Of a DNA stretch of 64,000 nt, positions 1 through 64,000 are shown one piece after another. The position numbers and the translations under genes are program-made. Numbering within the stretch: the first letter of the stretch is position 1; each line of letters begins with the position of its first letter. Where the stretch lies: positions 1 to 64,000 of the forward strand of contig CAMBEQ010000008.1 in NCBI GenBank assembly GCA_945865545.1, in the 5' to 3' direction. The stretch comes from Sediminibacterium ginsengisoli. Lineage in GTDB: Bacteria; Bacteroidota; Bacteroidia; Chitinophagales; Chitinophagaceae. Below the pieces are notes generated by a model that saw nothing but the letters and a program-made list of their open reading frames with translations, was not told the DNA's origin and searched no databases.

Positions 1-324
1 GTAAATATTGATACGCTAGAAAAAAATATGGACAGTGTGATCAACGAATTTAAAAATGGTTTAGTAGGGGAGCGTGAATTTCAAAAAGTAAAAAACCAAA
101 TTACCACTGAATTGGTAAATTCAAAAGCAACCATGGCGGGTATTGCGGAAAGCTTGGCCAACAATGAAGTTTATTTTGGAGATGCCAATTTAATCAATAC
201 AGAATTAGAGAAATACAATAAAGTAACCAGACAGGATGTAATGAATGTGGCTAAAAAATATTTAAATAAAGAAAATCGAGTAGTACTTTATTATTTACCC
301 AAAGAAAAACCAACTGCGAAATAA
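1..324 (+). CDS. M16 family metallopeptidase, C-terminal part (truncated by window start)
   Basis: Frame open from base 1 to the stop at 322-324. Resembles the C-terminal region of M16 peptidases and is followed by a second M16 gene. Confidence 0.75.
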   Translation, partial: VNIDTLEKNMDSVINEFKNGLVGEREFQKVKNQITTELVNSKATMAGIAESLANNEVYFGDANLINTELEKYNKVTRQDVMNVAKKYLNKENRVVLYYLPKEKPTAK

Positions 325-352
325 TTAAGCTTGTACAAATAAAAATAATATT

Positions 353-2419
353 ATGAAAAAATTGATATACATCACCTTATTTACTTTGCCATTGTGTGTG
401 ATGGCGCAAAAGATAGATCGAACCAAGGCGCCCGCTCCCGGCAAGGCGCCACTCATTCAAGTGGCCGATCCTGTTAAGTTTACTTTAGCCAATGGCTTGC
501 AAGTTTTTGTAGTAAAAAACACCAAGCTTCCAAGAGTTTCTGCCACCTTGGCTTTGGATATTGATGGAATTCAAGAAGGGGAGAAGGCTGGTTTTGCAGA
601 TCTTGCCGGTCAATTGCTTAAAAGAGGCACAGAAAAAAAATCAAAAGCTGAATTAGATGAAGCAGTAGAATATCTAGGCGGTAGTTTGTCTACCTCTAGC
701 AGATACGCTTCGGTAAGTTCACTTAAAAATAATTTTCCAAAATTAATGGAGTTGTTGTCAGAAGTTATTTTACATCCAGCCTTAGCTAATGAAGAATTAG
801 AGAAATTGAGAACACAAACCATTTCTGGCATTGAAGCTAGTAAAGATGAACCCGATGCTATTGCCAGCAATGTAGTTAACAAATTGGTTTATGGGGCCAA
901 TCATGCCTATGGAGAAATTACTACTGTAAAAACAGTCAGTGCAGTTAAACTAGAAGATGTAAAAAACTTTGTAAAAACATATTGGATACCTAATAATGCC
1001 TATTTAATTTTTGTAGGCGATATTGAACCAGCAACTGCTAAAGCCTTAGCAGAGAAAAATTTTAATACTTGGGCGAAAGGAAATTATACCAGACCCAATT
1101 ATGAAAAGCCTGCCCTTCCTGCTACTTCTTATATTGCCATTGTGGATCGACCATCATCGGTTCAAAGCCTGGTCTCAGTAGCTTCTACAGTCAACTTAAC
1201 TAAGGGCGCTCCCAATGACATTCCTTCTATAGTCATGAACAATATATTGGGTGGTGGTTCTTCGGGTAGATTATTTTTGAATTTGAGAGAAAAGCATGGG
1301 TTTACTTATGGTGCCTATTCTTCCATTAAGCCCGATTATCAAATTGGTTTTTTCAAAGCCGAATCCTCTGTTAGAAATGAAAAAACAGATAGTGCCATTC
1401 AAGAAATATTTAATGAATTAAATAGTATTCGTAATACTAAGGTGGGCGATACGGAATTAAGTCAAATAAAAAATTATTTGGCAGGTGGCTTTGCCCGTTC
1501 TTTAGAAGATCCTGCTACTATAGCCAACTTTGCATTATCCATTGCAGTGAATCATTTACCAGCTGATTATTACCAAAAGTATTTAACCAATTTGGCAGCA
1601 GTGAATGCATCCAAAGTACAAGATGTGGCCAATGTTTTATTGAACCCTAATAAAATGCATATTGTAATTGTTGGCAATGCAAAACAAATTGCCAAGGGCT
1701 TAGAAAAATATGGTCCAATAAAGTATTTTGATATTGAAGGCAATGAATTAGCCCCACCAGTGGAAGTAAAGGCAGATGCAAGCTTAACCCCAGCCAGTTT
1801 AATGGGAAAAGTAATTTCTGCTATTGGTTCTAAAGAAGCTTTGGCAGCGGTAACGGATGTGCAATTAAAAGGGACAGCCAGTTTGATGGGTCAGACACTC
1901 AATATGGAACAGACTATTATTGTTCCAGGTAATTCAGTGACTACCATGTCTATGGGCGCTATGACCATTATGCGTCAAGCAGTGGTGGATGGCAAATATT
2001 CTGTGAACCAACAAGGGCAGGAAGCGCCAATAACAGAGGATGTAAAAGAGGGTTTAGATGAATCTGCCAACATTGCTCCAGAGCAATTATATTTAACAAA
2101 AGGTTATCAATTAAAAATTGTTGGCGCTGAAAAAATAAATAATAAAGACGCTATTGATGTAGAAGTGACCACGCCGTCAGGGAAAGTTTCTCATCGTTAT
2201 TATGATGCAACTACTTATTTATTAGTTAAAACTTCTAAGTCGGAAGAAGTACCTGGAAGAGGCACGGTTACTCAACAACATTTCTTTAATGCTTACCAGC
2301 AAGTCAATGGAATTCAATTGGCTTCAGATGAGTTGATTGATATGGGGCAGTTAAAAATTACAGTGAAATATTCTAGTATTAAAGTAAACCAAGGATTAAA
2401 AACAAGTGACTTAAAGTAA
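353..2419 (+). CDS. M16 family peptidase (insulinase-like/pitrilysin family, probably non-catalytic subunit) with signal peptide
   Basis: 688 aa ORF; signal peptide MKKLIYITLFTLPLCVMAQ; M16-like 'GGGSSGRLFLNLREKHGFTYGAYS'; no clear HxxEH in the N-terminal half. Confidence 0.85.
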   Translation: MKKLIYITLFTLPLCVMAQKIDRTKAPAPGKAPLIQVADPVKFTLANGLQVFVVKNTKLPRVSATLALDIDGIQEGEKAGFADLAGQLLKRGTEKKSKAELDEAVEYLGGSLSTSSRYASVSSLKNNFPKLMELLSEVILHPALANEELEKLRTQTISGIEASKDEPDAIASNVVNKLVYGANHAYGEITTVKTVSAVKLEDVKNFVKTYWIPNNAYLIFVGDIEPATAKALAEKNFNTWAKGNYTRPNYEKPALPATSYIAIVDRPSSVQSLVSVASTVNLTKGAPNDIPSIVMNNILGGGSSGRLFLNLREKHGFTYGAYSSIKPDYQIGFFKAESSVRNEKTDSAIQEIFNELNSIRNTKVGDTELSQIKNYLAGGFARSLEDPATIANFALSIAVNHLPADYYQKYLTNLAAVNASKVQDVANVLLNPNKMHIVIVGNAKQIAKGLEKYGPIKYFDIEGNELAPPVEVKADASLTPASLMGKVISAIGSKEALAAVTDVQLKGTASLMGQTLNMEQTIIVPGNSVTTMSMGAMTIMRQAVVDGKYSVNQQGQEAPITEDVKEGLDESANIAPEQLYLTKGYQLKIVGAEKINNKDAIDVEVTTPSGKVSHRYYDATTYLLVKTSKSEEVPGRGTVTQQHFFNAYQQVNGIQLASDELIDMGQLKITVKYSSIKVNQGLKTSDLK

Positions 2420-2450
2420 TAAGATTAAGGCACAAAATATTTCTACTATA

Positions 2451-2490
2451 AAAATGTCCCGCTTCGATTGCTCGTTGCGGGACATTTTTT
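2451..2490 (+). terminator. Rho-independent terminator after the M16 genes
   Basis: AAAATGTCCCGC ... GCGGGACATTTTTT inverted repeat (12-bp stem) with T-tract, 30 nt after the stop codon; lies between convergent genes. Confidence 0.85.
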
Positions 2491-2507
2491 ATTCTTGGAT
2501 GAATTTC

Positions 2508-4040
2508 TTATTTAGTGAATCTAATACCGTAACCAATATTAAATATCAATTGATTACCGGTCATATTAGCAAATGTGTTTGCTTTGTCATTTAATCTGTA
2601 AGGGAAGACGACATCTCTATTGGTGCTTTTTATTACGGTAAAATCAATAAAATGTCTATTAGTTCTGTATCCAATTCCGCCGCTTATTGACATCCTGGCG
2701 GCTTTAAGCGCTTCGTCTGCATAAGGAGTGCCGTAATAAGCAGTTCCTGCGCGTATCATCCAATTGGCATCTAATTTTATTTCTGAACCAATTTTAATGT
2801 TAAAATTATTTTTATAAATTTCTTTAATGGTACTATTCAATAAGCTATAATAATTGGTAGATTCATCATCATAGGTATTGGAATAAAATCGAGTAGCAGC
2901 ATAATTTACCCATTCAACATCTGCACTAATAAAACCAAGCGGTTGAGTTGGCTTGCTAGGAGACGCGAAAAAATAACTAGTACTAAAAATTGTTTTTAGT
3001 GGGGTTGCTACCGTGTATTCTCTTTGTCCTGGATAACCATTGTTTAAATCGTCTGAGCTGGCAGATAAAGTGCCTGCATACTTCTCCGTATTGGTGTTCA
3101 TATCCACACTTAATAAATCTCTAAATGAAATCAATTGAGGAGTATGTAAGGAGAATCCGACTCTTAAAAAAGATTCAGGTTTGTAAATAGCACCAAATTT
3201 GGCTCCAATACCCCAACCTTTGGAATTGAATGTTTCATTGATGGAGAAACCGGCAAAATCATTATTAGCATTATTAGTAGCGTCTGTTTCAGAATAATAA
3301 AGTGATTTACTATAATTGATCATAGGCACAATGAAACTTGCTCCTAAGTATAATTTATCTTCCATATTTCCGCCCCAACCAAAAGCCAGTTCATTGTAAC
3401 TGCCGGTTGTAACAGCATCATAATTTTGTTTTACACCTGATGAAATGGGTACTAAACTTTGGTAACCAGTAATGGCTCCACTTGCATTGGCGGTGGTATC
3501 AATTAAATAAGTTCTATAAGCCAATGAGCTTCCAAAAATATAATCACTTAAAGCTGAATTGGTATCTGCTTGATAAGCAATTAATTCTTCTAAATATTTC
3601 TCAGACAAACTACTGTAATTATTTTGTCCATTAAAACTTACACGGTTAGAAAAATCGGCAATTTGATTAAAGGTAACTGAGAAAGCGGTGCTGGTCCAAT
3701 TATTAACTTTTTTCCCTTCTGCTAATACTATTCCAATAGATCCAAAATTAGATTTGCTGTTATTACTAGTATTATTCGTACCACGGTAATCGAACTTATT
3801 GTTTTGAACTAAAAACTTTGGGGTTAATAAAAATTCACTTGATTTATACAAGCCCAATCCAGCAGGATTGATATGATTAGAAGATAAATCTCCGCCCAAT
3901 GAACCCATGGCACCCCCTAAAGCATTACTTCTTGACGTTCCACTTGGATTAAACCAAGATAACCTTAATCCATCTTCCGGATCTTGTGCGTAAGTGGTTA
4001 AACTTGATCCTAGGATGATCAATAAAACTAATTTCTTCAT
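2508..4040 (-). CDS. Outer-membrane beta-barrel protein (OmpP1/FadL- or PorV-like transport protein)
   Basis: 510 aa, signal peptide, 'SRSNALGGAMGSLGGDLSSNHINPAGLGLYKSSEF' N-terminal motif typical of FadL-like OMPs, ends in aromatic-rich beta strands. Confidence 0.75.
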   Translation of the reverse strand: MKKLVLLIILGSSLTTYAQDPEDGLRLSWFNPSGTSRSNALGGAMGSLGGDLSSNHINPAGLGLYKSSEFLLTPKFLVQNNKFDYRGTNNTSNNSKSNFGSIGIVLAEGKKVNNWTSTAFSVTFNQIADFSNRVSFNGQNNYSSLSEKYLEELIAYQADTNSALSDYIFGSSLAYRTYLIDTTANASGAITGYQSLVPISSGVKQNYDAVTTGSYNELAFGWGGNMEDKLYLGASFIVPMINYSKSLYYSETDATNNANNDFAGFSINETFNSKGWGIGAKFGAIYKPESFLRVGFSLHTPQLISFRDLLSVDMNTNTEKYAGTLSASSDDLNNGYPGQREYTVATPLKTIFSTSYFFASPSKPTQPLGFISADVEWVNYAATRFYSNTYDDESTNYYSLLNSTIKEIYKNNFNIKIGSEIKLDANWMIRAGTAYYGTPYADEALKAARMSISGGIGYRTNRHFIDFTVIKSTNRDVVFPYRLNDKANTFANMTGNQLIFNIGYGIRFTK

Positions 4041-4089
4041 AATTTTTATTTATTTAAATACAGGCTTTCAGAATATACGAAATACAATA

Positions 4090-5376
4090 CTATGGATTTT
4101 GACCTCTTCCAGGACGGGCGCTTCCTGCTGAAGTACCCGAACTATTGAAGCCACCACTTCTACCACCAGAGCTATTGATGCTGTTCGTGCTTTGTGGTGC
4201 ACTAAACGAATTAGCTGCTCTATTTTGACTGTTATTAGCGCTGTTATTATTGTTATTAAAATACCTAGCTGGTCTATCAAAACCAGCATTGCCATTAGGG
4301 TTACCATTGCCATTATTTACATTAGCATTATTGGTCACCACTCGTTTTACTAAGCTGCCAAAATTATTATTTACTACAGGGTTGCTTAATGCTCTAGTAT
4401 TGCCAATTGCTGCATTTGAATTGTTATTACTATTGTTGTAACCTCTATTATTTCTGTAAGCACCTAAGGTAACTGCACTATTTTGCATGGAGCGTGTAGC
4501 AATTCTTTGTTGCATATTTCCGCCAAAACCAGGCCTGTTAAAATCATTATTACCTACATAGTAAATTGGACGATAAGGATTCCAGAAGCCTGCATAATAG
4601 GGGTTCCATCCGCCATAGCCAAAACCGCCATAACCAAAACCACCATAACCGAATCCACCACCGAAACCGCCATAGCCGAAACCACCGAATCCACCACCAA
4701 AGCCGCCATAGCCGAAACCACCGCCCCATCCACCAAAACCGCCATAGCCGAAACCACCGCCCCATCCACCAAAACCGCCGAATCCGCCACCCCAGAAAGG
4801 GTCGTATCCAAATCCACCCCATCCACCACCCCAAAAAGGGTCATATCCAAATCCTCCCCAACCTCCATAATAGCCAGCCCATCCAAAACGATTGTTCCAA
4901 AATGGATCCCATCCGCCACCATATCCGAATCCGCCAAATCCACCATAACCCATGCCAAAGCCAATGCTAAAACTTGGATTATTCCAATAGCCAAAATCGT
5001 CAATGCTTGACCATCGATTTCTATTAGCCACCTTTAATCTTAAATAGCGATCGTCTTGATAATTTTGATAATCTTGATATTCTTCACCATCAGTACTTAC
5101 CCCTTCTTGATTGTCGTTGTAATTTTGACTATTGCTTTTATTTTTTTGCTGACTTGAATTATAGTTTTGAGTCTTATTAGCGCCACCCCAATTTTCAGTA
5201 CTAATTATTTTTTTATTGGAGACAATTGTATTAGTATTGTTTGGGGTAGTATATAAATCGTCTGTTGCGATGCTAGTAGATTGCTGTAAACTCGTACATC
5301 CCATTCCTAGTAAACTAAACGTCACTAGGTAGATGGCCATAAGCCTTAAATTAGCGTTCGTTTTAATCTTGTTCAT
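4090..5376 (-). CDS. Putative lipoprotein with long Gly/Phe/Tyr/Trp-rich low-complexity repeat domain
   Basis: 428 aa; lipobox-like LLGMGC; GFGYGGFGGWGGGFGYGGFGG repeats followed by an Asn/Ser-rich C-terminus. Confidence 0.75.
   Translation of the reverse strand: MNKIKTNANLRLMAIYLVTFSLLGMGCTSLQQSTSIATDDLYTTPNNTNTIVSNKKIISTENWGGANKTQNYNSSQQKNKSNSQNYNDNQEGVSTDGEEYQDYQNYQDDRYLRLKVANRNRWSSIDDFGYWNNPSFSIGFGMGYGGFGGFGYGGGWDPFWNNRFGWAGYYGGWGGFGYDPFWGGGWGGFGYDPFWGGGFGGFGGWGGGFGYGGFGGWGGGFGYGGFGGGFGGFGYGGFGGGFGYGGFGYGGFGYGGWNPYYAGFWNPYRPIYYVGNNDFNRPGFGGNMQQRIATRSMQNSAVTLGAYRNNRGYNNSNNNSNAAIGNTRALSNPVVNNNFGSLVKRVVTNNANVNNGNGNPNGNAGFDRPARYFNNNNNSANNSQNRAANSFSAPQSTNSINSSGGRSGGFNSSGTSAGSARPGRGQNP
4703..4774. 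repeat. Exact 36-bp tandem direct repeat (2 copies) inside the Gly-rich gene
   Basis: ccgccatagccgaaaccaccgccccatccaccaaaa at 4703-4738 and again at 4739-4774; encodes a 12-aa FGGWGGGFGYGG unit on the minus strand. Flanked by degenerate copies (about 4600-4960). Confidence 0.9.
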
Positions 5377-5507
5377 TTTGATGTAGTTTAGGTTTTTATA
5401 TGCCCCTTATTTAGCATACATTTGCTACTATAAAGGTACAAAGTTTTAAAATAATTAGCGTATTTCGTACCCTATTTCTTACAATATAAAAAGTTAAGAT
5501 TTATACA

Positions 5508-6986
5508 ATGGCAAAGGAATTAACATCAAGGGCGCAGGATTACTCACAATGGTACAATGACCTAGTTATTAAAGGGGAACTGGCGGATTACAGCGCCGTG
5601 AGAGGATGTATGGTTATTAAGCCTTATGGGTATGCTTTATGGGAAAATATGCGTGACGTTTTAGACAGGATGTTCAAGGAAACTGGGCATCAAAATGCCT
5701 ATTTCCCCCTATTTGTCCCTAAATCACTTTTTGAAGCAGAAGAAAAAAATGCGGAAGGTTTTGCTAAGGAGTGTGCCGTAGTCACTCATTACCGATTAAT
5801 TGCAGATCCTAAAAACAAAGGCAAATTAATGGTTGACCCAGAAGCAAAATTAGAAGAAGAATTAATTGTTCGTCCAACCAGCGAAGCCATTATTTGGAAT
5901 ACCTACAAAACTTGGATTCAATCTTATCGCGACTTGCCCATTTTAGTAAATCAATGGGCCAATGTAGTTAGATGGGAAATGCGGACTCGCTTATTTTTGC
6001 GTACAGCAGAATTTTTATGGCAGGAAGGTCATACGGCTCATGCGACTGCACAAGAAGCCATTGCAGAAACAAAACAAATGTTGGATGTGTACGCAGACTT
6101 TGTTGAAAACTGGATGGCTGTTCCTGTAATAAAAGGAGTAAAAACGGCCAATGAACGTTTTGCTGGCGCTGAAGATACTTTCTGTATTGAAGCTTTAATG
6201 CAAGATGGAAAAGCATTACAAGCTGGGACATCTCATTTTTTAGGACAAAATTTTGCAAAAGCTTTTGATGTAAAGTTTAGCGATCAGAATAATAAACAAG
6301 AATATGTTTGGGCAACCAGCTGGGGCGTAAGCACTCGTTTAATAGGTGGTTTAGTAATGACACATAGCGATGATGAAGGGTTGGTTTTACCACCTCGTAT
6401 AGCACCCATTCAAGTGGTGATTGTTCCTATCTATAAAGGAGAAGAACAAAAAGCGATACTGGATGAAAAAGTAGCGGAGATCGTAAAATCTTTTAAAGCG
6501 GCAGGCATTAGAGTCAAGTATGACAATTCAGATCATGCTAGACCAGGATGGAAATTTGCAGAGTACGAATTAAAAGGAGTGCCGATAAGAATTGCAATTG
6601 GCGCTCGTGACTTAGAAAATAAACAAGTTGAATTGGCGCGTCGAGATACCAAAGAAAAATCTTCCATTGCCATGGAAGGCTTAACACAAACCGTGGAAAC
6701 TTTATTAGTTGAAATTCAATCGAATTTGTTTGAACGTGCCAAAAAATACCGCGATGAGCATATTACCAAAGCAGATAGCTGGGATGAATTTATAAAAATA
6801 TTAGATACCGATGGTGGTTTTGTTTTAGCACATTGGGATGGGACTGCTGAGACAGAAGATAAAATAAAAGAAATAGCTAAGGCTACTATACGTTGCATTC
6901 CTTTAGACAATCCATTGGAAAAGGGCAAATGTATTTTAACTGGAAATGCTTCCACACAAAGAGTATTGTTCGCAAGAGCTTACTAA
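5508..6986 (+). CDS. proS: Prolyl-tRNA synthetase
   Basis: 492 aa class II aaRS; motifs '[58 protein letters not shown]'. Confidence 0.97.
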
Positions 6987-7005
6987 GATTTAAGTTTCAA
7001 ATTTC

Positions 7006-7746
7006 ATGCGACAAAAACCTATACTAAAAGTACTCGTTCCCTACTTAGAAGGCAAAGTTTTACTTATTGATAAACCTTTGCGTTGGACTTCCTTTGATAT
7101 TGTAAAAAAAGTACGCATACTTACCAGAGTTATTAAAATTGGTCATGCAGGAACTTTAGATCCATTGGCTACCGGGTTGCTTATTATTTGTACGGGTAGT
7201 TTTACCAAACAAATTAATAACTACATGGGTATGTCTAAAGAATATATGGGGACGATGGTTTTGGGAGCGACCACGCCTACTTATGACTTAGAGTCTGAGC
7301 CAGAAAATTTTAAATCTATTGCACATTTAACCAAGGACGAAATACAAAAGGCGACGCTTCCTTTTATTGGTGAAATTTTACAAATGCCACCGCAGCATTC
7401 TGCTATAAAAAAAGATGGGAAAAGATTGTACGAGTCTGCTAGAAAAGGGATTGAAGTAAAAGTAGATCCAAGAAAAGTAAATATGTACAGTTTTGAAATT
7501 ACTCATATTGATTTGCCTACTATTGGATTTAAAGTAGTTTGTTCTACGGGTACTTATATAAGAAGTTTGGTGAAAGATTTTGGTGACGCTTTGCAGGTAG
7601 GTGCCTATATGAGTAGTTTAAGACGAACTAAAATCGGCGACTTTGAAGTAACCAAAGCCATACAATGGCAGGATTTGGAAATAGAAATAGAATCGCTTGT
7701 TGCAACGTCTAATGGTGAAATGAATCAAGACAAAAATTCGGAGTAA
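7006..7746 (+). CDS. truB: tRNA pseudouridine(55) synthase TruB
   Basis: 'LLIDKPLRWTSFDIVKKVR...KIGHAGTLDPLATGLLIICTG' TruB signature. Confidence 0.96.
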   Translation: MRQKPILKVLVPYLEGKVLLIDKPLRWTSFDIVKKVRILTRVIKIGHAGTLDPLATGLLIICTGSFTKQINNYMGMSKEYMGTMVLGATTPTYDLESEPENFKSIAHLTKDEIQKATLPFIGEILQMPPQHSAIKKDGKRLYESARKGIEVKVDPRKVNMYSFEITHIDLPTIGFKVVCSTGTYIRSLVKDFGDALQVGAYMSSLRRTKIGDFEVTKAIQWQDLEIEIESLVATSNGEMNQDKNSE

Positions 7747-7756
7747 TAAAATAATT

Positions 7757-10138
7757 TTAGAATGGTAATCCAATACCAAACTGCAAAGCATAATTATTAA
7801 CCTTTAGGCCATTGGGCTTTGTATCGGACCATTTTAAATTGGCAAGGTCCAACCATCCATTATTGTATAATCGAGTGGGGTCTTTCATTTTCATTGCATA
7901 ATCTACTCGAATAATAAAATAATTAAAGTCAAATCTTATTCCGGTTCCTACTCCAATGGCTAAATCTTTGTAGAGCTTGTCTAATTTAAATCCTGCGGAT
8001 GGATCTATATTGGATTTGTTCGTATTCCAAATATTACCAATATCCGTAAATAAGGCCGAACTTATTTTGTAAGAACCTAATTGTAATACTGGAAAACGAT
8101 ATTCGAAATTGGTTTCTAATTGTATGTCCCCAAAGCGATCAAAGTTTTGATTTTTTGAACTGGTATCGTAGAATCGAGAACTACCTAGTCCTAATTGCCT
8201 TAGCCCCCATGCGCGCATACTATAGGGACCACCAGCAGTAAATTGTTTGAAAAAAGGTAATTGTCCTTTTAAAGTGGGGTCTTTGCTATAATTGTTTCCC
8301 CAGCCACCCATAAAGCGCCATGCCAATTCGGTGTAGGTGAATTTGTATAATTTCCTTATCTCCAGTTCGGCCTTAATGTACCTGTAAATACGTTTTTGAA
8401 TGTCAGTGGAAATACCAAGTAATCCACCTGCTTCCTCCATGCCAAATCTAAAATAATTATTTTCATTAGGATGATTTAATGAAGGGCCAGAATGAATAAA
8501 ACTTAATGTCTGACTAATTACATTTCCTTCATTAAAAGAAGACCTCAAAAATGGATTCAGTATTAAAAGACTATCTAATTTGCTAAATTTAGTAATGTGG
8601 TACAATTCAATATTTAACGGTCTATAGATCCAAGTATTATCTGATCCGTTTTTATTTTTCTTTGTTTCATATCCCCAGCTAGCCGTAATGGATTTTAGTT
8701 GGTAATAGCTAAGTCTATCAATATAGGCTCCATTTAAAGAAAAATTGGTTCTGGTAGCATTAGGATAATTGGCCTGTTTCGAAACAAAGGGAATAAGTAA
8801 ATTGGGAAAGCTGTAGGTATGCCCTATATTCAATAATAAAGTTTGCGTTAAATTTCCATTTCCATTATTTACATTGAGTTCAATGCCACTTCTTAAATTG
8901 GTGATGGATGGAATTGATTTTCTTTGAACATTTTTATCTCGATAAGTAAAGCTAGTGGATAAGCCAAGCAAGTCGCCTGCGATTAATTGAGAATTATTTT
9001 TACTTCCTTCTACATCAAAACTAAAACTATGCCTTAGCGCCGGTACTAAAAAATAGTGTAAATAAATACTGTCATTTTTTAAAGTAGTTCTGCCATCAAT
9101 TTGCTGCCAGGCACCAAGGCTACTAAAATTATTTAGGGTTTGGTAATACATCCTTTCATTAAAAAGATCGCCTTTTTTAATAATAGATTGTTGATCAAAT
9201 AAGTTGGACTTAAATTTTGGTGTATTGTATTGATTAATGATGTTTCCAGAAAATTCATATCGGGGTAATTTTTTTATTAAAATACTATCTGGATTATCGG
9301 CTAATTTTAAATCGCTATAAAATATTTGTTGTCCAATTGGGTAGGGTTTGGTCACTATATTGGAGCTATTGCGCAGTTGAAAAGTAATTTTCCAACTTGG
9401 ATTTTCTTTTTCTTTTTGTTTGGCAGTTTGCACTTGAATCATTTGGCCAAGTGGGTCTAAGTTTAATTGCATCAACTGTTGATTCAAAGTGTCTACTTCT
9501 GCAAATATTTTTTCTTTAGTGAAAAAATAATATCCCTTACTTCTAAACAATTCAACCAATCTATCTAATTCATTGTTAATTGATTCATTTGAAAAAGCCA
9601 TTCCTTTTTTGATATAAGCGTCTGCCTTATTTTTGATGGCTATTTCTTGAAGCGCTCTATCTGTAATTTTATACACCACAGTATCAATTACTGTTTTTTT
9701 ATTTAACTGAATATTCATTGTCAAATACACCCTCCACTCTTCATTCACTGTATCTATTTTAACTACTGGGGTTAATAGGGGATGGCTGTAACCTTTTGTA
9801 GATAAGTAGGCTTGCATGAATTGAACGGTACGTAGCACTTTATCAGCTTGGAAGTAACTAGGTTGCACGACTGTATTAAAAACGCCAAATTGCCTAATTC
9901 GTTTCACTTTAAGGCTATCATCCCAATAGTTATCAATAGCTAACTCTATCTCTTGTAATTCTTTTTTACTTTCGGGGTCTTGAATTACTACTTTGTTCTC
10001 AAATACAAAGGCAATTTGTTTAGGATAGTCATGAATTGTCGCCTTTTTGATATCCGCACAAGCATTTAATAAAAATAAAAGGCCTAGTAGGTAAAATCTT
10101 GCGAAGAAACTAATATTTTTAACTCTCCGTAAATGCAT
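7757..10138 (-). CDS. BamA/TamA-family outer-membrane lipoprotein (TamL-like)
   Basis: About 794 aa; start chosen at MHLRRVKN (ORF track begins at 10165); lipobox LLNAC; POTRA-like N-terminus and C-terminal barrel with 'GGPYSMRAWGLRQLGLG' and 'GTGIRFDFNYFIIRVDYAMKMKDP'. Confidence 0.85.
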   Translation of the reverse strand: MHLRRVKNISFFARFYLLGLLFLLNACADIKKATIHDYPKQIAFVFENKVVIQDPESKKELQEIELAIDNYWDDSLKVKRIRQFGVFNTVVQPSYFQADKVLRTVQFMQAYLSTKGYSHPLLTPVVKIDTVNEEWRVYLTMNIQLNKKTVIDTVVYKITDRALQEIAIKNKADAYIKKGMAFSNESINNELDRLVELFRSKGYYFFTKEKIFAEVDTLNQQLMQLNLDPLGQMIQVQTAKQKEKENPSWKITFQLRNSSNIVTKPYPIGQQIFYSDLKLADNPDSILIKKLPRYEFSGNIINQYNTPKFKSNLFDQQSIIKKGDLFNERMYYQTLNNFSSLGAWQQIDGRTTLKNDSIYLHYFLVPALRHSFSFDVEGSKNNSQLIAGDLLGLSTSFTYRDKNVQRKSIPSITNLRSGIELNVNNGNGNLTQTLLLNIGHTYSFPNLLIPFVSKQANYPNATRTNFSLNGAYIDRLSYYQLKSITASWGYETKKNKNGSDNTWIYRPLNIELYHITKFSKLDSLLILNPFLRSSFNEGNVISQTLSFIHSGPSLNHPNENNYFRFGMEEAGGLLGISTDIQKRIYRYIKAELEIRKLYKFTYTELAWRFMGGWGNNYSKDPTLKGQLPFFKQFTAGGPYSMRAWGLRQLGLGSSRFYDTSSKNQNFDRFGDIQLETNFEYRFPVLQLGSYKISSALFTDIGNIWNTNKSNIDPSAGFKLDKLYKDLAIGVGTGIRFDFNYFIIRVDYAMKMKDPTRLYNNGWLDLANLKWSDTKPNGLKVNNYALQFGIGLPF

Positions 10139-10142
10139 ATCC

Positions 10143-10868
10143 ATGATCAATAATAGTGAGCTCAAATATATTCAATCTTTTGCCCATAAAAAACATTGGG
10201 CGGAAGAATCTACGTTTATAGTAGAAGGACCGAAAATGGTACAGGAGCTTTTAAGAAGTAATTGGACCATTAAAAAGATATATGCTACCTCAGATTGGAT
10301 TCAAGGACAAGGGGTATTGCCCGTCCCCGTGATAGAAGTAGATCAAATCATGCTGGAGCGAATGAGTCAAATGCAAACACCTCATCAAGTAATTGCTTTT
10401 GCAGAAAAAGACACATTTTTAAAGCAAATGCCTTTTGATGAAACCTTCTCGCTTTTATTAGATGGAATACAGGACCCGGGCAATTTGGGGACCATCATTA
10501 GAACGGCGGACTGGTTTGGGGTGAAGCAGATTTTAGTTTCTGAGGATACTGCTGGCTTTTACAATCCAAAAGTGCTTCAAAGCACCATGGGTAGTTGTTT
10601 TAGAGTTAGGGTAGAGTCGGTTAATTTAGAAACAATTGTTAAAGCCACCGCTTTGCCTGTTTATGGTGCTCAATTAAATGGAACATCCATGTACGAAACA
10701 GCCATTGCCCCCACTGGTTTTTTGATGATTGGAAATGAATCTAAAGGAATTGGAAATCATTTAATAAAATATGTTACGCATCCTATAAAAATTCCTAAAT
10801 ATGGCAATGCGGAGTCATTGAATGCGGCAGTAGCCACAGGTATCATCTTATCCCATTGGAAAGTCTAA
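10143..10868 (+). CDS. TrmH/SpoU-family RNA 2'-O-methyltransferase
   Basis: SpoU motifs 'LLLDGIQDPGNLGTIIRTADWFGV', 'IGNESKGI', 'IPKYGNAESLNAAVATGIILSHW'. Confidence 0.95.
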   Translation: MINNSELKYIQSFAHKKHWAEESTFIVEGPKMVQELLRSNWTIKKIYATSDWIQGQGVLPVPVIEVDQIMLERMSQMQTPHQVIAFAEKDTFLKQMPFDETFSLLLDGIQDPGNLGTIIRTADWFGVKQILVSEDTAGFYNPKVLQSTMGSCFRVRVESVNLETIVKATALPVYGAQLNGTSMYETAIAPTGFLMIGNESKGIGNHLIKYVTHPIKIPKYGNAESLNAAVATGIILSHWKV

Positions 10869-12049
10869 TCGAATTTAATGGCTTTAGCTGGAGCAATTTT
10901 TTTAATCCATAAGGTAGGAATTAAAAAAGAGCAATAACTAATTATAGCCGTGCCCATTACAACAGCTGCTATTTGAACCCAATCAAATTGAATAGGCAAG
11001 GTTTTTATAAAATAGGCTGATTCGTCTAGTTGAATCCAACCCAACTTTTGTTGTAAATAAGATAGTCCAATACCCATGGTGGTTCCTAGTCCAATACCCA
11101 TCCAACAAATGATACTAGCTTGGTATAAAAAAACTTGTCTTATAAATTTTTGTGTGGCGCCTAAAGCGCTCAAAGTACCAATCATTGGAATCCGCTCAAG
11201 CATTAAGATAAATAAGCAGGTAAGTAAATTAACAATAGCAATTAGCAGCATAATGGTAATGGTCACATTTCTATTGACTGTTTGAACGCCAATCCAATCA
11301 AAAATTTGAGGATAATAATCTTTAATAGTGGTAGCTACCCAATTAGTGGGCATTTGTTCTTGAACTTCATCATTAATTTCATCTATTTTGGCTCCTTTTT
11401 TAAGGGCAATAGTATAACCTTCTATTTGATTATAGCGATTATTAAGTTGTTGCAGCAATTTAATATCCACTAAAATAAATTGTTTATCATAATCTTCAAT
11501 TCCAGAATGATAAATCCCTACTACTTTTAATTTTCGTTGTTGAACATCTCCTAAATTTAAAAAATACAACCTTGCCGTAGCGCCTACTGTAATATTTAAG
11601 GTAGTGGCCAGCTGGTCAGACAATACCACTTCATTGGAAAGACTATCATTTTTATTTTTAATGCCTCTTCCTTTGATAAGAAATGGAGTGGGGCTATTTG
11701 CGGGAAGGCCTCGAGCAACGACTCCTTCAATATCTTGTTCAAAAGAAAGTACAGTAGATTGATTTAAAAAAGGAACTACACTTTCAACGAATTTTATTTT
11801 ACTTAAATTTTTTTCTATTGATTCGTTTCCTTCTAATGGAGCTCCATTAACCGAGGAGATTCTAATCTGTCCCCAAAAACCGTATACTTTATTACTTACT
11901 GTTTGTTGAAATCCATTGACGATTGATAAAGTGATTAAAATGGCAGCCACACTAATGGCAGTGGCTGCAATAGATAAGCGAACTATAAAACGGGTATAGT
12001 TTTTTTGTTTTTGAAAACTTATTCTTTTTGCTATTTCAAAGGCGTTCAA
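10865..12049 (-). CDS. ABC transporter permease, FtsX/LolC-LolE type
   Basis: 394 aa, N-terminal TM, MacB-like periplasmic domain, three C-terminal TM segments. Confidence 0.85.
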   Translation of the reverse strand: MNAFEIAKRISFQKQKNYTRFIVRLSIAATAISVAAILITLSIVNGFQQTVSNKVYGFWGQIRISSVNGAPLEGNESIEKNLSKIKFVESVVPFLNQSTVLSFEQDIEGVVARGLPANSPTPFLIKGRGIKNKNDSLSNEVVLSDQLATTLNITVGATARLYFLNLGDVQQRKLKVVGIYHSGIEDYDKQFILVDIKLLQQLNNRYNQIEGYTIALKKGAKIDEINDEVQEQMPTNWVATTIKDYYPQIFDWIGVQTVNRNVTITIMLLIAIVNLLTCLFILMLERIPMIGTLSALGATQKFIRQVFLYQASIICWMGIGLGTTMGIGLSYLQQKLGWIQLDESAYFIKTLPIQFDWVQIAAVVMGTAIISYCSFLIPTLWIKKIAPAKAIKFD

Positions 12050-12136
12050 GTGGGGCTTATTTTTATCAAATCTAGTTTTTTCTCTTTAAAAATTAGGATT
12101 AAATGGGTAGTTTCGTAGGGTATCAATGCTTGATCT

Positions 12137-13414
12137 ATGTTTTATAAGCTATTTCTGTGTTTAGGCCTGTTATTGGGTTGTTCACTTAGTAGTATTGCCC
12201 AAAACAATCCTGATAAAATAATGGACACATCCATTCATAGTATTTTGATTTCTCCTGCTAATAAACCCTTGGCTATTCCTGTTATTGTGCTTAAGGAAAA
12301 CACCCCACTTCAAATAAGTTTTGATGATTTTAAAGCCGACTATCATGATTATTATTATTCTATAGAATTAATGAATGCCGATTGGACACCTGCCTCTATA
12401 AATAGTTTTGATTATATACAAGGGTTTAATCAAATAAAAATAAATAATTTCTCAGTGTCCACTATGGCTTATCAGCATTATTTCCATTATCAATTTACTT
12501 TTCCAAATGCCAATTGCAAGCCAACTAAATCGGGCAATTATATTTTAAAAGTGTTCAAAAATGGTAATGTCAATGAGCTTGTTTTTACAAAACGTTTTTA
12601 TGTAGTGGAAGATCAGTTAGGTATTTTGGCATCCGTATCGGAGCCTTTTGATGGAGCTATTTCTAAGACGCATCAAAAAGTTAATGTGCAAGTGGATGTA
12701 AAAGAAATCCCTTCATTGCAAACTGATCAATTAAAGGTGGTCGTAGTTCAAAACTACAGATACAATGATGCTGTAAAATTATCCACCCCTAATTTTATAA
12801 GGGGTAATATTTTAGACTACAATAACGAGGATCAATTAATTTTTCCTTCCGGAAAAGAATCAAGATGGCTTGACTTACAAAGTATGCAATTGGTTTCTGA
12901 CAGAATAAGTAAGTTTCAAAAAATAGGGGATCAAAACTATGTTTATTTGAAACCTGATCTTTCTCGAGCTGAAGTGGCTTATTATATTTTTAAAGATTTG
13001 AATGGGGGTTATCTAATTACTAACACCGATGCACTACAAAGTGAAAATCAAAATGACTATGCTCGTGTTGTATTTACTTATTCACCCAAAGATCCAATTC
13101 CTTTCTTAGGTCAAAAATTATATTTGACAGGGGCCTTGACCAATAATGAATTGAATAAAAATTCAGAAATGATTTTTGATGTGAAATTAGGTGTCTATCA
13201 GAAATCATTGGTTTTAAAACAAGGCTATTATAGTTACAACTATATTCTTAGAGATAGCTATGACCCCAATTTATTGGATGATTTTACGGAAACCGAAGGC
13301 AATCATTGGGAGACAGAAAATAATTATTCCATTTTTGTGTACTACCGTCAGCCTGGTGCTCAACATGATTCCTTGATGGGCTTTACCACCATTAATACGA
13401 TGCAAAGTTGGTAG
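12137..13414 (+). CDS. DUF5103 protein (type IX secretion plug-like domain)
   Basis: 425 aa secreted protein; 'YYYSIELMNADWTPASINSFDYIQGFNQIKINNFSVSTMAYQHYFHYQFTFPN' matches the DUF5103 family as remembered. Confidence 0.75.
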   Translation: MFYKLFLCLGLLLGCSLSSIAQNNPDKIMDTSIHSILISPANKPLAIPVIVLKENTPLQISFDDFKADYHDYYYSIELMNADWTPASINSFDYIQGFNQIKINNFSVSTMAYQHYFHYQFTFPNANCKPTKSGNYILKVFKNGNVNELVFTKRFYVVEDQLGILASVSEPFDGAISKTHQKVNVQVDVKEIPSLQTDQLKVVVVQNYRYNDAVKLSTPNFIRGNILDYNNEDQLIFPSGKESRWLDLQSMQLVSDRISKFQKIGDQNYVYLKPDLSRAEVAYYIFKDLNGGYLITNTDALQSENQNDYARVVFTYSPKDPIPFLGQKLYLTGALTNNELNKNSEMIFDVKLGVYQKSLVLKQGYYSYNYILRDSYDPNLLDDFTETEGNHWETENNYSIFVYYRQPGAQHDSLMGFTTINTMQSW

Positions 13415-13458
13415 TAAAGTTGTTTTCAAGCCACTTTTTTTAGTACCTTTTTTTGTAC

Positions 13459-13466
13459 TACATTTG
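13459..13466 (+). promoter_or_regulatory. Bacteroidota -7 promoter element (TACATTTG) of SRP RNA
   Basis: TAnnTTTG match 4-5 nt upstream of the predicted SRP RNA 5' end; no good -33 TTG seen. Confidence 0.65.
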
Positions 13467-13470
13467 CACC

Positions 13471-13564
13471 GGCAGGTCTTGCACGACCAGCTCCTGTTGA
13501 AACTCCCCAGGGCAGGAATGCAGCAAGGATAGACGGTTGAGCGGTGCGATGTAAGTAGCCTGCC
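13471..13564 (+). ncRNA. ffs: Signal recognition particle RNA (small bacterial 4.5S type)
   Basis: Terminal complement GGCAGG...CCTGCC; conserved core 'CTGTTGAAACTCCCCAGGGCAGGAATGCAGCAAGGATAGAC...GCGGTGCGATGTAAGTAGCC', which aligns with E. coli 4.5S GTTTACCAGGTCAGGTCCGGAAGGAAGCAGCCAAGG. Confidence 0.92.
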
Positions 13565-13584
13565 ATTTTTTAAAAATATATATT

Positions 13585-14235
13585 ATGAAATTTTTTGTAG
13601 ACACAGGTAATTTAGCTCAAATTAAAGAAGCCAATGACTTAGGAATTTTGGATGGAGTGACCACCAATCCAAGTTTAATGGCGCAAGTGGGTGTTAAAGG
13701 GGAAGCGGCAATTGCAGCGCACTATAAAGCCATTTGCGAATTAGTTGATGGCGATATTAGTGCAGAAGTATTATCTACTGACTTTGCTACCATGGTAGAA
13801 GAAGGTAAAAAATTAGCTGCCATTCATAAAAATATTGTGGTGAAAGTACCAATGATTAAAGATGGTATTAAAGCAATAAAGTGGTTTACTGATAATGGTA
13901 TTCGTACCAATTGTACTTTAATTTTTTCTGCTGGGCAAGCAATCTTAGCTGCTAAAGCAGGAGCTACCTATGTATCTCCTTTTATTGGAAGAATAGATGA
14001 TAGTTCCTGGGATGGCATGGAGTTGATCGCTCAAATTCGCCACATTTATGATATACAAGGATTTGATACACAAATTTTGGCTGCATCCATACGTAATGCT
14101 TTACATATTGTTAAAGCGGCAGAAGCAGGCGCTGATGTTTGTACTTGCCCACTAGATTCCATTTTGGGTTTATTAAAACACCCTTTAACAGATATTGGCT
14201 TAGCGAAATTTTTAGAAGATGCTAAGAAGATGTAA
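13585..14235 (+). CDS. fsa: Fructose-6-phosphate aldolase / transaldolase family
   Basis: 216 aa; 'MKFFVDTGNLAQIKEANDLGILDGVTTNPSLMAQ', 'VKVPMIKDGIKAIKWF', 'YVSPFIGRIDD'. Confidence 0.93.
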   Translation: MKFFVDTGNLAQIKEANDLGILDGVTTNPSLMAQVGVKGEAAIAAHYKAICELVDGDISAEVLSTDFATMVEEGKKLAAIHKNIVVKVPMIKDGIKAIKWFTDNGIRTNCTLIFSAGQAILAAKAGATYVSPFIGRIDDSSWDGMELIAQIRHIYDIQGFDTQILAASIRNALHIVKAAEAGADVCTCPLDSILGLLKHPLTDIGLAKFLEDAKKM

Positions 14236-14271
14236 TATTTCTTAGTTGATAATTCGCAAATTAAAAATTGT

Positions 14272-14301
14272 ATAAAGCTCCAAATTGGGGCTTTATTTTT
14301 A
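14272..14301 (+). terminator. Rho-independent terminator
   Basis: ATAAAGCTCC..GGGGCTTTAT stem followed by TTTT, about 37 nt after the fsa stop. Confidence 0.8.
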
Positions 14302-14305
14302 CCTT

Positions 14306-15223
14306 TTAATACTTAAAAATCTTTTTCTTTATCATTCCCCCTTTTGTATCTTTTACCGTATTCATTACTACGAAAGCGGTTGGAGTAATTTTTTCGATTT
14401 CAATATTTAATTTGTTTATTTCCAATCTGGTTATTACAGTATAAATGATATCTATATCACTTCTTTCACCTCGTTTTCCTATTCCTTTAGTTCCATTGTA
14501 TACTGTAACGCCTCTGCCCATTGTTTGCACAATCATTTCTTTAATTTCATTACAGTGTGATGATACAATGGTAACTCCTATATATTCATCAAAACCTTCA
14601 ATTATAAAATCTAGAGTTTTAGAGGCAGCAAAATAGGTTATCATTGAATATAGCGCTGCTTCGATTGACAATAAAAATACAGCTGAGCCAAAAATAAAAA
14701 TATTAATGATGATAATAAAATCGCCAATTGTTACGCCCCATTTTTTACTTAAATAAATTGCAAGTACTTCAGTGCCATCAATTACACCGCCGCCTCTAAT
14801 TGAAAGTCCAATACCGCCTCCTAAAAATATTCCTCCAAAAACGGAAACTAATAATTTATCATTGGTAATATTAGGGTATCTTATTAATGCAATACAGAGC
14901 CCTAGGCCAATAATAGCAAGTAATGTTTTAATCGCAAATTGTTTGCCTAAAGTAAAGTACCCTAAAAAAATAAAAGGAATATTTATAATGATTATTAAAA
15001 TCGAAAGTGGAATAGTTGTGGTTTCTGTTAAAAGCAATGATATACCGGTTATTCCTCCATCAATAAATTTATTAGGCAATAAAAAGCCATTTAAACCAAA
15101 GCTTGCTGAAATGATACCTAAAATAATTAATAGGGCATTTTTGCATTCAGCTTTAAACGTTACCCATTTCTTTTTATAATTTTTTGCCTTTTGATATTTT
15201 GATAAGAATTGATTGTTTTTCAT
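14306..15223 (-). CDS. YitT family membrane protein (DUF161/DUF2179)
   Basis: 'GFNGFLLPNKFIDGGITGISLLL', 'GGGIGLSIRGGGVIDGTEVLAIYLSKK', C-terminal 'GRGVTVYNGTKGIGKRGERSDIDIIYTVITR'. Confidence 0.93.
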   Translation of the reverse strand: MKNNQFLSKYQKAKNYKKKWVTFKAECKNALLIILGIISASFGLNGFLLPNKFIDGGITGISLLLTETTTIPLSILIIIINIPFIFLGYFTLGKQFAIKTLLAIIGLGLCIALIRYPNITNDKLLVSVFGGIFLGGGIGLSIRGGGVIDGTEVLAIYLSKKWGVTIGDFIIIINIFIFGSAVFLLSIEAALYSMITYFAASKTLDFIIEGFDEYIGVTIVSSHCNEIKEMIVQTMGRGVTVYNGTKGIGKRGERSDIDIIYTVITRLEINKLNIEIEKITPTAFVVMNTVKDTKGGMIKKKIFKY

Positions 15224-15227
15224 AAAT

Positions 15228-15899
15228 TTATAAATTTTTTAAAGCTTCTCGTTTTGATAAATTGGAAAGTTGTGGATGGGTTTTAATAAATCCTTTTACC
15301 CAATTAGCATCGGTATAAGCATACGAACGCAATGCCCACCCAATGGCTTTTCGTATAAAAAAATCTTCTTCCAACTGGCAATGTTCAATGTAATTTGTTA
15401 GAAGGGTTGTATTTGTTTTCTCCATATACATTAATTGAAATAGAATACTCATTCTTTGAAGCCACTTATTATTAGATCTATTCCATTTAAAAGTATAATT
15501 TTTAATGTGCGCTGGAAATTGGATAAAAAATTTACCAATTACATGTGAATTTAGGCTATCCACAGAATCCCACCAACTATTATATTTGATCATCCACTCA
15601 ATGAGTGCGATGGTTTGCCTTGACCATAAATTTTTATGATAGCCTAAAAGCTCGATTGCGAAATAATGCATTTCTCTTTCTGGTTCAGCAAAGCATTCCT
15701 TGACCAATAAAGTTAATTCGGGATGATTTTTTATGGGATGTGATTTGTAAAAATCCATACAAATAGAACGCCTTAAGGGAGTGGCTATTCCAAAAAAATC
15801 AAATTGATTCAATAGATAGGATTTGGCTCCTTTGGCTTTGCTTACATTTTTATGGGCAGCCAATACGGCGCTAATTTTTTTTACATAAGGGTGTGCCAT
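15228..15899 (-). CDS. DNA alkylation repair protein (AlkD-like HEAT-repeat)
   Basis: 'FGIATPLRRSICMDFYKSHP', 'WWDSVDSLNSHVIGKFF', 'EEDFFIRKAIGWALRSYAYTDANWVKGFI'. Confidence 0.92.
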   Translation of the reverse strand: MAHPYVKKISAVLAAHKNVSKAKGAKSYLLNQFDFFGIATPLRRSICMDFYKSHPIKNHPELTLLVKECFAEPEREMHYFAIELLGYHKNLWSRQTIALIEWMIKYNSWWDSVDSLNSHVIGKFFIQFPAHIKNYTFKWNRSNNKWLQRMSILFQLMYMEKTNTTLLTNYIEHCQLEEDFFIRKAIGWALRSYAYTDANWVKGFIKTHPQLSNLSKREALKNL

Positions 15900-15936
15900 A
15901 TTAATGATTTAAACCAGTAATGAGCGAAATAAAAAA

Positions 15937-16977
15937 TTATGTAAGTGTAATTACTTTTTTATCTGCATAGCTTTTTCTTGCTGCTTCTAACACTTGAATA
16001 ATGGCGGTGCCTTCTTTTGCCGAAGTGGGAACAGCGTCATTGTGGTTAATTGCCTTTGCCATTTTTTCATAAAATATTCCATAATTACCAGCAAGACTAG
16101 GTATGGTTTCAGTACTTATTTTACCGCCTGTATCTGTACTTAATACACCCCATTTTTCTTTAGCTTCTACTCCCCAATGTGGGGTATTGGGTTTTTTACC
16201 TGCGAGTAAATCTTCTTCTTGTACATCGGCCCTTTCTTTAATATAACAGCCCTTCGTGCCATATACTTTATAAGCAGGAAGTTGTTGCATAAACACCATT
16301 CCACTGGTTAATAAAATCCTATGGGTAGGGTAATACATTAGTAAGGTAAAATAATCATCCACGCTACCTACTTTTCTTGTAGTTCTTATATCGGCGAAAA
16401 CAGCTTTGGGCATACCACTTAACAGTAAGGCTTGATCTACTAAATGAGGTCCTAAATCAAACAATACCCCTGAGCCAGGGGTATTGTTTTCCTTGTGTAC
16501 TTTGGCACTCAGTGTTGTTCTGTATCTTTCAAATGAAATTTGGATGTCTAAAAAATTTCCTATTTTATCTTCAGCAATTAATTTTTGTAAGGTTAAAAAG
16601 TCCGCATCATATCGTCGATTTTGGTAAACAGCAAGTTTTAAATTCAATTTTTGTGCTAAAGCATCTAATGCTTCTGCTTCTTTTACGGTTACGGTAAAAG
16701 CTTTCTCCGTTACCACATGCTTGCCTGCTAATAAGGCCCTTTTGGTATAGTCGTAATGTGTATCGTTAGGGCTATTCACTATTACTAAATGAATACTAGG
16801 GTCATTTAATATTTCTTCATAGCTTTCAAATGATTTGGCTTCCGGGTATATGGCTTGTATATTTTTTTGACTTCTTTCCCAACTACCCACTAATTTATAA
16901 TGTGGGTTAGTGTCAATAAAGGGAGCATGAAAAAGCTTTCCGCTCATTCCAAAGGATACTAAGGCTGTATTTATCAT
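15937..16977 (-). CDS. Gfo/Idh/MocA family oxidoreductase
   Basis: ORF track begins at 17019; start reassigned to MINTALVSFGMSGKLFHAPF. 'VVTEKAFTVTVKEAEAL', 'FDLGPHLVDQALLLSG'. Confidence 0.93.
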   Translation of the reverse strand: MINTALVSFGMSGKLFHAPFIDTNPHYKLVGSWERSQKNIQAIYPEAKSFESYEEILNDPSIHLVIVNSPNDTHYDYTKRALLAGKHVVTEKAFTVTVKEAEALDALAQKLNLKLAVYQNRRYDADFLTLQKLIAEDKIGNFLDIQISFERYRTTLSAKVHKENNTPGSGVLFDLGPHLVDQALLLSGMPKAVFADIRTTRKVGSVDDYFTLLMYYPTHRILLTSGMVFMQQLPAYKVYGTKGCYIKERADVQEEDLLAGKKPNTPHWGVEAKEKWGVLSTDTGGKISTETIPSLAGNYGIFYEKMAKAINHNDAVPTSAKEGTAIIQVLEAARKSYADKKVITLT

Positions 16978-17060
16978 AAGTAAATTTAAGCTAATTATTG
17001 AATTGTAGTTCGTTCTCAAATCATAGTTTCTATGTTCACTTCACCGGTTCTAGTAAACTA

Positions 17061-17090
17061 AAATCCCTCCCGAAAATTCGGGAGGGATTT
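17061..17090 (-). terminator. Rho-independent terminator of the aconitase gene
   Basis: AAATCCCTCCCGAA AA TTCGGGAGGGATTT, 14-bp perfect stem, 59 nt downstream of the acn stop on the minus strand. Confidence 0.8.
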
Positions 17091-17148
17091 TAAAAATCAT
17101 AACAGTAGTAATTATTAGGCTTTATATTTTATTACAACCTATTAATTA

Positions 17149-19416
17149 CTAGCTTGCCACTTGTTTTCTGATGATATTTAATGCACCACCTGCTTTAAAC
17201 CACTCAATTTGTTGTTGGTTGTAAGTATGGTTGGCTTTGATGGTATCAACGCTTCCGTCTTTATGCGTTAAAACCAATGTTAATGGTTGACCCGCAGTAA
17301 ATAGGGTTAAGCCATTGATATCAATAGTATCATCTTCTGCAATTTTATCGTAATCTGTTTTATCAGCGAATGTCAATGCCAACATACCTTGTTTTTTCAA
17401 ATTGGTTTCGTGAATACGTGCAAAGGATTTAGTCAATACTACACGTACCCCTAAATGGCGCGGTTCCATAGCAGCATGTTCACGTGAAGATCCTTCTCCA
17501 TAATTCTCATCACCCACTACAATGGTACCAACACCAGCGGCCTTATAAGCTCTTTGGGTATTAGGTACAGTATCGTAATTGCCATTTAATTGACTCTTCA
17601 CATTGTCTGTTTTTTCATTAAAGAAGTTAACAGCGCCAATTAATAAATTGTTAGAGATATTATCTAAATGTCCACGAAATTTTAACCAAGGACCTGCCAT
17701 AGAAATATGATCGGTGGTACATTTGCCTTTTGCCTTAATTAATAATTTCAATGATTTTAAATCGGTTCCTTCCCAGGCTGCAAATGGGTCTAATAATTGT
17801 AAACGCTTAGAACTAGGGTCAACTGCAATGGTTACTTTAGAGCCATCTTCAGCTGGTGCTTGATAGCCTGCATCTTCCACCGCGAAACCTTTAACAGGTA
17901 ATTCATGTCCAGTGGGGGCATCTAATTTAACTTGCTCTCCTTTATCATTAGTAAGGGTGTCTGTTAAAGGATTGAAATTTAAATCCCCTGCAATAGCTAA
18001 AGCAGTAATGAGTTCTGGAGAACCCACAAAAGCAAAAGTATTGGGATTGCCATCGGCACGTTTTGCAAAATTTCTATTGAAAGAATGTACAATGGTATTT
18101 TTTTCTTTTTTCTCTGCACCTACACGTTCCCACATTCCAATACATGGTCCACAAGCATTGGCAAACACTTTGGCTCCAATTTGACTAAATACTTCTAAGA
18201 AGCCATCTCTTTCAATGGTATACCTTACTTGCTCAGAGCCTGGTGTAATTAAGTATTCAGATTTCATAGTTAATCCTTTTTCTGAAACTTGTTTAGCTAA
18301 ACTTACTGCACGACTAATATCTTCATAAGAAGAATTGGTACAACTTCCAATTAAACCCACTTCAATTTTTGTAGGCCATCCGTTAGCGGCAGCAACTTCT
18401 TTCATCTTGGATATCGGCGTAGCTAAGTCCGGAGTGAAAGGGCCATTTAAATGAGGCTCTAAAGTATTCAAATCAATTTCAATGACTTCGTCAAAATATT
18501 TTTCAGGTGCTGCATACACTTCTGGGTCTGCTGTTAAATGCGCTGCTACAGCATCTGCGAGAATAGCTACATCTGCTCTACCGGTAGATTGTAAATAACG
18601 ACTCATGCTTGCATCGTATCCGAAAGTAGAAGTGGTTGCTCCAATTTCGGCACCCATATTACAAATAGTTCCTTTACCGGTACAACTCATACTAGTAGCA
18701 CCTTCTCCAAAATATTCTACAATGGCTCCAGTGCCTCCTTTTACAGTTAAAATACCAGCTACTTTTAGAATAACATCTTTTGGTGCGGTCCATCCATTTA
18801 ATTTACCCGTTAATTTGATACCTATTAGTTTAGGCCATTTTAATTCCCATGGTAAACCGGCCATTACATCACAAGCATCTGCACCACCCACACCAATCGC
18901 AATCATACCTAAACCACCTGCATTCACTGTATGAGAATCGGTTCCTATCATTAAGCCTCCAGGGAATGCATAATTTTCCAACACCACTTGGTGAATGATT
19001 CCTGCGCCTGGCTTCCAAAAGCCCAATCCGTATTTATTGGAAACTGAAGCTAAGAAATCATAAACCTCTTTACTATCTGCAGTGGCCACTTTTAAATCTT
19101 GTTTGGCTTCTACTTTAGCAGAAATCAAATGGTCGCAATGCACTGTACTTGGCACGGCTACTTTGGGACGACCTGCTTGCATAAATTGCAAAAGTGCCAT
19201 TTGAGCAGTGGCATCTTGCATGGCAACACGGTCTGGTCCAAAATCAACATAAGATCCACCTCTTTCAAAGCTTTCTAATTTTTGGTCACTATGTAAATGC
19301 GAGAACAAAATTTTCTCTGATAAACTTAAGGGACGTCCTAATAATTTACGAGCCGCTTCTATTTTTGCTGGCATTTCAGCATATACTTTTTTGATCATTT
19401 CGATATCAAAAGCCAT
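17149..19416 (-). CDS. acn: Aconitate hydratase
   Basis: 755 aa; '[30 protein letters not shown]', '[11 protein letters not shown]', 'ACGPCIGMW', '[19 protein letters not shown]'. Confidence 0.97.
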
Positions 19417-19539
19417 AAGTAAAGATTTTGTTGTTAAAACTGCTGCAAAGGTAAGCCAAAATGCTAGCCGGTGTGCTCAAATAATACACTTTATGTCCAC
19501 TTTTTTCAATAAATTTGGTTACGAATTTAAACTACCATC

Positions 19540-19758
19540 ATGCAAAAAATGAGAGAATTCTTAGAATTACATGCTTTTGGCGTTTGCACAGCCATTGGGG
19601 AAAGATTAGGAATAGCCAGTGCTAAAATTAGGCTTTGGTTTATTTATATATCTTTTTTAACCTTTGGTTCTCCTGTAATAATATATATGATTTTGGCTTT
19701 TATTAGAAGTATCAAAAATTATATCCTACTAGCCAAACGAAATCCGCTGAAGTATTAA
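19540..19758 (+). CDS. PspC domain-containing small membrane protein
   Basis: 72 aa; 'GVCTAIGERLGIASAKIRLWFIYISFLTFGSPVIIYMILAF' PspC-like. TAAATTTG -7 element at 19510-19517. Confidence 0.75.
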   Translation: MQKMREFLELHAFGVCTAIGERLGIASAKIRLWFIYISFLTFGSPVIIYMILAFIRSIKNYILLAKRNPLKY

Positions 19759-19808
19759 TTGTATTGCTGATTTTATCGCAGTATGTAATTACATACACAT
19801 CGCAGTTT

Positions 19809-20633
19809 CTACGAAACTGCTCTTCTTAATCGAACTAATTTTTCTAATAAAGGCGCTAGCTTTTCCAGTGAGAGCATGTTAGCTCCATCACTTTTTGCTT
19901 GTGCGGGATGGGGATGAGTTTCTATAAATAAACCATCCGCTCCAGTGGCAATAGCCGCTTTAGCAATAGTCTCTATTAATTGAGGATTTCCTCCAGTAAT
20001 ACCACTTATTTGATTGGGTTGTTGTAAGGAATGTGTACAGTCCATGATCACAGGTACTTTATTTTCTTGCATGGCAGGGATATTTCTATAATCCACTACT
20101 AAATCTTGGTAGCCAAAAGTATTTCCTCTTTCGGTTAACATTATTTTTTCATTTCCAGCCAATCTTATTTTATCAACTGCAAATTTCATAGAAGCGCCAC
20201 TTAAAAATTGTCCCTTTTTTACATTGACTATTTTTTGAGTAGCAGCGGCTGCTAAAAGCAAATCAGTTTGTCTACATAGGAATGCAGGAATTTGTAAAAT
20301 GTCTATAAATTTTGCTGCAATCGCTGCTTCATCATGTGCATGAATATCGGAAGTAGTGGGTACCTTATAATGTGCTCCTACTTTTTTTATAAGTTCCATA
20401 CCTGTATCATCTCCAATGCCCGTAAAAGAGCTGGCGCTGGTTCGATTGGCTTTTCTATAGCTAGCTTTAAATATATAAGCGACACCTAAATTTTTACATA
20501 GGGTAGACACTTTATCACCAATCTCCATCACTAATTCTTCATTCTCCACCACGCAAGGGCCTGCGATTAAAAAAAAGTTATTAGGGTCGTAAGATTGTGC
20601 CTTGCATAAATCTTGTAAATAAGAAGGAATCAT
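19809..20633 (-). CDS. kdsA: 3-deoxy-8-phosphooctulonate synthase
   Basis: 'FFLIAGPCVVENEELVMEI', 'FKASYRKANRTS', 'DCTHSLQQPNQISGITGGNPQ', 'GLFIETHPHPAQAKSDGANM'. Confidence 0.96.
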   Translation of the reverse strand: MIPSYLQDLCKAQSYDPNNFFLIAGPCVVENEELVMEIGDKVSTLCKNLGVAYIFKASYRKANRTSASSFTGIGDDTGMELIKKVGAHYKVPTTSDIHAHDEAAIAAKFIDILQIPAFLCRQTDLLLAAAATQKIVNVKKGQFLSGASMKFAVDKIRLAGNEKIMLTERGNTFGYQDLVVDYRNIPAMQENKVPVIMDCTHSLQQPNQISGITGGNPQLIETIAKAAIATGADGLFIETHPHPAQAKSDGANMLSLEKLAPLLEKLVRLRRAVS

Positions 20634-20676
20634 TTGCTTAAAATTTTCAAATACAAAGGTAAATCATTGTTATCCA

Positions 20677-21432
20677 TTAAAAACGAATACCTACAGTAAG
20701 TCCTAGGCCTCTGAATCCTGCCCAAGGGCCAGTCATATCAGCATTTACACCATTTGCATTTACAGTGGATTTCAATTTTATTGGATCAATTTTTGTTTTA
20801 TCTAATACACTTTGTAAGGCAGATTGTGCTTCTGGGACTAATGTAACGGCTGAATTAAATTTCAATACCCCAGTGGCAGTACCATAACTACCACCGGCAA
20901 TCCATAAATCTAAAACCACTTTTGTAAAAATTTGGTATTGAACACCAAAATAAGCACCCAAGGCATTGGATTTAATGCTTCCATCTAATTGTGCTTTTGC
21001 ATTTTGCTCAGGAACAGCGAATCCTTTAATAGGAGCAGGAGTAAATTTATAGTTAACAGGGACAGATAAGTCAAAGTTGGACATTCTATAGTAAGGTGCA
21101 ATATAAAATCCAGACATTTTTTGCAAGCCTAAGTAGAATCTTGTTTCAATGGTAGTGGCGGTATTACCAATTTTAAAATCATCTAAATTAATGTCTGAAT
21201 TTTTTATATAACTACTAATAGTTGATTTAAAAGGAAGGTTGGACTTGGGCATGGAACGATAACTTACAGAAACAGACATGAAACGATTTAAACTTCTTTC
21301 ATAAGTTAAATTGTAATTGTTTATAATATTGGAGGAGAGGTTTGTTTTAATTATGTTTTTTCCACCAATAAGGCTTTGAGTAGATCCATTTATGGAAACT
21401 AAGACCAGTAAAAAAAATAAGATTCTTTTCAT
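20677..21432 (-). CDS. Outer-membrane beta-barrel protein (DUF3575-like)
   Basis: 251 aa, signal peptide, beta-barrel strand pattern ending GLGLTVGIRF. Confidence 0.65.
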   Translation of the reverse strand: MKRILFFLLVLVSINGSTQSLIGGKNIIKTNLSSNIINNYNLTYERSLNRFMSVSVSYRSMPKSNLPFKSTISSYIKNSDINLDDFKIGNTATTIETRFYLGLQKMSGFYIAPYYRMSNFDLSVPVNYKFTPAPIKGFAVPEQNAKAQLDGSIKSNALGAYFGVQYQIFTKVVLDLWIAGGSYGTATGVLKFNSAVTLVPEAQSALQSVLDKTKIDPIKLKSTVNANGVNADMTGPWAGFRGLGLTVGIRF

Positions 21433-21473
21433 AAAATGTAGATTTTAAAATTTAATAGGTGTTTTATTTTTAA

Positions 21474-21887
21474 TTATTTTTTGAAAAATAAGTCTGCAAC
21501 GGTTCTTTTGTCTAAAATAGCTAAGGTATTGTCTCTTACTTCAATGAGCACTTTATTGATACTGCATTTTTTTTCGTTGCAATCGGCACATTTTTGATAA
21601 AAGTTTAAACTTACACAAGGCAGCATGGCTATGGGGCCTTCAATAATTCTAAAAATGCCCGATAGTTTTATTTTTTCAGGAGGAATAGCGAATAAATACC
21701 CTCCATGTTTTCCTTTTTTACTATCTAAAAAACCTGCTTTTTTAAGTTCTAATAAAATATTTTCAAGAAATTTGATAGGGATATTTTTTTTGGTAGCAAT
21801 TTCTGCAATTAGAATAGGGGTGGAGGCTTTATGCTCTACCATATAGGCAAGTGCTTGCAGTGCATATTGTGTTTTTTTTGATAACAT
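21474..21887 (-). CDS. Rrf2 family transcriptional regulator (IscR-like Cys motif)
   Basis: 'MLSKKTQYALQALAYMVEHK', wHTH, Cys cluster 'CVSLNFYQKCADCNEKKCSI'. Confidence 0.93.
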   Translation of the reverse strand: MLSKKTQYALQALAYMVEHKASTPILIAEIATKKNIPIKFLENILLELKKAGFLDSKKGKHGGYLFAIPPEKIKLSGIFRIIEGPIAMLPCVSLNFYQKCADCNEKKCSINKVLIEVRDNTLAILDKRTVADLFFKK

Positions 21888-21924
21888 ATATATAGTAGAC
21901 TATTGTATCAATTACATTTATTAT

Positions 21925-22641
21925 CTAAAGTCCTAAAACTTGTTTCATGGTAAAGATACCCCTTTTTTTATTGGCAAATTCTGCTGCTAAAACAGCACCG
22001 GAAGCAAAACCCTTTCTTGTATGGGCTGTATGAATAATATCAATTCGGTCAATGTCGGATTCATAACTTACTGTATGTGTTCCTGGCGCAGGATCAATTC
22101 TTTCTGAATGAATTATTAAATCGGATGGGGTGGCGGAGGCCGCATTCACCCATTGATGCTTTCTGCCTATTTTCTCTAATATTTGTTCTGCTAAACTTAT
22201 TGCTGTTCCGCTAGGGGCATCTTTCTTTTCGGTATGGTGCAATTCGGTCATAGAAACATCATAGTTATTATAGGGCTCCATTATTTGTGCAAGTTGTTTG
22301 TTTAATTCGAAAAACAAATTAACTCCAATACTATAATTACTAGAGTAAACCACACATCCTTGATGTTGATTGCAAAGTGCAGTAATGGCATCCCATTTTT
22401 CTAACCATCCTGTTGATCCACTAATCACTGGAACATTCCATTCAATGCATTTTGAAATATTTTCAAATGCGCTATGTGGCCCTGTAAATTCAATGGCTAC
22501 TTCTGCTTTTTGTAAATTATGTTTTGTGAATTCATTGGCATTGTTGAGGTCTATTTTTAGGACTATTTCGTGTCCTTTTATCAAGGCCATCTCTTCAATG
22601 GCCTTTCCCATTTTACCGTAACCAATTAGCGCAATTTTCAT
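21925..22641 (-). CDS. dapB: 4-hydroxy-tetrahydrodipicolinate reductase
   Basis: 'MKIALIGYGKMGKAIEEMA', 'VAIEFTGPHSAFENI', 'ELHHTEKKDAPSGTAISLAEQI'. Confidence 0.96.
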   Translation of the reverse strand: MKIALIGYGKMGKAIEEMALIKGHEIVLKIDLNNANEFTKHNLQKAEVAIEFTGPHSAFENISKCIEWNVPVISGSTGWLEKWDAITALCNQHQGCVVYSSNYSIGVNLFFELNKQLAQIMEPYNNYDVSMTELHHTEKKDAPSGTAISLAEQILEKIGRKHQWVNAASATPSDLIIHSERIDPAPGTHTVSYESDIDRIDIIHTAHTRKGFASGAVLAAEFANKKRGIFTMKQVLGL

Positions 22642-22654
22642 ACTTTAAATTTAG

Positions 22655-23227
22655 TTATTTGGCATGACTGCCTTTAAAATTAATTTGCAAAGATAAGCCA
22701 GATTGTTGTTGGCTAGGCTGTATAAATGGGATAATCCTTAAGGATAAATTATTATTAACATCAAATTCTTTCAAATGGCCAGAAACCGTTGCGTCTATAA
22801 CATTTACTCCCCAAGCCAGTATAAACCACATGATGGAGTAGTCTCGGTCTCTTCTAAATATATTTCTGTAACTCTGAATGGAACCCAAACTTAATTTAGC
22901 TAATCTAGGATCTATTTTAGCAATATCAGAAGGGTCGCCATTGGCCTCTTTAAATTTTGCTTCATATCCAAATTTTGTTCTTTGGTACCAATCGTTATTG
23001 TATACAAAAGCGTATGCAGGAATAGACAATACGCCATACACCAAAGGAATTTTCCAATATTGTTTGTTGTAGGCTTGACCCCATCCTGGAATCAATGCCG
23101 ATCTTTTAGTAGCTCTACTTGGAATATGATGAAGTAGGGTATCTGCATTTTTAATATAAGCTGAATCTTGACTCCAGGCAGTTTGCTGAAAAATTAAAAT
23201 CAGCATAAAAAATAATAATTGCCTCAT
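22655..23227 (-). CDS. DUF5683 domain-containing protein
   Basis: 'KRSALIPGWGQAYNKQYWKIPLVYG', 'RRDRDYSIMWFILAWGVNVIDATVSGHLKEFDV'; adjacent to parAB. Confidence 0.85.
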   Translation of the reverse strand: MRQLLFFMLILIFQQTAWSQDSAYIKNADTLLHHIPSRATKRSALIPGWGQAYNKQYWKIPLVYGVLSIPAYAFVYNNDWYQRTKFGYEAKFKEANGDPSDIAKIDPRLAKLSLGSIQSYRNIFRRDRDYSIMWFILAWGVNVIDATVSGHLKEFDVNNNLSLRIIPFIQPSQQQSGLSLQINFKGSHAK

Positions 23228-23259
23228 CCTGTAAATTCCTTTATGATAAAAAATGCTAA

Positions 23260-24198
23260 TTAGCTAATGCTTAATTGCATAGCTTCTAATATTTTATTTA
23301 AACCATTTAAATCCGAGTATTCAATGGTTATTTTACCACTGCCATTTTTTTGGTGTTGCAAAATAACTTTAGTAGAAAGATGACTTGTTAATTTATCTTC
23401 TAATTTTTTATATACTGGAGAAAGTTGATTTTTATTGGTAGCGGTAGCAGATGGGAAAGCGTTATTCTTTCCTGCCTGGTTCATTTTTCTAATTAATTCC
23501 TCTGTTTGACGAACGGTTAAGCCTTTCTCAATTATTTCTTTAAATAGAAACAATTGCTTGTCTATTTCTTTACCAATTAACATCTTGGCTAAGCTCACGC
23601 TTAAGCTTCCATTGCGAAGCGCTGCTTGAATATTGGGAGGAAGTTCTAATAATCTAATATAGTTGGAAATGGTTGATCTATCCTTACCCATACGTTCCGC
23701 CACTTTTTCCTGGGTATAATTTAAATCCTCCATCATGCGCTGATAACTTAACGCTATTTCTATTTCATTTAAATCTTCTCTTTGTAAATTTTCAAGTAAG
23801 GCCAACTCTAATAATTCTTGGTCATTACCCATGCGCACATATGCGGGCAAGTCGGTTAAGCCAGCTATTTTAGCTGCTCTAAAACGACGCTCGCCTGCAA
23901 TTAACTGAAACTTACCATTGGTTAGCTGAGCCACTGTAATAGGCTGAATTAAATCATGTATCTGAATAGAATTGGCTAATTCTCTCAAGGTTTTTTCGTC
24001 AAAATCTTTTCTTGGATTTTTGGGATTGACTACAATATCCTGTAAGGCTATACGATTGCTTGCTACTGCTTTCTCCTTTATTGCAGCAGGTACATTGGAA
24101 TGATTGGTAGCCGGATTTTTGTAATCCGTATCAATACTTTGCAATAGGGAGCGAAGTCCTTTGCCAATGAGATCTTTATTGGGTGTACTCTTGCTCAT
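23260..24198 (-). CDS. parB: Chromosome partitioning protein ParB
   Basis: ParB N-domain 'LIAGERRFRAAKIAGLTDLPAYVR', 'ALLENLQREDLNEIEIALSY', HTH. Confidence 0.96.
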   Translation of the reverse strand: MSKSTPNKDLIGKGLRSLLQSIDTDYKNPATNHSNVPAAIKEKAVASNRIALQDIVVNPKNPRKDFDEKTLRELANSIQIHDLIQPITVAQLTNGKFQLIAGERRFRAAKIAGLTDLPAYVRMGNDQELLELALLENLQREDLNEIEIALSYQRMMEDLNYTQEKVAERMGKDRSTISNYIRLLELPPNIQAALRNGSLSVSLAKMLIGKEIDKQLFLFKEIIEKGLTVRQTEELIRKMNQAGKNNAFPSATATNKNQLSPVYKKLEDKLTSHLSTKVILQHQKNGSGKITIEYSDLNGLNKILEAMQLSIS

Positions 24199-24200
24199 AG

Positions 24201-25001
24201 TTAATCAATTATACGCTCGGCATTACTCATATTGGTCATGCCATTTTTTTGTAAAATTTCTTTTGCTAAATTTAAATAGTTCACGGTGCCTTTACTATCG
24301 GCATCATATAAGATAACCGGTTTGCCAACACTTGGGGCTTCGCTTAATCTTGTATTTCTATGAATAATCGTTGAAAAAACCATTTCATCAAAATGCTTTC
24401 TTACTTCACTCACTACTTGATTGCTTAAGCGAAGTCTTCCATCGTACATGGTCATCAATATCCCTTCAATTTGCAAATTAGGGTTCAATCGGCTTTGTAC
24501 TATTTTAATGGTATTTAATAATTTTCCTAATCCTTCTAAAGCGAAAAATTCACATTGAACTGGAACAATTACGCTGTCGGAAGCTACTAATGCATTAACC
24601 GTAATTAAACCTAAAGAGGGCAAACAATCTATGATAATAAAATCATATTGATCTTTAATGGGGATCAACAATTCTTTTAAAACATTTTCTCTATTGGGCA
24701 AATTCACCAATTCTATTTCCGCCCCCACTAAATCGATATGCGAAGGGATTACATCTAGGTGAGGAATTTCAGATTTTAAGATGATATCAGCCAAGGGTGT
24801 TTGATTGATCATTCCGTCATATAAACTAGTCGTAATATTATGTAAATCAAATCCTATCCCTGTTGTACTATTGGCTTGGGGATCGGCGTCAATGAGCAAG
24901 GTTTTAAATTCTAAAACAGCCAAACTTGCCGCTATATTGATAGCGGAAGTGGTTTTACCAACACCCCCTTTTTGATTCGCTATTCCTATAATTCTTGCCA
25001 T
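24201..25001 (-). CDS. parA: Chromosome partitioning ATPase ParA
   Basis: Start reassigned to MARIIGIANQKGGVGKTTSAIN (deviant Walker A); 'LLIDADPQANSTTGIG'. Confidence 0.97.
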   Translation of the reverse strand: MARIIGIANQKGGVGKTTSAINIAASLAVLEFKTLLIDADPQANSTTGIGFDLHNITTSLYDGMINQTPLADIILKSEIPHLDVIPSHIDLVGAEIELVNLPNRENVLKELLIPIKDQYDFIIIDCLPSLGLITVNALVASDSVIVPVQCEFFALEGLGKLLNTIKIVQSRLNPNLQIEGILMTMYDGRLRLSNQVVSEVRKHFDEMVFSTIIHRNTRLSEAPSVGKPVILYDADSKGTVNYLNLAKEILQKNGMTNMSNAERIID

Positions 25002-25113
25002 AAAATGGGTATCCTTAATTTCTGCCAAAAATAAGGGATAAATGGTAACAATTTGGGATTAAATTGGCTATTAATGAGGCTTTTGGCCCTAATTTTGCGT
25101 TTTAAATTATTCT

Positions 25114-26349
25114 ATGCGAAGCCCTCTTTTTATTTTCATCCTGGTGACGGTATTGATTCTCATTGACTTTTATATTTACGCTGTTTTAAAGACCTTAGTT
25201 CAATCAGCATCCATTGGTACAAAAAGCTTTATAAGCATCCTCTATTGGAGCTTATGTGTTCTCAGTTTAGGCTCTTTTTTGTTATTTCCTTATATCACTA
25301 ATCCATATTTTAAGCAATATATTTTTTCCATTGGAATAGGCTGGGTATTAACTCAAATTTTTATGGTTCTCTTTTTCTTAGTGGATGATATTAGAAGAGG
25401 GACTTTTTGGACCATTGGGCAAGTTGCTTCCGCAACAGGTGCAAAATTCTTGAATACGGACAAGGGCATTCCTCGTTCTACTTTTTTGAGTTGGTTGGGT
25501 GTTGGACTTTCCTCCACTTTATTTTTATCCTTATTATATGGGTTTGGCAATAAATACAAGTATACTTTAATAAAGAAAAAAATTGTTTTAAATGCGCTAC
25601 CTAAAAGTTTTAAAGGTTTTAAAATTATACATATCAGTGATATACATAGCGGAAGCTTGAAAGACCAAGCGGCGGTGCTTAAAGGAATTGCCATGATTGA
25701 AAAGCAAAATGCCGACTTAATTTTATTTACTGGGGACTTAGTCAATGATCGTGCTTCGGAAATGAATGATTGGATATCTGTTTTTAGTCAAATTAAAGCG
25801 CCTCATGGGGTGTATAGTACGCTGGGCAATCATGATTATGGAGATTATGTAAAATGGGATAGTGCTGAAGCAAAAAAACAAAATTTAGAAGGGTTAAAAA
25901 AAGTACATCAAAATTTGGGTTGGAAGTTGTTGATGAATGAAAATGTGCTCATTAGCAAACAAGAAGAATCCATTCGTTTGGTGGGTATAGAGAACTGGGG
26001 AGCTAAAGCAAGATTCCCTAAATATGGCAAAATGGAACAAGCGATGCAAGGGGTGGGTGAAAAGGAAGTAATTATATTAATGAGCCATGACCCTAGCCAT
26101 TGGGAGGCGGAGGTCATTCCTAAATATCCTACTGTACAACTTACCTTATCTGGCCATACCCATGGAATGCAATTTGGTTTGGAAAATCCTTATTTTAAAT
26201 GGAGTCCTGTGCAATGGGTATATAAACAATGGGCAGGTATTTATGACAATAAAAAGCAACAATTGTATGTGAATAGAGGTTTTGGTTTTATTGGCTACCC
26301 GGGAAGGGTGGGAATACTTCCCGAAATAACTTTAATTGAACTGGTATAA
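25114..26349 (+). CDS. Membrane-anchored metallophosphoesterase
   Basis: N-terminal TM segments; 'IIHISDIHSG', 'LILFTGDLVND', 'YSTLGNHDYG', 'LSGHTHGMQ'. Confidence 0.94.
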   Translation: MRSPLFIFILVTVLILIDFYIYAVLKTLVQSASIGTKSFISILYWSLCVLSLGSFLLFPYITNPYFKQYIFSIGIGWVLTQIFMVLFFLVDDIRRGTFWTIGQVASATGAKFLNTDKGIPRSTFLSWLGVGLSSTLFLSLLYGFGNKYKYTLIKKKIVLNALPKSFKGFKIIHISDIHSGSLKDQAAVLKGIAMIEKQNADLILFTGDLVNDRASEMNDWISVFSQIKAPHGVYSTLGNHDYGDYVKWDSAEAKKQNLEGLKKVHQNLGWKLLMNENVLISKQEESIRLVGIENWGAKARFPKYGKMEQAMQGVGEKEVIILMSHDPSHWEAEVIPKYPTVQLTLSGHTHGMQFGLENPYFKWSPVQWVYKQWAGIYDNKKQQLYVNRGFGFIGYPGRVGILPEITLIELV

Positions 26350-26383
26350 TTTTTTTAATTTTGTTGCACTTAAAATTTAATTT

Positions 26384-26992
26384 ATGAAAAAAGTACTTAT
26401 TTTTTTAATTTTTTTGAATGTTTTAAAAGCTCAAGCGCAAGATAAAATTGCCTTTGGAATTAAAGTAGGCCAAAATTTTACGAGCGTAAATAATGTAAAC
26501 GTTGATCGCAATTCGGCATCTTATCATTTAGGGGCCACTGCTCAAATTGGAATTGGACCATTATTTAGTATAGCGCCTGAGGTTATTTTGACACAAACTA
26601 AATTAGAAGCCAATCCTACTATTGCAGATTTAGTTTTGAGTCCAGGCCTTAAACCGGAGACCTTTCATCTGAATTATTTAGCCATACCTGTATTGGCGCA
26701 ATACAAACCCTTTAAAAGTTTATTGCTTCAGGCAGGTCCTCAATACAGTATTTTATTAGATCAGAAAAAAGATGGTATTGAAAATGCAAGAACTACCTTT
26801 AGTACTGGAGAATTCGCCTTAGTGGGAGGTGCTAAAATTGATTTGGGCGGATTTTTTATCTATGGACGTTATGTCATTGGTATGAATAATATTGGTTCAG
26901 CCGCTGAAGGCTATAGCAATTTAAAAGATCAAGGTACTTGGAAAACACGTCAATGGCAATTAGGAGTAGGGCTAAGTTTATTTAATTTTTAG
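26384..26992 (+). CDS. Porin family / PorT-like outer-membrane beta-barrel protein
   Basis: 202 aa; signal peptide; 'FGIKVGQNFTSVN...YLAIPVLAQYKPFKSLLLQAGPQYSILL'. Confidence 0.85.
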   Translation: MKKVLIFLIFLNVLKAQAQDKIAFGIKVGQNFTSVNNVNVDRNSASYHLGATAQIGIGPLFSIAPEVILTQTKLEANPTIADLVLSPGLKPETFHLNYLAIPVLAQYKPFKSLLLQAGPQYSILLDQKKDGIENARTTFSTGEFALVGGAKIDLGGFFIYGRYVIGMNNIGSAAEGYSNLKDQGTWKTRQWQLGVGLSLFNF

Positions 26993-29191
26993 CTTCGCTT
27001 TAATTGCTGCAATATTTAATTCAATGTCTTTGAGTGCTAAATTTTGTTCCTTAATAAAACCATTGTCTTTTAGGTCACCCACCACTGCGATCATTTCTGC
27101 TTCATTTTCATAGACCATTTTTCTGAAAGGGTTGCTATAGTCTTTTGCTCTTGTCTTTTCTATACGATTTGCAATATCCGACTTAATGACTAGGTAATCG
27201 TCCAACCAACTTATAAGCTGTTTGTTGGTAATGGAGGCTAATTTTTTCTTGGTAATCATTTCAAGCGATACTAAAGCATGGTTTTTTCTTTTATCAAGAT
27301 ATTTACTAGAAGCTACCACGTAAAATTCATGAATTTGGTCCCAGCTTTCGATTTGATCGTTTTTAATTTTACTTAATAAGGTTTGAACCGACTTCTGAGG
27401 AATTAATTGCCCTCCCAAATTTACCCACTCTGCCTCGTTGTAATTGATCGCTTTATTTTTTATATTGGCTAATATATTTTTTCCTTCTTTTTGATTGATG
27501 CTGGAAACAAGTGATTCCATTCCATACATAAAAATCATTTTTTCAAATAGATGGTAGGCGTCATAACATTTAATAAGTCTGGTTTTGCGTTTGCTATTTT
27601 CAAAGCCCTCTACAAAAACAGATAAGGCGTCTATTTCTTTTTTTGTTTTCGTTGCCAATAAATTTTCGCCTATGGTGATTAATTGTTCGTCACTAGGCGG
27701 CTTGGTTTTCTTAGTGGCCATTACATGTGCATTAGCTACAGCCGCAGCAATAATTTTACGCGCTTGAATTAATTCATTAACAGAATCAGGCGCTAAGTAA
27801 TCATATTCGAATACAGGTGTTTTTTGTTTTCTTTTGTCTCTATCTATATACTTCCATGCGTTTCTTGCCAAGGCATAAAAATTATATAAAAACCAATACC
27901 CTGGCATAATAACAAGTTCATCTTTTAAGGGGTCGTTACTCACTAAAGAAAAAGGAATTGGGATATTTAATTCGTAATTGTAGTCACCTTTATTTAGTAA
28001 GGCAAAACTGGAAAATATGGAATTGTGTTTTATACTAACGCATAAGCCAGGCCAAAATCCACGGCCCATAATTACTTCTCCATCTGCGCTTCTACTATTG
28101 TGGTTTGATCCTAATGTACAACCAGCGGCAATATTGCTTTGGCCCATGACCAAAGCAGCACATAAAAAAGAATTATTATGGTGTTGCTCGTGTGCAGGAA
28201 AAATTAAAGAGTTGAGTACTTCGCAACAAGAAATGGTGGCATTAGGGCCTAAGAAAGAATTGATTAATCTCGCGCCATACTTTAATTGGGAATAATCTGA
28301 TAATACAAATCGAACGGCTTTTATTCCATAGAAAATTCTACAACCAAATCCGATTACCCCATTAACTAACTCGCAACCTTCCCCAATTTGAGTTCGTGCT
28401 CCTGGAGCGGAGTTAATAGTTACATTTTTTATTTTATTGGCCCCTTTTAAATAAGCGTCAGAGCCTACCCATACATCTTTAATAATTTTACAATTTTTAA
28501 TGACGGTGCGGTCTCCCACTTTTCCGTAGTAGCCTAGTTTATTGTCAAATCTTTTTTCCGTTAAACTGATGAATTTTTTTTGTAAGGTAGCATCTTGTCT
28601 ATTTCTAGTCCATAAATAAGCATCGCCAGCGGTCATTCCATTGAATGGCAATACTTTACGTCCAGTGTTTTCATTGCAAAGCTCCATCCAAATTCTTACC
28701 GATTCGTCTTCTCCTTTTTTAATAATACCATTTCCGAATTTTGAATGATTCGTTGTAACAATTTCATTTACATTGGTGATGATTACCTCGTTACCAATGA
28801 TGTAATGAGATAAATAATTAACATTATGAATGGCTACATTGTTGCCAAAGTCGGCACTAATGATGGTGGAATTGTAAATACCCACAGGTACTACTAAATC
28901 ACTAAAGCAAAGACAATTGGTTTCTAGATTACCTATTCGAATTAAACCAAAAAATGAACAGTTTTTTACAAGCTCTGGATTGAATGCGTTGGAGACCAAA
29001 ATTTTATTCCAATTGTCGCTTGTATTGCCATTGCGTACTAGTATTTCTATTTCTAAAGAAGTTAAACTTCTATATTGAATGCCGCTTCTGTTTTGTTGAT
29101 TGCGTAAATAATATTCGTCTTTCCCTTTTGGAAGCTCCTTAATAAAGCCATAGCCCAAATCTTGTACGGGCATCTTTTTAATGGTATTCAT
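26978..29191 (-). CDS. DUF4954 family protein (left-handed beta-helix-like)
   Basis: Start reassigned to MNTIKKMPVQDLGYG (ORF track 29284 overlaps the amidase). Hexapeptide-like stretches around 'GVIGFGCRIFYGIKAVRFVLSDYSQLKYGARLINSFLGPNATISCCEVLNS'. Confidence 0.8.
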   Translation of the reverse strand: MNTIKKMPVQDLGYGFIKELPKGKDEYYLRNQQNRSGIQYRSLTSLEIEILVRNGNTSDNWNKILVSNAFNPELVKNCSFFGLIRIGNLETNCLCFSDLVVPVGIYNSTIISADFGNNVAIHNVNYLSHYIIGNEVIITNVNEIVTTNHSKFGNGIIKKGEDESVRIWMELCNENTGRKVLPFNGMTAGDAYLWTRNRQDATLQKKFISLTEKRFDNKLGYYGKVGDRTVIKNCKIIKDVWVGSDAYLKGANKIKNVTINSAPGARTQIGEGCELVNGVIGFGCRIFYGIKAVRFVLSDYSQLKYGARLINSFLGPNATISCCEVLNSLIFPAHEQHHNNSFLCAALVMGQSNIAAGCTLGSNHNSRSADGEVIMGRGFWPGLCVSIKHNSIFSSFALLNKGDYNYELNIPIPFSLVSNDPLKDELVIMPGYWFLYNFYALARNAWKYIDRDKRKQKTPVFEYDYLAPDSVNELIQARKIIAAAVANAHVMATKKTKPPSDEQLITIGENLLATKTKKEIDALSVFVEGFENSKRKTRLIKCYDAYHLFEKMIFMYGMESLVSSINQKEGKNILANIKNKAINYNEAEWVNLGGQLIPQKSVQTLLSKIKNDQIESWDQIHEFYVVASSKYLDKRKNHALVSLEMITKKKLASITNKQLISWLDDYLVIKSDIANRIEKTRAKDYSNPFRKMVYENEAEMIAVVGDLKDNGFIKEQNLALKDIELNIAAIKAKLKIK

Positions 29192-29198
29192 ATTCGAA

Positions 29199-30854
29199 TT
29201 ATTTAAATAAGTTAGGGTGTAATTGATTCCAATGGGTAGCGCCTTGATAGGCATTAGCGATAGTGAGTAGGGTGGATTCGTCATATAAATTACCTACAAA
29301 ACTAATTCCAGTTGGTAAATTTAATTTTTTATCAAATCCTGTAGGCAAACACACAACTGGGTGACCTGTTAAATTGGTTATAGCAGATTGATTGCCGTCA
29401 CCTCTTGAAGGGCAAATGATCACATCGTACTTTTGTATTACTTCATTTACTTTTTGCATTAATGTGTAGCGGTGTCTTTGGGCATTTACATATTCAACCG
29501 CTGGAACAAATCTGGCTGTTCTAAATTGATTGGGCCAGTCATATTTTGTTTGTCTAGTTAGTTGGTCATCCATGTTTAATCTTGTCATTTCGTCGAACTG
29601 AGCTGCGCATTCTACACCAATCACCACATCCATTATATTGATATTGTATACACCACTATCTGGAAAGTTAACAGGAATTAATTGGACACCTAGTTTTTTA
29701 AAAACCTCTAATACCTTAAATTCATTTCTTGAAGTATCTTTTATTTTATCAAAATAATTTTTTGCGTAAGCAATTTTTAGCTTTTTAATATTCTTAGTAG
29801 GGTTGTAGTTAAACGGCTTATTTACTGCACTTCCATCTTTACCATCTGTACCATGTATATAATTAAAAACGATGGCTGCGTCTGCGGCAGACCTACAGAT
29901 GGGCCCGATTTTATCCAAGCTATAACTTAAGGCCATAGCGCCAGTTCTACTGATACTTCCAAAAGTGGGTCTTAAACCGGTAGCGCCACAAGTAGTAGAA
30001 GGAGAAATGATACTACCCCAGGTTTCAGTGCCAATGGCAAAGGGTACTAATCCTGCTACGGTGGCAGAAGCAGAACCTGCAGAAGAACCAGAGGATCCAT
30101 ATTTTAAATTCCAAGGATTTTTGGTTCTTCCCCCATACCAATAATCCCCCATTGCCAAAGCACCTAAGGTAAATTTAGCAACGAGTATGGCACCTGCTTC
30201 TTTTAATTTAATATAAACAAAAGCATCTTCATCAATCATTTGATTTTGGTAAGGTGCAGCACCCCAAGTGGTTTTCGTCCCTTTCACTGCAAATAAATCT
30301 TTTAAACCATAGGGAATGCCATGTAATAAACCCCTGTATTTTCCATGTGCAATTTCTTCATCTGCTTTTTTTGCTTGTTCGTAAGCTATATTCTCTTGTA
30401 GACTAATAACACATTGCAAGGTATCGCCCCATTTTTTTATACGCTCAATAAAAAATTGAGTAAGTGCAAGTGAAGTAATTTTTTTATTCTTAATAAGAGA
30501 GGCCAATTGCTCAATAGAATAAAAGGCTAAATCATTTTTATTAGTGGGAAGCGAAATAGTATTATCTAATTTCCAAGAGATTGGATTTTGTTTTTCATTA
30601 AAGTGCATACCAGGTAAAACTGGAGATTGCCATAAGCTCAATGGAACACTATTGGGCAATGAAAAAGAATGCAGTGCTTTGTAGTTGGCTAAATTGTCAA
30701 TTACATCGGAATATAAAGTATCAATTTCTTGAGTTGAAAAACTAAGGTCGTATAATTTTATACTACTTTCTAAATCTTTTTTTTGAATGGAAGCATCTTG
30801 GGCGAAAGTAAAAACACTTAGGGATAGCAATAAGCAAGTTAGAATATTTCTCAT
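29199..30854 (-). CDS. Amidase (amidase signature family)
   Basis: 'LLHGIPYGLKDLFAVKGTKTTWGA', 'YGSSGSSAGSASATVAGLVPFAIGTETWGSIISPSTTCGATGLRPTFG'; signal peptide. Confidence 0.95.
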   Translation of the reverse strand: MRNILTCLLLSLSVFTFAQDASIQKKDLESSIKLYDLSFSTQEIDTLYSDVIDNLANYKALHSFSLPNSVPLSLWQSPVLPGMHFNEKQNPISWKLDNTISLPTNKNDLAFYSIEQLASLIKNKKITSLALTQFFIERIKKWGDTLQCVISLQENIAYEQAKKADEEIAHGKYRGLLHGIPYGLKDLFAVKGTKTTWGAAPYQNQMIDEDAFVYIKLKEAGAILVAKFTLGALAMGDYWYGGRTKNPWNLKYGSSGSSAGSASATVAGLVPFAIGTETWGSIISPSTTCGATGLRPTFGSISRTGAMALSYSLDKIGPICRSAADAAIVFNYIHGTDGKDGSAVNKPFNYNPTKNIKKLKIAYAKNYFDKIKDTSRNEFKVLEVFKKLGVQLIPVNFPDSGVYNINIMDVVIGVECAAQFDEMTRLNMDDQLTRQTKYDWPNQFRTARFVPAVEYVNAQRHRYTLMQKVNEVIQKYDVIICPSRGDGNQSAITNLTGHPVVCLPTGFDKKLNLPTGISFVGNLYDESTLLTIANAYQGATHWNQLHPNLFK

Positions 30855-30886
30855 GCTCCATTTTTTGAGTTGATCAAAGATAATAA

Positions 30887-32161
30887 TTACCTATTGGGTT
30901 TTGGGCTGCTAAAGCGTCTTTTTTGACCGCCATTACCCATGGCTTTAGACCTTGAATGTCCTGCGTTCCCTCTTCCTTGTTGTTTGGGCTCCTTAATTGG
31001 GTTAAAATTGGTCATGGGGTAAGGATGATTTTCAATCACTGGAATTTTTTTAGCTATTAGCTTTTCAATATCTTTTAAGAAAGCTCTTTCTTCTGCATCA
31101 CAGAAAGAAATGGCTGTACCGTTGGCTCCTGCGCGACCTGTTCTTCCAATACGGTGCACATAGGTTTCTGGAATATTGGGTATTTCGTAATTCACTACAT
31201 AGGCCAGTTCATCAACATCAATGCCTCTTGCTGCGATATCGGTAGCCACTAAAACGCGGGTAGTTTGTGCCTTGAAATTAGATAGCGCTCTTTGACGAGC
31301 ATTTTGTGCTTTATTGCCATGTATGGCTTCGGCTTTAATATTATTTTTGGTAAGTAAGTTAACGACTTTGTCTGCACCATGTTTGGTTCTTGTAAAAACC
31401 AAAGCGGTTTTAATAGCGGTGTTTTTTAAAAGTTCAATCAGTAAACTATTTTTATTTACTTTATCTACAAAATAAACCGATTGCTCAATAATATCTACAG
31501 TGGAAGAAACAGGGGTAACGCTCACTTTTAAAGGATGAAATAAAATGGTATTGGCTAAACTTACAATTTCAGGAGGCATGGTGGCAGAAAAGAAAAGAGA
31601 TTGTCTTTTTTTCGGGAGCACCGCTAAAAGTTTTTTTACATCGTGTACAAATCCCATGTCCAACATTCTATCCGCTTCATCCAAAACAAATATTTCTACT
31701 TCCCTAATATTTAAATGGCCTTGATTCATTAAATCTAATAATCTGCCCGGAGTTGCAATCACCACATCTACTCCATTTCTCAATGCAGTTACTTGGGGCC
31801 CTTGTCCAACACCACCAAAAATAACGGTACAATTTAATCCTGTATGTCTACCATAGGCATTAAAGCTCTCTCCAATTTGTATGGCAAGTTCTCTAGTAGG
31901 GGTTACAATTAAACTTCTAATTTTTTTTCTTCTCTCAGTAGTTTTATTTGTAACTAGTAATTGTAAAATAGGAAGCGTAAAAGCAGCAGTTTTACCTGTA
32001 CCTGTTTGGGCACAACCCAATAAATCTTTTCCTTGTAAAACAATGGGTATGGATTCTGCTTGAATAGGAGTGGGCGTCGTATAGCCTTCTTCTTGAATGG
32101 CCCTTAAAAGCGGCTCTATAAGACCTAAGGTCTGAAATTTAGTGTTCATAATAGACTGCAA
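30887..32161 (-). CDS. DEAD/DEAH-box RNA helicase (RhlE-like)
   Basis: '[13 protein letters not shown]', '[13 protein letters not shown]', 'FFSATMP', '[12 protein letters not shown]'. Confidence 0.96.
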
Positions 32162-32237
32162 GGTACACTATTTAATTTTTAAGCCTTTTAAGTGAGGCGT
32201 CACTCATTATTGTGCTTCCTTTTAGCTAAGTGTATCC

Positions 32238-33662
32238 TTATGCAAACAAATCCATTTCAGCCTTGCCCAATCCATCAGGTGTGGTATAGAAAGGTCTTTT
32301 CTCCACTAAATAATGGGTATCCTGTGGGATACCTAAGGCATGATAAATTGTTTGATGAATTTGTTCAATTTTGATAGGCTTTTCAATTGTTTTACATGGT
32401 CTTTCATCAGCTGTTTTTCCATATACATTTCCTTTCTTAATGCCTCCGCCAAACATCAACATAGAACATCCATCAGTAAAATGACGATGCATGCCATAAT
32501 TCTTCATTTCATGAATAATGTCTGGTTGATCAACTTGTTCTTGTACTTTAAGATCGGGCCTACCTTCGACCATCATGTCACGGCTAAATTCACTAGCAAG
32601 TATGATTAAGGTGCGATCCAAGTGACCCGATTGGTCCAGGTCTTTTATTAATTGCGCTATGGGCCCATCTATTTGTTTTTTCATTTCGGCCAATCTCGTA
32701 TTGCCATTATCGTGGGTGTCCCAATTTTTGAAGGGCTCATATTCGGTGGTTACACTTATAAAACGCGCACCCTTTTCTGTTAATCGTTTGGCCATAAGAC
32801 AACCTAAACCAAATTTTCCAGTGTTATAAATGTCATAATTTTCTTTTGGTTCTTTACTCAAATCAAATGCAGCAGCTTCTGGAGATTTTAATAACATATA
32901 AGCTTGCTCCATAGAACGCCTCATAGATTCTTTCTGATAATCACTGCCCATTTCCCCCATTGGACTTTTATTTATCAACTCATTATAGAGTTGATTTCTT
33001 TTTTCAAACCTACTCATATCCATGCCTATGGGTGGTTTGACACTTTCTAAGCCTGCACTTGGGTCAGGAATTATAAATGGACCAAATTCATTGCCTAAAA
33101 ATCCAGCCGTGTGAAATGCTTTTAATTCTTCCCCTTCCCCTAATGAAAATCTTTGACCAATATCTATAAAAGCAGGAATCACTTTATTGACAGGCCCTAA
33201 TTGATTAGAAATCCAGGAGCCAATATGAGGAGCCAATACCGATTGAGGTGGTTTATAACAAGTATGCCAATGGTATTGATGTCGTGAGTGTAAAATATGT
33301 CCCATGTCCGCAGCTACATAAGATCTGATAACGGTTCCTTTGTCTAATACTTTTCCAATAGCGGATAATCCTTCCGAAAAATAAATATCATCCAAGGCGG
33401 TTGGCACAGATTTAAAAGTACTTAATACATCATTGGCCTTCATGCCTTTAGTAAAGGGCGTATATCTTTTTGGATCAAAGGTATCGGTATGCGCCATGCC
33501 TCCTGCCATCCATAATAAAATGACTGTATCAGCAGATGATTTTATTTTTGCTTCATTGCACCCCGCTAAAAAACTTGCTAATGGGGCACCTGCAGCCAGC
33601 GCTGCTATAGTAGCGCCACTACTTTTTTTCAAGAATTCTCTTCTATCCCAATGGCTGCTCAT
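32238..33662 (-). CDS. DUF1501 domain protein with Tat-like signal
   Basis: 'DRREFLKKSSGATIAALAAGAPLASFLAGC', 'DTVILLWMAGGMAHTDTFDPK', 'FISVTTEYEPFKNWDTHDN'. Confidence 0.93.
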   Translation of the reverse strand: MSSHWDRREFLKKSSGATIAALAAGAPLASFLAGCNEAKIKSSADTVILLWMAGGMAHTDTFDPKRYTPFTKGMKANDVLSTFKSVPTALDDIYFSEGLSAIGKVLDKGTVIRSYVAADMGHILHSRHQYHWHTCYKPPQSVLAPHIGSWISNQLGPVNKVIPAFIDIGQRFSLGEGEELKAFHTAGFLGNEFGPFIIPDPSAGLESVKPPIGMDMSRFEKRNQLYNELINKSPMGEMGSDYQKESMRRSMEQAYMLLKSPEAAAFDLSKEPKENYDIYNTGKFGLGCLMAKRLTEKGARFISVTTEYEPFKNWDTHDNGNTRLAEMKKQIDGPIAQLIKDLDQSGHLDRTLIILASEFSRDMMVEGRPDLKVQEQVDQPDIIHEMKNYGMHRHFTDGCSMLMFGGGIKKGNVYGKTADERPCKTIEKPIKIEQIHQTIYHALGIPQDTHYLVEKRPFYTTPDGLGKAEMDLFA

Positions 33663-33683
33663 AAGAGTAATTTATTTGATGAA

Positions 33684-36188
33684 TTAATAAATAATTTGAA
33701 ATTCAGGTAATAAAAGTATGGCCCAAAACAAATCTTCAATGGATTCGTTGGTAGGTTGATTTCCTAATAATTTTTTAGCAATTTGATATTCTGACAATTG
33801 AGCTTCTCTACCCAAAGCGCGAATATAAATTTCTTTAATGATGCGCTCTGTGGTAACATATTTTAATTTCCATGTTTGAGCCCCTTTTTTTATCATGGAA
33901 TTAAATCGTTCCCCATTGGTGAGTTCAAGTGCTTGTAAAAGATTTGATTGAGACTCTCTGCTAGTGGAAACAGTTTCTCTAGTGGGTCTTCCTAATGCGA
34001 TAAGAAATGGGTTATTGCTCACTAAGGCGGCTCTTGCGAAGGAAGGTGGTCTTTGATTTAGCCTATTGCTGAGTGCAGGATGATACATTAACATGGAGTC
34101 GGAAAATAGAGGACCAATGATGGTTGCAGCGGCGTCTGCAAATTGTTCTGCAGTCATTCTTTTGCGCAACATGCCAGTAAATTGATATTGTTGAGCAGTA
34201 ATTTTATTGGCATCCTTATAACCAACAGAGGGTAGTTGATAGGTAACAGATGAGGTAATTAAATAAAGCAACTCCTTGATGTCCGATTTGTTTTCTTGGA
34301 AATGAAAAGCCATCCAATCTAATAAATCTTGATTCCATGGTTCATTGTCCATAACATCCACTGGTTCAATTAATCCACGTCCCATGAGCTGTGCCCATAA
34401 TCTATTCACAAGGGTTCTATAAAATCGTCCATTGGAAGCCTGAACCATCATGGAGGCCAATTGTGCTTGTCTTTCTTTTCGAGGAGCAGTGCTATCAATG
34501 GTTCCTAATGTTGACCAAAGCATACGGGTACCTGTATATTTTCCAGTGGGTTTATCACATCTATTAATTTCAAGAGAACTATCCGCAAAAATATTTGCAA
34601 AGGCATAGGCGTCTGATAATTTCCAATCACTTATAAAACTATTGTGGCAAGAAGCACATTTTAAATTGAGTCCTAAAAATATTTGACTAACATTTTGAGC
34701 AGCTTGCATTTCAGTTCTTTGACTTGCATTGACCACTCCACGCCATTGGATCCCTTCTATAAAACCTTTGGAGGAATCGGTTGGATTAATTAGTTCTTTT
34801 ACAAATTGATCATAGGGTTTATTGGACTTTAAGGATTTATATAACCAGTTCGTGATATTATGTCGGCCTCCTGTGATGTAACCTGTTCCTGTATAATCAT
34901 TTCTAAGTGCATCATTCCAAAAGCTTAGCCAATGGGTTGTATAATCATCTTGTTGGTCAAGAATTTTCCTTATCCATAAGGCTCTTTTATTGGGCCTAGT
35001 ATCCTTAATAAATTTTTCTAAGTCCTCAGGATTGGGAAGTAAGCCAATGATATCCAAGGATACTCTTTTGAAAAAAGTTTTATCATCCACTAATTTGGGC
35101 CATGCTATTTTGTTCTTGGTAAAATATTGACTGGTCCAACGGTCTATAGGATTAGCAAGTCCATTAACAATGGGAGGGAGTGCAGGATTTCTTGGTGCTA
35201 ATTCAGCCACTCTAAAAATATTTTTTTCAGAACTGTCCGGCCAGGGAGCACCTTTTAGGATCCAAAATTTAATAAGTTCAATGTCTTCATCAGCTAATTT
35301 TTTTCCTTTGGAGGGCATGGCATCTTTATGTGAAGAAGGCAAACTTATTCGTCTAAATAAATCACTAGCTACTGCATCGCCAGGTATTATAACTGGGCCA
35401 TTCTCACCGCCTTTAAAAATCATATCTCGACGGTCTAATCTAAGGTCTCCTTTAATTTTTTCAGCGCCATGGCATTTGTAACAATTATGAGCCAAGATAG
35501 CGCGCACTTGAATATTTAATTCAATGGATTGCTGTTTGGTTAACTTTGTGGTATCGTTTTTGAAACCAGATAAATCAAAATTTCTTTTGGTATTTCCTTC
35601 ATAATCTTCACTCCAGGGAAGTGTAGCGCTAAGATAGTCCTTGCCATGCGTAAGAGAGGCTCCAAAATGTCCTGCCACCATTATTCCTAGCCCACTGATT
35701 AAAAGTAAAAGGCGATACACTTTAATCAGTTGCAAATTATTTTTTTTCAATAAAATGTTTAATAAAACCCAAGTGGTACAAGCTAAAAAAGCGGTAGCGA
35801 TACCCACCCATTGATGTAAACTGACCAACTCTTTTTCATAGCCGCCCTCATTGGACAATAGGAGTCCCATGATGGCTGAAATACATGCGGCAATGGCTCC
35901 TGTGGCAATTAATATTTTAATTCCAGGCCGTAGTGTTGAATTGAAATTTTTTAAAGTAAAAAATTCAAGAAAAGTAGCCAGTACAATTAAAGCCACTGGG
36001 AAGTGAACGGCCAATGGATGCAGCCTGCCCAACAATCGCCAAATCCAAAAGGTATACAAATTGGAACTTTGTACGGTCGATTCGGCAAATCCAGTGAATG
36101 AAATTTGCAAAATGCAAAACAGAATCATCGAACTAATAACGATGTATACTTTATTACGAGGCTTTGATTTTTTATTTAAATCTTTCAT
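33684..36188 (-). CDS. Membrane-anchored planctomycete-type cytochrome c protein (DUF2231-like TM region + PSCyt1 + DUF1549 + DUF1553)
   Basis: Two CxxCH haem motifs (CYKCH, CASCH); 'IKGDLRLDRRDMIFKGGENGPVIIPGDAVASDLFRRI'; 'TVSTSRESQSNLLQALELTNGERF' C-terminal DUF1553 signature. Confidence 0.9.
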   Translation of the reverse strand: MKDLNKKSKPRNKVYIVISSMILFCILQISFTGFAESTVQSSNLYTFWIWRLLGRLHPLAVHFPVALIVLATFLEFFTLKNFNSTLRPGIKILIATGAIAACISAIMGLLLSNEGGYEKELVSLHQWVGIATAFLACTTWVLLNILLKKNNLQLIKVYRLLLLISGLGIMVAGHFGASLTHGKDYLSATLPWSEDYEGNTKRNFDLSGFKNDTTKLTKQQSIELNIQVRAILAHNCYKCHGAEKIKGDLRLDRRDMIFKGGENGPVIIPGDAVASDLFRRISLPSSHKDAMPSKGKKLADEDIELIKFWILKGAPWPDSSEKNIFRVAELAPRNPALPPIVNGLANPIDRWTSQYFTKNKIAWPKLVDDKTFFKRVSLDIIGLLPNPEDLEKFIKDTRPNKRALWIRKILDQQDDYTTHWLSFWNDALRNDYTGTGYITGGRHNITNWLYKSLKSNKPYDQFVKELINPTDSSKGFIEGIQWRGVVNASQRTEMQAAQNVSQIFLGLNLKCASCHNSFISDWKLSDAYAFANIFADSSLEINRCDKPTGKYTGTRMLWSTLGTIDSTAPRKERQAQLASMMVQASNGRFYRTLVNRLWAQLMGRGLIEPVDVMDNEPWNQDLLDWMAFHFQENKSDIKELLYLITSSVTYQLPSVGYKDANKITAQQYQFTGMLRKRMTAEQFADAAATIIGPLFSDSMLMYHPALSNRLNQRPPSFARAALVSNNPFLIALGRPTRETVSTSRESQSNLLQALELTNGERFNSMIKKGAQTWKLKYVTTERIIKEIYIRALGREAQLSEYQIAKKLLGNQPTNESIEDLFWAILLLPEFQIIY

Positions 36189-36293
36189 AAACTATGCAGT
36201 TTTAAAGATAGACAAAAATAGAATCAAAATGCAGCCCATTGTTAAGCCATGAAAAAATCTATAAACGTTTGATAGGGAGTGAATTAAATGAAA

Positions 36294-36330
36294 ATGGGTG
36301 GATACAATCCTTATAATTGTATCCACCCAT
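36294..36330 (-). terminator. Perfect 15-bp hairpin, likely terminator of the DUF885 gene
   Basis: ATGGGTGGATACAAT CCTTATA ATTGTATCCACCCAT; 20 nt downstream of the stop on the minus strand; weak T-tract (TTTTCATTT). Confidence 0.6.
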
Positions 36331-36350
36331 CAAAATATAAAACAGCGTAT

Positions 36351-38129
36351 TTATTTTTTACTTGCTGCCCAAGCGTCCAACTTAGCTTCCAATACGTTTA
36401 ATGGCATGGAGCCATCTTTTAGTACTTCGGTATGAAATTCAGCAGCATTAAATTTAGCGCCTAATTCCATTTCGTATTTTGTTCTTAATGCTCTAATTTT
36501 CATAGCGCCCACTTTGTAGCCCAATGCTTGTCCTGGGTGGCTCATATATCTTTCAATTTCGGCAGTGGCACCTTGCTCACTAATGGGTTCGTTATCCATC
36601 ATGTATTTGATGGCTTCTTCTCTACTCATATTTTTTGAATGAATCGCAACATCCACAACCAATCTTATAGCACGATGTATTTCATCACCCAATGCGCCAA
36701 AATATTGATAAGGGTCTTTATACAATCCTAATTCTATTCCAAGTGATTCGCAATACAATGCCCAGCCTTCTACATATGCATTGTGTCCGCCATATCTTCT
36801 GAAATTAGGAAGTAAAGTATTTTCTTGCGTTAAGGAAATTTGATAATGATGTCCTGGTATGGCTTCATGTAAGAATAAAGATTCCATGCCAGAAGTGGTA
36901 TTAAATTTAGTCGCATCTAAAATAGGAACATAAAAAATACCAGGCCTTGTACCGTCTGCCGAACCCGAATTGTATTCAGCACTTGCAGAGGCAGCTCTAA
37001 AAGCTTCTGTTTGTCTTATCTCAAATGGAGTTTTAGGGGCGTTTTCAAATACCTTAATCAAGTTGGGTTTCATTCTTTGGTGAATCACTTCAAAGGCGTC
37101 AGTTACTTCTTTTGCAGTATGATAAGGTGTAAATTTTTTATCTGAATTTAAGTAATCGAAGAAAGATTTTAAATCACCTTTGAAACCTACTAAATTTTGA
37201 ATACTGTCCATGGCTTTTCTAATTCTTGCCACTTCACTTAAACCAGTTTGATAAATATCTTCAGGAGTTCTATTGGTAGTGGTTTGTCGTTTTACTTGAT
37301 AAGCATACATTTCAGCCCCTCCTGGCAAAGAAGAAAAGCCTGAAGTAGCTCTCGCATTTGGTAAATATTCATTTTGTAAAAAATCACCTAATTTTTTAAA
37401 AGTAGGCACCACCACTGTGAGAATAGATGCTTCATATTCCTTGGTTAATCGCTCTTTGTCTGCTGCAGAAAAACTAGCAGGCATCAAATTAATGGGACCA
37501 TAAAATAAACTTTTCTTAGCATCGGTTACGACCATGCTTTGCATTTGTGGAATCATTTTTACTACCACCGATTTGGGGAATACCATACCTGCCTTTATAC
37601 CTAATTTAAAATTTCCAATAGCAGTATCCGCCCATACAGAAAAAGCATTTAGCCTTTTTAACCAGTCGTCATAATCCTTCACTTTTTTAAAGGGCTGACC
37701 ACTTGTGCCGGAGCCAAATTGAGCAAAAATTAAGGGGAAGGAATTTAATTGACTAAATGGTAAATATTCAAAATGGAATTGATAGCCTTCCTTATTTATT
37801 TCCAATTCATCTTTTAATACGTCATAAGATAATTGATCATTGGCACTTAATGATGCGCGGTCGTAATTTTTTAAACTATCTAAAAAACGTTGATTGAATT
37901 TTTTAAGTTCTTCCCTAAATGCTAGAGAGCCATCATTGGGAAGTAGATCATTGTACCTGTCGTCGCCAATTAGCGTGGCTTGAAGTGGATTTTGTTTTAA
38001 TCCTTCTTGGTAATACAATTCGGTAAGCGCTGCGAAGTTTTCGTTGGCTTCCAGCGTCGTGTTTGAGGCGTTTTGCTCGCAAGCAGTTAGGCTGCTTAGG
38101 ACCACTAAAGCAAATATAATTTTTTTCAT
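36351..38129 (-). CDS. DUF885 family lipoprotein (putative peptidase)
   Basis: Lipobox LTAC; 'ESLFLHEAIPGHHYQISLTQEN' (HExxxGHH); 'YVEGWALYCESLG'. Confidence 0.94.
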   Translation of the reverse strand: MKKIIFALVVLSSLTACEQNASNTTLEANENFAALTELYYQEGLKQNPLQATLIGDDRYNDLLPNDGSLAFREELKKFNQRFLDSLKNYDRASLSANDQLSYDVLKDELEINKEGYQFHFEYLPFSQLNSFPLIFAQFGSGTSGQPFKKVKDYDDWLKRLNAFSVWADTAIGNFKLGIKAGMVFPKSVVVKMIPQMQSMVVTDAKKSLFYGPINLMPASFSAADKERLTKEYEASILTVVVPTFKKLGDFLQNEYLPNARATSGFSSLPGGAEMYAYQVKRQTTTNRTPEDIYQTGLSEVARIRKAMDSIQNLVGFKGDLKSFFDYLNSDKKFTPYHTAKEVTDAFEVIHQRMKPNLIKVFENAPKTPFEIRQTEAFRAASASAEYNSGSADGTRPGIFYVPILDATKFNTTSGMESLFLHEAIPGHHYQISLTQENTLLPNFRRYGGHNAYVEGWALYCESLGIELGLYKDPYQYFGALGDEIHRAIRLVVDVAIHSKNMSREEAIKYMMDNEPISEQGATAEIERYMSHPGQALGYKVGAMKIRALRTKYEMELGAKFNAAEFHTEVLKDGSMPLNVLEAKLDAWAASKK

Positions 38130-38169
38130 TTTACGGTATTTTCGTAAAAATAAGGAAAATTATTATACG

Positions 38170-40008
38170 CTATTCCACGGTAACGCTCTTGGCTAAATTT
38201 CTTGGCTTGTCGACGTCAATTCCTTTAGCCACCCCTACATAATAACTAAGCAGTTGCATAGGTACTACACTTAATAATGGAGCAATGACTTCATCAATTT
38301 CAGGAACGTACATGATATTTTCAGAAAGGGTAGGAAGGGTTTGATCACCTATGCTTGCCACCGCAATAATTTGCCCTTTTCTGGCTTTTATTTCCTGAAT
38401 ATTAGAAACTACTTTGTCATAATAAATATCTTTGGTGGCTACAAACACCACAGGTAAGGTTTCATCTACTAGCGCAATGGGGCCATGTTTCATTTCGGCC
38501 GCAGGATATCCTTCGGCATGTATATAGGTAATCTCTTTTAACTTTAAAGCGCCTTCTAAAGCAATGGGAAAATTGTAACCTCTTCCTAAATATAAAAAAT
38601 CTTTAGCGTCTTTAAATTGCAAGGCAATTTTTTGTATCACATTGGTATCGGCTAAAATTTCTTTTACTTTTTCTGGAACCGATGCTAACTCATTAATTAA
38701 ATGCAAATATCTTTCGTCGGTTATACTTCCTTTTGCTTTAGCCATTTTTAAGGCAATCATGGCAAGTACAGTAAGTTGTCCAGTAAAAGCTTTGGTACTA
38801 GCTACTCCAATTTCAGGTCCTGCATGAGTGTAAGCACCTGCGTGACTTAGTCGGGCTATACTACTCCCTACTGCATTGACGATACCAAATATAAAAGCGC
38901 CTTTTTCTTTCGCACTTTCTAATGCCACTAAGGTATCTGCAGTTTCGCCACTTTGTGAAATGGCTATTATAACATCGCCCGGATGAATCACTGGATTTCG
39001 ATATCTAAATTCTGAAGCATATTCCACTTCTACAGGAATACGACATAGCTCTTCAATTAAATATTCGGCATACAAACCCGCATGCCAACTGGTACCGCAG
39101 GCTACAATAATAATTCTGGAGGCCTTGGTTAATGCGTCTATATGGTTGTCTACTCCAGCCATTACAATTTGCTGATGCTCTACTATTAATCGGCCTCTTA
39201 AACAATCATATATTGTTTCGGGTTGTTCAAAAATTTCTTTTAACATGAAATGATCATAACCACCTTTTTCTATAGCAGCTAATTCCATATCTAATTTTTG
39301 AATAAAAGGTGTTTGCTTTTCATTGCCTAAGTTTTTCAAAATAAGTTCACCCTTTTTTACAATGGCAATTTCATAATCATTTACGTACACTACTTCTTTT
39401 GTATATTCAATAATAGGGGAGGCGTCACTGGCTAAAAAATGTTCGTCTTTACCAATGCCAATCACTAAGGGGCTGCCTTTACGAGCGGCAAGAATGGTTT
39501 CTGGATCATCTTGATCAATCAATAAAATACAATAAGCACCCACTATTCTCTTTAAAGCAATTCTTAATGCTTCTTCTAAGCTACTTTTATTATTGTCTTG
39601 AATGTCTTGAATAAAATTTAATAATACTTCTGTATCGGTATCGCTTTTAAAAGTATATCCTTTGGAAAGCAATTCTTTTTTAATGGCTGCGTAGTTTTCA
39701 ATGATGCCATTGTGCAACATGGCCAAGCGTCCATTGTTAGATAAGTGTGGATGTGCATTACGATCGGAGGGCTCGCCATGGGTAGCCCATCTGGTATGTC
39801 CAATGGCAATATGGGAGTGTAAATTTTTACCTAAGACGGCTTCTTCCAATTCTGCCACTTTCCCTTTTTTCTTGTGTACTTGTAATTTCCCATCTTGAAT
39901 GATGGCCACACCGGTACTGTCATATCCACGGTATTCTAATCGCCTTAATCCTTTAATTACAATTGGGTAAGCCTCTCTATTTCCAATGTATCCTACTATG
40001 CCACACAT
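38170..40008 (-). CDS. glmS: Glutamine--fructose-6-phosphate aminotransferase (isomerizing)
   Basis: 'MCGIVGYIGNREAYPIVIKGLRRLEYRGYDSTG', SIS domains, C-terminal 'DVDKPRNLAKSVTVE'. Confidence 0.98.
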   Translation of the reverse strand: MCGIVGYIGNREAYPIVIKGLRRLEYRGYDSTGVAIIQDGKLQVHKKKGKVAELEEAVLGKNLHSHIAIGHTRWATHGEPSDRNAHPHLSNNGRLAMLHNGIIENYAAIKKELLSKGYTFKSDTDTEVLLNFIQDIQDNNKSSLEEALRIALKRIVGAYCILLIDQDDPETILAARKGSPLVIGIGKDEHFLASDASPIIEYTKEVVYVNDYEIAIVKKGELILKNLGNEKQTPFIQKLDMELAAIEKGGYDHFMLKEIFEQPETIYDCLRGRLIVEHQQIVMAGVDNHIDALTKASRIIIVACGTSWHAGLYAEYLIEELCRIPVEVEYASEFRYRNPVIHPGDVIIAISQSGETADTLVALESAKEKGAFIFGIVNAVGSSIARLSHAGAYTHAGPEIGVASTKAFTGQLTVLAMIALKMAKAKGSITDERYLHLINELASVPEKVKEILADTNVIQKIALQFKDAKDFLYLGRGYNFPIALEGALKLKEITYIHAEGYPAAEMKHGPIALVDETLPVVFVATKDIYYDKVVSNIQEIKARKGQIIAVASIGDQTLPTLSENIMYVPEIDEVIAPLLSVVPMQLLSYYVGVAKGIDVDKPRNLAKSVTVE

Positions 40009-40070
40009 ATATTAATATTTGGATGATTATTCAATATTTTATACGAAATTAGACATTTATATTTTAATGA

Positions 40071-40679
40071 ATGGCAGCATTGCAAAATTTTGATTTTAAC
40101 CAGGATTATACCTTAGAAAATGAACGTGTCTTATTAAGGCCACTTTTGCTTTCGGATCTTCCAATACTAGAAAAATATGTCATAGAAGAGCCTGAATTAT
40201 GGCAATATTCTTTAGTGGCTATTAATAACAGCGCAGACTTAAAAAAGTACATTCAAGACGCCATAGAAGCTAGAAATAAAAAAATAGCCTATCCTTTTAT
40301 TGTATTTGATAAGTTGCATCAACAATATGTGGGGTGTACCCGTTTTTATGATATTCAATTGGCTTTCAATAGCACGCAATTAGGATATACTTGGTACAGT
40401 AAAAAAGTATGGGGTAGTGGATTAAATCAACATTGTAAATTTTTATTGTTGCAATTTGCTTTTGATCAAATAGGTTTTGAAAGAGTTGAATTTAGAGCAG
40501 ACAACAATAACAAAAGAAGCATAGCTGCGATGCAAAAAATTGGCTGTACTATTGAGGGGGTGTTAAGAAATCATTTGCCCATGCCCAATGGAACAAGACG
40601 AGATTCTATTGTATTAAGTATCTTACAGCAAGAATGGACAACTAAGCTAAAGCAAAATTTAGCTGCTCAATTAAAGTAA
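40071..40679 (+). CDS. GNAT family N-acetyltransferase (RimJ/RimL type)
   Basis: 'NERVLLRPLLLSDLPILEKYV', 'QIGFERVEFRADNNNKRSIAAMQKIGCTIEGVLRNH'. Confidence 0.93.
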   Translation: MAALQNFDFNQDYTLENERVLLRPLLLSDLPILEKYVIEEPELWQYSLVAINNSADLKKYIQDAIEARNKKIAYPFIVFDKLHQQYVGCTRFYDIQLAFNSTQLGYTWYSKKVWGSGLNQHCKFLLLQFAFDQIGFERVEFRADNNNKRSIAAMQKIGCTIEGVLRNHLPMPNGTRRDSIVLSILQQEWTTKLKQNLAAQLK

Positions 40680-42068
40680 AGTTCCTTGTAGGAATAAATA
40701 GGCTAAACTAAAGTAAATAAGTATTGCAGTTACGTCCACCAAAGTAGCAACAAATGGAGCAGAAGAAACTGCGGGGTCGGCGCCTAATCTTTTTAATACA
40801 ATCGGTAGCATGGATCCAGTGATGGTTCCCAAAATAACTACGCCTAAAATGGTGAATCCAATAGTAATACCAATTAGAAACCAATGAATACCATAAAATC
40901 CTGGAACGATCATATGCCATACCGCAACTCTAAAAAATCCAAGTATGCCTAATAAAATGCCTAATAAAAAACCTCCAATGATTTCTCGTCGTAAAATTTT
41001 CCACCAATCCGCAATTGTAATTTCGCCAATAGCGATTGCTTGAATAATTAGCGTGGATGATTGCGATCCTGAATTTCCACCTGTAGATAAAATCAATGGA
41101 ATAAAACTTGCTAGTACTAATACTTTGGCTAATTCATCTTCGAAATAACCCATGGCAGTGGCAGTGAACAATTCGCCTATAAATAATACGACCAACCAAG
41201 TAATTCTTTTTTTGAAGAGTTTAAATATTGAAATATCCAAATAAGGCTCATTCAATACTTCCATACCTCCCATTTTTTGCATATCCTCACTGAACTCCTC
41301 ATTGGTTACCCATAAGATATCATCTATGGTAACAATGCCTAATAATACATCGTTGTCATCCACTACAGGAATGGCAGTACGATTATTCATTTTAAAAACC
41401 TGACTCGCATGCTCTTGGTCATCATACACATTCAATGCCACAAAGCGACCATCAATAATATCTTTGATAATGGCTTCAGGTTGTTCAATTAAAATATCGC
41501 GAATACGAATATCATCCACTAAACAACCATTTTCATCAATAATATAAATAACATCAATGGTCTCATATTTTTTACCATATTTACGAATGTTATTTAATAC
41601 CTGTTCTACAGTATAATTGGCATAAACATAAACGTAATCGGGGGTCATCAAACGGCCCACGCTATCCTCGGGATACCCTAAAAGAGATAAGGTAATTTTA
41701 CGTTCTTCTGGGTCTAGCAATTTTATTAAATCTCTAATGGCCCCTTTAGGTAACTCTTCTAAGAAGTCGGTACGATCATCTGGAGGAAGTTCATTTAAGA
41801 TTTTAGCTGTTTTGCGCGCAGGCAATTCTTTAATGATGTCCTTTTGTTGATTAATGTCCAATATTTTAAAAACACTTACCGCACGGTGTACGGTCATATT
41901 GTCAATAATAGTGGCTTCGTTTTCGGGAAATTCATTCACCAATTCCACTACATCACTAATGTTTTGTTCATCTAAAAATTCTCTTAATAGATGCATGTCA
42001 TTTTTGGATAAAATATCCAAGAATACTTCTGATAAATTTATTTCTTGTGCTTCTAATTCAACTGACAT
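40671..42068 (-). CDS. mgtE: Magnesium transporter MgtE
   Basis: MgtE N-domain, CBS pair, C-terminal TM 'PLILSTGGNSGSQSSTLIIQAIAIGEI'. Confidence 0.96.
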   Translation of the reverse strand: MSVELEAQEINLSEVFLDILSKNDMHLLREFLDEQNISDVVELVNEFPENEATIIDNMTVHRAVSVFKILDINQQKDIIKELPARKTAKILNELPPDDRTDFLEELPKGAIRDLIKLLDPEERKITLSLLGYPEDSVGRLMTPDYVYVYANYTVEQVLNNIRKYGKKYETIDVIYIIDENGCLVDDIRIRDILIEQPEAIIKDIIDGRFVALNVYDDQEHASQVFKMNNRTAIPVVDDNDVLLGIVTIDDILWVTNEEFSEDMQKMGGMEVLNEPYLDISIFKLFKKRITWLVVLFIGELFTATAMGYFEDELAKVLVLASFIPLILSTGGNSGSQSSTLIIQAIAIGEITIADWWKILRREIIGGFLLGILLGILGFFRVAVWHMIVPGFYGIHWFLIGITIGFTILGVVILGTITGSMLPIVLKRLGADPAVSSAPFVATLVDVTAILIYFSLAYLFLQGTLL

Positions 42069-42096
42069 GGGTGCAAGGTAAGAAAAATACTAAAGT

Positions 42097-42498
42097 ATGC
42101 CTTATATTTATAGTATGATTCTTCCTATTCTTACTATTGCCCCCTCGTCAAATAGAGGCCGAGGTGTATTTGCTACAGAACCTATTGCAAGTGATACAGT
42201 GATTGAAATTGCACCAGTGATTGTGGTAGATAATATTCAAAGAACAAAACTCGAAGAGACCTTATTATATGATTATATTTTTGAATGGGGGGAGGATCAT
42301 AAAAGTGCAGCCATTGGCCTAGGATATATTTCAATTTACAATCATGCGATTGACCCCAATTGTAGGTACGATATGGATTATGATGCACAAACTATAAGTA
42401 TCAAAACTACTAAGGACATTGAAATAGGAGAGGAGTTATTTATTAATTACAATGCAGAAGGTGCTGAAGATAAACCAGTTTGGTTTGAACTACATTAA
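42097..42498 (+). CDS. SET domain-containing protein
   Basis: 'RGRGVFATEPIASDTVIEIAPV', 'GYISIYNHAIDPNC', 'DIEIGEELFINYN'; start possibly 42115. Confidence 0.85.
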   Translation: MPYIYSMILPILTIAPSSNRGRGVFATEPIASDTVIEIAPVIVVDNIQRTKLEETLLYDYIFEWGEDHKSAAIGLGYISIYNHAIDPNCRYDMDYDAQTISIKTTKDIEIGEELFINYNAEGAEDKPVWFELH

Positions 42499-42524
42499 TG
42501 CAATTTTATATTGCTTTAATTCAT

Positions 42525-43640
42525 TTAATAAAACAATAAGCAAACAGGCATCGACACCTTAATACTATTTCCTGTATTAATTAATTCCCCGGTGGTAATA
42601 TTGCGTTTAAATACAATTACATTATTGGATTCTTGATTGGCTACCAATAGCCAATTCCCTTCTGGTGTTATTGTAAAATTTCGTGGCGCATTTCCTTGGG
42701 TGGAATAATAGCTAATACGCTTTTCATCTAATTTCCCATTGGGTAAGACAGGTAGTTTTACAATATTATTTTCGGTTCCTCTATTGGTTGCATATAAAAA
42801 TAAACCATCTGGTGATAAATGAATATCGGCACTACCATGAATGGTAGTGGACGCAGCTGGGTGTATGGCTATGGTTTGTATAAAACTTGCTACTCCTTTT
42901 GTAAAGCGGTAAACACTGATGCTTCCTGTTAGTTCTTCAATGATGTAAATGAATTTGCCATTGGAAGAAAAAGTTAAATGTCGGGGTCCGGCACCTGGAT
43001 TAGATTGAATACTTTTTACTTTTTGTATATCAAGCGGGGGGCCATTTTTAAATTGATAAGGGTAAATAGACACTTGGTCCATTCCTAAATCGGGGGTTAA
43101 TAAATATTTTCCCTCTGGAGAAAAAAACAATCCATGCACATGTGCCTTCTCTTGCCTTCCTTGATTGATGCTGCTTCCTGTGTGTTGAATAAATTGTTGT
43201 GGATTAGATATTTGACCATCTGCAAATCGATGAAAACTAGTAATACTACCACCCATATAGTTGGCTACAAATAAATTACGTTGATCGGGGCTTAAAGCAA
43301 TATAACAAGGACTGGCTCCTTTACTGCTTTTGCTTTGTAATAAATTTAGTTGGTTGTTTTTTAAGCTATAGACGCTAACGCTCCCTTCGGCACTTTCATT
43401 GACTGCGTATACATTTTGCTTGTCTTTTGAAATAGTTAGGAAAGAAGGGTTTTTAGCGCTATCGGTATGGCTAATTTCTACTGCCTTGCCTGTTGCCGTA
43501 TCAAAATGAAATAAATAAATGCCCTTACTCCCTTTTTGAGTGTAAGTGCCTATTAATAAGTTGGCATCTTGAGCAACAGCAATAAATTGTATCATTAAAG
43601 CGATGGAAAGAAAGATTGATCTTATTTTGCTTGTGGCCAT
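42525..43640 (-). CDS. Lactonase family protein (6-phosphogluconolactonase/YbhE-like beta-propeller)
   Basis: 'LLIGTYTQKGSKGIYLFHFDTATG', 'GAGPRHLTFSSNGKFIYIIEELTGSISVY'; signal peptide. Confidence 0.93.
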   Translation of the reverse strand: MATSKIRSIFLSIALMIQFIAVAQDANLLIGTYTQKGSKGIYLFHFDTATGKAVEISHTDSAKNPSFLTISKDKQNVYAVNESAEGSVSVYSLKNNQLNLLQSKSSKGASPCYIALSPDQRNLFVANYMGGSITSFHRFADGQISNPQQFIQHTGSSINQGRQEKAHVHGLFFSPEGKYLLTPDLGMDQVSIYPYQFKNGPPLDIQKVKSIQSNPGAGPRHLTFSSNGKFIYIIEELTGSISVYRFTKGVASFIQTIAIHPAASTTIHGSADIHLSPDGLFLYATNRGTENNIVKLPVLPNGKLDEKRISYYSTQGNAPRNFTITPEGNWLLVANQESNNVIVFKRNITTGELINTGNSIKVSMPVCLLFY

Positions 43641-43651
43641 TATTTTAATTT

Positions 43652-44503
43652 TTATTGGTAAACTCTAACATAATCAACTTCCATTCGAATAGGAAATATG
43701 CTATCGTCTACTTTGGGGCCTCCAAATCCACCTCCCACTGCTAAATTTAAAAGAAGAAATTGGGGGGCTTCAAAAGGGTAGTATTCAATTGATTTATTTT
43801 CATTTTTGACAGTTAGATAAAGTACATTGTCTACATAAAATTTCATTGATTCTTTACTCCAATCAAGCGCATACACATGAAAGGTAGTGGTTACCTCATT
43901 TATAAAAGCTTTGGCTGTTTTTTGAGTGCCTTTTGGCCAGTTGTACAATTTAGAATGAGCCGACCAATGAATCTCATTTAAGCTTTTACCCACATGCTCC
44001 ATAATATCAATTTCGCCACAGGCGGGCCAACCCACCTTATCAATATTACTGCCTAGCATCCAAATGGCAGGCCAGGATCCCACACCTGCTGGTAACTTAG
44101 CTTTTATTTCAAAACGTCCATAGGTCCAATCAAATTTTCCTTGGGTAAGCATTCTTGCGGAGGTATAATTTTTTCCACCCACATTTTCTTTTCTTGCTTC
44201 AATTATTAAATTCCCATTTTCCACTCTGGCATTACTATCACTATTGGTATAGTATTCCAATTCATTATTTCCCCATCCATTGTTACCTGTGCCAATATTA
44301 TAAGCCCATTTGGTGGTGTCGGGGTGGCCGGGTGTATTAAATTCATCTGCCCAAACTAGTTTTTTCGTTGAATCTTTCACTAAAGGCTTAGGTTGACTGT
44401 TAGAGTAGGTAGGGCCTATGGAAGGAAACTTTAAAGCTTGTTTTTGAACATTAAAGGCCAAAGAAATGCTAGTAAGCATTAGGGTTAAGGGTAGAATACG
44501 CAT
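43652..44503 (-). CDS. Glycoside hydrolase family 16 protein
   Basis: 'LVWADEFNTPGHPDTTKWAYNIGTGNNGWGNNELEYYT', 'PAIWMLG', 'CGEIDIMEHVG' (ExDxxE). Confidence 0.96.
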   Translation of the reverse strand: MRILPLTLMLTSISLAFNVQKQALKFPSIGPTYSNSQPKPLVKDSTKKLVWADEFNTPGHPDTTKWAYNIGTGNNGWGNNELEYYTNSDSNARVENGNLIIEARKENVGGKNYTSARMLTQGKFDWTYGRFEIKAKLPAGVGSWPAIWMLGSNIDKVGWPACGEIDIMEHVGKSLNEIHWSAHSKLYNWPKGTQKTAKAFINEVTTTFHVYALDWSKESMKFYVDNVLYLTVKNENKSIEYYPFEAPQFLLLNLAVGGGFGGPKVDDSIFPIRMEVDYVRVYQ

Positions 44504-44571
44504 ATAAACAAGTGCTAGTTTTATAATTAGAAACTTTCTTAAGGCAATTTAATCAATTTTATTCTTTTTAG

Positions 44572-44602
44572 TTGGGTAATTTATAAAAGGGTTGTAAATT
44601 TG
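44572..44602 (+). promoter_or_regulatory. Bacteroidota-type promoter of the his operon (TTG-N20-TAAATTTG)
   Basis: TTG at 44572-44574, TAAATTTG at 44595-44602. Confidence 0.75.
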
Positions 44603-44606
44603 CAGC

Positions 44607-44657
44607 ATGATAATAAAAAACCATACACATCATTTTCATTTGCTCTACAAAGGGTAA
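44607..44657 (+). CDS. hisL: his operon leader peptide MIIKNHTHHFHLLYKG
   Basis: ATG ATA ATA AAA AAC CAT ACA CAT CAT TTT CAT TTG CTC TAC AAA GGG TAA; 4 His within 6 residues; followed by terminator and hisG. Confidence 0.9.
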   Translation: MIIKNHTHHFHLLYKG

Positions 44658-44720
44658 GCTATGGGTGTAGGTATTATACTATATTTAACCAAAGGGCTTA
44701 CTAACAAGTAAGCCCTTTTT
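44653..44720 (+). promoter_or_regulatory. his attenuator: antiterminator (44653-44660 with 44695-44702) versus terminator (44694-44702 with 44707-44715 + T5)
   Basis: Terminator stem GGGCTTACT-AACA-AGTAAGCCC-TTTTT; GGTAAGCT can pair with the 5' arm GGCTTACT (core GTAAGC/GCTTAC). Confidence 0.85.
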
Positions 44721-44776
44721 AGTACATAGATAGTATCAAAAAAAATAAAGTTGAAAAAAAGATAAATTAAAATAAG

Positions 44777-45631
44777 ATGCGTTTAAAATTAGCCATTCAG
44801 AAATCGGGCCGTTTACATGATGATTCTATTCAATTGTTGAAAGAATCGGGAATTGATATAGGCAATGGAGTCAATAAATTAAAAGCGGAAGCGACTAATT
44901 TTCCATTGGAGCTATTCTTTTTAAGGGACGACGATATTCCACAATATGTGGAAGATGGGGTAGCGGATATTGGATTTGTTGGAGAGAATGTAGTGTACGA
45001 AAAAGCTAAAAAAGTAGAAGTGGCTTATGATTTAGGTTTTGGAAAATGCAGATTGAGTTTTGCTGTTAGAAAAAATGAAAAATTTACAGGTCCTAACTAT
45101 TTAGTAGGCAAGAAAATTGCAACAAGCTATCCGGTTTTAGTGCAAGGATATTTGGATAAGCATCATATTAAGGCGGAGATACATGAAATTAGTGGCAGTG
45201 TTGAAATAGCACCTGGCATTGGACTAGCGGATGTGATTTGCGATTTAGTAAGCAGCGGTTCTACTTTATTTATGAATGGCTTACAAGAAGCAGAGACTAT
45301 TTTAAATTCTCAGGCTGTATTAATTAAAAAATCAGCCTTGGATCCAGCAGCTGCGGCTATTTTAGATAGACTACTATTTAGAATAGAATCGGTAAAAAAG
45401 GCTAAACGAAATAAGTATGTATTATTAAATGCCCCCAATGATAATTTAGAAAAAATTATTTCCTTATTGCCAGGTATGAAAAGTCCGACAGTAATTGCTT
45501 TAGCCACTCCAGGTTGGAGCAGTGTACATAGTGTCATTGCAGAAAGCGATTTTTGGGAAATTATAGAACAATTGAAATTAGCAGGTGCTGAAGGAATATT
45601 AGTGGTGCCTATAGAAAAAATGATATTGTAA
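44777..45631 (+). CDS. hisG: ATP phosphoribosyltransferase (HisG long form)
   Basis: 'MRLKLAIQKSGRLHDDSIQLLKESGI', 'GVADIGFVGENVVYE'; C-terminal regulatory domain. Confidence 0.97.
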   Translation: MRLKLAIQKSGRLHDDSIQLLKESGIDIGNGVNKLKAEATNFPLELFFLRDDDIPQYVEDGVADIGFVGENVVYEKAKKVEVAYDLGFGKCRLSFAVRKNEKFTGPNYLVGKKIATSYPVLVQGYLDKHHIKAEIHEISGSVEIAPGIGLADVICDLVSSGSTLFMNGLQEAETILNSQAVLIKKSALDPAAAAILDRLLFRIESVKKAKRNKYVLLNAPNDNLEKIISLLPGMKSPTVIALATPGWSSVHSVIAESDFWEIIEQLKLAGAEGILVVPIEKMIL

Positions 45632-46926
45632 TGATTAAAGTATACCAAGAGCCCAAGCAGAAAGATTGGCCTAGTTTATTAGCTCGTCCGCAATTCGATG
45701 CCTCTCCTTTAAAAATTAAAGTAAGAGAGATTATGGAGGCGGTGAAAGAGAAAGGAGATATTGCTTTAGCTGAATACACACTTGCATTTGATAAAGTTGC
45801 CATCGCTAATTTTAAACTTAGTCCCGACGTTATTGAAGCTGCGGAAAAAGAATTGACACCAGGTTTAAAAACAGCCATACAATTGGCTAAAGTAAATATT
45901 GAAGTATTTCATCAGCCTCAAATTCAAAAAGAAGAAAGAATTGAAACCATGCCTGGTGTTTGGTGTTGGAGAAAATCGGTAGGCATAGAAAAAGTGGGAA
46001 TTTATATTCCTGGTGGCACTGCGCCATTATTTTCAACTGTGCTCATGTTAGGAATTCCTGCAAAAATGGCTGGCTGCAAAGAAATTATTTTATGTTCACC
46101 TCCTAACGAAAAGGGAGTCATAGATCCTGCCATTATTTATGCAGCAGCATTAGTAGGGGTTAGTTCCATTTATAGCATTGGAGGTGTACAAGCTATTGCT
46201 GCTTTAGCCTATGGAACAGAGACCGTCCCTAAAGTAAATAAAATTTTTGGCCCGGGAAATCAATATGTAACTGCTGCAAAGCAATTGATACAAGAAGAAG
46301 GCATAGCTATTGATATGCCTGCAGGTCCGAGTGAAGTTTGCGTTTGGGCAGATGAAACTTGTATTGCTTCCTTTGTGGCTTCCGATTTATTAGCTCAAGC
46401 AGAACACGGTGCGGATAGTCAGGTAATATTAATTGCGAATAAAATAGAAGTAATTGAATTAATTCAAAAAGAGATAGAGCAACAAATAATTTTGTTGCCC
46501 AGAAAAGAAATGGCTTCAAAGGCCTTGATGAATTCTAAAGCAATTGTTATTGAAAATACCGATGATGCCATTGCTATGGTAAATGAATATGCACCAGAGC
46601 ATTTGATTCTATCTATAGATAATGCGGCACAAATAGCAGAAAAAATTATCAATGCAGGTTCTATATTTATTGGTAATTTTTCTCCAGAATCGGTAGGAGA
46701 TTATGCAAGTGGAACCAATCATACCCTTCCCACCAATGGCTTTGCTAAAGCGTATAGTGGTGTAAGTATGGATAGTTTTGTTAAGAAAATCACTTTTCAG
46801 CAATTAACGGAAAGGGGATTAACCAATATAGCGCCCACCGTTATTGAAATGGCCACTGCAGAGGGATTGCAAGCACACAGCAAGGCAGTGGAACTAAGAG
46901 TGGAATGGATTAAATCTAAAATGTAA
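45631..46926 (+). CDS. hisD: Histidinol dehydrogenase
   Basis: 'KVGIYIPGGTAPLFSTVLMLGIPAKMAGC', 'MPAGPSEVCVWAD', 'LLAQAEHGADSQVIL', 'YASGTNHTLPT'. Confidence 0.98.
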   Translation: MIKVYQEPKQKDWPSLLARPQFDASPLKIKVREIMEAVKEKGDIALAEYTLAFDKVAIANFKLSPDVIEAAEKELTPGLKTAIQLAKVNIEVFHQPQIQKEERIETMPGVWCWRKSVGIEKVGIYIPGGTAPLFSTVLMLGIPAKMAGCKEIILCSPPNEKGVIDPAIIYAAALVGVSSIYSIGGVQAIAALAYGTETVPKVNKIFGPGNQYVTAAKQLIQEEGIAIDMPAGPSEVCVWADETCIASFVASDLLAQAEHGADSQVILIANKIEVIELIQKEIEQQIILLPRKEMASKALMNSKAIVIENTDDAIAMVNEYAPEHLILSIDNAAQIAEKIINAGSIFIGNFSPESVGDYASGTNHTLPTNGFAKAYSGVSMDSFVKKITFQQLTERGLTNIAPTVIEMATAEGLQAHSKAVELRVEWIKSKM

Positions 46927-46930
46927 GACT

Positions 46931-48001
46931 ATGAAATTTGATATTAAAAAAATAGTTAGACCTAATATTGAAATATTAAAAGCCTATTCCTCTGCAAAGG
47001 ATGAATACACTGGAGAAGCCAATGTATTATTAGATGCGAATGAAAATAGTTTAGGATCTCCATTAACCAAATGGTACAATAGGTACCCAGATCCTTATCA
47101 GAAAAAAGTAAAAGAAAGGCTGGCTTTTATTAAACAAATAAAATCGGAACAAATTTTTTTAGGGAATGGCAGTGACGAATGTATTGATAATTTATTTCGC
47201 ACATTTTGCGAACCAGGCAAAGACAATGTAATCATTTGCCCACCTACTTATCCTATGTATGAAGTAGGCGCTAATATCAATAATATTGAAATAAAAAATG
47301 CACCGCTTTTGCCTAATTTCCAATTAAATGTGGCGCATATAGAGCAATTGGTGAACGAACAAACAAAAATAATTTGGATCTGTTCTCCCAATAATCCGAC
47401 AGGTAATTCATTAGATAGAATTGATATAGAAACGATATTAAATCATTTTAACGGGTTGGTGGTAGTAGATGAAGCGTATATCAATTTCTCTAAGCAAAAA
47501 TCATTTGCGCAATCTTTAATTGACTATCCTAATTTAGTAGTCTTACAAACATTAAGCAAAGCTTGGGGTTTGGCAGGGCTTAGATTAGGAATGGCATTTG
47601 CTAGTGAGGAAATAATAGGATATATGAATAAAGTAAAAGCGCCTTATAATATTAGTATGGTTACTCAGGAGTTGGCCTTGACAGCGCTAGAGGAAGTGGG
47701 TCAAGTGAATGACATGATTGCCCATTTGGTAGATATGCGTATTGCACTAGCAGCAGTGATTGAAGGTATGCCCTTTGTGGAAAAGGTATACCCATCAGAC
47801 ACCAATTTTTTATTAGTTAAAATACCCAAAGTGCCCGAATTGTACCGCTATTTATTAACTCAAGGGATCGTAGTGAGAGATCGCTCTAGCTTAGAGAATT
47901 GCAGTGATAGCGTAAGAATTACGATTGGGACAGAACAGGAGAACACTCTTTTGATAGATGCCATGGCCAAATGGATCGAGTTTACATTTACAAATGACTG
48001 A
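46931..48001 (+). CDS. hisC: Histidinol-phosphate aminotransferase
   Basis: 'LLDANENSLGSPL', 'ICSPNNPTGN', 'VVDEAYINFS', 'LQTLSKAWGLAGLRLG'. Confidence 0.97.
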   Translation: MKFDIKKIVRPNIEILKAYSSAKDEYTGEANVLLDANENSLGSPLTKWYNRYPDPYQKKVKERLAFIKQIKSEQIFLGNGSDECIDNLFRTFCEPGKDNVIICPPTYPMYEVGANINNIEIKNAPLLPNFQLNVAHIEQLVNEQTKIIWICSPNNPTGNSLDRIDIETILNHFNGLVVVDEAYINFSKQKSFAQSLIDYPNLVVLQTLSKAWGLAGLRLGMAFASEEIIGYMNKVKAPYNISMVTQELALTALEEVGQVNDMIAHLVDMRIALAAVIEGMPFVEKVYPSDTNFLLVKIPKVPELYRYLLTQGIVVRDRSSLENCSDSVRITIGTEQENTLLIDAMAKWIEFTFTND

Positions 48002-48062
48002 TTTTAAAGAAAATTAATTAAATTACACACTCATCAATTTTTAAATTAAACAATTCAAGTAT

Positions 48063-49319
48063 ATGAAAAAAGGTGGATCAATTTTAAGTTTATTTATATT
48101 GTCCCTATCCATCATGGGAAAGGCGCAAGAAAATGCAGGATTAAAATTACCCGTTGGATTTAAAGCAAGCTTATTTGCCAATAATATTGGAAGCGCAAGG
48201 CATATTGCTATTACTAAATCAGGAGTAATTTTTGCAAAATTAAATAACCCTAATAAAGAAGGTAATTCGATTGTAAGATTAGAAGATACCAACAATGATG
48301 GGGTAGCAGAAAAAATAAATGGGTTGGCGAAATATGGTGGTACTGGAATTTACGTAAAAGGTAATAGCTTATATGCTAGTTCTAATGAAGCTATTTTTAA
48401 ATATGATTTAAATAGTAAAGACGAAGTCGTGAATCCACTTACCCCATTAACTGTTGTTAGCGGATTAATTGACAGAAGAGAGCACAATTCAAAATCAATC
48501 ACATTGGATATGGCCAATAATATTTATGTAAATATTGGTGCTTACTCCAATGCATGTCAAGAAAAAAATAGAATGCCAGGCTCACAAGGCATGAAGCCTT
48601 GTCCTATTTTAGATTCTGCCGGAGGAATTTGGAAATTTGATGGAAGTAAGCAAAATCAAACTTATAAAGATGGTAAGCGCTATGCCACTGGTTTAAGAAA
48701 TGTAATTGGCTTGGATTGGAATACGCAAACCAATCAATTATTTGTTGCGCAACATGGAAGAGATCAATTAAATAGTTTCTATCCTAATTTATATACAGAT
48801 GCGCAAAATGCTGAATTGCCAGCTGAAACATTTTACGCAATCAATGAAGGGGATAATGCAGGTTGGCCTTATGTATATTACGACCCCATTCAACATAAAA
48901 AAATAGTGGCTCCAGAATATGGTGGCGATAGCAAAATGGAAGGTTCTGCTGAATTTAAAGATCCAGCGGTTGCTTTCCCAGCTCATATGGCGCCGATGGC
49001 TGTACTGTTTTATACAGGTGATCAATTCCCTGCAAAATATAAAAACGGTGCATTTATTAGCTTTCATGGATCATGGAATAGAGCCCCACTTCCTCAAGAA
49101 GGTTTTTTTGTAGCCTTTGTTCCTTTTAAAGACGGAAAGGCCACTGGAGAGTGGGAGATTTTTGCGAATGGCTTTGCAGGAATGGAAGAGGGAGTTAAAG
49201 TCACCAATACAGGTAAGGCGAAGGCTAGACCTTGTGGTTTAGCTTTAGGGCCCGATGGTTCTATTTATGTAAGTGATGATACCAAAGGAGCCATCTTTAA
49301 AATTAGTTATAATAAATAA
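48063..49319 (+). CDS. PQQ-dependent sugar dehydrogenase / sorbosone dehydrogenase-like secreted beta-propeller
   Basis: Signal peptide; 'LPVGFKASLFANNIGSARHIAITKSGVIFAKL', 'YATGLRNVIGLDWNTQTNQLFVAQHGRDQL', 'FISFHGSWNRAPLPQEGF'. Confidence 0.88.
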   Translation: MKKGGSILSLFILSLSIMGKAQENAGLKLPVGFKASLFANNIGSARHIAITKSGVIFAKLNNPNKEGNSIVRLEDTNNDGVAEKINGLAKYGGTGIYVKGNSLYASSNEAIFKYDLNSKDEVVNPLTPLTVVSGLIDRREHNSKSITLDMANNIYVNIGAYSNACQEKNRMPGSQGMKPCPILDSAGGIWKFDGSKQNQTYKDGKRYATGLRNVIGLDWNTQTNQLFVAQHGRDQLNSFYPNLYTDAQNAELPAETFYAINEGDNAGWPYVYYDPIQHKKIVAPEYGGDSKMEGSAEFKDPAVAFPAHMAPMAVLFYTGDQFPAKYKNGAFISFHGSWNRAPLPQEGFFVAFVPFKDGKATGEWEIFANGFAGMEEGVKVTNTGKAKARPCGLALGPDGSIYVSDDTKGAIFKISYNK

Positions 49320-49360
49320 TAAAGGGGTTAAAAGTAAAATAATAAAAGAGTTATTAAGTA

Positions 49361-49789
49361 ATGGGAAATAAAGTAGAAAAAAGTATTAAAGCATTGTGCT
49401 TTTGTATCATCATGATTTTAAGTACGAATTGTGTGCAAGCCCAAAATTTAATCAACGGCAAAAAAATATTTGAAACCAGGTGTTTGGTTTGTCATCAATC
49501 AGATGGAGGGGGCGTTCCTAATATGAATCCGCCACTAGATGGTTCCACCAACGTCAATGGGAAAGATATTGCTAGGTTAGTAAAGATTATACAAAATGGG
49601 TATGATGAACGTGTGGCACTTGATGGAATGTATTATAATAATGCAATGACTGGAAATCCAGATTTAAAAGAAGATGCCATAGCAGATGTATTAAGTTATA
49701 TTAGAAATACTTGGTCTAATAAAGCTGGATTGGTTACCATTACCGAAGTGAAAAAGGCAATTATCAAAAACAAGCTTAACAAAAAGTAA
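49361..49789 (+). CDS. Secreted c-type cytochrome
   Basis: Signal peptide, haem motif 'CLVCHQSDGGGVPNMNPPLDG', distal 'NNAMTGNPDLKEDAIADVLSYIRN'. Confidence 0.92.
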   Translation: MGNKVEKSIKALCFCIIMILSTNCVQAQNLINGKKIFETRCLVCHQSDGGGVPNMNPPLDGSTNVNGKDIARLVKIIQNGYDERVALDGMYYNNAMTGNPDLKEDAIADVLSYIRNTWSNKAGLVTITEVKKAIIKNKLNKK

Positions 49790-49818
49790 TTAAGTTACAA
49801 AAAGGATAATTTATACCA

Positions 49819-50949
49819 ATGCGACCTATTTTATTTATAGACAGGGATGGAGTTATTTTAGAAGAGCCGAAAACTGATTTTCAAATTGATGCCATTGAAA
49901 AAACAAGTTTTGTTGCAGGTGCTATTACTAATTTACAAAAAATTGCAGCAGAGTTTGGCTATTATAAAGTGATGGTTACCAACCAGGATGGTTTAGGTAC
50001 AGCGGCTTATCCTTCAGAACAGTTTGAGCCTTATCAGCAATTAATGCTTAGAACTTTGAAGGGAGAAGGTTTTGTATTTGATGAAATTCATATTGATTCT
50101 ACTTTTGAAAAGGATCATGCACCCACTCGTAAACCAGGTATTGAGCTGATACAGCATTTAGTAAATAATAAAGAGTTTGATATAACTAACTCTTTTGTAA
50201 TTGGAGATAGATGGAGTGATATTCAATTGGCAAAAAATTTAGGCTGCAAGGCCATTTATCTTACTACTGAAAATCATCACCTTTCTGCTGATCAAGAAAA
50301 AGAATTAAGAAGTACGATTGCTTTTGAAACCAATAGTTGGGCTGCTATTTATTCTTTTCTAAAATTAGGATTGCGGACAGTAAAGCATGAGCGCAATACC
50401 AAGGAAACAAAAATTAGCATTGATTTAAATATGGACGGAAAGGGTCAAGCCGATATTCATACAGGACTTGGATTTTTTGACCATATGTTAGAGCAAATTG
50501 CAAGACATGGATCTATCGATTTATCTATCCATTGCCATGGCGATTTGCATATTGATGAACACCATACTATAGAGGATGTGGGCTTGGCTTTAGGGGAGGC
50601 TTTTGCTAAAGGACTAAGCGATAAAAAAGGGATGGAACGTTACGGATATGCTTTACCAATGGATGAAGCGGAAGCAAAAGTGTTAATTGATTTTGGAGGA
50701 CGTAATTGGATTGTTTGGGATGCCAGTTTTACTAGAGAAAAAGTGGGGGAGATGCCAACAGAAATGTTTTTCCATTTTTTCAAGTCCTTTAGTGATGCCG
50801 CAAAATGTAATTTGAATATTAGTTGCCAAGGGGAAAATGAACACCATAAAATTGAGGCTATTTTTAAAGCTTTTGCCAAAGCCATTAAAATGGCCGTTAG
50901 ACGTAATCCAGATAGTGACCAATTGCCAAGTACCAAAGGGGTTTTGTAA
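49819..50949 (+). CDS. hisB: Bifunctional histidinol-phosphatase / imidazoleglycerol-phosphate dehydratase
   Basis: N-terminal HAD 'ILFIDRDGVILEEP'; C-terminal IGPD 'DIHTGLGFFDHMLEQIARHG', 'DEHHTIEDVGLALGEA'. Confidence 0.98.
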   Translation: MRPILFIDRDGVILEEPKTDFQIDAIEKTSFVAGAITNLQKIAAEFGYYKVMVTNQDGLGTAAYPSEQFEPYQQLMLRTLKGEGFVFDEIHIDSTFEKDHAPTRKPGIELIQHLVNNKEFDITNSFVIGDRWSDIQLAKNLGCKAIYLTTENHHLSADQEKELRSTIAFETNSWAAIYSFLKLGLRTVKHERNTKETKISIDLNMDGKGQADIHTGLGFFDHMLEQIARHGSIDLSIHCHGDLHIDEHHTIEDVGLALGEAFAKGLSDKKGMERYGYALPMDEAEAKVLIDFGGRNWIVWDASFTREKVGEMPTEMFFHFFKSFSDAAKCNLNISCQGENEHHKIEAIFKAFAKAIKMAVRRNPDSDQLPSTKGVL

Positions 50950-50984
50950 GGCCTAACAGCTGATAGTATCCTAGGAGAGGTTTA

Positions 50985-51016
50985 TTTGGTAGAAGAAGTC
51001 CATTCCCGTAAATTTG
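50985..51016 (+). promoter_or_regulatory. Internal trp promoter (TTTG-N20-TAAATTTG)
   Basis: TTTG at 50985-50988, TAAATTTG at 51009-51016; same spacing as the his promoter. Confidence 0.78.
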
Positions 51017-51023
51017 CAATACA

Positions 51024-51080
51024 ATGAAACAAACAAACAATATATGGTGGTGGCATACAAAATCCTTTAGGGTATTGTAG
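51024..51080 (+). CDS. trpL: trp leader peptide MKQTNNIWWWHTKSFRVL
   Basis: ATG AAA CAA ACA AAC AAT ATA TGG TGG TGG CAT ACA AAA TCC TTT AGG GTA TTG TAG; three consecutive Trp codons followed by a His codon; upstream of terminator and trpE. Confidence 0.92.
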   Translation: MKQTNNIWWWHTKSFRVL

Positions 51081-51142
51081 TGACATAACTATATTGTCAA
51101 ATTATACATCAACCCTAACAGCAATGTTGGGGTTTGTTTTTT
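51067..51142 (+). promoter_or_regulatory. trp attenuator: antiterminator (TTAGGGT 51067-51073 with ACCCTAA 51112-51118) versus terminator (51111-51120 with 51125-51134 + T-tract)
   Basis: AACCCTAACA-GCAA-TGTTGGGGTT-TGTTTTTTTT; exact 7-bp alternative pairing overlapping the end of the leader ORF. Confidence 0.9.
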
Positions 51143-51167
51143 TTACGAAAGACCGAAGAATAGAAAG

Positions 51168-52586
51168 ATGCAAAAAATTAATATTACTACTACTGTCACA
51201 AAAATGTTGGCAGACACATTTACCCCCGTAGGAATTTATCTCCGTTTAAGAGATCGATTCAGGGATACTATTTTATTAGAAAGCACCGATTCGCATGCTT
51301 CTGAAAACAGTTATTCTTTTATTGGGGTCAATGCAATTGGAGGAATTGAAATTTCTTCCTTCAATGAAATCGAGTACAAGTATCCCAATCAAGACCCAGA
51401 GAAAGAAGTGATTAAGGAGGTACATGCTGCACCTGATCGTATTTGGTCTTATATGCAACAATATGAAATGAATGGGTCCGAAGTTAAAGAAGCCGCTTTT
51501 GCACAAGGATTGTATGGATATACCGCCTATGATGCCATTCCTTTTTTTGACACGATTCAATTTAAAGAGGGAGTGCCATTAATTCCATTAATGCGTTATA
51601 GATTGTATCAGTATGTGATTGCTTTTAATCATTTCAAAGATGAAATTTATATATGTGAGAATCAATTAGCAGGTATTGTTTCAGAACACGAGGCTTTGGT
51701 ATCGTTTATTAAAAGCAAAGATGTACCTCAATATCCTTTTTCCATAAAAGGCAATGAAACTTCAAACTTAACCGATGAGCAGTATAGAGAAGCCGTAAAA
51801 AAAGGCATTCAACACTGTATGAGAGGGGATGTATTCCAAATAGTGTTAAGTAGGCGTTTTCAACAAAGTTTTCAAGGCGATGAATTCAATGTATACCGCA
51901 CTTTAAGAAATATTAATCCATCGCCGTATTTATTTTTCTTTGATTATGGCGATTATAAATTAATGGGTTCTTCACCAGAAGCACAAATCATTATTAAAAA
52001 TGGGAAAGCAGTGGTGCATCCCATTGCAGGTACTTTTAAAAGGAGTGGCGATGAGGCAACAGATATATTAATGACTCAAAAATTACTAGACGATCCAAAA
52101 GAAAATGCAGAACATGTGATGTTGGTGGATTTGGCAAGAAATGATTTAAGTAGGGTATGTAGCGAAGTGAAAGTGAAACAATACCGACAAGTGCACTATT
52201 ATAGTCATGTAATACATTTAGTAAGTGAGGTAGAGGGCAATGTGGCTAAGGGGTCTAATCCTTTTCAATTGGTTTCAAAAACTTTTCCAGCGGGCACTTT
52301 AAGTGGAGCGCCAAAATTTAAAGCCATGCAATTGATTGATTCCATAGAGCCTACTAAACGATCTTATTATGGAGGTTGTATTGGTTTTGTAGGTTTTGAT
52401 GGCTCATGCAATCAAGCAATCATGATTCGTACTTTTTTGAGTAAGCAAAATACACTCACTTACCAAGCGGGTGCTGGGGTAGTGGCGGCAAGTGTTCCAG
52501 AAAATGAATTGCAAGAAGTGAATAATAAATTAAACGCATTAAAAACTGCGATCGTATTGGCTGAGCAACTTCATCAACAGAAATAG
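51168..52586 (+). CDS. trpE: Anthranilate synthase component I
   Basis: 'GDVFQIVLSRRF', 'NPSPYLFFFDYGDYKLMGSSPE', 'HPIAGTFKRSGD', 'VDLARNDLSRVC', 'FPAGTLSGAPKFKAM'. Confidence 0.97.
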   Translation: MQKINITTTVTKMLADTFTPVGIYLRLRDRFRDTILLESTDSHASENSYSFIGVNAIGGIEISSFNEIEYKYPNQDPEKEVIKEVHAAPDRIWSYMQQYEMNGSEVKEAAFAQGLYGYTAYDAIPFFDTIQFKEGVPLIPLMRYRLYQYVIAFNHFKDEIYICENQLAGIVSEHEALVSFIKSKDVPQYPFSIKGNETSNLTDEQYREAVKKGIQHCMRGDVFQIVLSRRFQQSFQGDEFNVYRTLRNINPSPYLFFFDYGDYKLMGSSPEAQIIIKNGKAVVHPIAGTFKRSGDEATDILMTQKLLDDPKENAEHVMLVDLARNDLSRVCSEVKVKQYRQVHYYSHVIHLVSEVEGNVAKGSNPFQLVSKTFPAGTLSGAPKFKAMQLIDSIEPTKRSYYGGCIGFVGFDGSCNQAIMIRTFLSKQNTLTYQAGAGVVAASVPENELQEVNNKLNALKTAIVLAEQLHQQK

Positions 52587-52589
52587 AAA

Positions 52590-53168
52590 ATGGAAAAAAT
52601 GAAAATATTAGTATTTGATAATTATGATTCTTTCACCTATAATTTAGTGCAATTGATAAAAGAAATTGCTCCAAAAGCGACTGTGGAAGTATTTCGTAAT
52701 GATGAAATTGATTTGGGAGAGATAAAAAATTATGATAAAATTTTATTATCCCCTGGACCGGGTTTGCCGGCAGAATCGGGATTATTATTGCCATTAATTA
52801 AAGAATATGCTTCTACTAAATCTATTTTTGGTGTTTGCCTTGGGCAACAAGCTATAGGAGAAAGTTTTGGAGCAAAGCTTACTAATTTATCACAAGTGTA
52901 TCATGGAATAGCTACCCCTATCCATTTAACCAATCCCTCTGATTTATTTGAAGGGTTGCCGGCTCAATTTGAAGTAGGTCGTTACCACAGTTGGGTCGTA
53001 GATGAAAAAGATTTTCCATCAGACTTAATAATCACTTCTAAGGATGACAAGGGGTATATCATGTCCTTAGAGCATACAACTTATGATGTACAGGGAGTAC
53101 AATTTCATCCGGAGAGTGTTTTAACGCCTAATGGAGCAAAGATTATAACAAACTGGCTAAAGAAATAA
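52590..53168 (+). CDS. trpG: Anthranilate synthase component II (glutamine amidotransferase)
   Basis: 'LVFDNYDSFTYNLVQLI', 'LLSPGPGLP', 'FGVCLGQQAIGESFG', 'GVQFHPESVLT'. Confidence 0.97.
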   Translation: MEKMKILVFDNYDSFTYNLVQLIKEIAPKATVEVFRNDEIDLGEIKNYDKILLSPGPGLPAESGLLLPLIKEYASTKSIFGVCLGQQAIGESFGAKLTNLSQVYHGIATPIHLTNPSDLFEGLPAQFEVGRYHSWVVDEKDFPSDLIITSKDDKGYIMSLEHTTYDVQGVQFHPESVLTPNGAKIITNWLKK

Positions 53169-53170
53169 AG

Positions 53171-54163
53171 ATGAAAAAATTATTACAATATTTATTTGAG
53201 CATAAAACTTTAAGTCGCGAACAAGCGAAGGAAGTACTTGTTCAAATCTCTCAAGGGGTATACAACGAACATGAAATCACTTCTTTTGTGACGGTGTATT
53301 TAATGCGTAGTATTACCATTGATGAGTTAATGGGTTTTAGGGATGCATTACTTTCTTTGGCAGTGAAAGTGAATATAGGTGTTGAAAATACCATTGACAT
53401 TGTAGGAACAGGCGGCGACGGTAAAGACACATTTAACATATCCACTTTGGCTTGCTTTATTGTAGCCGGCGCAGGGCAACCTGTCGTAAAACATGGTAAC
53501 TATGGGGCTTCTAGCGTGAGTGGTGCTTCCAATGTGATGGAACAATTGGGGTATCAATTTAAAAATGAAGAAGAGGCTTTGTCTAGAGAAGTAAAAGAAG
53601 CCGGTATTTGTTTTTTACATGCACCACTATTTCACCCGGCATTAAAAACGGTGGGACCTATCAGAAGAAATATTGGGGTACGTACTTTTTTTAATATGCT
53701 AGGTCCTATTGTCAATCCGGCGCAACCAAGATATCAATTGATTGGGGTGTATAATTTAGAAATGGCGAGAATATATAATTATGTATTGCAAACCTTGGGA
53801 AAAGATTTTACGCTGATTCATAGTTTGGATGGTTATGATGAAATTGCGCTTACTACAGATACCAAAGTAATTACCAATAAAGGAGAGTACATTATGACGC
53901 CTTATCAATTAGGGAAGAAAAAAGTATTTAGTGAGGAATTGCATGGGGGCAAAACAGTGGAAGAGGCGGCTAATATTTTTAAAAATATTATTCAAGGCAA
54001 AGGTACTTGGTCACAAAATGCAGTGGTATTGTCCAATGCGGCCATGGCATTATTTGTAACGGGGCAATATGAAAATTATGATTTGGCTTTTCAGGCGGCA
54101 GTAAAAAGTTTAGAATCGGGCGCTGCCAATACTTGTTTACAAAAATTAATAAGTTTACAATGA
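53171..54163 (+). CDS. trpD: Anthranilate phosphoribosyltransferase
   Basis: 'DIVGTGGDGKDTFNISTLACFIVAGAGQPVVKHGNYGASSVSGASNVMEQLG'. Confidence 0.97.
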   Translation: MKKLLQYLFEHKTLSREQAKEVLVQISQGVYNEHEITSFVTVYLMRSITIDELMGFRDALLSLAVKVNIGVENTIDIVGTGGDGKDTFNISTLACFIVAGAGQPVVKHGNYGASSVSGASNVMEQLGYQFKNEEEALSREVKEAGICFLHAPLFHPALKTVGPIRRNIGVRTFFNMLGPIVNPAQPRYQLIGVYNLEMARIYNYVLQTLGKDFTLIHSLDGYDEIALTTDTKVITNKGEYIMTPYQLGKKKVFSEELHGGKTVEEAANIFKNIIQGKGTWSQNAVVLSNAAMALFVTGQYENYDLAFQAAVKSLESGAANTCLQKLISLQ

Positions 54164-54963
54164 GCACGAATATTTTAGCAACCATTGTTGCTCAAAAATT
54201 TATCGAAGTAGCAGCACGAAAGAAGCAAATAAGCATAGCGCAATTAGAAGCCATGCCCTTTTTTGCTCAAAAATCTTATTCTTTACAAGCAAATTTATTA
54301 GATCCAACCAAAACCAATATCATTGCCGAATTTAAAAGAAAGTCTCCTTCCAAAGGGATTATCAATGATACCGCAAGCGTTTGGGAAGTTACTAATGCTT
54401 ATGCGCATTATGGAGCAGCCGGCATTTCCGTTTTAACCGATATGGATTTTTTTGGAGGTAGCTTGACCGATTTATCCATGGCTGTAAAAAATGAAGTCCC
54501 TGTTTTAAGAAAAGAGTTTATTATAGACGAGTATCAACTTATAGAAGCTAAGGCTTATGGGGCATCGGTTATTTTACTAATAGCCAGTTGCTTGACTCCT
54601 GCCGTGACCAAATTATTGGCTGGTACCGCTAAAGAATTAGGTATGGAAGTATTATTAGAGCTTCACGATGAAACCGAACTAGGTCATATTTGTGAGGAGG
54701 TAGATTTTGTAGGCATTAATAATAGAAGTTTGAAATCTTTCGAAGTGAATATTGAACATTCCTTAAATTTAAGAAGCCAGGTTCCAAAAAATAAATTAAG
54801 TATTGCAGAAAGCGGTATTTATGATTTAGCCACTTATCAGCTTTTGAAGCAGGAAGGATTTGATGGGTTTTTAATGGGGGAGTATTTTATGAAACAGGCT
54901 AGTCCTGCAAAAGCCTTTGAAGCATTTGCAAGTGCCATTAAAACTGGAAAGGATGAAGCTTAA
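54160..54963 (+). CDS. trpC: Indole-3-glycerol phosphate synthase
   Basis: Start reassigned to MSTNILATI (ATGA overlap with trpD); 'IIAEFKRKSPSKGIIN', 'VLRKEFIIDEYQLIEAKAYGASVILLIAS', 'VGINNRSLKSF'. Confidence 0.97.
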   Translation: MSTNILATIVAQKFIEVAARKKQISIAQLEAMPFFAQKSYSLQANLLDPTKTNIIAEFKRKSPSKGIINDTASVWEVTNAYAHYGAAGISVLTDMDFFGGSLTDLSMAVKNEVPVLRKEFIIDEYQLIEAKAYGASVILLIASCLTPAVTKLLAGTAKELGMEVLLELHDETELGHICEEVDFVGINNRSLKSFEVNIEHSLNLRSQVPKNKLSIAESGIYDLATYQLLKQEGFDGFLMGEYFMKQASPAKAFEAFASAIKTGKDEA

Positions 54964-55579
54964 AGTATGTGGCATTACTCAAATAGAACAAGCCCAGGCA
55001 TTAGATTCCATGGGTGTAAATTATATTGGATTCATTTTTTATGCTGCGTCTAAGCGATATGTATTGTCTGCCATGACGATGGAGCAATTGGCAGCTTTTA
55101 AGCCAGTGCATGCAAAAAAAGTGGGCGTATTTGTGAATGAATCTATGGAGAAAATTTTGGAAATAGTAAAAACAGCTGGTTTAGATATGGTACAATTGCA
55201 TGGCGATGAAACGGTAGATTATTGTGAAAGCTTGAATCAGTTAGTGCCCGTTATAAAAGTGTTTAGAATTGGCAATGCCTTGCCAAATTATACTGCTTAT
55301 GATAATGCGGCTGCTTATTATTTGTTTGATACAGACAGTGCGCTGTATGGTGGAACAGGGCAACACTTTAATTGGGAAATTATTAAAAACGAGCATTTCA
55401 ATAAGCCCTATTTTCTAAGTGGAGGTATTGGTGCCAATGATGTGCAGGGGATTGAGGTGATGTGTAAAACCAAGGCGGGAAAAAATTTGGCAGCGATTGA
55501 TATTAATAGTCAGTTTGAAACAAGCCCAGGCATAAAAAAATTAGAAAAAATTAAAACATTTATAGATGCAATCATTTAG
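54953..55579 (+). CDS. trpF: Phosphoribosylanthranilate isomerase
   Basis: Start reassigned to MKLKVCGITQIEQ; 'YIGFIFYAASKRYV', 'VQLHGDE', 'FLSGGIGANDV', 'AIDINSQFETSPGIK'. Confidence 0.95.
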   Translation: MKLKVCGITQIEQAQALDSMGVNYIGFIFYAASKRYVLSAMTMEQLAAFKPVHAKKVGVFVNESMEKILEIVKTAGLDMVQLHGDETVDYCESLNQLVPVIKVFRIGNALPNYTAYDNAAAYYLFDTDSALYGGTGQHFNWEIIKNEHFNKPYFLSGGIGANDVQGIEVMCKTKAGKNLAAIDINSQFETSPGIKKLEKIKTFIDAII

Positions 55580-56765
55580 CACAATAAACAATTATCAAAA
55601 TCCTTCAGAGGAAGGCTATTATGGTGAATTTGGAGGTGCCTATATTCCCGAGATGTTGTATGGCAATGTGGAAACCTTAAGAAAACAGTATTTGCAAATT
55701 ATGCAGGATCCTATTTTTCAAACCGAATTTCAACAACTCTTAAAAGACTATGTAGGAAGACCCACTCCTTTATTTTTAGCCGAGCGTTTAAGTAAAGAAA
55801 TTGGAGCTACAATTTATTTAAAAAGAGAAGATTTATGCCATACGGGGGCACATAAAATAAATAACACCATTGGACAAATAATTTTAGCACAAAGATTGGG
55901 TAAGAAGAAAATTATTGCAGAAACTGGTGCAGGCCAACACGGTGTGGCAACGGCTACGGTTTGCGCTTTAAAAGGAATGGAATGTGTGGTGTATATGGGA
56001 GAGAAAGATATTGAAAGACAAGCGCCCAATGTAGCCCGTATGAAAATGTTGGGAGCTACAGTGATTCCTGCCGTTAGTGGTAGTAAGACATTGAAAGATG
56101 CCACCAATGAAGCCATTCGTGCTTGGATCAACGAGCCAATTGAAACACATTATATTATTGGTAGTGTGGTAGGACCGCATCCTTATCCAGATATGGTAGC
56201 CCGTTTTCAAAGTGTGATTAGTGAAGAAATAAGAAAGCAATTAAAAGAAAAAACCGGAACAGAGTTGCCTACGCATGTGGTAGCTTGCGTCGGTGGAGGC
56301 AGTAATGCAGCAGGTGCTTTTTATCATTTTTTAAATGAACCTACAGTAGAATTGGTCGCTGTAGAAGCAGCTGGTCATGGGGTAAATTCTGGTTTAAGTG
56401 CTGCCACCACTCAATTGGGTACACATGGTATTTTACATGGAAGTAAAAGTATTGTAATGCAAACCCAAGATGGTCAAGTAGTAGAGCCACATAGTATTTC
56501 TGCAGGGTTAGATTATCCAGGCATTGGACCACTCCACGCTTTTTTATATGAAAGCAAAAGAGGTACTTTTTTAAGTGCTACGGATGAAGAAGCTTTGGCT
56601 TCCGCCTTTCATCTTTCCAAAATTGAAGGCATTATCCCAGCATTAGAAACAGCCCATGCCTTTTCTGTGTTGCCAAAATTAAATTTAAAACCAACCGATG
56701 TGGTGGTAGTCTGTTTAAGCGGAAGAGGTGATAAAGATTTAGCCACCTATATGCAATATTTATAA
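55566..56765 (+). CDS. trpB: Tryptophan synthase beta subunit
   Basis: 'GYYGEFGGAYIPEMLY', 'LKREDLCHTGAHKINNTIGQ', 'CVGGGSNAAGAFYHF'. Confidence 0.98.
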   Translation: MQSFSTINNYQNPSEEGYYGEFGGAYIPEMLYGNVETLRKQYLQIMQDPIFQTEFQQLLKDYVGRPTPLFLAERLSKEIGATIYLKREDLCHTGAHKINNTIGQIILAQRLGKKKIIAETGAGQHGVATATVCALKGMECVVYMGEKDIERQAPNVARMKMLGATVIPAVSGSKTLKDATNEAIRAWINEPIETHYIIGSVVGPHPYPDMVARFQSVISEEIRKQLKEKTGTELPTHVVACVGGGSNAAGAFYHFLNEPTVELVAVEAAGHGVNSGLSAATTQLGTHGILHGSKSIVMQTQDGQVVEPHSISAGLDYPGIGPLHAFLYESKRGTFLSATDEEALASAFHLSKIEGIIPALETAHAFSVLPKLNLKPTDVVVVCLSGRGDKDLATYMQYL

Positions 56766-56783
56766 AGCGCAAACGAAATTATT

Positions 56784-57557
56784 ATGTCAAGGTTAGAACT
56801 ATTATTTAAAGAAAAGAAAGAACGCGTTTTAAATGTCTATTTTACTGCAGGCTATCCCAATTTAGATAGTACAGATAAAGTAATGTCCAGTTTGCAATCC
56901 AATGGTGCCAATATTATTGAAATAGGTATGCCCTATAGCGACCCTTTAGCAGATGGGGAAGTGATACAAACCAGTAGTATTAAGGCTTTATCCAATGGAA
57001 TGACCTTGACTGTTTTATTTAAGCAATTAGCCAATATGCGAAAAAGTATTCATATTCCTGTTATTTTAATGGGCTATATGAATCCGATTTTACAATATGG
57101 ATTTGAAGCATTTTGCAAAAAAGCAAAAGAAGTAGGGGTGGACGGATTAATTTTACCCGATTTGCCTTTATTTGAGTTCGAACAATTCTATGGGAAAGTT
57201 ATTAAACACAATGGGTTAGATTTTATTTTTTTAGTAACGCCAGAAACACCTCCGGAAAGAATAAAAAAATTAGACAGCTTAAGTTCTGGTTTTTTATATG
57301 CAGTAAGTTCCTCCGCAACTACTGGAAAAGATAAAGATTTTTCAAAAGTAGCCAGTTATTTAAAAGGCTTACAAAATATGCAATTGAAAAATCCAATTTT
57401 AGTAGGATTTGGTATAAAGGATAAAACTACTTTTGATATGGCCACTGCACATACCCAAGGAGCCATTATTGGATCAGCTTATATTCAGGTATTATCCAAA
57501 GGGGGAGATATAGAAGAAAGTACAAGACAGTTTTTAAATGGAGTATTAAGTATTTAA
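56784..57557 (+). CDS. trpA: Tryptophan synthase alpha subunit
   Basis: 'YFTAGYPNLDST', 'IIEIGMPYSDPLADGEVIQTSS', 'DGLILPDLPLFE', 'VGFGIKDK'. Confidence 0.97.
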   Translation: MSRLELLFKEKKERVLNVYFTAGYPNLDSTDKVMSSLQSNGANIIEIGMPYSDPLADGEVIQTSSIKALSNGMTLTVLFKQLANMRKSIHIPVILMGYMNPILQYGFEAFCKKAKEVGVDGLILPDLPLFEFEQFYGKVIKHNGLDFIFLVTPETPPERIKKLDSLSSGFLYAVSSSATTGKDKDFSKVASYLKGLQNMQLKNPILVGFGIKDKTTFDMATAHTQGAIIGSAYIQVLSKGGDIEESTRQFLNGVLSI

Positions 57558-57580
57558 CAACGAGGTTTATAAAATTTAAT

Positions 57581-58171
57581 ATGAAAACAGTTATCATACA
57601 ATACAATGCAGGAAATATTCAATCCGTTTTATACGCTTTGGAGCGATTGGGTGAGACTGCTTTGGTTACGGATGATGCCAATGAAATTAAAACTGCAGAT
57701 AAAGTGATATTTCCAGGGGTGGGCGAAGCCAGCACGGCGATGCAATATTTAAAAGAACGCAAGTTGGACCTGCTTATAAAAAATTTAGAACAACCAGTAT
57801 TGGGCATTTGTTTAGGCATGCAATTAATGTGCACCCATTCTACAGAAAATAATACCCCTTGTTTGGGTATTTTTGAAGAACAGGTAAAACAATTTAAACC
57901 ATTGGACGCCACTATTAAAGTGCCTCAAATAGGTTGGAATACGATTTCCAATTTGAAATCTATTTTATTTGAAGGAATTCCTGAAAATAGTTATGCGTAT
58001 TTTGTGCATGGCTATTATGCGGCTACGGGAGCGCATACGATCGCTACTACCAACTATGTAGAAGACTATAGCAGTGCTTTACAAAAAAATAATTTTTATG
58101 GGGTACAGTTTCATCCAGAAAAGTCGGCGCTCATAGGAGAGCAGCTCATTAAAAATTTTCTTGCACTTTAA
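57581..58171 (+). CDS. hisH: Imidazole glycerol phosphate synthase subunit HisH
   Basis: 'IQYNAGNIQSVLYALERLG', 'VIFPGVGEASTAMQYL', 'VLGICLGMQLMC', 'GVQFHPEKS'. Confidence 0.97.
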   Translation: MKTVIIQYNAGNIQSVLYALERLGETALVTDDANEIKTADKVIFPGVGEASTAMQYLKERKLDLLIKNLEQPVLGICLGMQLMCTHSTENNTPCLGIFEEQVKQFKPLDATIKVPQIGWNTISNLKSILFEGIPENSYAYFVHGYYAATGAHTIATTNYVEDYSSALQKNNFYGVQFHPEKSALIGEQLIKNFLAL

Positions 58172-58201
58172 TTATCAATCAAAAAAAATACAAAAACTTA
58201 A

Positions 58202-58921
58202 ATGCAAATTATTCCAGCTATAGATATTATAGAAGGTAAATGTGTTCGATTGACCGAAGGGGATTACGCGCAAAAGAAAATTTACAACGAAAATCCTTTA
58301 GAAGTGGCTAAGGCATTTGAAGGCATTGGTTTAATGCGTTTGCATTTGGTAGATTTAGACGGAGCCAAAGCTGGAGAAGTAGTGAATTGGAAAGTACTAG
58401 AAAAAATAGCCAATCAAACGCAGTTGAAAATTGATTTTGGAGGAGGTATTAAAACGGAAGCTACATTGAAAACAGTTTTAGATACTGGGGCTAAATATGC
58501 TACCATAGGAAGCTTAGCCGTAAAAAGCCCTGAAATTTTTCAAGAATGGATTGCCCGTTTTGGCGCTAAAGTTTTTATGTTAGGGGCAGATGTGTTCGAA
58601 GAAAAAATTGCTATTGGCGGTTGGTTAGAAAAAACCAATATCACAGTGTTTGATTTTATGAAATTGTATATGGGCAAAGGGGTAAAGCAAATTTTTTGTA
58701 CCGACATTCAAAAAGATGGGAAATTAGAAGGGCCTTCTATTGAATTGTATCAAAAAATACTGGAACAATTTCCAAGCTTACATTTAATTGCTAGTGGTGG
58801 GGTGAGTTCGTTAGATGATTTAATTGAATTAGAGGAAATAGGATGCAGTGCTGCTATTGTTGGGAAAGCCATTTATGAAAATAAAATAACCATTAACGAA
58901 TTAGCTAATTTTAATTTATAA
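58202..58921 (+). CDS. hisA: ProFAR isomerase HisA
   Basis: '[37 protein letters not shown]', '[12 protein letters not shown]', '[10 protein letters not shown]'. Confidence 0.97.
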
Positions 58922-58922
58922 T

Positions 58923-59681
58923 ATGTTAACCAAACGCATTATACCTTGTTTAGATATTAAAGATGGCCGCACCGTTAAAGGGGTTAATTTTGAACAGTTG
59001 CGTGATGCAGGCGATCCTATTGAGTTAGCAGCATTGTATGCACAAGAGGGGGCAGACGAATTAGTTTTTTTAGACATCACTGCCACTATTGAAAAGCGCA
59101 AGACACTTAGCCAATTGGTCAATAAAATAGCGCACCGCATTAATATTCCCTTTACAGTAGGGGGCGGTATTAAAACCGAAGAAGATGTAAGTATTTTATT
59201 ACAAAATGGGGCAGATAAAATATCTATTAATTCGGCTGCATTTTTAGACCCAACCATTATTAATCGCTTTGCGAAAAATTTTGGAAGTCAATGTGTAGTT
59301 TTAGCAATAGATACAAAACTGGAAGCCGATGGAAATTGGTATGTGTATTTAAATGGCGGAAGGCAAAAAACAGACAGCTTGACAACGGAGTGGGCTAAAA
59401 AAGCAGTGGATTTAGGAGCGGGGGAAATATTACTTACATCCATGAACCACGATGGAACCAAACAAGGTTTTGCTTTGGATATAACAGCAACTTTATCTTC
59501 CCAATTAGCTGTACCTATAATTGCATCAGGTGGTGGTGGAACAGCAGCGCATTTTTATGATGTATTTACAACAGGAAAGGCAGATGCTGCTTTGGCAGCA
59601 AGTATATTTCATTACAAGGAAGTACCGATACCTGATTTAAAAAAATACCTACACCAAAAAGGAGTTTCCATAAGAATATAA
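58923..59681 (+). CDS. hisF: Imidazole glycerol phosphate synthase subunit HisF
   Basis: '[36 protein letters not shown]', '[13 protein letters not shown]', '[13 protein letters not shown]'. Confidence 0.98.
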
Positions 59682-59701
59682 AAAATAACAAAAAATAATT
59701 T

Positions 59702-60304
59702 ATGAATATCAATTTTACAAAATATGCAGATGGTTTAGTACCTGCTATTGTTCAAGATGCCGATACGAAAACAGTATTGATGCTTGGATTTATGAATCAA
59801 GCAGCGGTGGAGGCTACTATCGAAAATAAAAAAGTAACTTTTTACAGTCGTTCCAAAAATAGATTATGGACCAAGGGCGAAGAAAGCGGAAACTTTTTAC
59901 AATATATAAGTATGTCCGTAGATTGCGATCAAGACAGTTTATTAATACTTGCCCATCCAGTAGGCCCAGTTTGCCATACTGGAAGCGATACCTGTTGGGG
60001 CAGTGAGAATATAAAAGACAATACCGCATTTTTAAATCAATTAGAGCAGGTCATTGCACAAAGAAAAACTGCTGCTCCAGAAAGTTCTTATGTGGCATCT
60101 CTTTTTGCAAAGGGGGTTAACAAAATAGCTCAAAAAGTAGGGGAAGAGGCAGTAGAAATGGTGATTGAGTCAAAAGACAATAACGACAGCTTATTTTTGG
60201 AGGAATCGGCCGATTTATTGTTCCATTATTTAATACTTTTACAGGCAAAAGGCTTTGAATTAGCGGATGTGGTAAAAGTTTTGCAGAAAAGACATAAGGC
60301 CTAA
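59702..60304 (+). CDS. hisIE: Bifunctional phosphoribosyl-AMP cyclohydrolase / phosphoribosyl-ATP pyrophosphatase
   Basis: 'VLMLGFMNQAAVEATIENKKVTFYSRSKNRLWTKGEESGNF', 'GPVCHTGSDTCW', 'VGEEAVEMVIESKD'. Confidence 0.97.
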   Translation: MNINFTKYADGLVPAIVQDADTKTVLMLGFMNQAAVEATIENKKVTFYSRSKNRLWTKGEESGNFLQYISMSVDCDQDSLLILAHPVGPVCHTGSDTCWGSENIKDNTAFLNQLEQVIAQRKTAAPESSYVASLFAKGVNKIAQKVGEEAVEMVIESKDNNDSLFLEESADLLFHYLILLQAKGFELADVVKVLQKRHKA

Positions 60305-60371
60305 GCAATAAATCTTTATATTTAATCTTATATTTCGAAAATTTTTTAAAATATCATTCAAAAAATAAATT

Positions 60372-61466
60372 ATGAATAACAGTATAAAAAAAATAACCAT
60401 TGGATTTTTAATGACCATAGTGTGCTTTCAATTAAATGCACAATCCTTACAAATTACTGGGAATTTAAAAAATGTCCCAGATAAAATGCAAGTGGCTTTA
60501 TTAGATGGTATGGCTAATAAAGAAGTAGACTCGGCCATGGTAGTGGATGGAAAATTTGTATTAAAAGCAAAGACGGAGAATACTGGAATCTACGTAATCA
60601 CCTTCAAAGCAATAAAAATTCAAATACCCATTTTTGTAGGCAATGATGAACTTACTATGGAAGGGGATGTTCAAAAAGTAAATGAAATTGTATATAAAGG
60701 TTCTGCTAGTCAAGAATTGTATCAGTCCTTTATGAAAAATTTAGATCCTAAAATGCTTACCTATTTTAATATTTTATCGATAGCGGAAAATGAAAAAAAT
60801 AGTATTAAAAAAGATTCCATTACTAAAAAAGCAGACATAGAAGCAAAAAAAATCATTGATGAATATATTGCATTAAGTAAAAAATACAATGAGTCTCCAG
60901 TAACTACTTTTTTCTTATTCCAGTTTGCTAACATATTTCCATTGGTGAAAGAATCATTGAGAGATTATTATGCTCTTTTAGCAGGGGAGGCTAAAAAAGG
61001 TCCTTTTGCTATGGTAATTGAAAAATCAATGGAATCTGCGGGATTAGGCAAGATTGGCTCTGTGTTGCCCGATTTTAAACAAAATGATGTCAATGGTAAG
61101 TCGGTGAGTTTGTCTTCTTTGAAAGGGAAATATGTATTGGTTGATTTTTGGGCAAGCTGGTGCGGCCCTTGCCGAGCAGAAAATCCGAATGTAGTAAAAA
61201 CCTACAATCAATTCAAGGATAAGAATTTCACAGTATTGGGAGTTTCATTAGATCAGGATAAAACAAGATGGTTGGAGGCTATTAAAAAAGATGGTTTAAA
61301 TTGGACGCATGTAAGTGATTTAAAATATTGGAACAATGAAGTGGCTGTTCAATTTGGTATACAATCTATACCAGCTAGTTTCTTAATTGATCCAAATGGG
61401 GTGGTGATTGGAAGAGATTTAAGGGGGGATGATTTAGTAAAAACACTTGAAAAGTTGATCAAGTAA
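60372..61466 (+). CDS. TlpA-like thioredoxin-family protein with DUF4369-like N-terminus
   Basis: 'KYVLVDFWASWCGPCRAENPNVVKTYNQF' (WCGPC), N-terminal 'LQITGNLKNVPDKMQVALLDGMANKEVDSAMVVDGKFVLKAKTE'. Confidence 0.93.
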   Translation: MNNSIKKITIGFLMTIVCFQLNAQSLQITGNLKNVPDKMQVALLDGMANKEVDSAMVVDGKFVLKAKTENTGIYVITFKAIKIQIPIFVGNDELTMEGDVQKVNEIVYKGSASQELYQSFMKNLDPKMLTYFNILSIAENEKNSIKKDSITKKADIEAKKIIDEYIALSKKYNESPVTTFFLFQFANIFPLVKESLRDYYALLAGEAKKGPFAMVIEKSMESAGLGKIGSVLPDFKQNDVNGKSVSLSSLKGKYVLVDFWASWCGPCRAENPNVVKTYNQFKDKNFTVLGVSLDQDKTRWLEAIKKDGLNWTHVSDLKYWNNEVAVQFGIQSIPASFLIDPNGVVIGRDLRGDDLVKTLEKLIK

Positions 61467-61487
61467 AATTTTCAAATAAAAATATAA

Positions 61488-61520
61488 AAAAAGCCTCCCG
61501 ATTATTCGGGGGACTTTTTA
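61488..61520 (+). terminator. Rho-independent terminator (possibly bidirectional)
   Basis: AAAAAGCCTCCCGA TTAT-loop TCGGGGGACTTTTT between convergent genes. Confidence 0.75.
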
Positions 61521-61549
61521 ATAGCATCTATTTTGTAAAACTGTATTGG

Positions 61550-62053
61550 CTATTGAATATATTTTTTACCTAACCAACTTTCTGAAATAGGTTGTAACCA
61601 ATCTTTTTCCATGGCAGCTTTATTAGCCACTAAATTATTAAAGTATAAAGTATCTTTTGATAAAATTCCATTTTCTAGTGCGTAACCTACCTGTGCAAGG
61701 GGGATAGTTTGTACTTTATCCTTTACCCAAAAAGCCATTAGTTCACGATTGAACATTTGTACATTGTTCATTACTTCTATTTGCTTTATAACATGCACCG
61801 AGCTATCGGTACTACAACCACCCACGCCCGTTTGAGACTCGTCCGCCATTATCACAATGAACTGACCATATAATATAGTGGCAAAGCCTTTAACTGGTGC
61901 GCCATGGCTTTTCCAGTTATCAGTAAATGTTTCTAGTATTTCTTCCGCTTGAAATAATTCTGGTAAAGTAAAAGTTCTATTACTTTGATAGATCCATGTC
62001 TTAGACAATGGATGAAAGTTTTCAGGCAGTATTGTTTTTAAATCTACATTCAT
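61550..62053 (-). CDS. Conserved protein of unknown function (no Walker motifs)
   Basis: 167 aa from MNVDLKTILPENFHPLS; 'FATILYGQFIVIMADESQTGVGGCSTDSSVHVIKQIE'. Family recalled as Bacteroidota-wide. Confidence 0.6.
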   Translation of the reverse strand: MNVDLKTILPENFHPLSKTWIYQSNRTFTLPELFQAEEILETFTDNWKSHGAPVKGFATILYGQFIVIMADESQTGVGGCSTDSSVHVIKQIEVMNNVQMFNRELMAFWVKDKVQTIPLAQVGYALENGILSKDTLYFNNLVANKAAMEKDWLQPISESWLGKKYIQ

Positions 62054-62060
62054 TTTTTTT

Positions 62061-62839
62061 CTATTGTATTGCTTTTGCAATTATTTCAGCTATATCTAAT
62101 ACTTCTATACCCAGTTCTTCGTCTCTGTTTTTAATACCATCGCTTAACATAGTATTGCAAAAAGGGCAGGCGCTTGCTACAAAGTCGGACTTGGTCTCAA
62201 TGGCTTCGTCTGCTCTTTCCATATTCACTCTTTTATCTCCTTTCTCTTCTTCTTTAAACATCTGTGCACCACCGGCACCGCAACAAAGCCCCTTGGACTT
62301 GCATCTTTTCATTTCTCTGAGTTCCATATCCAAACTTTCCAACACCTTTCTTGGGGCTTCATAAATCTCGTTGGCCCTTCCTAAATAACAACTATCGTGG
62401 TAAGTAATAGACTTTCCTTTCCATTCGTTGCTATCGGTGAATTTAATCTTTCCTTGCTCTATGAGTTCTTGTAAAAATTGAGTGTGGTGTATCACATCAT
62501 AATTCCCGCCTAAATCTGGGTACTCATTTTTTAAGATATTAAAGCAGTGGGGGCAGGTAGTAACAATTTTTTTAATAGAGTAACCATTCAAAATTTGAAT
62601 GTTTTGATAAGCCATCATTTGAAACATGAATTCATTACCGGCCCTTCTAGCAGGATCACCGGTGCAAGCTTCTTCCTTACCTAAAATAGCATAGTTAACG
62701 CCAGCTTTATCTAATATAGTAGCGAAAGCTTTGGTTATTTTTTGAGCTCGTAAATCAAAACTACCTGCACAACCTACCCAAAACAATATTTCGGGTGTTT
62801 GTCCGCTTGCCATCATTTCTGCCATTGTACTTACTTTCA
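62061..62839 (-). CDS. (Fe-S)-binding protein, CCG-domain (HdrB/LutA-like)
   Basis: Start reassigned to MKVSTMAEMMASGQTPEILFWVGCAGSFD; CCG-type motifs 'TTCPHCFNILKNEYP', 'YHDSCYLGRANEIYEAPRKVL', 'CKSKGLCCGAGGAQMF'. Confidence 0.93.
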
Positions 62840-62850
62840 TAAATATTCTT

Positions 62851-63963
62851 TTATGCTTGTTTTGTCCAGGCGTCTCTATCGTCAGGTGCAAATTTCCAAG
62901 GTGCAAAATTATTTTCAATATTACTAAACATGCTATTCCACTCCTGTGGTGCATTACTTTCTTCCATCACTAGTGACCTACGTAGTTCCATGATAATATC
63001 TAAAGGAGATATGCTAATAGGACATTCTTCCACACAAGCATTACAAGTAGTACATGCCATTAGCTCTTCCACTGTAATATAATCGTGTAATAAAGACTTA
63101 TTATCAGGCACAAAGTTTTTATATAGGTCGATATTTTTACCTACTTCTTCTAATCTGTCTCTAGTGGCCATCATAATTTTACGAGGGCTTAATAATTTAC
63201 CTGTTATGTTGGCTGGACAGGCTGCAGTACATCTTCCACATTCGGTGCAACTATAGGCGTCCATTAAGTTTTTCGAACTTAAGTCCATTACATCCTTAGC
63301 GCCAAAGCTGGCAGGGGCAGCAACGCCAGTAGGCGCTAGTTCAGGCTGCATCGCGTACAATACTTCATTTTGCACTTCGGGCATATTGTGCATCATGCCC
63401 TTGGGTGTAAGGGGCGCATAATAAGTATTGGGGAAGGCTAAAATAATATGTAAATGCTTTGAATAAGGTAGGTAGTTCATAAAAATATAAATACCTATAA
63501 TATGCAACCACCAAGCAGTATGCTCAATAATAAAAATCGTATCTTTATTTATCCCACTAAATAAGGGTTGAAGGCTGGAGGAAATAATAAAATGTGTTTG
63601 CGTATCGGCTGCATTCATGACTAAGAACAAACCCATTAAAATAATTTCAGCAATTAAGATATAATTCGCATCTGAGCGGGGCCAGCCTGCTAAGTCATTA
63701 CTCATAAACCTTTTTAGTTTTAGCATATTTCTTCTTGCTAGAAATAGTATACAAGCCACAAATACCATGGCTGCCAATATTTCAAAACTATTTATTATGA
63801 AATTATATAAAGAAGCCAATCCGAATTTTTCAAAATAGCTTTCAAAAATTCGGTGGGTACCTAGTATTCCATCTGCCATAATTTCAAGCAGCTCAATATT
63901 AATAATGATAAAACCAACGTATAGAATTAAATGTAAAATTGCAACGATAGGTTTTTTAAACAT
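62851..63963 (-). CDS. (Fe-S)-binding membrane protein, HdrC/NarI-like with two 4Fe-4S motifs
   Basis: N-terminal TM helices; 'CTECGRCTAACP', 'CTTCNACVEECP'; start ATG at 63963 or TTG at 63978. Confidence 0.9.
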   Translation of the reverse strand: MFKKPIVAILHLILYVGFIIINIELLEIMADGILGTHRIFESYFEKFGLASLYNFIINSFEILAAMVFVACILFLARRNMLKLKRFMSNDLAGWPRSDANYILIAEIILMGLFLVMNAADTQTHFIISSSLQPLFSGINKDTIFIIEHTAWWLHIIGIYIFMNYLPYSKHLHIILAFPNTYYAPLTPKGMMHNMPEVQNEVLYAMQPELAPTGVAAPASFGAKDVMDLSSKNLMDAYSCTECGRCTAACPANITGKLLSPRKIMMATRDRLEEVGKNIDLYKNFVPDNKSLLHDYITVEELMACTTCNACVEECPISISPLDIIMELRRSLVMEESNAPQEWNSMFSNIENNFAPWKFAPDDRDAWTKQA

Positions 63964-64000
63964 TTTCTTTTGACCCAATGCTAATAAAAAAACATTTTTC

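Follow-up and report, generated by a model that had tools for sequence, protein, structure and literature searches.

A trp leader with a conserved His codon ahead of a joined trp–his operon in Sediminibacterium ginsengisoli: a putative two-input attenuator

In the attenuators of ilvGMEDA, ilvBN and thrABC, a single leader carries codons for more than one amino acid, each of which is made or affected by the products of the operon. In E. coli trpL, attenuation is also prevented when the ribosome stalls one codon past the two Trp codons, at Arg (PMC1183508). The trpL locus described here follows the plan of E. coli trpL, with a short leader peptide, tandem Trp codons, strands 1 to 4, and an antiterminator set against a terminator. 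Its Trp codons are followed by a His codon, and an initial annotation had guessed that the leader senses both amino acids. Comparison with relatives supports this reading (79 of 80 loci with linked his genes in Chitinophagaceae, 19 of 19 in a second clade), which remains unproven at the bench. The literature searched, which left out a 2010 attenuator survey (Lopatovskaya et al.), yielded no description of a Trp/His attenuator.

The trp–his region and its leader

The window analysed is a 64-kb stretch from an assembly of 2.26 Mb in 66 contigs. On its + strand, the order is his attenuator, hisG, hisD, hisC, two further genes, hisB, trpL, trpE, G, D, C, F, B, A and hisH, A, F, IE. The gap between trpA and hisH is only 23 bp, and the gene order upholds the earlier statement that hisHAFI lie downstream of trpL. 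Counts in the list below refer to Chitinophagaceae, in which a locus counted as linked if trpA was followed on the same strand by two or more of hisH, A, F and I.

44609..44718, + strand: separate his attenuator with leader MIIKNHTHHFHLLYKG, 5' of hisGDC..hisB (sequence, predicted folding, relatives)
44777..50949, + strand: hisG, hisD, hisC, a sugar dehydrogenase-like gene, a cytochrome c-like gene and hisB (ORFs, gene assignments)
50985..51016, + strand: predicted promoter of the trp–his transcript, TTTG-N20-TAAATTTG, Bacteroidota type (sequence match; box pair in relatives)
51024..51080, + strand: trpL leader ORF, from ATG at 51024 to TAG at 51078-51080, product MKQTNNIWWWHTKSFRVL, kept across Chitinophagaceae
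51045..51053, + strand: Trp sensing codons, three TGG; a run of three in 76/80 linked loci
51054..51056, + strand: CAT (His), put forward as a second sensing codon; this position is His in 79 of 80 linked and 18 of 29 unlinked loci
51067..51073, + strand: antiterminator 5' arm TTAGGGT, within the codons for the last residues of the leader
51111..51142, + strand: intrinsic terminator hairpin and U-run, the 5' strand of the hairpin being the antiterminator 3' arm (predicted folding, pairing)
51168..57557, + strand: trpE, G, D, C, F, B, A (ORFs; trpE and trpA by NCBIfam, the others by order and tblastn matches in relatives)
57581..60304, + strand: hisH, hisA, hisF, hisIE (ORF and family assignments)

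The trpL locus has the make-up of a trp-type attenuator, a short ORF with tandem cognate codons directly 5' of a biosynthetic operon. The arm at 51067-51073 is perfectly complementary to ACCCTAA at 51112-51118, and the terminator stem (51111-51120 with 51125-51134) comprises 10 bp, including wobbles, before the U-run. The terminator and antiterminator share one strand and are mutually exclusive, with the arms present in most relatives. Predicted folding energies are -14.1 kcal/mol for the terminator segment (z -3.6 against shuffled sequence) and -13 kcal/mol for the antiterminator segment (z -2.3). A pause hairpin of strands 1 and 2 near the sensing codons is predicted in most relatives; this is a prediction only, with covariation uncounted. 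The leader, the three TGG codons, the CAT codon, the arm and the distances given by the initial annotation all proved exact on re-reading of the sequence, including the equal spacing of 16 nt between sensing codon and arm in the trp (51051 to 51067) and his (44637 to 44653) leaders. The Rfam search gave no known element at trpL. Its only match in the window was a Bacteroidales-type small SRP RNA (RF04183, 13463-13569, + strand, 87 bits).

The predicted promoter ends 7 nt 5' of the trpL ATG. Full matches on the + strand of the window number two, the second lying at 50077 within hisB, and no full-consensus promoter was found on the + strand from 51168 to 60304 (trpE to hisIE). The two boxes are present 5' of the leader in 102 of 120 relatives, usually 4-9 nt short of the ATG, whereas such a pair occurs at 0.4% of random positions. 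Since the -7 box lies 4-9 nt before the ATG in most relatives, the leader appears to be translated from near the mRNA 5' end; transcription is predicted to start within a few nucleotides of the ATG, and the leader mRNA is probably leaderless or nearly so. The his leader of the window (44595-44609) resembles trpL (50985-51024) in this respect and is apparently near-leaderless too.

In the separate his attenuator, the last His codon is at 44637 and the arm GGTAAGCT at 44653-44660. The his leaders 5' of hisG in 40 relatives hold three to seven His codons and zero Trp codons. Cross-sensing is one-way, confined to the trp leader, as expected if the trp leader alone controls genes of both pathways. 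The pair of sugar dehydrogenase-like and cytochrome c-like genes between hisC and hisB (48063-49789) occupies the same place in many Chitinophagaceae, and it remains near trp in some genomes that have lost the his link.

We propose that trpL controls transcription by ribosome-mediated attenuation and takes two inputs, Trp and His. A ribosome paused with any Trp codon or the following His codon in its A site would leave the arm at 51067-51073 free. The free arm would pair with 51112-51118, no terminator would form, and RNA polymerase would read through trpEGDCFBA and hisHAFI. With ample supplies of both charged tRNAs, the ribosome would advance and cover the arm, and transcription would stop. 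By this OR logic, a shortage of either Trp or His would open the operon, and hisHAFI would stay inducible by His starvation with Trp plentiful, matching hisGDCB under their own His-only attenuator.

The geometry of stalling fits this proposal. An E. coli-type ribosome occupies some 12-13 nt counted from the start of its A-site codon, so the codon after the Trp run would be roughly the last one at which a stall leaves the arm free. Here the arm lies 13 nt beyond the first base of the His codon, and in most relatives it begins 12-16 nt beyond that of the corresponding codon, in keeping with the earlier argument that a ribosome starved for His could leave it mostly free. Two features of a multi-amino-acid attenuator are combined in one leader: codons of two amino acids lie in the control region, ahead of the point where the arm becomes covered, and the second amino acid is made by genes of the same operon, its codon being kept with them. 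The trpL leader of the window holds only one His codon. With this one codon set against three for Trp, the switch probably responds less strongly to His than to Trp, and a single codon is probably also a weaker sensor than the three to seven of the his leader. A dual Trp/His OR gate at trpL is likely in our judgement; sequence, pairing options, gene order and His conservation can be read from the DNA, and no expression data back the proposal. Without bench evidence, it is an inference that ribosomes stall at the His codon and that His starvation opens the operon, and so is any estimate of how strong this effect is.

Association of the His codon with his gene linkage

Within Chitinophagaceae, TrpE was detected in 284 of 397 genomes, and 20-kb regions of 120 were read, with genes placed by tblastn before the leaders were extracted. 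His directly after the Trp run is far more frequent at linked than at unlinked loci (79/80 vs 18/29; Fisher p 9e-7), and the recurrence of the motif at linked loci indicates that WWWH in trpL is not a product of chance. Among the 79, four have two or one Trp. The sole linked exception, L131, reads WWWQH, and the non-His residues at unlinked loci are Q, N, Y, S and L. The initial annotation had asked whether alignment would find His only where his genes lie downstream. In that comparison, His is near-invariant where hisHAFI follow trpA and decays where they are absent, 18 of the 29 unlinked loci still keeping it. Loci with the same layout and no His near WWW, named at the outset as a refutation, were not seen in Chitinophagaceae or in the Carboxylicivirga-type clade. 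His persists where the rest of the leader has been rewritten, as in MSWWWHGVSFLNAV (L110), WWHVSRAYAV (L151) and the single-Trp NNGWHIIPFQG (L133). In one genus (L148, L149), hisH alone stands behind trpA, hisF is about 190 kb away and the leader reads WWWQ; the sensor may have been lost there following partial breakup of the operon. Further His codons elsewhere in Chitinophagaceae leaders (24/80 linked vs 6/29 unlinked) were not informative. In 30 genomes from other families of the order, His occurs in 7 of 26 readable leaders, and none has hisF close behind trpE. Judging from these leaders and the unlinked loci of Chitinophagaceae, His can persist or arise without his genes. Many unlinked trp operons keep it, so dual sensing cannot be concluded from a His after WWW by itself.

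Shared ancestry was taken into account with a tree built from TrpE, TrpG and TrpD and a two-state model in which the rates of His change either depend on linkage or do not. Loss of His was about 12-fold faster in unlinked than in linked Chitinophagaceae lineages. The correlated-evolution model was favoured with outgroup families included (loss rate 2.2 unlinked vs 0.13 linked; LR 21.4, p 2e-5) and within the family only (LR 12.2, p 0.002), where scoring WWWQH as His gave LR 17.5 (p 1.6e-4) and scoring the hisH-only genus as linked gave LR 10.5 (p 0.005). Counted on branches, one loss of His was linked, with linked branches making up 75% of the tree length with His present, versus nine unlinked (p 3e-5). 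This count includes four losses in one clade with retained His (L135); when the clade is counted once, one of seven losses is linked and p is about 1e-3. The independent-pairs test (treekit) found six supported pairs, too few for significance, with His accompanying linkage in 2.8 pairs and opposing it in 0 on average.

Among control traits, Thr at +2 (p 0.19), Asn at -3 (p 0.5) and the three-Trp run (p 0.37) were not associated with linkage; Asn at +3 was (p 0.009). Unlinked leaders may evolve faster overall. Since Asn at +3 also tracks linkage, the p value was not relied on alone, and the His signal was weighed against how often the neighbouring residues change. Within linked lineages, the residue after the Trp run changed once and the length of the run three times, compared with 18 changes in the next residue and 36 in the preceding residue. 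By these counts, the His codon is kept roughly as firmly as the Trp codons, in linked lineages only.

Further trp–his linkages were found by a phylum-wide scan of named records, and linkage outside Chitinophagaceae rests on HisF coordinates. In Carboxylicivirga (L235), two genes stand between trpA and the hisHAFI that follow it, and the leader is MNLNSRHNWHWHHSNLSARS. In its family, where linkage means hisF 8.8-11.2 kb behind trpE on the same strand, all 19 linked loci with a readable leader carry His directly after Trp, in the forms GWWHH, WWHY, WWWHH, WHWHH and WWWHW, often with two or three His codons. The sole clearly unlinked locus of the family (G664) reads WWWR, with hisF 226 kb away; another (G677, WWWP) was left out, its trpE and hisF being on different contigs. 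Mixed Trp/His leaders such as WHWHH and GWWHH occur at L235 and L279-L297 with the layout trp, purU-like, thioredoxin-like, hisHAFI, and a Trp codon may have turned to Gly there where the second His appears.

In Cyclobacteriaceae, where the order is trp, DAHP-synthase-like, phenylalanine-hydroxylase-like, his, WWWH was found 5' of trpE in about 17 of 22 linked versus 14 of 29 unlinked genomes, among the matches listed. These counts come from an exact-string search and are uncorrected for phylogeny, and the five linked genomes without WWWH were not readable. On this evidence the family agrees only weakly with the linkage pattern, in the same direction. The DAHP-synthase-like and phenylalanine-hydroxylase-like genes lie between trpA and hisH on the same strand at 16772-18900 of L238 and 17045-19250 of L272, and L238 has a terminator-like hairpin 5' of hisH. 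In unlinked Flavobacterium and Chryseobacterium, WWW is followed by N, K, L, Q, P or Y. One Flavobacteriaceae locus (L273, 2784-16410) has a whole his operon directly upstream of trpL-trpE, the leader NWWHMT and no his gene downstream. In another family (L171, L175, L181), hisB is directly upstream of trpL, hisF is elsewhere and the leaders read WWWN.

Alternative explanations for the conserved codon

In a Trp-only attenuator, CAT could be kept as the base of the pause hairpin of strands 1 and 2 and not for encoding His. The codon does lie at the foot of that predicted hairpin (CATACAA/TTGTAATG), CAC is fully paired with GTG in some lineages (L110, L146, L155), and His is fairly common among unlinked leaders too. 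In unlinked L092, the change of CAT to TAT is accompanied by a change of ATG to ATA on the opposite strand, which implies that pairing has some influence; under the folding model it may contribute where CAC pairs with GTG. However, a need for pairing should be independent of his linkage. The C and A of the codon are predicted to be unpaired in 52 of 79 scored linked loci, yet all of these are CAY, a constancy that pairing would not explain. Unlinked loci with a comparable hairpin do carry CAA and CAG, which are the most frequent substitutes for the His codon across unlinked lineages, yet these occur once in 80 linked loci, and the Carboxylicivirga-type clade has extra His codons. Insofar as the predicted folds can be trusted, pairing fails to explain the link of the His codon to the his genes. 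A purely structural role for CAT is therefore unlikely, though not negligible. As the only reason for keeping CAT, RNA pairing was mostly rejected.

The codon could also be an inherited relic, ancestral WWWH and ancestral linkage having been passed on together, with His functionless and the correlation due to common descent and to unlinked leaders evolving faster. The ancestor of Chitinophagaceae probably had the linkage, which was then lost about 11 times; His is kept at many unlinked loci, and Asn at +3 tracks linkage as well. Against this, the tree-aware tests are still significant, His changes once in linked lineages in which the codons beside it change 18-36 times, and the pattern is repeated in the Carboxylicivirga-type clade with its own linkage; we give this explanation little credence. 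Least convincing, and only just worth retaining, is a role of the leader peptide itself, in which WWWH would serve nascent-chain arrest or a trans-acting peptide requiring His. A trans-acting trp leader peptide is described for Sinorhizobium (PMC7298713). The residues around WWWH nevertheless vary freely in linked lineages, where only Trp and His are held, and the forms WHWHH and GWWHH exist.

Operon content and comparison with known attenuators

Dual sensing of Trp and His by trpL would be a novel form of multi-amino-acid attenuation, in which a second sensor is matched to a fused second pathway; it is unproven at the bench. A broader reading, which we favour with less assurance than the OR gate itself, is that attenuator leaders track the gene content of their operons, so that a leader comes under selection to sense both end products when unrelated pathways are fused, and the second sensor is lost when the genes separate. 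The his–trp operons of Bacteroidota would then form a repeated natural experiment, with OR gates ranging from WWWH to WWHH to WHWHH, and a repeated evolutionary test of regulators following operon fusion and fission. If so, one RNA leader would join two biosynthetic pathways with little in common beyond PRPP, and single leader codons could be read as a record of operon content. Sequence alone would predict which Bacteroidota induce trp and hisHAFI on His starvation, and the leader would offer a simple design for two-input attenuators.

Known systems close to trpL include the trp attenuators of Flavobacterium, Chryseobacterium and other his-unlinked Bacteroidota, which share its leader architecture, including WWW. 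Unlike trpL, leaders of this type mostly carry N, K, L, Q, S or R after WWW, not His. As in hisL of enterobacteria and the his leader of the window at 44609, a His codon precedes the antiterminator arm in trpL; the his leader differs in holding only His codons (three to seven, without Trp, in 40 relatives) and in controlling hisGDCB only. As in E. coli trpL, the codon after the Trp run belongs to the control region (Arg in that case, PMC1183508). The Arg of E. coli is unrelated to the genes of its operon, whereas the His of the window leader corresponds to his genes that share its operon and is conserved together with these genes; a further difference is the nearly leaderless start of the window leader behind a Bacteroidota promoter. 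In conclusion, trpL resembles the leaders of ilvGMEDA, ilvBN and thrABC in holding codons for more than one operon-related amino acid, but those amino acids belong to one branched pathway, whereas Trp and His come from two separate pathways joined only by operon fusion.
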